A stretch of DNA of 24,298 bases. It comes from a virus. The notes under the pieces are model-generated. The model had not been told where the DNA came from, ran no database searches, and saw only the letters and a program-made list of their open reading frames with translations. The translations under genes were made by a program, and so were the position numbers. The stretch spans positions 1 through 24,298 of the IMG/VR virus record IMGVR_UViG_3300037882_000612. The stretch is one strand, 5' to 3'. Shown here one piece after another: positions 1 through 24,298 of this stretch (position 1 is its first letter; each line of letters starts with the position of its first letter).

Positions 1-170
1 GAATACTTTTGCATATTAAAAGTAAAATGACTTAATGAAAATACAATAAAAGGAATGTCTACTAAATTTATAATTTCAAAGTTGTTTAAATAAAATTCGG
101 TATCAACTAAGAAAAATATAAAAACCCACCATAAAAAAATAAAATATGGTAGGTTTAAAATTAATCTCAT
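1..170 (-). CDS. Partial small hydrophobic membrane protein, cut by left edge
   Basis: An open frame starts at the ATG at 170-168 and stays open to the window edge (56 codons). The ATG overlaps the TGA stop of the preceding holin-like gene as ATGA, the usual sign of translational coupling. The visible protein has two hydrophobic stretches, about residues 3-22 (with LWWVFIFFLV) and 36-53, so it is probably an inner-membrane protein. Its place after a holin-like gene and the tail spike suggests a lysis role such as a second holin or antiholin, but no family is recognised. Against it, a good hairpin with a T-rich tail lies inside the first 50 bases (122-156) and could instead be a terminator, making the frame fortuitous. 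A 56-codon open frame is uncommon by chance at this base composition. Confidence 0.5.
   Translation of the reverse strand, partial: MRLILNLPYFIFLWWVFIFFLVDTEFYLNNFEIINLVDIPFIVFSLSHFTFNMQKY
122..156 (-). terminator. Hairpin with T-rich tail after holin-like gene
   Basis: Arms 122-133 and 145-156 pair over 12 positions; the one mismatch in DNA becomes a U-G wobble in minus-strand RNA. The minus-strand tail reads TTATATTTTT. It would be a good end for the virion/lysis operon, but it falls within the open frame at 1-170, so only one of the two may be functional. Confidence 0.45.
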
Positions 171-430
171 TTCTTTGGTCTTGTTGGGAATGGTTGCCCT
201 ATTAGCTCGTTATCTTCCGAACTTGTAAAAGATTGTGGTTTATTCCCTTGAAAAAAATTCTTTGTCAAGTAAGCTATTGCAGTTACTAACAAAACTTTAA
301 TTTCAGGGCTAACATTTAAAGCAGGAATAAACGTTTCTTGCAACCAATTAAAAACTGTTGCTAAAATTGCTATTAATAACCCTTTACCCAAATCGCCCCA
401 ATTAAGGCTTAAAAAATTACTTTGTTTCAT
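167..430 (-). CDS. Holin-like small membrane protein
   Basis: An 87-aa protein with a short N-terminal segment, one hydrophobic stretch at about residues 13-30 (GKGLLIAILATVFNWLQ) and a second at about 43-58 (IKVLLVTAIAYLTKNFF), then a polar, Ser/Pro-rich tail with charged residues. This two-segment layout, small size and place after the tail spike at the end of the virion operon fit a holin that permeabilises the inner membrane to release a lysin. No endolysin gene is visible; it would have to lie beyond the left edge. It starts at the ATG at 430, 18 nt after the spike gene stop, and its stop overlaps the next ORF as ATGA. The topology is read from sequence; the holin role is inferred from size and context, and a structural or superinfection-exclusion membrane protein is also possible. 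Confidence 0.6.
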   Translation of the reverse strand: MKQSNFLSLNWGDLGKGLLIAILATVFNWLQETFIPALNVSPEIKVLLVTAIAYLTKNFFQGNKPQSFTSSEDNELIGQPFPTRPKK

Positions 431-448
431 TGTTTTTATATTTAATTA

Positions 449-2308
449 TTAAAATACTATTGCTAAAAGTCCTATAACTGTACGATATAAAGATCCAACT
501 CCTAAGCCTCCTGCGATTGCTGCGGTGTTATCCGCAAAAACAGGTAGTGTTGAGATTGCTCCTAATTGCCCAGTAGGACTTGCATTCACAAGGCGTGTAC
601 CTGTACCTATTAGCGCGTCTGATTGATAACTACCATTTATTTGAAAATCCCCATTGTTGAATATAGATATTATCTTACCTAAATTAGTATTGAAATTAAA
701 CATTTCTGTCGACGGCGTGGATGTCCACAGCCCGAAAAAAGATAAAGGGCTAGCTTCCGAAGTGGTCATGTAGTTGGCAAGTACAGGCGTGCCACTTGAA
801 TATCTAAAACCTATTTTTTGACCCTCATAAGCTTTAACATCTCCGTTAGTTACAACTAAACCGTCACTTATTTCATTATTGACAACACTACTCGGAGTAC
901 CCGCCCAAAAATTATTATTAAAAAATTTAACCTCACTTTCTACGCCAGTATTATTCGTTCCGTTCCATTTTAAATAAAATGCAGGATTTGCTAAAAAAGC
1001 AACATTTGTAAATGAAGATTCTGTAGAATTTTGAAAATAAATATTGTTAGTAGCTCCAATTTCTGAATTTAAAAACCTTACTCCTTTACTATCTTTTATC
1101 AAAATGTCCCCCGCATAAAATGCACAAGAATTAAATGTATAGCCTAGAGTTAAGCCGTCTGAAAAAACATTATAAGTATTAGCGTGGTTAATTTCCCCTC
1201 CCGAAATAGAGGTGTGACCATCGTTCAAACTACCTTCTAATTTTACGTTAACATCGTTATATGTAGAGATTAAGCCTGTGATTAAATTGTTACCTCCTTT
1301 TAAAATTATACCTGTTCCGTTTTTATGTGCTTTTATATTAGATAGATTATTATATTCCGCCCTGTCATCAAACCAAAAACCTATCCTACACTGATAGGCG
1401 TAACTATTAGATATTTGAGCAGACGAAAAACTTGTAGATCCATTTGTCCTAGAGTAAAATCCCGCACCGCCAAGATCGTAAAATGCACAGTTAGAAATTA
1501 ATATCCTCTCAAAAGAACTGGTTAATGATGCCGAGCCTATTAAAGATATTCCGTGTTGATTTGGGTTAGATATGGGGTTGCTTCCTAGTATAGATAGACT
1601 CTGTATAGTTATATTGTTGCCATTTATAATAAAAGCAGGTTCGTTTGCAGAGATAAATATATTAGTAACCTCTCCTGTCGATGCACCTATTATAGTACAT
1701 CCTGCGGGTAATGTAACGCTTCCTGATATAAAGTATCTTTTATTACCAAAAAAAACAGTTTCACCGCTATTAACAGCGTTTTGAATGGCTGTTTTATCGT
1801 CTGCAACTCCATCCCCAACTGCTCCGAACTCCTCTGGGGTGGTGTATGTAATTACTTTTTTTACAGCGTCAACAGTTGGAAATTTAACCCCTGTACCATC
1901 TACTGCTAGGCTGTTTTGTTTGTTGGCTGTGTTTTCTTTGCTCGAAACGTCTATCTCAGCCCAAGCACCAGCACTACGCCCAAAAACACCACCTGCCGTT
2001 ACATCCTCAACAAATTCTAAATCATTATCAAACTGAGATAACAAAGTAGGTTTATTGTCAATAAAAGCAGGACTTAAAGGGTCGTTTTCTTCGAAATCGC
2101 TTTGAACTCTTGCACTAGGGTCAATGCTGTCTAGTTTGGCTTTGTCTATAGCGGAAAAATTAACATCCGTTAAGCTTTTACCTATTACTTTGTCAACTTT
2201 ATTTGCATATAACTCGTCAAAATTATCGTCTGATTTAACAAATGCTTGTCTCAACGGATCGCCTAACCCATCATTTGCAAAGCTGTAATTTATTTTCTTT
2301 TGTGCCAT
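449..2308 (-). CDS. Tail spike/fibre with pectate-lyase-like beta-helix
   Basis: A 619-aa receptor-binding candidate. Residues 1-35 carry a phage-fibre start (FANDGLGDPLRQAFVKSDDNFDELYA), probably the attachment region. A spacer with short repeat-like turns follows. From about residue 157 the motif EFGAVGDGVADDKTAIQNAV is the usual entry to a right-handed parallel beta-helix of the pectate lyase/glycosidase superfamily; residues 180-450 are rich in Asn, Gly, Ile and Ser turns as expected of helix coils. The C-terminus ends in GGLGVGSLYR and a hydrophobic tail, a common ending of phage fibre proteins. The product probably forms trimers at the tail tip and binds or cuts a surface polysaccharide; catalytic residues cannot be assigned by eye. 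The start directly abuts the connector gene stop. Confidence 0.8.
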   Translation of the reverse strand: MAQKKINYSFANDGLGDPLRQAFVKSDDNFDELYANKVDKVIGKSLTDVNFSAIDKAKLDSIDPSARVQSDFEENDPLSPAFIDNKPTLLSQFDNDLEFVEDVTAGGVFGRSAGAWAEIDVSSKENTANKQNSLAVDGTGVKFPTVDAVKKVITYTTPEEFGAVGDGVADDKTAIQNAVNSGETVFFGNKRYFISGSVTLPAGCTIIGASTGEVTNIFISANEPAFIINGNNITIQSLSILGSNPISNPNQHGISLIGSASLTSSFERILISNCAFYDLGGAGFYSRTNGSTSFSSAQISNSYAYQCRIGFWFDDRAEYNNLSNIKAHKNGTGIILKGGNNLITGLISTYNDVNVKLEGSLNDGHTSISGGEINHANTYNVFSDGLTLGYTFNSCAFYAGDILIKDSKGVRFLNSEIGATNNIYFQNSTESSFTNVAFLANPAFYLKWNGTNNTGVESEVKFFNNNFWAGTPSSVVNNEISDGLVVTNGDVKAYEGQKIGFRYSSGTPVLANYMTTSEASPLSFFGLWTSTPSTEMFNFNTNLGKIISIFNNGDFQINGSYQSDALIGTGTRLVNASPTGQLGAISTLPVFADNTAAIAGGLGVGSLYRTVIGLLAIVF

Positions 2309-2773
2309 CTAGTAAAAATCATTAAAGTTAGTAGTTTCCTCATCTTTCTTTTCGTAGTTCCATTCAGGAATGCTTGTATTTTCCATAAATTTACGAAAAT
2401 TATCTTCAATAGTTACGGCTAAATTCTTGTATTGTTCCGCTAATTGATAAGTTTTTTGTGTAGGTTGCCCATTTGCTACTGATAAAATAGTATTCCCAAC
2501 GTTTGACTGCTTTACCTCATTGAATAACGTAAAATAATAAGCAGTATAAAAAACATGCATATCAATAATGTATTTGTCATAAATTATCTTGTAAATACCT
2601 TGTAGATTTGCAAAATCCGTTGTTAGTTTATCAACTAAAGACTGACCTAATACCCTTGTAACGTCCGAAATCTGAGCATAGTATATTTTCTGTAAAATAA
2701 GTTCGTTATCCGTAGCACTACTTATTGAAGTTGTCGCTTTGAATTGCTCCGCTGTTATGAATAATTTTGTCAT
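2309..2773 (-). CDS. Putative head-tail connector (head completion) protein
   Basis: A 154-aa, mostly helical protein. It begins with a strand-then-helix pattern (KLFITAEQFKATTSISSATDNE), followed by long helices and a conserved-looking IPEWNYEKKDEE near the end. The length and helical pattern resemble small connector proteins (gp6-like or DUF6712-like) that sit under the portal ring. Its ATG overlaps the stop of the portal gene as ATGA (2770-2773), so the two are translationally coupled, which supports a portal-adjacent role. The assignment rests on size, fold impression and position; no catalytic motif is expected. A different minor virion protein is possible. Confidence 0.55.
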   Translation of the reverse strand: MTKLFITAEQFKATTSISSATDNELILQKIYYAQISDVTRVLGQSLVDKLTTDFANLQGIYKIIYDKYIIDMHVFYTAYYFTLFNEVKQSNVGNTILSVANGQPTQKTYQLAEQYKNLAVTIEDNFRKFMENTSIPEWNYEKKDEETTNFNDFY

Positions 2774-3924
2774 ATAGTTTCGTTATTTGTGCTTTGTGGG
2801 ACTTCCTCTACTTTCTTAAACTCGTCAAAATCTTCAAACTCTAAAACTACATTAACATCAATTAGTTTGAATAATTTAGTCAATCCGTCAATTACAACTT
2901 TTCTCAAAGGGTTTATATTTCTTCGGTACATTTCTTTTGTAGCTACTAAAATTTCATCTGCATTAGAACTAAATCCACTCGCATTATTTGACCCGCTAAA
3001 AAGTATTTTAGGAGCACTATGAGCTACAATAATTTTCCTTTCGCATTCCTCAGCAAAAAATACATTTTGTTGGTTTAAATTAGGCGTTTCTACTTGGTCT
3101 ATCGTTGTTGCATCTAGTTCATTTGTGTTGTAAGATACTACTACGTGATGCTTAGGACTTCCACCCGTGTAGTCATCTTTTATTTTTTTAGCTTTTTCTT
3201 CTTTAACTGTTTCGCTCATTCCTTTTGAGCCATTGAAATTTATAACCGTAGTTATTTTATTTTCAAATTGAAAGTGAGTTTTTGTATTTTGCCCTAGAAA
3301 ACCCTCAGCAATACAATAATTGATGCCACTAAAATAATCAGGCAAAGGGAAAAATTTATTTTTAGTAACTCTTTGAATTACGACTATTTCAATGTCTCCT
3401 TGAAATGTTCCGTCAAATTTTTTACAAGGAGTTGGTCTATACGTACCACTTCTTGACCAGTCCTCAGAGTGCCAATAAGAAATAACTCTAGGTTTTACCA
3501 TTCTATCGTCAATCTCAACCGCTAACTCTTCAATAGGCACGTATTCAAATCTTAAAATTTTACGGTCTCTTTCTAAATCATTCCAAATCACTTGTAGAGC
3601 AAAGCCACCAAATAGCTTTACATCTAAGCAAATCAATTCGACAGTATCTTCATCTAAGTATTTTGCAATATCTAAATCAGAGCCTACATTTTTTAATCCA
3701 TTTGCATACATAAAGTTTACAAATGAATTTATAATACTTTGATTTGTAGGGCTATCATCGTAAGCGTCACGCAAAGTTTTGTAATTAGAATTATTTTTAC
3801 CGTTACATACGGCATTCATTCCATTTTGTGTAACTAATGGGTTAATATCAATAGGCTGCCACGCTGACATCTTCACGACATCATTACTCATTGAATGGAT
3901 GTTATTTTCTTCTTTTACTGCCAT
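2770..3924 (-). CDS. Phage portal protein
   Basis: A 384-aa protein with portal-like features. An N-terminal helical region is followed by a mixed stretch with repeated Tyr/Phe-Pro-Leu motifs (FEYVPIEELAVEI, FFPLPDYFSGINYCIAE). The later segment NVFFAEECERKIIVAHSAP resembles the portal region where residues on successive helices line the DNA channel. The C-terminal helix EMYRRNINPLRKVVIDGLTKL is also typical. Twelve copies would form the capsid vertex through which the terminase pumps DNA. It overlaps the upstream 94-aa gene by 10 nt and the downstream connector by ATGA. It is smaller than lambda or HK97 portals but within the range of compact Bacteroidetes-phage portals. Unusually, it lies about 11 kb from the terminase and after the major capsid gene. 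Confidence 0.75.
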   Translation of the reverse strand: MAVKEENNIHSMSNDVVKMSAWQPIDINPLVTQNGMNAVCNGKNNSNYKTLRDAYDDSPTNQSIINSFVNFMYANGLKNVGSDLDIAKYLDEDTVELICLDVKLFGGFALQVIWNDLERDRKILRFEYVPIEELAVEIDDRMVKPRVISYWHSEDWSRSGTYRPTPCKKFDGTFQGDIEIVVIQRVTKNKFFPLPDYFSGINYCIAEGFLGQNTKTHFQFENKITTVINFNGSKGMSETVKEEKAKKIKDDYTGGSPKHHVVVSYNTNELDATTIDQVETPNLNQQNVFFAEECERKIIVAHSAPKILFSGSNNASGFSSNADEILVATKEMYRRNINPLRKVVIDGLTKLFKLIDVNVVLEFEDFDEFKKVEEVPQSTNNETI

Positions 3925-4199
3925 CTTTTTGTATCTTGAGTTTGTGCGTTATAATTTTGAACATCAGTACCGTTTTTTAAAAATATAATTTTGCCTTTAT
4001 AAACTATTTCGTTATTTGAAGTTATAGTAAAAGCGTAATTTTGCCCCTCAGTAAATAATGAAGTATTTAATATTGTAACTTGATTATTACTAACAACATT
4101 TTCAACTTCTAATCCTTCATCAAAAGTTAAAACAGCTGAATTAAAAGTAAATCTAGGGACAAATTTAAAAACAGTAGTATTTTGTGTTATTACTTTCAT
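3915..4199 (-). CDS. Small beta-rich virion protein, unknown role
   Basis: A 94-aa protein made of alternating hydrophobic/polar strands (TVFKFVPRFTFNSAVLTF, YAFTITSNNEIVYKGKIIF) with almost no helix signal and a polar C-terminus (NYNAQTQDTKRWQ). It reads like one Ig-like or jelly-roll-like domain, as in head decoration, head-tail joining or tail accessory proteins. It follows a terminator-like hairpin at 4216-4231 and overlaps the portal gene by 10 nt, so it is probably expressed with the portal. No family is recognised. Confidence 0.65.
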   Translation of the reverse strand: MKVITQNTTVFKFVPRFTFNSAVLTFDEGLEVENVVSNNQVTILNTSLFTEGQNYAFTITSNNEIVYKGKIIFLKNGTDVQNYNAQTQDTKRWQ

Positions 4200-4209
4200 A
4201 TTTTAAGGT

Positions 4210-4236
4210 AAAAAAGGCGGGATTAACCGCCCTTTA
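4210..4236 (-). terminator. Intrinsic terminator after tail-tube-like gene
   Basis: The arms 4216-4220 and 4227-4231 form a fully GC stem (GGCGG/CCGCC) with a 6-nt loop, and the minus strand continues into TTTTTT. It lies between the 189-aa gene and the 94-aa/portal genes, so it probably lowers transcription of the portal group relative to capsid genes. Confidence 0.7.
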
Positions 4237-4239
4237 TTA

Positions 4240-4809
4240 TTAATATGCTAGTGTAGAAGCTAGCAACTGAGCAACTGCTGGCTCTGTTAACCAATATTTA
4301 CGGAAGCTTTCGCTTTCTTCCGTTGAAATAGTGATAGTAACTCCGTCAAGGTCTCCATCTTGACCACCTGTTGTGTCTGCAATAGATGAAATCATACATC
4401 CGTATTGACTTCCAATAGCAAAAACATCCCCGTTTTTCATTTCCAAGAAACCTACAAACTCAGTTTTGGTAATTTGGTCGATTACCTCTGATAGTGTAAC
4501 GTTATCTAAACCATTACTAGGAATCAAAACTAAAGGGAGTTCGCCTTTACGACCATTTGAACGGGTATCCATATTTTGCGTAAGCGTGTCAGTATAGTTT
4601 ATAGTAGTATTTTTAACATCAAATCTAGCTATTTTTGCACCTGCTGGCAAAGTTGCATTTAACATATAAGTAGGCAATGTTACTACTCCGCCTGCTGTTG
4701 TTGCGACTCTTTCTAAAGGCTTGAACGTGATAATAGATAATGATCTAATACCTACTTTTTTCTTAACACAATTAAGATTGCGTGATTTTGTTAGTGTGAT
4801 TGTACACAT
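4240..4809 (-). CDS. Putative tail tube (major tail) protein
   Basis: A 189-aa protein rich in beta-strands. The segment FVGFLEMKNGDVFAIGSQYG followed by DTTGGQDGDLDGVTITISTEES resembles the strand-turn-strand part of phage tail-tube and related tube-fold proteins, where a self-modelling loop precedes the final strands. The N-terminus (MCTITLTKSRNLNCVKKKVG) is short and basic. It lies directly after the major capsid gene and is bounded by hairpins on both sides, fitting a virion protein needed in many copies. A capsid decoration or neck protein cannot be excluded. The start at 4809 is the first ATG and is preceded by an A/T-rich leader without Shine-Dalgarno. Confidence 0.5.
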   Translation of the reverse strand: MCTITLTKSRNLNCVKKKVGIRSLSIITFKPLERVATTAGGVVTLPTYMLNATLPAGAKIARFDVKNTTINYTDTLTQNMDTRSNGRKGELPLVLIPSNGLDNVTLSEVIDQITKTEFVGFLEMKNGDVFAIGSQYGCMISSIADTTGGQDGDLDGVTITISTEESESFRKYWLTEPAVAQLLASTLAY

Positions 4810-4826
4810 AATTTTAAGGTATTAAA

Positions 4827-4842
4827 GGGGTATTTCTACCCC
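4827..4842 (-). terminator. Hairpin between capsid and tail-tube-like genes
   Basis: The stem GGGGTA/TACCCC with a 4-nt loop lies 10 nt past the capsid stop codon. The minus-strand tail is only TTTAATA, so this is a weak terminator or an mRNA-protecting 3' hairpin. Confidence 0.5.
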
Positions 4843-4851
4843 TGATTAATA

Positions 4852-5874
4852 TTATCCAACGTATAACACATTGAATTTTTGATTTGCAACGTGAGCACCG
4901 ATTGAAAGTACAGATTTGATAAACATATCTTCTCTATTCTCTGCGATCTTATCGATTTTCATTGTGTTGTTATCGTTTGCTAAATCAGTTACCCAAAATA
5001 AGTGCGATTTTAAAGCAACAATAATAACATTGTTAGGAGTCGGAACAAACTCAATTAAAAGCCCATTAAAATAAAATTCTGTAGCTGCTGGATTTACGTC
5101 AAAAGGTTTGTTAAAGTCGCTTACTACGTTGTTAGCTGCCACAATTATTTGCTTAATGTTTTTAGGTGCATAAATAATTGGTTGCTCGGTATTTGCTAAA
5201 ACCTCAGCTGGAATAGCTGCATAAATTTTGTCAAACTCTGCCTTTACATTAGCTGCTGTAATAGTAGTACCCGCTACTTTGATACGTGTTCCTAAAGCTG
5301 GCGTTTGCGTAGCATTAGAATCGTTGTAAATCATTTTAACTAAAACACCATCGATTTGAGAAGCCGTTAACGCTGCTACTGCTGTTTTTTCTGCTGCACC
5401 TACCGCATTGTTAGCCGTTCCTGCTGTTAACGCCGCTACTGCTGTTTTAGTTGCTGCTGTTGCACCGTTCCAAAATTCATTCTCTAAAGCTAAAGACATT
5501 TTTTTAGCGTAAATACCGCCAATCACAATTCTTTCAAACTCTGAACTCATATTGTTCCAAGCACCTGCTTGCATATCTCTTTTGAAACGAGAAAAACGCA
5601 AATTATCAGGACAAAATTCTTGATAGAACATTGCTTTTTTAGGAGTAACAACCGAATCAAAAGCACTTAGAGCACCTGCGCTTGTTGGTAATCCGCAAAC
5701 AAATTCTTGAAGAGTAGCCGTAGCACTTGCTTCTGTGAAAATTGTTTCTGCTTTAACATCTGTTTCAAACGTAACTAATCCTTTTGAGATTGTTTGGTTT
5801 TCGAATAAAATCTCTTCGATAATAGGCTCTGCTGCTACGCCTCTAATATCTACTTTACTGTAAGTAATTGCCAT
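4852..5874 (-). CDS. Major capsid protein
   Basis: A 340-aa protein likely to form the capsid shell with an HK97-type fold. Supporting signs are its size, its place after a prohead protease-scaffold gene, the DNLRFSRFKRDMQAGAWNNM segment followed by a helix with SLALENEFWNGA (a spine-helix-like region), and a C-terminal half ending in AENREDMFIKSVLSIGAHVANQKFNVLYVG, typical of P-domain strands. No N-terminal delta domain is present; scaffolding seems to come from the adjacent gene. Residues about 135-175 contain two copies of KTAVAALTA 20 residues apart, encoded by a 60-bp-spaced repeat, probably a surface loop expansion. The first ATG at 5874 is used, 26 nt after the protease gene. Confidence 0.8.
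   Translation of the reverse strand: MAITYSKVDIRGVAAEPIIEEILFENQTISKGLVTFETDVKAETIFTEASATATLQEFVCGLPTSAGALSAFDSVVTPKKAMFYQEFCPDNLRFSRFKRDMQAGAWNNMSSEFERIVIGGIYAKKMSLALENEFWNGATAATKTAVAALTAGTANNAVGAAEKTAVAALTASQIDGVLVKMIYNDSNATQTPALGTRIKVAGTTITAANVKAEFDKIYAAIPAEVLANTEQPIIYAPKNIKQIIVAANNVVSDFNKPFDVNPAATEFYFNGLLIEFVPTPNNVIIVALKSHLFWVTDLANDNNTMKIDKIAENREDMFIKSVLSIGAHVANQKFNVLYVG
5366..5457 (-). repeat. Two-copy 60-bp-spaced repeat inside capsid gene
   Basis: The segments 5366-5397 and 5426-5457 match at 28 of 32 bases. Both encode KTAVAALTA-containing segments within an Ala/Thr-rich stretch, so this looks like an in-frame duplication in the capsid protein. Confidence 0.8.
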
Positions 5875-5900
5875 ATTGTGTTGTTTTTAATTATTAATTT

Positions 5901-6851
5901 TTACTTTGTTGCTCTGAATTTCTCCAAAGGAGTCATTTTACTATAATCTTTTTTCTCTGATGGAACATCCGCCAATTTTTGGCTAGACATTTTAACTGCT
6001 TTATAACTATCAAAAGCCTTTGTAACTTCTTCAAGTTGTGCGCTCATCAAAGTAGCATCTTTTGTGTTTTTAGCTTTTTCAGCTTCTAAATCGTCAATTT
6101 TTTTCTGCATCTCTACGATGGTAGCTTGTGCTGTTGCTAATTCTTTTTCAACATCACTAGGTTCTTGCTCTGCAGGAATTTCTTCCGCCATTTCTTCGAC
6201 TTCTTCTTTTACCTCTTCTACAACTTCGGTAGCTTCAGCTTCAGGCTTTTCTTCATCGCTAATGGCACTCATTAGGATAGCCTTGAAATCTTCAAACTTT
6301 TCTAAGATTGTTTTTTTCATATTAATTTTACTAAATTTAGAGATAGGACTATCCATATCTTCTTCCGTATCTAAGTGACCTTCAATAGAAAGCCCTTGTA
6401 ATAATTGATTTTGTATTTTATCTAGTATTTCCTCGCTCTCACATTTATACCCCATAATCCAAGTACCTTGTTTTTGAGTAGGCATACCTAATGCCTTGCT
6501 TTTATCATTTTCGGGGTCTGTGACTATCCAACTTTCAACAGGATAAATGCCTTGCACATCGCTATCAGAATGCTCTATATTTGTGTTAGCGTTACCGTTG
6601 TTTTTAAAATAGTTATTTGATAGTTTTTCAACCGTTTCAGCATCGTAATAAACTAAATACTTTTCTCCTGTGTTTGGGTCAATTCTTTGTATTTTAACAT
6701 CAGGAATCATTACAGGCGAATAGAACACGCCTTTAATTTCCTGAGCTGCCATAAGTACCAAGTCTCCCTCTCCGACCGCTGGATTTTTAACTACTGAAAC
6801 CTTAAAAACTCCTTTTTTATCAGGATTATATTTATATTTTAATACTTTCAT
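5901..6851 (-). CDS. XkdF-like prohead protease fused to scaffold
   Basis: A 316-aa protein in two parts. Residues 1-165 look like the XkdF-type phage serine protease: VSVVKNPAV near residue 18, a His in NIEHSDSDV (H94), GIYPVESWIV, GTWIMGYKC and a candidate nucleophile Ser in QGLSIEGHL (S155). Residues about 200-290 are strongly acidic then heptad-like (VEKELATAQATIVEMQKKID, LEAEKAKNT), as in scaffolding coiled coils. The protein would fill the prohead, be cut by its own protease and leave before packaging. Internal Met codons near residue 178 or 194 could give a separate scaffold by internal initiation. It is the first gene of the capsid group and has its own leader and terminator upstream (6868-6975), so its transcription may be controlled by premature termination. 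Confidence 0.75.
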   Translation of the reverse strand: MKVLKYKYNPDKKGVFKVSVVKNPAVGEGDLVLMAAQEIKGVFYSPVMIPDVKIQRIDPNTGEKYLVYYDAETVEKLSNNYFKNNGNANTNIEHSDSDVQGIYPVESWIVTDPENDKSKALGMPTQKQGTWIMGYKCESEEILDKIQNQLLQGLSIEGHLDTEEDMDSPISKFSKINMKKTILEKFEDFKAILMSAISDEEKPEAEATEVVEEVKEEVEEMAEEIPAEQEPSDVEKELATAQATIVEMQKKIDDLEAEKAKNTKDATLMSAQLEEVTKAFDSYKAVKMSSQKLADVPSEKKDYSKMTPLEKFRATK

Positions 6852-6867
6852 TTGCTTATAACGATAA

Positions 6868-6899
6868 AAAGCCTACTCGCAATTAAGCAAGTAGGCTTT
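6868..6899 (-). terminator. Intrinsic terminator upstream of protease gene
   Basis: Arms 6868-6877 and 6890-6899 pair perfectly over 10 bp around AAAGCCTACT/AGTAGGCTTT with a 12-nt loop, and the minus strand continues TTTTTATC. It lies between leader A and the ATG at 6851, so full-length protease mRNA from this promoter requires read-through. Confidence 0.8.
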
Positions 6900-6938
6900 A
6901 AGGTCTTTACTAATCATTAATACCATGGCTAAACGGTT

Positions 6939-6959
6939 GTAACGTGCATCTTCACACGT
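6939..6959 (-). repeat. Leader hairpin repeat, copy A
   Basis: A 21-nt segment identical to 7431-7451. Its core, minus strand ACGTGTGAAGATGCACGT, folds into a 5-bp stem with an 8-nt loop, extendable by an inner U-G pair. Confidence 0.95.
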
Positions 6960-6983
6960 GGTTTATGCAAATATAAACAAAAA

Positions 6984-7007
6984 ACCCTAACAAATTAATG
7001 TTAGGGT
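6984..7007 (-). terminator. Intrinsic terminator after 111-aa gene
   Basis: The stem ACCCTAAC/GTTAGGGT with an 8-nt loop is followed on the minus strand by TTTTTTG. It lies 33 nt past the stop of the 111-aa gene. The plus strand also shows a T-poor, A-rich flank, so the functional direction is minus. The TATATTTG box of leader A begins 9 nt beyond it. Confidence 0.8.
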
Positions 7008-7040
7008 AAAAAAAATACCAACCAAAAAACTAAAAAAATA

Positions 7041-7376
7041 TTATGAATAAGCAAATATAATGTTTTTATCGAATAAAGCTTTAAAAATATCTTCGTTTTT
7101 TTCTTTCTTTAAACAAATATTGATTGCATCATCGTATTTCTCATTCATTCCGTTAAAAATTATTTTAGGTCTTGGATAAATTAAAGTAGGCGGTTTCTTA
7201 ATTTCGTGTAATCCCCAAACTATAACTATATCGTCTTTAATATATCGAATATCTATACCTCCATCCTGTAAAGTTGAAAAATCGTTAATATTATTTTCTA
7301 CATATTTATTATCAACCACTCTAAAGGCTTTAAATCCTAAATCTTCTACCAAGTATGCTGTAAAGTGTTTTTTCAT
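7041..7376 (-). CDS. Probable moron: unknown 111-aa protein
   Basis: A 111-aa soluble-looking protein with no signal peptide or membrane segment. The N-terminal half shows strands (HFTAYLVEDLGFKAFRVVD, DIRYIKDDIVIVWGLHEI), then a Pro-rich turn (KKPPTLIYPRPKIIF) and a C-terminal helical part with many Lys. No family is recognised. It interrupts the virion genes between tape measure and protease, and it is enclosed by its own promoter-leader-terminator (leader B) and a downstream terminator. That is the arrangement of a moron, a gene inserted into a phage operon with independent expression, often useful to a lysogen or against competing phages. The N-terminal MKKHFTAYLVEDLGFKAFR might suggest a small modulator rather than an enzyme, but its function is unknown. 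Confidence 0.75.
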   Translation of the reverse strand: MKKHFTAYLVEDLGFKAFRVVDNKYVENNINDFSTLQDGGIDIRYIKDDIVIVWGLHEIKKPPTLIYPRPKIIFNGMNEKYDDAINICLKKEKNEDIFKALFDKNIIFAYS

Positions 7377-7392
7377 AATTTTACAAATTAAA

Positions 7393-7416
7393 AAAGCACC
7401 TGTTTAAAGGTGCTTT
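7393..7416 (-). terminator. Intrinsic terminator upstream of 111-aa gene
   Basis: The stem AAAGCACCT/AGGTGCTTT (9 bp, 6-nt loop) runs into TTTTTTAAT on the minus strand. It sits between leader B and the gene start. Confidence 0.8.
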
Positions 7417-7430
7417 AGATTATTGAAATA

Positions 7431-7451
7431 GTAACGTGCATCTTCACACGT
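7431..7451 (-). repeat. Leader hairpin repeat, copy B
   Basis: Identical over 21 nt to 6939-6959. The flanking sequence differs on both sides, so the conserved unit ends sharply at the hairpin plus three bases. Confidence 0.95.
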
Positions 7452-7507
7452 CTATTAAACTACCACAGGCAAGCGGTAAACCTATACAAATATAAATACT
7501 TTTTTAA

Positions 7508-9415
7508 TTAAAAACTATTTAATAATTCTTTTTTTCTTGCTAATTCTTCCGCATCTCTAACCGATTGACTAACTACGAACGCATGTAACGGTGGTTGGTT
7601 CTTTTGTTGGTTAGCTACCGCATTCCCTATTTGGTTTTCGCTACTTGCTTGAAATCCTACCTGAGCTACATTTCTACTTGGTTGCGGTGCTTGTTGACCA
7701 CCTCCACCGCTTGCACCACCACCTCCAACTGCTGACAATGCCTTTGCAGTTGCTGCTACAGTACTAGCTATTCCTATTCCTGTTGAAATGTTGTTTAAAG
7801 CTATAACAGGAACCGCACTTGCACCACTTGTAGCAATAGCCTGAGGAGTTGCTAATGCTCCAGCGTTTGCGGTGTTATTTGCTATGACTTGTTTACCGAT
7901 ACCTATTGCATTTTCAGCAATAATAGCCGCTTTTTGAACCGCCTTTGATTTTCCAAAAACTCCAGCAATTAACTGAATACCTCTTTCAGCTAATCCAATT
8001 TTAGCCTGTTCTATAGCTTCTTTTTGTTCTAATAAACTTTGTTCAATTAAAAGCTGTCTGTCTGCATCCTCTTGTAATGCTTTGAAGTTTTCTTCACGTT
8101 TTAATTTAGAATCCTCCTCTGATTTTAATTGTTTTTCTTTTGCTTCTTCTTCTTGTTTTAACTTGTTTTGAGCGACAAAAGAAGCAAATTCATCAGATTG
8201 TGCCTGTATTTCTTTTCTATCTTTTAATTCATCTTCTAAAGCTTCTTTTCTTCTTTGCTTTTCATCTTCAATAGCTTTCTTTTGCGCTTCTTCACGTTTT
8301 ATCCTAGCATCTGTTTCCGCTTGTACTTTTGCTATTTCGTGATTATTTTGTAAATCAATTAAACCATCATAACCAACTCTTACCGCTTCACGTGCTTTTT
8401 CAAGATTTTCTTTTGCGTTGGCTAATGTTTTAGCGTTAAACTCTGTAGGATTATCTCTATTAGCTTCGTATGCCTTTTGTTCTGCCAGCGTTGCTTGAGC
8501 TCTGAAATTCTTTGCTAATTGTAGTTCTTGGTCAGCTAGTGCTTTTGTTTCTTTGTATATTTGCGCCTCACTTGCTCCACTTGCTTTTAACAATGCAATT
8601 TTAAAATCATTATTATTTTTATTGTTTTGGCTATTCTTTTCAAAAGTTTTGCTTTGGTGTTCAATTGCTTGATCCAATTGCATACTAGCTACCTTTGCTT
8701 TTTCCTCTGCTTTTACAGCATCGCCTGTAATTTTAATGTAAGCATAAATAGCAGCACCCGCCGCAACAATACCAGCGGTTATTAATACAATAGGATTGGC
8801 TAATAAAGCAGCGTTCCACGTCCAAGTGGTTGCAGTAGCTTCTGTGTTTGCTACGGCTAATGCTTCGGTTGTTCCTATCTCTACTACATCAGCAGCACTT
8901 TTAGCACGTTTTGAAGCGGTTAAAACTGCATAAGCGTCTGACATTCCAGCTACTGCACTTGTAACTCCTAAAATAGCCTGTGCGCTTCCTATTACTTTGT
9001 CTAAAACTTCGCTTTCAATTCCTAAAGCCGTAAATCCGTCTTTTACTCCTCCAAGTGCCAACGCTGCGACTCCTGCCGTTTGGGTTAACGCTCTGAATTT
9101 ATCATCAGGATTAAAGGAATCTACTAAATCTTTTTGCAGTCCTATTTCGTCCTTAATTCCTGCTACTGCCTTAGCTGCTTTAATTGCTTGGTCACTTGTC
9201 GCACCGAATTTATCTGCTAGTTTTTGCTGCTCAGCAATAGCCTCACGCAATTGAACCTTTAAGGACTTAAAAGAATCTTCGCTTTTTTTGTTTTCAACTA
9301 CTGTATTATTAATTGATTTATTTAAACCTTGTACTTTTTCGGTCGCTTCGGTTGTGCCATTTTCGTTTACGTCAATCTGAATGACTTGTTTTATAGGATC
9401 TAAGTTTTCAGCCAT
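7508..9415 (-). CDS. Tail length tape measure protein
   Basis: A 635-aa protein. The N-terminus (residues 1-110) is helical and Lys/Glu/Gln rich. Residues about 110-165 are Ala/Gly/Val-rich helices, and a strong membrane-like segment lies at about 205-230 (NPIVLITAGIVAAGAAIYAY). Long charged coiled-coil sequence follows (about 235-475, many EEAQKKAIEDEKQRRKEALE-like repeats). The C-terminus has an Ala-rich hydrophobic part and a Gly-rich linker near residue 565. This layout is typical of tape measures, which set tail length and help deliver DNA through the cell envelope. At 0.15 nm per residue the tail would be near 95 nm (inference). No upstream pair of frameshifted tail chaperone genes was found next to it. 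The start lies 2 nt past the tail-tip gene stop. Confidence 0.8.
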   Translation of the reverse strand: MAENLDPIKQVIQIDVNENGTTEATEKVQGLNKSINNTVVENKKSEDSFKSLKVQLREAIAEQQKLADKFGATSDQAIKAAKAVAGIKDEIGLQKDLVDSFNPDDKFRALTQTAGVAALALGGVKDGFTALGIESEVLDKVIGSAQAILGVTSAVAGMSDAYAVLTASKRAKSAADVVEIGTTEALAVANTEATATTWTWNAALLANPIVLITAGIVAAGAAIYAYIKITGDAVKAEEKAKVASMQLDQAIEHQSKTFEKNSQNNKNNNDFKIALLKASGASEAQIYKETKALADQELQLAKNFRAQATLAEQKAYEANRDNPTEFNAKTLANAKENLEKAREAVRVGYDGLIDLQNNHEIAKVQAETDARIKREEAQKKAIEDEKQRRKEALEDELKDRKEIQAQSDEFASFVAQNKLKQEEEAKEKQLKSEEDSKLKREENFKALQEDADRQLLIEQSLLEQKEAIEQAKIGLAERGIQLIAGVFGKSKAVQKAAIIAENAIGIGKQVIANNTANAGALATPQAIATSGASAVPVIALNNISTGIGIASTVAATAKALSAVGGGGASGGGGQQAPQPSRNVAQVGFQASSENQIGNAVANQQKNQPPLHAFVVSQSVRDAEELARKKELLNSF

Positions 9416-9417
9416 CG

Positions 9418-11571
9418 CTATTTATTTAAAAGAGTTAATTTTGTTTTTCCGTCCGTTAAAGATATGCTACTTTCAAGAATGTTATATTTATTTTCTTTGA
9501 TAATTATTTCTTGGTTATCATCAAATTTTTGCAATTCAGTTGTAGGTAAGTCCAAGTCAATTGTATGAATTAATTTTTTACCGCTTAAAGTATCTTCAAT
9601 ATAATTTTTATAACCTTGTTGGTATAGTGTGTTTTGGTCTATGTAATCGCCTGTAACAATGTTAAATAAGCTACTAATGTAATTATCTATTCCTGTAAAA
9701 GTACGTCTACTTTTATGCCCTATTTCGTGGTATCTATTTATTGCGATTACTTGTTTTAAATCAACATCAACAAACGCATAAGCCGTTGAAATTGATTTGC
9801 TCCCTTGATAATAAAATATAGGAAACTCTTTTATATTAGTTTCATAAACAAATCTAGTTTCAGTTTCATTTAACTTTGCTTCACTTCCAAAAGGGTAAAA
9901 AGTTAAAACAGTATTATCTGCATCAGTGGCTACAGGACTAAAAACAGGAGTTGTAAATTTAGTCTCAATTTTAAATTCACTTTTCGGCTTTATTCCTACA
10001 GGGTATTTTAATTGTCCCCATTCTTGACCATTAGCAATTGCAAAAGCTTTATTTTGTTGGTAATCACTTGTAAAATGCTTTAAATCATAAGCATCATATT
10101 TAGTATTGTTTTTTTTAGTAACCTTAGATAAATCTGCAAAAGGTGTTAAATCATTTTCTATCCTTTCGCCTTGATGCTCTATATTGTCAACTGTTTTTTT
10201 TGTGTAGTAGAAATCATTTAAAACTCCATCGTTAAATTTCTTATACGCAAACATTGTATAAATCGACTTCACAAAATCAATTAATTTCATCTGAGGCAAA
10301 GATTTAAATAAATTTATCAATGTTATATTTGCATTTGGCTGAACGTTGTTTAATATTCCTTTTTGCCAAGAGAGTCTCCCCCAATCAAATATGTAATTCG
10401 TAAATCTCCACTCGCTTAACGCATCCGCTTTTACAAATACAGAAATTAAAGGCTTTATTAGAATACTCGGTTCGCTTGATCCATCAGGGGTAAAAACATC
10501 TAAACCTATATTGACCTTTAAAGTGTTACTTCTAGTTTCTGCCCCTCCATATATGCTGTAATTTAACTTTTTTTTCTTTTGTCCGCTTGGAAAAACCTCC
10601 CATATTTCTATACTATTTACAAAGTTAGAATTGGCGCCTATGCTAGTTATATTTTTAGCTAAATTAACTTGCATATTAAAACTAGCGTTACTAGCACTTG
10701 GCGAAATATTACCTAAATACCTTAATTCAAAAGCATTAATTAAAGGCTTTGGTATAATGTCAAATCTTTCTTCTCTAAAGCTGTCAAAATCCCAAATAGA
10801 TTTTTGAACAATTGTTTTTACTTCTTCCACTTCAACATTAGCACTTACACACATAACCGCTAAATCTGTTAATTGTGTAGAAGTGCCTATAAAAGGCAAA
10901 GGATTAATTTTTATGTCATATTTTAAATTGATAGCTTGCAATATTTCACTTAAAAAAATAGCTGGTCTTAATTCCTGAGGGAGTAAAACATTTTCGCTAG
11001 TAATTGTCTTAGATGGTTCATAATTTATATTATCAGTAGGTAACGCTACAAGTGAATTATAAAGCGTAAATATACGCTCGGTAGATACAAAAGGAATAAA
11101 CCACCTTGTACCATCACTTGCGCTTTGTATTGTCTGCAATCCTGCTTTTATAGTTCTGCTATTCCAAGTAATGTCGCCACCAATTAAATTTGCAAAAGTA
11201 TCTTCTGCTAATATTTCGGTTAAATTCTTTTGCCCATCTGAAAATGATAATTCAAATAAGCTAGGTTCTTCATTTATAAAGCTTGCACTTTCAATAGTGA
11301 TAATCCCCTCTTTAAACAATTGGCTATCTATGAATAATTTAGCTCTTTTTTTTACGTTTGTAGGTTGTAATCTGTTAGTATAACCGAAATAATCTAATAG
11401 TTTGACGTTATTCGGAGATGCTTGCACACTAAAATTATTCGTAAAGCCTTTAAATACTGCCGTTATATCCTGAGTATAAAGCGTTTTCGTGTTTAAAATA
11501 ATAGTTTCATTTAGGAACGTATCAATAATTCCGTAAACTCCCGCTTCGTCTGTTTCAATATACAATTCCAT
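9418..11571 (-). CDS. Putative tail-tip/distal tail protein (717 aa)
   Basis: A 717-aa beta-rich protein next to the tape measure, where baseplate/tail-tip hub proteins are encoded. The N-terminal 150 residues (FTNNFSVQASPNNVKLLDYF, RAKLFIDSQLFKEGIITIES, FELSFSDGQKNLTEILAED) match the pattern of Bacteroidetes phage distal-tail-like proteins, which start with a strand-rich domain that sits on the tube end. Middle and C-terminal parts alternate strands and loops and include a helical section with KSLPQMKLIDFVKSIYTMFA near residue 430, common in such proteins. It would join the tail tube to the adhesin and control opening. No enzyme motif is visible. It lies 1 nt after the 387-aa gene, as part of one operon. 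Confidence 0.6.
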   Translation of the reverse strand: MELYIETDEAGVYGIIDTFLNETIILNTKTLYTQDITAVFKGFTNNFSVQASPNNVKLLDYFGYTNRLQPTNVKKRAKLFIDSQLFKEGIITIESASFINEEPSLFELSFSDGQKNLTEILAEDTFANLIGGDITWNSRTIKAGLQTIQSASDGTRWFIPFVSTERIFTLYNSLVALPTDNINYEPSKTITSENVLLPQELRPAIFLSEILQAINLKYDIKINPLPFIGTSTQLTDLAVMCVSANVEVEEVKTIVQKSIWDFDSFREERFDIIPKPLINAFELRYLGNISPSASNASFNMQVNLAKNITSIGANSNFVNSIEIWEVFPSGQKKKKLNYSIYGGAETRSNTLKVNIGLDVFTPDGSSEPSILIKPLISVFVKADALSEWRFTNYIFDWGRLSWQKGILNNVQPNANITLINLFKSLPQMKLIDFVKSIYTMFAYKKFNDGVLNDFYYTKKTVDNIEHQGERIENDLTPFADLSKVTKKNNTKYDAYDLKHFTSDYQQNKAFAIANGQEWGQLKYPVGIKPKSEFKIETKFTTPVFSPVATDADNTVLTFYPFGSEAKLNETETRFVYETNIKEFPIFYYQGSKSISTAYAFVDVDLKQVIAINRYHEIGHKSRRTFTGIDNYISSLFNIVTGDYIDQNTLYQQGYKNYIEDTLSGKKLIHTIDLDLPTTELQKFDDNQEIIIKENKYNILESSISLTDGKTKLTLLNK

Positions 11572-11572
11572 A

Positions 11573-12736
11573 TTATTGTTTTTTAATTTTAGAAGCTGTT
11601 TCCTTGAATTTCAATGTATATGAAATGTCTCTTTTATCGTTAATCAAGTTTTTTTGCGTGAAATCAGTATCAACACAAATTACAGGAACTTGTATATAAG
11701 TAGAATAATAACCTATGTCGGCATTTGTAACGGTGTCGCTGTCAATTGAAATAGTAGTATTGTCAACTGTGATAATAGTATTGTCGACTGTTATTCCTTG
11801 CTGTGCAACCGTCCATCTATCCCCGAAGAAACGAACCAAATAAACTTTAGGACTGTATAAGAGTTCTTCAATCAAGCCATTTATACTATTGTCTAATATC
11901 CCTGTGTTTACCGTATAAGTTCTAAAAACCTCATCAATTGAAGTGTTTTTGTAATGCGTTGAATATGGGTTAATCATTCCGTTATCCCTAAACACTTTGT
12001 TGCTTTCGTTTCTTTTAATTTCGTTACTTATCGAAACTTTTCCAGCGGTTGTGATATACTCGAATAAACCTTGTCTGTTTATAAAAATTATTAATAAAGG
12101 TTCTTTTATACATTCTACTTTTGTAGGGTTTACTTTCTCAGTAGTGATGAAATTAAAACTGTTTCTATTTGATCCAAAATTAAATGATTGCTTTGCGTAA
12201 AATGGTATGTATTCAGCATATTTTTTTACAGGAGTATTAGCAACGTTAAAACCGTTAGTATCTCCTATGTAATTTCCATAAAAAGCTGGCGCTTCACTAT
12301 CAATTCTAAAACCTAGTGTAGCAACTCTATCCGTTACGTTAATAGCTAATGCGCTTGTAGTTTCGTCATAAGCATAGTATGAGTACCTGTAAAATAAACA
12401 CATTCCTTGCGTGTACGGTAATGATGTGTTATTATAAAGCAATACAGGAAAATCTACATTGTTGTAATTTTCACGCCTTACTAAATCGTTTTTCAATTCG
12501 TTATCAATACGTATAGTTACCTGCTTATCATTCTTAGATACCCTCGGTACATCTATTAAATGCACGTTTACATTTTCTTCAACTCCTAATGCGCTTATAT
12601 CAAAAGTAGTTAATTGCAATCTTACACGTGTATTTTTTACAGGTGGAAAATAAGTAGGAAATTCATTTTGCAAATCGATACGAATATAAACAGGAGAGTT
12701 TACATAAGATACTTGCGAGGCGTTATTTATATTCAT
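11573..12736 (-). CDS. Putative tail-tip structural protein (387 aa)
   Basis: A 387-aa beta-strand-rich protein with no signal peptide or membrane segment. It begins with strands around SPVYIRIDLQNEFPTYFPPV and ends in a basic tail (KETASKIKKQ). Near residues 313-333 it carries three consecutive heptad-length repeats (ITVDNTI, ITVDNTT, ISIDSDT), encoded by 21-bp tandem repeats. Its place between neck genes and the 717-aa tail-tip gene, with 1-nt spacing, suggests a baseplate or tail-tip component. No family is recognised with confidence. Its start codon overlaps the upstream 64-aa gene by 14 nt. Confidence 0.55.
   Translation of the reverse strand: MNINNASQVSYVNSPVYIRIDLQNEFPTYFPPVKNTRVRLQLTTFDISALGVEENVNVHLIDVPRVSKNDKQVTIRIDNELKNDLVRRENYNNVDFPVLLYNNTSLPYTQGMCLFYRYSYYAYDETTSALAINVTDRVATLGFRIDSEAPAFYGNYIGDTNGFNVANTPVKKYAEYIPFYAKQSFNFGSNRNSFNFITTEKVNPTKVECIKEPLLIIFINRQGLFEYITTAGKVSISNEIKRNESNKVFRDNGMINPYSTHYKNTSIDEVFRTYTVNTGILDNSINGLIEELLYSPKVYLVRFFGDRWTVAQQGITVDNTIITVDNTTISIDSDTVTNADIGYYSTYIQVPVICVDTDFTQKNLINDKRDISYTLKFKETASKIKKQ
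11736..11798 (-). repeat. Three 21-bp in-frame tandem repeats
   Basis: Two units starting at 11757 and 11778 (plus strand) are nearly identical and a third, more diverged unit starts at 11736. They encode the ITVDNT-type heptads of the 387-aa tail protein. The repeat count could vary by slippage and change a surface loop. Confidence 0.7.
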
Positions 12737-12917
12737 CTATTTTCTTTTTAATAATAGCACAATCTTCATACATTTCTGCATTTTCAAACGCTTGCAAGGT
12801 ACAAATTAAATCTTGTTTTGTTCCTGTTTCTAACCAACTTTCAAACTCATTGTCTGAAACAAAAAAAGCCTTGATATTCTCAGGCTTTATAATTTCTTCG
12901 TATACACTATTTATCAT
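12723..12917 (-). CDS. Small protein with UVR-like helical hairpin
   Basis: A 64-aa acidic protein. The C-terminal half (LICTLQAFENAEMYEDCAII followed by KKKIDEY) resembles the UVR/helical hairpin pattern of two short helices joined by a turn, often used for protein contacts; this similarity is only by eye. It overlaps both neighbours (by 11 and 14 nt) in the neck/tail gene run, which supports its being a real, translationally coupled gene. The function is unknown; a small assembly factor of the tail is one possibility. Confidence 0.65.
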   Translation of the reverse strand: MINSVYEEIIKPENIKAFFVSDNEFESWLETGTKQDLICTLQAFENAEMYEDCAIIKKKIDEYK

Positions 12918-13287
12918 TGCTAACTATTGATTTAATTAAACTTTTAGATATTACATTTATTGTATTAGGTATATTTTGCGCTATACTCGTAGCCATTGGA
13001 TTATCCCATAATTCCGATGTAGGACTTGTTGGTGGATTCCAAGGTATTGAGCCTAGTTCTTTTGGTTTTTGCCACTTACCGTAGAACAACTGAGACATTG
13101 TTAACCGTTTACCTTTTGCAAATGGCAAAACAGAATCCCGAAGAGAACCACCTCTATTTAAAATCCTACCATCTTTATCGAATTTATCTTTTGATACTCT
13201 AACATTTTGCCTAGTATCTTCATAGACAATTTCGCCAAGCCTAGTTAGTTCCTCTTCGATTATCTTTGTCGGTGTTTTCTTCTTCAT
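12907..13287 (-). CDS. Putative neck/tail-completion protein (126 aa)
   Basis: A 126-aa basic protein, N-terminally helical (KIIEEELTRLGEIVYEDTRQ), then a Gly/Arg-containing turn RILNRGGSLRDSVLPFAKG and a WQKPKELGSIPWNPPTSPTS stretch. A long N-terminal helix followed by a GxLRxS-like turn and strands is characteristic of HK97 gp10-like neck proteins, which join head and tail. The preceding 133-aa gene shows a similar layout with VDTGRLRRSI, so the two may be a duplicated or split pair. The genes overlap by 47 nt (13241-13287). Confidence 0.5.
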   Translation of the reverse strand: MKKKTPTKIIEEELTRLGEIVYEDTRQNVRVSKDKFDKDGRILNRGGSLRDSVLPFAKGKRLTMSQLFYGKWQKPKELGSIPWNPPTSPTSELWDNPMATSIAQNIPNTINVISKSLIKSIVSNDK

Positions 13288-13642
13288 CTCTTTTCTTACG
13301 TCCTTTAATAGCTAATAACCTTGCTTTATTCTCACGTTTTACACGCCTTTCGTATTGCTGAACTCGTCCGCTACTTGCTTTGTTAACTGACTGAACTATA
13401 TCGCCCTCTTCGTCAAACCTTTCAATCTTGTATGGCACACTTCCCATCATTTCGCGCGCGTTCTTTTCTAGCGTACTATTGTCGTTGTATTCTCCGTAGT
13501 AATACTCCCTAAATACAATTACACCTCTTTGTACTTTTTGATTGATAGAACGTCTTAAACGCCCTGTATCGACGTTTGCCTCACGTTTTGACTTAACAAC
13601 TACTTGCTCGGCTAGTTGCTCATCTTCTAATCTAACGGACAT
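13241..13642 (-). CDS. HK97 gp10-like neck/tail-completion protein (133 aa)
   Basis: A 133-aa strongly basic protein. The VDTGRLRRSI motif near residue 25 is the characteristic helix-to-strand turn of HK97 gp10-like tail-completion proteins, followed by strands (RGVIVFREYYYGEYND) and a C-terminal helix full of Arg/Lys. Such proteins form a ring between connector and tail. The C-terminal 47 nt overlap the next gene in another frame, encoding a charged tail (KKRDEEENTDKDNRRGTN) that is probably less constrained. Its ATG overlaps the previous small gene by 16 nt. Confidence 0.6.
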   Translation of the reverse strand: MSVRLEDEQLAEQVVVKSKREANVDTGRLRRSINQKVQRGVIVFREYYYGEYNDNSTLEKNAREMMGSVPYKIERFDEEGDIVQSVNKASSGRVQQYERRVKRENKARLLAIKGRKKRDEEENTDKDNRRGTN

Positions 13643-13815
13643 GATATTGCAATATAGTTTTTAGGGGCTTTATCTAGTTTGTTCACTTTTAAGCCCTTGT
13701 AAGTTGTTTTCCCAAACTTTTTAAAAGTTTCTGAATCACAATATATGACAAAATGTTTAATATTTTCGCCAAATACTTTTTTAGCTTTATTATATGTTTT
13801 AGGTATTTTTTCCAT
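13627..13815 (-). CDS. Small hypothetical protein (62 aa), start corrected
   Basis: A 62-aa protein starting MEKIPKTYNKAKKVFGENIK, basic, with strand patterns HFVIYCDSETFKKFG and NYIAISCPLD. The open frame extends upstream to 13875, but that start would overlap the preceding gene by 50 nt and add a hydrophobic leader that is probably read-through of the other frame. The ATG at 13815 lies 10 nt after the preceding stop behind an A-rich run, as expected in Bacteroidetes. Function unknown; it is part of the neck/tail run. Confidence 0.6.
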   Translation of the reverse strand: MEKIPKTYNKAKKVFGENIKHFVIYCDSETFKKFGKTTYKGLKVNKLDKAPKNYIAISCPLD

Positions 13816-13825
13816 AGCATTTTTT

Positions 13826-14284
13826 TTAAGTTGGACATGATGTTCCAATATTAGGAATAGACAAAACAATATCAAAACCGTGACCGCTTAACCCGTTTAG
13901 CTTTTCAAACTTAATAGGCGTTAATGTGGATTTACTTTGTATTTCTATACTATCATTATTGTACTGTCTAAACGAATTAATGAACGACTGACAAATATTA
14001 AAAGTTTCATTCATTATATCTTGATGGTTGGTATTAATCAATAGTTTTGAATCGGTAGGCGTTGTGTAAATATCTTCTTGATCCATTACTTTAATGCGAT
14101 ACGAAACTAAAATAACATCCTCTAACACATCGCAAACAGTATATTCACAATTAACCAAAGGATAAATAGTTTCTTTGTTAGTATCAGTCAAATCATCTGT
14201 TAAAGTAGTTACTGTATTGACCAATTCATCGGCTTTAAACCAATCAACTACATAACTATTTACTTTGTTTAGTTCGTTGTTCAT
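13826..14284 (-). CDS. Putative tail terminator/neck protein (152 aa)
   Basis: A 152-aa protein. The N-terminal helix with NSYVVDWFKADELVNTVTTL is followed by strand pairs (TVCDVLEDVILVSYRIKVMD) and a helix with FNICQSFINSFRQY. The C-terminal strand LSGHGFDIVLSIPN is a pattern common to Bacteroidetes phage tail-terminator or tail-completion proteins. It would cap the tail tube and meet the head. The assignment rests on pattern and on the neighbouring neck genes. It starts 2 nt after the 197-aa gene stop. Confidence 0.5.
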   Translation of the reverse strand: MNNELNKVNSYVVDWFKADELVNTVTTLTDDLTDTNKETIYPLVNCEYTVCDVLEDVILVSYRIKVMDQEDIYTTPTDSKLLINTNHQDIMNETFNICQSFINSFRQYNNDSIEIQSKSTLTPIKFEKLNGLSGHGFDIVLSIPNIGTSCPT

Positions 14285-14286
14285 AA

Positions 14287-14880
14287 CTACTCTACGTCCT
14301 CAACGGCTCTTTTTCTAATTAAATACTCTCCCATTGCTAGGTATTCTGACAATGGCTTATTTTCTACGTCTTTAAAACTTGTATGCTCAGTAGTTGCAAT
14401 CAAATAAGTTATTTCAGCGTATGCTCCGTAATACTCTTGAAACTCCTGTCTTAACTGTCTACCTAGTGTAAACTTATTTGAGCTCGGCAACGTTGGAGGA
14501 TTAAAAATCCATTCGTATTTATCTTTGAAATGCTCCACACTAGCAAGATACAATCGTTTAACTTCGGTTGCTAATTGCAAAGATATTGATTTTACATCAT
14601 TATTACTCAAATGATTATACAAACTTACTAAATCTAATTTACTTAAATAAGCATCTGCTGTAATATAGTAATGAGATGGCTTATTTTCAAAATCTAAATC
14701 TAGTTTTAATTTACCCTTGAATGGCTTTACAATTTCCTTATTAAATTCCTCGATACATAAAACCCAAGGTCTTTTGTCATTAGGGTAAAAAGTTTTTAAA
14801 ATAACTAAACAAGATTCCTCATCACTTGGATTTTCGCCTAGTTCCTGATTCATTAGAACGAATTTCTCGTAGTCTATCAT
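14287..14880 (-). CDS. Hypothetical virion-region protein (197 aa)
   Basis: A 197-aa, mostly helical protein located directly after the terminase large subunit. Features seen: an N-terminal helix (DYEKFVLMNQELGENPSDEE), a segment with SHYYITADAYLSKLDLVSLY, and a C-terminal helical half. No signal peptide, membrane segment or catalytic motif is apparent. Its place at the start of the neck gene run suggests an assembly or neck role, but a tail assembly chaperone is equally possible. The ATG at 14880 overlaps the small ORF at 14822-14968 by 59 nt. Confidence 0.6.
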   Translation of the reverse strand: MIDYEKFVLMNQELGENPSDEESCLVILKTFYPNDKRPWVLCIEEFNKEIVKPFKGKLKLDLDFENKPSHYYITADAYLSKLDLVSLYNHLSNNDVKSISLQLATEVKRLYLASVEHFKDKYEWIFNPPTLPSSNKFTLGRQLRQEFQEYYGAYAEITYLIATTEHTSFKDVENKPLSEYLAMGEYLIRKRAVEDVE

Positions 14881-14968
14881 ATTCCTTTTTTATTTTTTGA
14901 TGTTCTTTGTTTAGTTCATCCATTGGCAATGTTACAAATGGGTATCTATCTTTTAATAATTCTAACAT
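14822..14968 (-). CDS. Small helical protein (48 aa) between terminase and 197-aa gene
   Basis: An ATG at 14968, 18 nt past the terminase stop, opens a 48-codon frame ending at TGA 14824-14822. The protein is highly charged and helical (LNKEHQKIKKEYDRLREIRS) with a basic end (SGTRRKSK). It fills a gap that is otherwise unused in a compact operon. The 59-nt overlap with the next gene lowers confidence. Such a short coiled-coil protein could be a terminase or neck accessory; the function is unknown. Confidence 0.5.
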   Translation of the reverse strand: MLELLKDRYPFVTLPMDELNKEHQKIKKEYDRLREIRSNESGTRRKSK

Positions 14969-14986
14969 ATCGTTTTTATTTTTAAA

Positions 14987-16189
14987 TTAATCTAATCCAC
15001 TTGTAAAAATCTGCTCAACCACCGCATAAGTTCCAGCGTCATTAATGTGATCCAAACCACTCGTTTTGTCAGGTAGTCCATTATTGTATGTTTGTTGACT
15101 CAAAGCTTCCGAGTAGTTGGGACACATTTCCAAATTTACAAAATATTTTCCATCTTCTAACGCTTTATTTACTGAGCGTACACGGTTTAATATTTCAGGG
15201 TTTTTTCTTCTAATAGTTACAATAAAATTATATTTTTCATCGGTAATAATATCATAGTCCGAAAGTCCTGCTGTATTCCTATTCCTGCAACTTGCATCAG
15301 GATTAATTTCTATTTGATTGCGTGGGTATTTCAGTCGTATAGCATCACATAAATCAAAAGTGTTATAAATCTTAACGAACTCATCAACGGCTATTAATTG
15401 ACCGTTACGAATAACGTGTACAATTGCGTGCATATTTCCCACGTTAAAATCCATTCCTATATAAAGATTTTCGTTAAGCTCAACAATAGCACTACTATTA
15501 TGTAATTCCCTATTATAAGACTTGTAAACTGATCCACTTGTAAGGTTGCAAAACTCCCCGTTGATATAAGCAGTTAACTCCTCGATAGTGTACTGAGCCG
15601 TTAATGTTTCGATGTAGTCATCAGGTAAATAAGGATTATCTAAAGTCTTAGCTTTAATTAAATACTTCTCATCTGTCTTTTCTTTTACTGCAAAGTTATA
15701 CAGGAAATTAAAACCCTCAGGCGTACTAACTAAATCTATGGCATTCTTTTTACCTGCTGGGTCTATTTGCCTATTACGAGCAATAATTTTATTAAACACT
15801 GCCTTTGCTTTTCCTTTTGGTAAAATGTCAATCTCATCAATTATAGCGTAGAAAGTTTCATAACCTACAATTGTTTCAGGTTTAGTCATATTTCTAAGTA
15901 ATATGCTGCCGTACTTTGTTCTAAATACCTTTTCGCTAGAATTGTATTTATATTCGATTCCGTGATCCTCAAAAAATTGTTGAAATCTAGGTACTGCAAT
16001 ATCATTAATTAATGGGTAGTTAGGAAGATAATAACCAACGTTTAGATTACGCGGTGTAGTCATTAGTTTAACTGATGCCTTACATACAGCAGCCTCAGTT
16101 TTACCCGAACCAAATCCAGCTACTAGAACGGTGTGTTTAGCGTCCGAAAAAATAAACTCTTCTTGATGTACTAGCAATTTAAGTTCCAT
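14987..16189 (-). CDS. terL: Terminase large subunit (ATPase-nuclease)
   Basis: A 400-aa DNA packaging motor. The Walker A motif is GFGSGKT (residues 25-31) and Walker B is AIIDEID (about 115-121). The C-terminal RNase H-like nuclease shows IGMDFNVG (Asp near 245), NPDAS and a final DHINDAG acidic motif near 380. It would pump DNA into the prohead through the portal and cut concatemers. At 400 aa it is compact but complete. It overlaps the small-subunit gene by 11 nt. It is the most reliable marker that this is a tailed-phage genome. Confidence 0.95.
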   Translation of the reverse strand: MELKLLVHQEEFIFSDAKHTVLVAGFGSGKTEAAVCKASVKLMTTPRNLNVGYYLPNYPLINDIAVPRFQQFFEDHGIEYKYNSSEKVFRTKYGSILLRNMTKPETIVGYETFYAIIDEIDILPKGKAKAVFNKIIARNRQIDPAGKKNAIDLVSTPEGFNFLYNFAVKEKTDEKYLIKAKTLDNPYLPDDYIETLTAQYTIEELTAYINGEFCNLTSGSVYKSYNRELHNSSAIVELNENLYIGMDFNVGNMHAIVHVIRNGQLIAVDEFVKIYNTFDLCDAIRLKYPRNQIEINPDASCRNRNTAGLSDYDIITDEKYNFIVTIRRKNPEILNRVRSVNKALEDGKYFVNLEMCPNYSEALSQQTYNNGLPDKTSGLDHINDAGTYAVVEQIFTSGLD

Positions 16190-16448
16190 CTGCTCGACTT
16201 ATTTTGATTTCAAATATTTGATTGTCTTGTACTTGTTCTACTATTTGTTTAGGCATTCCGTAACGGTAATTTAACCACGTTTTTTGAGCTGTAACGTCTC
16301 CGCTTTCAACTTTTAACGCTAGAGCTTGCCAAACCTCAACGGGAGCTAAAACGGCATCCATTTGCTCTATTAGCTTTATTTCATCTATCTTAGGCTTTCT
16401 GCCTGCATTTTTATTGCCTCCGTTGTTTTTTCTTCCATCTTCTTTCAT
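16179..16448 (-). CDS. terS: Terminase small subunit
   Basis: An 89-aa protein with a basic, Asn/Gly/Lys-rich N-terminus (RKNNGGNKNAGRKPK) and a helical core. It includes VWQALALKVESGDVTAQKTW and a LNYRYGMPKQIVEQ motif shared by many Bacteroidetes-phage small terminases and KGG-like packaging proteins. It probably recognises the packaging site on viral DNA and regulates the large subunit, with which it overlaps by 11 nt. It is the first gene of the late region, right after a terminator, a TAATTTTG box and a palindrome. Confidence 0.8.
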   Translation of the reverse strand: MKEDGRKNNGGNKNAGRKPKIDEIKLIEQMDAVLAPVEVWQALALKVESGDVTAQKTWLNYRYGMPKQIVEQVQDNQIFEIKISRADGT

Positions 16449-16452
16449 AAAA

Positions 16453-16474
16453 AATCATTAATGATTCAAAATTA
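16453..16474 (-). promoter_or_regulatory. Candidate late promoter and palindromic operator before terS
   Basis: A -7 match TAATTTTG (16467-16474 on the minus strand) directly abuts a perfect 14-bp palindrome AATCATTAATGATT (16453-16466), which ends 4 nt from the terS ATG. The palindrome would cover the transcription start, as a repressor or activator site would. A clear -33 TTG element is not seen. In RNA the palindrome could instead hide the start codon region. Confidence 0.4.
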
Positions 16475-16481
16475 CAAAAAA

Positions 16482-16507
16482 AATCCTTTAAAATTACTTA
16501 AAGGATT
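16482..16507 (-). terminator. Intrinsic terminator between early and late genes
   Basis: The arms 16482-16491 and 16498-16507 (AATCCTTTAA/TTAAAGGATT, 10 bp, 6-nt loop) run into TTTTTTTTG on the minus strand. It closes the replication and small-gene operon just before terS. Confidence 0.75.
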
Positions 16508-16578
16508 AAATTAATAAAAATTACAATAAAAAGCCAAAAATACAAAAGTCCTATTTTAATTTTTGTTTGTGGTGTCAT
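16498..16578 (-). CDS. Tiny membrane protein (26 aa)
   Basis: A 26-codon frame begins at the ATG at 16578-16576, overlapping the TGA of the 64-aa gene as ATGA. The product has a charged N-terminus (MTPQTKIKIG) and a single membrane-spanning stretch (LLYFWLFIVIFINLIL) reaching the C-terminus. The stop codon lies at the base of the terminator stem. The overlap and clean hydrophobic segment support translation, although the size makes chance possible. A one-span inhibitor or lysis/exclusion peptide is a guess; the function is unknown. Confidence 0.5.
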   Translation of the reverse strand: MTPQTKIKIGLLYFWLFIVIFINLIL

Positions 16579-16769
16579 AATTTAGTTTCTTTTTTAAATA
16601 TTTCTAAAAGTTGTTCTATTGATATACTGCCTTTTACATTTTCGTTTCTCGAATCTGTTACCCACTCAGCAAACTCAATAGCGTATTCATTTGCAATTTT
16701 TTCTAAACTATCTAATTTGCTTTTATAGAACAAATCGGTTGCTTCTACTATTTTATCTCTTAATGTCAT
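16575..16769 (-). CDS. Small helical phage protein (64 aa)
   Basis: A 64-aa, acidic, mostly helical protein (TLRDKIVEATDLFYKSKLDS, EQLLEIFKKETKL) without known motifs. It resembles small phage proteins of unknown role often found in early operons, with a FAEWVTDSRNENVK centre and a short C-terminal helix. Its start overlaps the stop region of the 45-aa gene by 17 nt and its stop overlaps the 26-aa ORF as ATGA. It is probably an early host-interacting or regulatory protein. Confidence 0.7.
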   Translation of the reverse strand: MTLRDKIVEATDLFYKSKLDSLEKIANEYAIEFAEWVTDSRNENVKGSISIEQLLEIFKKETKL

Positions 16770-16890
16770 ATCTATCTACTTTTTTATTTTTATTTAATTC
16801 CGCTAGTTGTTTTGCTTTTTCTCGATTTTCATAAGGCTCATCGAAGATATAGACTTTTTTTGTTTCGGGATTCCTTTTTTTTATTCTCAT
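16753..16890 (-). CDS. Small basic protein (45 aa)
   Basis: An ATG at 16890, 4 nt past the stop of the exported 48-aa gene, opens a 45-codon frame. The protein is very Lys/Arg rich (MRIKKRNPETKKVYIFDEPY; NREKAKQLAELNKNKKVD) and reads as a strand followed by a helix. It overlaps the 64-aa gene by 17 nt. The tight spacing on both sides makes it a likely real gene; the charge suggests nucleic acid or protein binding, with no family assigned. Confidence 0.6.
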   Translation of the reverse strand: MRIKKRNPETKKVYIFDEPYENREKAKQLAELNKNKKVDRYDIKR

Positions 16891-16894
16891 ACTA

Positions 16895-17041
16895 CTACTC
16901 AAATATTATTGATATTCCTATTTTTGCTCCGTTAAAAGTATCAGCTCCTAGCATCCAATTTGATGAAACAAACTGATGATACACCCCTGTTTGGCTAAAT
17001 GCGAAAACAGGTAATAATAATGTTATTAATATATTTTTCAT
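16895..17041 (-). CDS. Tiny exported protein with signal peptide (48 aa)
   Basis: A 48-aa product whose ATG (17041-17039) overlaps the TGA of the 122-aa gene as ATGA. The N-terminus MKNILITLLLPVFAFSQ is a textbook flavobacterial signal peptide with cleavage expected after AFS or AFSQ, leaving about 31 residues (TGVYHQFVSSNWMLGAD and a strand-like GAKIGISIIFE end). Export to the periplasm or outer membrane is inferred. The mature part resembles one or two outer-membrane beta-strands. A role in superinfection exclusion or receptor masking would fit a small exported phage protein, but this is speculative. Confidence 0.6.
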   Translation of the reverse strand: MKNILITLLLPVFAFSQTGVYHQFVSSNWMLGADTFNGAKIGISIIFE

Positions 17042-17406
17042 AACTTTTCTATTTTATATTTTTCTACCCAAAACTCAATCAAATTAAACGGTATTGTTTC
17101 AATTGTATAAGGCTTAACATCTTCCTCTTGATTCTCATTAATCTTTTTTACAATGTATTCCTCAATATCTAAACCTTTTTTAAACGTCCTAACCTTTTCT
17201 ATATGGTTTTTTTGCACGTACAACTGCAATCTCTCTCTGTTTGATGTTCTATGTCGTCCTGCTGTTTTTTCTTCGATTACAGAGCCTATTTTGAAAGGAA
17301 TGTTTTTTTGAATAAACTTGCAATACAAAGAATGATACCCTATACTTTCGGGCGTGTAAATATTCCCGTTGTGATCTATATTTAAATTTTCAATTACTTT
17401 TATCAT
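17038..17406 (-). CDS. Hypothetical protein (122 aa)
   Basis: A 122-aa protein with mixed strands and helices: IKVIENLNIDHNGNIYTPES at the start, a basic centre (EKTAGRHRTSNRERLQLYVQ) and an acidic helical end (EFWVEKYKIEKL). The Arg-rich centre could touch nucleic acid. No known family is recognised. Its ATG shares a base with the preceding TAA (TAATG) and its stop overlaps the next ATG, so it is firmly in the coupled operon. Confidence 0.65.
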   Translation of the reverse strand: MIKVIENLNIDHNGNIYTPESIGYHSLYCKFIQKNIPFKIGSVIEEKTAGRHRTSNRERLQLYVQKNHIEKVRTFKKGLDIEEYIVKKINENQEEDVKPYTIETIPFNLIEFWVEKYKIEKL

Positions 17407-17492
17407 TATTTATAAATGTTTGGAGTTATTAAATGAATTGCTATTATTATAGCGATTGTTAAAACTGCGATTATTTTTTCTGATGTTTTCAT
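17406..17492 (-). CDS. Tiny membrane protein (28 aa)
   Basis: A 28-aa frame runs from the ATG at 17492 (2 nt after the preceding stop) to a TAA that shares its last base with the next ATG. The sequence MKTSEKIIAVLTIAIIIAIH has a short charged start and one membrane-spanning helix, ending in LITPNIYK. Exact joints on both sides in an otherwise gap-free operon support it as a gene. The function is unknown. Confidence 0.6.
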   Translation of the reverse strand: MKTSEKIIAVLTIAIIIAIHLITPNIYK

Positions 17493-17494
17493 GA

Positions 17495-17662
17495 TTAGAT
17501 TTGTTTTAGTATTTTGTTAAATAAATTGTTTGCTTTTCTTTCTGTACTAACACAACCGTAAATTACATCCGAAGTTCCAAATTCTTGTTTTGCTACAATC
17601 ATATAAGTATTTCTTCCGTTAAATGTGATTGAAATTCCGTTTTGTTCTTTTATAGTTGTCAT
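17495..17662 (-). CDS. Hypothetical protein (54 aa), start corrected
   Basis: A 54-aa protein starting MTTIKEQNGISITFNGRNTY with a strand-rich core (MIVAKQEFGTSDVIYGCVST) and a C-terminal helix (KANNLFNKILKQI). The open frame can be extended upstream with a GTG start at 17734, but a promoter match (TTG, 19 nt, TATCTTTG at 17683-17712) lies in that extension and the ATG at 17662 sits 20 nt past the -7 box, so the shorter form is preferred. Function unknown. Confidence 0.65.
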   Translation of the reverse strand: MTTIKEQNGISITFNGRNTYMIVAKQEFGTSDVIYGCVSTERKANNLFNKILKQI

Positions 17663-17682
17663 ATTCTTTTTATTTGTTGGGT

Positions 17683-17712
17683 CAAAGATACAACAACTAT
17701 TTACATTTACAA
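17683..17712 (-). promoter_or_regulatory. Bacteroidetes-type promoter
   Basis: The minus strand shows TTG (17710-17712), a 19-nt spacer and TATCTTTG (17683-17690), matching the flavobacterial TTG-N17-23-TAnnTTTG form. It drives the 54-aa gene and the small-gene run down to the terminator at 16482-16507, independently of the helicase operon. Confidence 0.55.
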
Positions 17713-17733
17713 CTCTAAATATTAATTTTAACA

Positions 17734-17937
17734 CTATTTTAACATACTTCCATAATTAAACTGGTCCAGTTCAGTTTGCAACTCCTTTACTTTTTTATGG
17801 TCGCCTTTGTTTATCGCTTCTCTAATTAAAATAGGTAGTTTTAGTGGTCTATCAGCTATTGCGTTGTATTTTGAGCATTCTGTTTTTCCGTGTTGCTTGC
17901 AAAGGTTGGAGCAATGACGGCAGTTAATGTTTTTCAT
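17734..17937 (-). CDS. Small Cys-rich, probable zinc-binding protein (67 aa)
   Basis: A 67-aa protein whose N-terminus carries four cysteines plus a histidine (INCRHCSNLCKQHGKTECSK; C6, C9, C13, C21), a plausible small zinc site. The rest is helical (LPILIREAINKGDHKKVKEL, QTELDQFNYGSMLK). It overlaps the VRR-NUC gene by 14 nt. Zinc-ribbon-like phage proteins of this size often bind nucleic acid or RNA polymerase; here that is only a guess. Confidence 0.65.
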   Translation of the reverse strand: MKNINCRHCSNLCKQHGKTECSKYNAIADRPLKLPILIREAINKGDHKKVKELQTELDQFNYGSMLK

Positions 17938-18184
17938 AGTTTTTTTCGTAGTCTGTCCAAATTAATACTTCAAATCCTTTTTCTCTTAATTGTTTTATCC
18001 TTATTTTTTGTATTTCGCTAAGTATTCCAATTGTTTGTTTTACTTCAATAAACTTAACTACACCGTTACGCAATGCCATTAGATCAGGTATCCCGACCAT
18101 ACTTGTTCGTATCAGTTTAATTACTTCCCAACCTTCTTTTTCGAGTTTCTTTTTAATCTTAGTTTGGATTTTGTTTTCTAACAT
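17924..18184 (-). CDS. VRR-NUC domain nuclease
   Basis: An 86-aa stand-alone VRR-NUC nuclease of the PD-(D/E)XK superfamily. It shows an early acidic residue E3, the core GIPDLM (D34) and IEVK (E47, K49), then a Q-containing helix (SEIQKIRIKQLREKGFEVL). The length is typical for phage VRR-NUC proteins, which process branched or replicating DNA, often beside an SNF2-like helicase. That partner is the immediately preceding gene, which it overlaps by 7 nt. Confidence 0.9.
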   Translation of the reverse strand: MLENKIQTKIKKKLEKEGWEVIKLIRTSMVGIPDLMALRNGVVKFIEVKQTIGILSEIQKIRIKQLREKGFEVLIWTDYEKNYEKH

Positions 18185-19398
18185 TTTAAGTCTTTTTTAA
18201 ATTGTGATAGTGTGTAGTTTTTTTTATTCATAATTGCTTTGTAAATGTAGCTTTCAATTCCGCCTTTAGCAAACAACCAAAATATATTATTTTCTTTTCG
18301 TTCCATTGTGGTCAGTCTGTCTCTACTCTGCCAATAAGAAGTTGCTGAAAAGTCTGGCGTTAAATAAAAAAGATATTCAGCATTTTTTAAACTTATGCCC
18401 TCACGACCCGAAACAATTTGTAAGGCTATATTTTTATTTGAATTATCGAACGTTTCAAGATCAAAACAAATCTTATCTCCAAAAAACTTTTGTATCATTT
18501 CTTTCTCGGCTTGAAACTTGTAAAAAATAGCTATTTTATTTACTCCAAAATTATCTTGAATGTAATATAACTTACTCATATCTAAAATCTCAGCATTACC
18601 GCTATCTAAAATAACCGTCCCACTATACAATTGATGTAATTTGCTCATCATTTTTGCACCTGTATCCGCAATAATCAAATCGTTTTTACCTTCGAATACT
18701 TTATCTTTTTTTAGCTTTTCTGTTATCTTATAAGTTATCGGAAGCATATCAATATAAATAACCGTTTCATTTACGCTTGTCGTGAATCCTGCTTGCTCTT
18801 GGGTAAATGAAATCATATATTTATCAGTTACTTTTTTTATTAGTTCTTGATTAGCATCTGAGTAGTCATTTACTTCCGCATAGCCTAAATACTTCTTTTT
18901 AATGGTTACGTAATCATTTGCCCATTTATAAAAATTAGCGTATTTAAAAGGTGTATAAGCACTAAGCCAAAACTGATGATATATTTGTGAGTAACTCTCT
19001 GGTGTTGGTGTACCACTTAAAAACACCATTGGCAATAAACTAAACTTTTGTTTAATGAATTTAGTACCGTTGTTAGGTTTTGGAAACGCACCGTTTCTGT
19101 GGTGCTCATCGCTTATCACAAAATCAAAATCACCTTTTACTAAATGCAAACTTTCGTTATTTATAACGGTTATTTCAAAAGTAAATCCGAAATCTTTATA
19201 ATCATTTAAAATTGATTTTATTGCTTTTTTCTTTGTGAGAAACAAAACATTTTTAGCACCGTAAATTTGAGCAGTATTCAATGAAGTTAATGTTTTGCCT
19301 GTTCTTACTTCCATCGCCAAATAAACTATTTTTAATTCTTTTAAAATAGTTACTGCTTTATTTGAAATTTCTATTTGATAATCTCTAAGTTGTTTCAT
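18178..19398 (-). CDS. SNF2/DEAD-like phage helicase
   Basis: A 406-aa superfamily 2 ATPase. The motifs in order are a Q-like start (LRDYQIEISNKAV), Walker A EVRTGKTLTS (G34-K35-T36), motif Ia region VLFLTKKKAI, motif II DEHH (97-100), motif III SGTPTPESY and, in the second domain, IALQIVSGREGISLKNAEYL (motif V) and SYWQSRDRL (motif VI with the arginine finger). It is shorter than cellular SNF2 proteins but complete, as in many phage replication operons. It probably unwinds or remodels DNA with the adjacent VRR-NUC nuclease. It overlaps the T5orf172-like gene by 14 nt. Confidence 0.85.
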   Translation of the reverse strand: MKQLRDYQIEISNKAVTILKELKIVYLAMEVRTGKTLTSLNTAQIYGAKNVLFLTKKKAIKSILNDYKDFGFTFEITVINNESLHLVKGDFDFVISDEHHRNGAFPKPNNGTKFIKQKFSLLPMVFLSGTPTPESYSQIYHQFWLSAYTPFKYANFYKWANDYVTIKKKYLGYAEVNDYSDANQELIKKVTDKYMISFTQEQAGFTTSVNETVIYIDMLPITYKITEKLKKDKVFEGKNDLIIADTGAKMMSKLHQLYSGTVILDSGNAEILDMSKLYYIQDNFGVNKIAIFYKFQAEKEMIQKFFGDKICFDLETFDNSNKNIALQIVSGREGISLKNAEYLFYLTPDFSATSYWQSRDRLTTMERKENNIFWLFAKGGIESYIYKAIMNKKNYTLSQFKKDLKC

Positions 19399-19909
19399 AA
19401 GTTATTTTTTTAATTTCTTTTATCCATAAATGAATAGTTTGTCTTGTTATTCCTAAATCCTTTGCGGTTTGCATTCTATTCAAATAAGGATTTTTATTAA
19501 AAAGATCGATAAATATATTTTTTGCTTCCTCTTTACTTAAAGCAACCATTTCAGTATTTATTTTTTTATTTAAATTAATTTTATTTGCCCAAGCTATTTG
19601 AAATTCGTTTCTGTCTTTTATATCTTCAATACTTGAATAAAAATTAACTTCATTAATAACATCTTCTTCAGATATTTCAAACCATTCTCCTAATAATCTT
19701 TTATTTGCATATTTTAAGTGCAATTTAGTTTCTATTAATTTAGATTCATTAGTTTGAATAAAACCTAATATTTCACTACCATAAGGCGCATAAGTTTTAA
19801 ACTGATTAAATCTATCAATAGGACTTTCATTTGTAGAATATCCAATTTTCACAGGTGACAAACCTATATGTCTAAAAAAGTAAACACATCCTTTTTTTAA
19901 ATCTTCCAT
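19385..19909 (-). CDS. T5orf172 (GIY-YIG-like) domain protein with C-terminal HTH
   Basis: A 174-aa protein. Residues 5-85 match the T5orf172/MUG113 branch of the GIY-YIG superfamily: CVYFFRHIGLSPVKIGYS, an Arg in DRF, ESKLIETKLHLKYANKRLLG and EWF. Residues about 138-168 form a helix-turn-helix (NRMQTAKDLGITRQTIHLW). This HTH is like that at the end of the primase (NKSEAAELLGVSRVTIGKW). The gene lies just past the TTTACA/TGTAAA array, so it may bind those sites as a regulator or origin-binding nuclease. Whether the GIY-YIG part still cleaves DNA cannot be told by eye. Confidence 0.8.
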   Translation of the reverse strand: MEDLKKGCVYFFRHIGLSPVKIGYSTNESPIDRFNQFKTYAPYGSEILGFIQTNESKLIETKLHLKYANKRLLGEWFEISEEDVINEVNFYSSIEDIKDRNEFQIAWANKINLNKKINTEMVALSKEEAKNIFIDLFNKNPYLNRMQTAKDLGITRQTIHLWIKEIKKITYETT

Positions 19910-19929
19910 TTTTTTTATATTTATGTAAT

Positions 19930-20245
19930 TTTACAGTTGTAAATTTAGTAATTTACACCAAATAAAACTAATTTATATTTATTTATTTTTATAATTTAAG
20001 TGTAAACTAAGTTGTAAACCAATTGTAAACCTAGTTTACAGTAAAAAGTCAATATTTACAAGGCTTTACAAGGTAATTGTAAACTGTAAACCACTTTTTT
20101 GTAAATAATTTATTTTTTTTATTTTATTTTATTTTTATAAATAACCATGTTTACAATGTTTACAGTTTACAATTGATTTTAAGTATTTGTTTTTTAATAA
20201 GTTAACTGTTTTTAAATTGTAAACCTAGTTTACAATTGGTTTACA
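19930..20245. repeat. Array of TTTACA/TGTAAA sites, candidate origin or operator cluster
   Basis: The gap between the primase and the T5orf172 gene contains 18 copies of TTTACA or its complement TGTAAA, most as GTTTACA/TGTAAAC, often 9-12 bp apart (one helical turn). They are clustered at 19930-19957, 20001-20105, 20150-20171 and 20218-20245. Two exact inverted pairs TGTAAACCTAGTTTACA lie at 20024-20040 and 20218-20234; the second extends to a 23-bp palindrome (20215-20237). Another pair TTTACAGTTGTAAA is at 19930-19943. A T-rich stretch with almost no G or C lies at 20106-20140, a possible unwinding element. The last site overlaps the primase stop codon. No coding frame is evident here. Confidence 0.85.
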
Positions 20246-22481
20246 CTTTTTCAAAGTCTTTTACCCATTTCCCGATTGTGACCCTAGAAACACCTAAAAG
20301 CTCGGCTGCTTCTGATTTATTAAAGTTCTTATTCATTCTATAAATTTCAAATAACTTTTCCTTTTCATCTTTCCCTTTATTAGCAGTAATCGTGCTTTTA
20401 AGTTTTCCGACCTCAACAGAATTAATCTTAATCTTTTTAGCCGTAGCAATAAAATATTTGCTTAGTTTTTCAGCTTTTAAGACACTTTCTTTTGAAATCA
20501 ATAATGTATCACCACCGTCACTAAAAAACTCGTTAAAAACATGAATTAAACACGCAAATCTAGGTATGTATGATTTTTGTTTAGGGTACATAGATTTTAA
20601 ATATTGGTTTTCCTCATCGTTATTTTGTACTTCGGTCATTTCGTTAAAAATCCTTTTCCATTCCTCTTTTGCTTCTTTTGAAAACTTTGCGTTTCTTGTT
20701 TTAATACTACCATCATCATCACGTTCAATAACAGATTTTATAGTATCATAAAATGAAATAATTGCTTCTTTGTACCACTTTAAAATATCATCGCTTATTT
20801 CATTATCATTATAAGGATCAATCTTTAAATCTGGGTAACATAACAGCATCCTATCCATAAAACCGTTGTCTTTGTTTTCGTCAGTATAAAAAGTATTAAA
20901 TATACTAGGTTGGATACCACCAAGAACAGGAATAAAAGGTTTTTCGACAAAAGAACCTTTGCGGGTCAAACGGTTTAAATTAACACTCTTACCACTCCAA
21001 GTACTTAGCCAAAATTCTAAATCTGAACCCTCCCGATACTTATTCATATCTTTTAACCAGCCAGCTAACTCATCTTTAAAAACACCTACTGCATTATCGC
21101 TTTCTTGATGTAAATCAACTAATGCTTCAAGTGTAATGTCGTTAGCTATAAACTGCGTTTTAATAGGTTTGAATACTTCACTGTGCTCTTCTTTTTCTTT
21201 TTTAGAAAGATTTTGATAGTATTCGTATTTTTCGCTCTCTTTAATGTAGTTTTTAATTTCTTTGCTATTAATTTTAATCAAAGGAAATATTACATTTGAA
21301 ATACTAGGCGTTTTTCCCAAACCTGCTTTACCAACAACAGAAACCCAAACAGACAAATTTTCATTCCATCCTTTTTTTACCTCAACATCAATACTATTGC
21401 CAATGCAAACAGAAATCAACCAAATTAATGATACACCCATATACTCAACACTAGAATCTAATTTAGAATTGCATTCTAATAAATAGGATTGAATGTCGGT
21501 AGGAAATATATCGATAGGAAATACTAAATCTTCAATCTTAATTTTTGTTTCTTCTTCAATTACAATAGCTTGCTTTAGTTCTTTAATCTTAGATTTTAAT
21601 CTTGATCCAAAACCTTTAGAATATAATTCTTTGGCAGCATCAGAAAAATTACCGTTACAATTTTTGTAAGCATAAGCAATAAAAGGCGTTACTTGTTTTT
21701 CGTGTGGATAAATAGTGCCTGTACTAAATAGATACATTCTGTTATCTTCTTTGTAAACATACCCAGAAGTTGGCGAACTTGAACCGTGCCTTTTTATAAC
21801 GTATTTTTTTGAGTGATTTGCAACGATACTAAAATCTGAACCTACAACATCAAAAATATTAGTTTTATCGTTGTAGTCATCCCAAGCGGTGATCTCTGTT
21901 TCAAGATATTCCTTAGGTTCTTTTTTTGGCTCAATAGGCAAATCAGTAACATAGTTGTAAGTTTTTGAACAAGACCAAACAATATCCCTGTCCTCTTCGG
22001 TTATTTCTTGTATTTCGTGGTAGTTAATTTTACTCAAAGTATCGCTATAAGCAATAACCATCCCGCCCGCACCTCTACTTTCTATTAATGCTTCGGCATG
22101 TCCTTTTAACTTAGCTATTTTAGTATTTCCTTGTATTTTTTTGCAACGATACAATATGTGAAAACCTTTATTTAAAGTTTTCTTAATTACAAATTTCTTG
22201 TCAAAATCATCGATATTATCTTGTAAGAATCCTAAGTACTCTTCCCAAAATTCCTTTTGCTCTTTTAAGGTGGCAAAAACTTTCAAATCAATATCAATCA
22301 CCTCAAGGTTATTATACCCTGTAACGATCCCGTACTTTGGCGATTTTAATTGTTCTACTTGTTCGGGTGTTCTTGCTTTTTCTTGGTAGTGTTTCCAAGC
22401 GCCATCTGGTGCTTTTGTTTCTTTACATGGAATGATAGAAAATCCGATTTCAGCTAATTTTTTTAAATAGTGTATTTCCAT
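20241..22481 (-). CDS. PrimPol/DUF3987 primase-helicase with C-terminal HTH
   Basis: A 746-aa replication protein. Residues 1-160 form a bifunctional primase-polymerase domain: KYGIVTGYNNLEVIDIDLK gives the catalytic DxD (D63, D65) and RGAGGMVIAYSD a second active-site segment. The middle is a DUF3987-type helicase/ATPase with Walker A VGKAGLGKTPS (near 388) and FKDELAGWL as Walker B region. Residues from about 715 form an HTH (NKSEAAELLGVSRVTIGKWV). It would start and unwind DNA at the phage origin. The frame extends to a TTG at 22499, but the ATG at 22481 is preferred. It follows a leader with its own terminator and precedes the TTTACA/TGTAAA array, which its HTH may recognise. Confidence 0.85.
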   Translation of the reverse strand: MEIHYLKKLAEIGFSIIPCKETKAPDGAWKHYQEKARTPEQVEQLKSPKYGIVTGYNNLEVIDIDLKVFATLKEQKEFWEEYLGFLQDNIDDFDKKFVIKKTLNKGFHILYRCKKIQGNTKIAKLKGHAEALIESRGAGGMVIAYSDTLSKINYHEIQEITEEDRDIVWSCSKTYNYVTDLPIEPKKEPKEYLETEITAWDDYNDKTNIFDVVGSDFSIVANHSKKYVIKRHGSSSPTSGYVYKEDNRMYLFSTGTIYPHEKQVTPFIAYAYKNCNGNFSDAAKELYSKGFGSRLKSKIKELKQAIVIEEETKIKIEDLVFPIDIFPTDIQSYLLECNSKLDSSVEYMGVSLIWLISVCIGNSIDVEVKKGWNENLSVWVSVVGKAGLGKTPSISNVIFPLIKINSKEIKNYIKESEKYEYYQNLSKKEKEEHSEVFKPIKTQFIANDITLEALVDLHQESDNAVGVFKDELAGWLKDMNKYREGSDLEFWLSTWSGKSVNLNRLTRKGSFVEKPFIPVLGGIQPSIFNTFYTDENKDNGFMDRMLLCYPDLKIDPYNDNEISDDILKWYKEAIISFYDTIKSVIERDDDGSIKTRNAKFSKEAKEEWKRIFNEMTEVQNNDEENQYLKSMYPKQKSYIPRFACLIHVFNEFFSDGGDTLLISKESVLKAEKLSKYFIATAKKIKINSVEVGKLKSTITANKGKDEKEKLFEIYRMNKNFNKSEAAELLGVSRVTIGKWVKDFEKV

Positions 22482-22601
22482 AAGTTCATAAAATGACAAA
22501 ATCCGTTAACAGCTACCACACTATTAACGGATTTGTCGGTTTAGTCTAAAAGTGACTAATAAAATCTTATCAGTAAGTGGTAGATTACTAAAGCAAATAT
22601 A
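22482..22601 (-). promoter_or_regulatory. Leader C: promoter, leader and terminator-like hairpin before primase
   Basis: A -7 match TATATTTG (22594-22601) lies just after a strong terminator. The leader contains CTACCAC (minus strand, 22577-22583) and then a terminator-like hairpin 22499-22534 (11-bp stem, 14-nt loop, tail TTTTGTCATTTT) immediately before the primase start. The hairpin loop holds GTGGTAG (22513-22519), complementary to the upstream CTACCAC, so a pseudoknot or alternative fold is possible. The inverted repeat TTAGTC/GACTAA lies at 22541-22559. The plan is the same as leaders A and B. Confidence 0.5.
22499..22534 (-). terminator. Terminator-like hairpin just upstream of primase
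   Basis: The perfect 11-bp stem AAATCCGTTAA/TTAACGGATTT has a 14-nt loop. The minus-strand tail TTTTGTCATTTT is less regular than in the other terminators, so it may be conditional or may mainly shape the ribosome-binding region. Confidence 0.55.
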
Positions 22602-22606
22602 CAAAA

Positions 22607-22643
22607 AAAAACAATTAGCTACTATTTTTCACTAATTGTTTTT
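22607..22643 (-). terminator. Intrinsic terminator after 86-aa gene
   Basis: The 12-bp stem AAAAACAATTAG/CTAATTGTTTTT has a 13-nt loop and is followed by more T residues ending TTTTG on the minus strand. It closes the nucleotide-metabolism operon before leader C. Confidence 0.8.
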
Positions 22644-22720
22644 AAAAATTTACAGTTATGTAACGTATTTCAATTTTAAAATAACACTGTAATTTTGTAG
22701 GGGTGTTTGGTTATTTCATA
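22644..22720. other. Short gap with imperfect inverted repeat
   Basis: Seventy-seven bases between the 86-aa gene and its terminator. TTACAG with TTAT at 22650-22659 faces ATAA with CTGTAA at 22681-22692 (2-nt bulge), which could form an mRNA 3' hairpin. No frame of note. Confidence 0.35.
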
Positions 22721-22981
22721 TTACAAAAAATTTTCTAATTCATGAGTATCTAATCCTGTAAACGTATGTATTAATTTATGTAGTTGAGTTCCGCAAGATT
22801 CAGCCATTTGGTAGCGTTGCTCAATATTCATTTTGTCATAATCTTGATTATCGTACATTTTATCCATTAAAGCAGATTGAAATATAATTAAAGCATTCAT
22901 AAAATCACGATTGCTGTAGTTTGGTTTATCTTCAATATTGTTTAATATTTCCGTTGCAATTGTTTCTAGTTGTTTTTTCAT
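22721..22981 (-). CDS. Small helical hypothetical protein (86 aa)
   Basis: An 86-aa acidic protein of several helices (KKQLETIATEILNNIEDKPN, FMNALIIFQSALMDKMYD, MAESCGTQLHKLIHTFTG) ending in LDTHELENFL. It has no signal, membrane segment or catalytic pattern. Its start overlaps the preceding gene by 4 nt (22978-22981) and it is last in the operon with dUTPase and the MazG-like gene. Function unknown; small proteins of this kind are frequent in flavobacterial phage early regions. Confidence 0.7.
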   Translation of the reverse strand: MKKQLETIATEILNNIEDKPNYSNRDFMNALIIFQSALMDKMYDNQDYDKMNIEQRYQMAESCGTQLHKLIHTFTGLDTHELENFL

Positions 22982-23265
22982 AGTCTTTTAAATTCTATCC
23001 CATTATTTAATTTTTCTATCATTTGATCACTGTAAAATCCATTTTCGTCACGGCATAATTTAACACTATCGTATATTTTACCGTCTGAAATACGCATAAC
23101 TTTTAATCCGCTTTTAACCTTTCTTTTTTTAATTTCTAAAATATTAACGTTTGATAATTTTTCAAAATATAAATTATCTTCCTTACTCCATATTGATTTG
23201 TCCCATAAATAACAATCGGGATGTTTAATCATTTTTTCACGGATTAGGTTATAATTTGGCTTCAT
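22978..23265 (-). CDS. Small protein with NUMOD1-like C-terminal motif
   Basis: A 95-aa basic protein (102 aa if the ATG at 23286 is used). The C-terminal half reads VMRISDGKIYDSVKLCRDEN followed by a short helix and GIEFKRL, which follows the NUMOD1/IENR1 pattern (IDTxTGKIYxSVxEA...F) found next to homing endonucleases and as stand-alone DNA-contact modules. No nuclease domain is attached. The start at 23265 lies 1 nt after the dUTPase stop, which is more natural than the longer form overlapping by 20 nt. Function unknown; a DNA-binding accessory is inferred. Confidence 0.6.
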   Translation of the reverse strand: MKPNYNLIREKMIKHPDCYLWDKSIWSKEDNLYFEKLSNVNILEIKKRKVKSGLKVMRISDGKIYDSVKLCRDENGFYSDQMIEKLNNGIEFKRL

Positions 23266-23266
23266 C

Positions 23267-23683
23267 TTATTTTCCGCTTGATCCATAACCTCCTAAACCT
23301 CTTTCGCTATCTGATAACTCATCAGTTAATTCAAATTCAATTTGTGGATAATGTAAAATTAATATTTGTGCAGCTCTATGACCTATTTTGTATTTTTGTG
23401 AAGAAGTACCAATCATAACCGCTGACAATTCGCCACGATAACCGCTGTCAATAACTCCAACGCAATTAGATAAAATTTGTCTTTGTTTATAACAACTGGA
23501 TCGTGGGAATATTAGACCAACGTAACCGAAAGGAATTTCAATAGCAATGCCAAAATTATATTTGACATGCTCGCTATCTAATATTTCAGTACTTACTACT
23601 GTCAAATCCATTCCAGCATCACCCTGTTTTGAATAACTCGGAACTACTGCATTTTCGTGTAACTTTTTAATTTTTATTTTCAT
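23267..23683 (-). CDS. dut: dUTP diphosphatase
   Basis: A 138-aa trimeric-type dUTPase that hydrolyses dUTP to dUMP and pyrophosphate, keeping uracil out of DNA and feeding dTMP synthesis. All five motifs are present: GDAGMDL (21-27), PRSS (60-63), GVIDSGYRGEL (76-86), GHRAAQI (101-107) and RGLGGYGSSG (128-137). The length is normal. It overlaps the MazG-like gene by 17 nt and precedes the 95-aa gene. Together the neighbours form a nucleotide-pool module for phage replication. Confidence 0.95.
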   Translation of the reverse strand: MKIKIKKLHENAVVPSYSKQGDAGMDLTVVSTEILDSEHVKYNFGIAIEIPFGYVGLIFPRSSCYKQRQILSNCVGVIDSGYRGELSAVMIGTSSQKYKIGHRAAQILILHYPQIEFELTDELSDSERGLGGYGSSGK

Positions 23684-24035
23684 ATTCTTTTTTTAAACGT
23701 TGTATATAAATTGTCGCATCCATTAACTCCTCTTGTAAGTGATTAAGCCACCCTAACAGGTCAATATCTGTTCTTTCGGTGTTAATACCGTATTTTTTAA
23801 ATCCTACCTCTGAACGCCTTTTAAATGATTCTATCACTTCAAGTACGTTTTGGTCTTGTGGTATTTCGGGTTCTTTTTCATACCATTGAGACCAAAAACA
23901 AACACCCTCTTTGGTGTATAACCAATTAAAAGCGTCCATAAGGTCATCTGTATTTTTATCAAACAATGGAGTTGTATCTTTTTGATACTTTAATGCCTTT
24001 TCTCTTATCTCTTGTGGTAATTCGCTTATTTTCAT
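23667..24035 (-). CDS. MazG-like nucleotide pyrophosphohydrolase
   Basis: A 122-aa protein. The N-terminal MKISELPQEIREKALKYQKD is common in phage proteins of this kind. The second half (RSEVGFKKYGINTERTDID, LLGWLNHLQEELMDATIYIQ) has the EExxD-type acidic helix of MazG-like all-alpha NTP pyrophosphohydrolases, which bind Mg2+ and hydrolyse (d)NTPs. The frame extends to a TTG at 24053, but that would overlap the upstream stop, and the ATG at 24035 lies 1 nt after the preceding TAA, so it is preferred. It lies with dUTPase in the nucleotide module. Confidence 0.7.
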   Translation of the reverse strand: MKISELPQEIREKALKYQKDTTPLFDKNTDDLMDAFNWLYTKEGVCFWSQWYEKEPEIPQDQNVLEVIESFKRRSEVGFKKYGINTERTDIDLLGWLNHLQEELMDATIYIQRLKKEYENKN

Positions 24036-24036
24036 T

Positions 24037-24298
24037 TTAAATAATTTTATCAAAAAATACTATTCCTTTTTTTCGTGCTATTCCAATATTGTCTTTAAAT
24101 TTTTGTAAAAAGTCTGAACAAAGAATAAAATCAGCTTCATCAAATTCAGCAATAATTTTAATTAATTGGTGCTTTTTTTTAATAGCATTAATAGCAAATT
24201 CGTGGTTAGTGTTGTAAACTCTTGAATACTCGTTTGCTATATCATTTTCAGCTGCTTTTAAAAAGTCTTTTGCTGTTTTTTTAATTATCCCTTTTACA
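24037..24298 (-). CDS. Partial hypothetical protein, cut by right edge
   Basis: The last 86 codons of a gene whose start is beyond the window; its TAA (24039-24037) ends 1 nt before the MazG-like ATG. The visible protein is Lys-rich and helical (GIIKKTAKDFLKAAENDIAN, IKIIAEFDEADFILCSDFLQ) and ends KKGIVFFDKII. No family is recognised. The single frame free of stops and the 1-nt join to the next gene support a real gene. Confidence 0.65.
   Translation of the reverse strand, partial: VKGIIKKTAKDFLKAAENDIANEYSRVYNTNHEFAINAIKKKHQLIKIIAEFDEADFILCSDFLQKFKDNIGIARKKGIVFFDKII

Follow-up and report, generated by a model that had tools for sequence, protein, structure and literature searches.

Two identical 21-nt segments in the leaders of two phage genes are copies of a small RNA hairpin family that was previously uncatalogued. 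They lie in the window, meaning here the whole 24,298-nt stretch of viral DNA that was analysed (IMG/VR record IMGVR_UViG_3300037882_000612). The exact match over 21 nt is not what is essential here: stems vary freely, and what is conserved, nearly to the point of being fixed, is the core UR-UGAAG..G-YA. As judged from sequence, the element probably decides when virus-building genes are switched on. The two leaders and their surroundings in the window contain the following features.

5901..6851, minus strand: prohead protease of the XkdF/Peptidase_S78_2 family, 316 aa (Pfam PF14550, E 1e-15), putatively controlled by leader 2
6868..6899, minus strand: intrinsic terminator of leader 2, 13 pairs, directly ahead of the protease ATG and overlapped by the candidate leader peptide
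6873..6926, minus strand: candidate leader peptide of leader 2, MVLMISKDLKAYLLNCE and a stop (predicted), its ATG 15 nt past the stem and its stop within the terminator
6942..6959, minus strand: hairpin copy 2, stem ACGTG/CACGT, octaloop UGAAGAUG, then UUAC; exact match, with covariation in relatives
6968..6975, minus strand: Bacteroidota-type -7 box TATATTTG of leader 2, read from sequence, 8 nt ahead of the hairpin; putative promoter
6984..7007, minus strand: terminator 3' of the accessory gene, separating that gene from promoter 2
7041..7376, minus strand: accessory gene, 111 aa, putatively controlled by leader 1
7393..7416, minus strand: intrinsic terminator of leader 1, 9 pairs, 17 nt past the stem with no ATG between, directly ahead of the ATG of the 111-aa ORF
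7434..7451, minus strand: hairpin copy 1, core identical to copy 2; exact match
7487..7494, minus strand: -7 box TATATTTG of leader 1, read from sequence, 35 nt ahead of the hairpin; putative promoter

On the plus strand, positions 6939-6959 and 7431-7451 both read gtaacgtgcatcttcacacgt, which bears out the identity outside major ORFs reported in the first-pass annotation. The 18-base core ACGTGTGAAGATGCACGT matches the window exactly only twice (6942-6959 and 7434-7451, both on the minus strand), with no third match within 3 mismatches; 0.01 matches are expected by chance from shuffles. Both copies are intergenic and on the coding (minus) strand. A calibrated hairpin model, R2, scores copy 1 at 38.7 bits and copy 2 at 32.7 bits, the next match in the window reaching 12 bits, and no shuffle out of 200 folds as well as either leader (z of -4.4 and -4.2). 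Each segment had been described as following a box and preceding an intrinsic terminator just ahead of a gene, and these boxes and terminators were located on the minus strand. The spacing from box to hairpin is unequal in the window, 8 nt for copy 2 versus 35 nt for copy 1; in most relatives the box TATATTTG stands at a spacing similar to that of leader 2. That the motif falls outside familiar RNA families agrees with a search of the window against Rfam 15, which gave no match at the gathering threshold (best sub-threshold E 0.25 or worse, far under the cut-off).

The genes named earlier as targets, an accessory gene and a capsid-maturation gene, are indeed those headed by the 111-aa ORF leader (copy 1) and the leader of the XkdF-type protease (copy 2); control itself is predicted. 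The 111-aa ORF has no PHROG or Pfam match, and among the contigs compared a homologue is found only in the closest relative, G398. With its own promoter, hairpin leader and terminator, the 111-aa gene (6984-7494) looks like a self-contained accessory cassette placed between the tape measure gene and the protease leader. The cassette is absent from L017 and L018, where the tape measure gene leads directly to the protease leader, and cassettes of the same design are present in L016 and L047. Elsewhere in the window (19385-19909) a gene for a T5orf172/MUG113 domain protein adjoins a ResIII-type helicase gene.

The element is found in many other phages. Three routes, a search with the 18 bases, homology to the downstream protease, and a scan for promoter plus hairpin, together yielded 80 distinct leaders (51 non-redundant) in viral contigs. 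Leaders within one phage group are kin, and some redundancy remains after it was lowered. In most, the hairpin comes soon after a Bacteroidota-type -7 box and ahead of head genes (protease, portal), usually with a terminator between. The exact 18-mer occurs in 13 IMG/VR contigs: ten have the box, hairpin, terminator and gene in that order, one has the hairpin directly ahead of a tail gene, and in two the match is in coding sequence, apparently by chance. The protease alignment, where the query was blind to the hairpin, recovered 45 loci. Hairpins with differing stems were present in nearly all of the closer protease relatives with a visible leader (L025-L058) and absent at more distant proteases (L059-L069). 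Most phages in 22 further contigs have a single copy. The retention of the promoter-hairpin-terminator-gene layout across many phages upholds the idea of a shared RNA-level signal.

The promoter scan, for a box, 8-16 nt and then UR-UGAAGNNG-YA, matched at least 111 viral contigs, 80 of them readable. The stem continues for at least 4 pairs in 69 of 74 new loci, versus 1 of 31 matches in control scans of the same shape with altered closing pairs. With a G-C second pair there were 9 matches, one with a stem and that one in apparent coding sequence; with a pyrimidine ahead of UG there were 22 matches and no stems. This larger set was picked by the core motif, so that independent evidence from it is limited to the outer pairs of the stem, the flanks and the features downstream. 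The loop itself could be a start codon (RUG AAG) from which a very short ORF begins, the purine-only closing position then reflecting AUG or GUG. The base ahead of UG is invariably A or G, and the pyrimidine control agrees with such a role, but in several copies (UGAAGUAG, UGAAGUAA) a stop codon comes next, reading frames past the loop are not conserved, and RNA recognition explains the purine equally well. A start codon in the loop is considered very unlikely. A conserved uORF from the loop ATG (MHVT.. in the first copies) was rejected on variants without that ATG (L042, L047).

The consensus is a stem of 5-6 bp with an 8-nt loop, the core UR-UGAAGNNG-YA comprising the octaloop and its two closing pairs, followed by a conserved AC. 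The loop is UGAAGNNG in all but a few copies, positions 6-7 being variable among phages. The relatives found through the protease have the stems ACGTG/CACGT, ACGTA/TACGT, CGATA/TATCG, ATGTG/CACAT, AAATG/CATTT, TCGTG/CACGA, CCGTG/CACGG and TTGTG/CACAA. Across 28 distinct rows every cell of the five inner pairs is paired except one, and 36 cells carry double changes, versus 8.1±2.2 in shuffles. The covariation score for these rows is 0.67, versus 0.19±0.03 in shuffles and at most 0.17 in slid versions. The loop is closed by a purine-pyrimidine pair, 28/28 rows have U-A as the second stem pair, and a C follows soon after the stem in 28 of 30 rows, one of the 30 being shifted two bases. Compensatory rewriting of the stem around a near-fixed core identifies an RNA element and not a chance repeat; conservation of the hairpin with compensatory changes in relatives, which the first-pass annotation had named as the point on which its proposal could fail, was found. 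A perfect inverted repeat near a promoter might also be a double-stranded DNA operator for a repressor. In this element, however, the arms change freely with compensation and the asymmetric loop is fixed, the opposite of conserved half sites, and an operator of that kind is highly improbable.

Helix 72 of 23S rRNA has the octaloop UGAAGAUG as well, and the element could mimic that helix and be bound by whatever recognises helix 72, be it a ribosomal protein or an enzyme of modification. The two match in loop, closing pair and downstream AC, and the exact 18-mer with UUACC is found in the 23S rRNA of two non-Bacteroidota MAGs (L021 4210-4227, L024 1662-1679). Helix 72 alone is a sufficient substrate for the E. 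coli methylase RlmJ, a point in favor of mimicry, but RlmJ homologues are reported mainly from proteobacteria, which counts against it (PMC3814359). The listed Bacteroidota 23S sequences have G-C as the second stem pair, versus U-A in the phage rows, and the phage loops vary at positions 6-7. Mimicry is weakened by this mismatch with Bacteroidota rRNA together with the G-C control scan above, and we consider it improbable. Pairing of the loop with 16S rRNA was also rejected; the single complete Bacteroidota 16S that was checked (L311, about 311-1820) lacks the complement CUUCAY.

The position of the element relative to start codons and terminators was computed along with its structure, recurrence and layout. 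Two settings can be distinguished. In setting A there is no terminator, and the hairpin ends 6-15 nt ahead of the ATG of the gene (mode 11; one case 23), which encodes a tail protein, large terminase subunit, tape-measure-like protein or antirepressor-like protein. Copies in this setting also occur inside operons, directly ahead of ATGs, without promoter or terminator. The setting-A copy at TerL of G399 is an exception to the U-A rule and has a G-C second pair. In setting B a terminator lies between hairpin and gene. A strict scan detected a terminator downstream of the hairpin in 67 of the 80 leaders, and several more have one with an imperfect stem.

A small RNA or a stabilizer is one way to read such leaders: the hairpin is near the expected transcript start, where it could stabilize the 5' end of the mRNA, and the terminator would give a discrete RNA of 60-100 nt with the hairpin at its 5' end. 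Stability does not need a fixed loop sequence, however, and the operon copies directly ahead of ATGs have neither promoter nor terminator, so that this explanation is quite improbable.

Start codons follow the hairpin at a preferred distance in the leaders as well. An ATG lies at +5 to +16 past the stem, with mode +10, in 24 of the 51 non-redundant leaders (the promoter-linked set, a few of which are actually in setting A), versus 6.8±2.3 in shuffled linkers. Where both an ATG and a usable terminator are present, the leader ORF reaches the terminator in 16 of 19 cases (10.4 expected, p=0.003), and ORFs that enter the terminator usually stop within it. The candidate leader peptide of the window, MVLMISKDLKAYLLNCE, has the counterpart MVLVSNSKIKAYLLNCE in the relative L016; other candidates are MNVKTFKLDRYSLND, MNVNTTKIQGSLN and MNDNTNFTEKPLIA, all read up to a stop. 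Terminator loops keep a tighter distance from the ATG (44.9±2.4) than from the hairpin (55.2±3.9). Many leader terminators, e.g., window 6868-6899, have UUAAUU in common in their loops, which in several gives the leader peptide its UAA stop. Some leader ORFs would require a TTG or GTG start at about +18. Roughly one in five leaders with a terminator, window copy 1 being one of them, has it 14-19 nt past the hairpin with no ATG between, and the leader-peptide step therefore cannot be general. A general switch in which the 3' arm would pair alternatively with an AACGTG further downstream, as in L003-like leaders, was rejected, since leaders with other stems do not keep that pairing.

It is mainly because the spacing from hairpin to start codon is equal in both settings that the hairpin is thought to act on translation initiation. 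Tentatively, with confidence a little short of even, we take it to be an RNA operator controlling whether ribosomes gain access and, by way of the leader peptide, whether polymerase reads through the terminator. It would be a cis-acting operator in phages with Bacteroidota-type promoters, usually near the predicted 5' end of the mRNA. A trans-acting factor would bind the loop and the top of the stem and so set how readily ribosomes reach a start codon lying about 10 nt further on. In setting A this start codon is the gene's own, and control would be directly translational. In setting B it would be that of the leader peptide, and the translating ribosome would enter the terminator and stop it from folding. 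With the terminator kept open the polymerase could read into the head genes; if the leader were not translated the transcript would end early. Translation and transcription of the head genes would then be switched together in setting B. For window copy 1, where there is no leader ORF, a different coupling may apply, with a bound complex or waiting ribosome interfering directly with the adjacent terminator. Factor binding, the identity of the factor, its activating or repressing sign, translation of the leader peptide and the transcription start are what we infer.

A pure antitermination signal, like the nut/boxB, put or LoaP hairpins, would work otherwise: the hairpin, alone or bound by a factor, modifies RNA polymerase to pass the leader terminator and perhaps later ones, and the spacing to the start codon is secondary. 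The order promoter-hairpin-terminator-gene in most copies, and the short-linker copies without an ORF, fit such a signal, and terminator-less copies inside operons could reload the polymerase. Since window copy 1 has no leader peptide, direct antitermination stays a serious rival. Against it, the start-codon spacing is non-random in both settings, leader ORFs overlap terminators, and some copies are directly ahead of an ATG with no recognised terminator nearby; we hold it to be possible but somewhat doubtful. The first-pass annotation had suggested a shared signal such as an antitermination element recognised by protein or RNA. The shared RNA signal stood, but antitermination as its mode was not established; copies 6-15 nt ahead of terminator-less ATGs and leader peptides running into terminators point to translation.

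Lambdoid nut (boxB) and HK022 put sites are likewise phage RNA hairpins; they lie in early leaders and enable polymerase to read past terminators. In contrast to nut, where a GNRA-like boxB pentaloop works with an adjoining boxA and the phage N protein, the element is one octaloop hairpin at head genes, its loop is not of the boxB type, and put consists of two hairpins. No arginine-rich antiterminator of the N type was identified, BLASTP finding no protein family common to all carriers; N proteins diverge fast, and the contigs may be incomplete. In the LoaP/dfn leader of Bacillus velezensis, where a NusG paralogue acts in antitermination, a small 5' hairpin and then an intrinsic terminator precede a long operon (PMC12691694). 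The element has the same order of parts, leader hairpin and downstream terminator; the dfn hairpin, however, is a UNCG-type tetraloop of host secondary-metabolite operons, and the element is an octaloop in phages whose sequence is not of the UNCG type. We know of no start-codon spacing in LoaP leaders that matches that of the element.

The proposed operator also resembles systems that act through translation. In leader-peptide attenuators of the pyrBI type, a translated leader ORF that overlaps the terminator lets polymerase through. Such overlap is seen in the element leaders with an ATG, but not in short-linker copies like window copy 1. Attenuators respond to nucleotides or amino acids, and their leader start codon is not preceded by a conserved operator hairpin, as it is in the element leaders. 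T4 RegA acts on about 30 mRNAs and gp43 binds a hairpin with conserved loop bases, and both RNA sites adjoin AUGs (PMC3014915). The element likewise stands close to start codons, at or just upstream of them, in several genes (6-15 nt in setting A, mode +10 in leaders). RegA sites are unstructured, however, gp43 serves one gene, and neither is coupled to a terminator as the element is.

Downstream of the element lie, among others, genes for proteases, for portals of several families (PHROG 12, 2662) and for a head maturation protease (PHROG 53). The window group and a Lillamyvirus-like group of carriers have almost no proteins in common, and no protein family common to all carriers was found by BLASTP, in contigs that are possibly incomplete. 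With no phage protein common to the carriers, a factor from the host becomes plausible. The hosts would be Bacteroidota, going by the promoter box and by portal homologues in phages of Flavobacteriia, and contig names suggest that some carriers are prophages of sequenced isolates. In L259 (G432) and L179 the element precedes genes resembling Bro-N or Rha-type antirepressors, one of these carriers being apparently a prophage of a sequenced isolate; its use may therefore not be limited to late genes.

The element was not found in any cultured, named phage or named host genome among those searched. The named phages checked were those with related portals or proteases, and the stretches searched in Lillamyvirus, Cellulophaga phi19:1 and phi46:1, Olleya Harreka_1, Leeuwenhoekiella Arctus_1, Tenacibaculum JQ and Nonlabens P12024L have no element. 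The search for host chromosomal copies was weak: in 395 Bacteroidota genomes the strict pattern gave one match, without a stem, and a covariance search of the same genomes, which scored only 15 candidates per genome, carries no information on this point. The portal leader of Flavobacterium phage lillamy9-1 (L232 19900-20136) keeps the TATATTTG box without hairpin or terminator, and its relatives G417-G421 have both; this joint loss suggests that the two parts work together. In Tenacibaculum phage JQ (L230 about 1180-1414) the portal leader has a box and terminator, and a different long-range stem, GUUCGUUGU..ACAACAUAACGAAC, replaces the element, possibly as an alternative leader RNA. No paper on such an element was found in the literature on Bacteroidetes/Flavobacterium phage antitermination and leader-peptide read-through.

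Bacteroidota phages are among the commonest in the gut, the sea and fresh water, and to our knowledge the timing of their gene expression is largely unexplained. Such a compact element, present in head-gene leaders of two or more phage groups without structural kinship, provides an immediate handle on this timing. It predicts promoters, leader peptides and regulated terminators, and could serve as bait for the factor that binds it. If that factor is encoded by the host, it would be a common dependency of many phages. Bacteroidota mRNAs are not thought to rely on Shine-Dalgarno pairing. A bolder idea, which we rate as rather unlikely, is that a host-encoded factor or the ribosome reads the RUGAAG octaloop and that unrelated phages have adopted the RNA as a portable module for ribosome loading and antitermination. 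A ribosome loaded beside the hairpin would then start the gene, start the leader peptide, or merely block a terminator 15 nt away. Such a module, if real, would amount to a phage expression switch of a new kind, operating in Bacteroidota.
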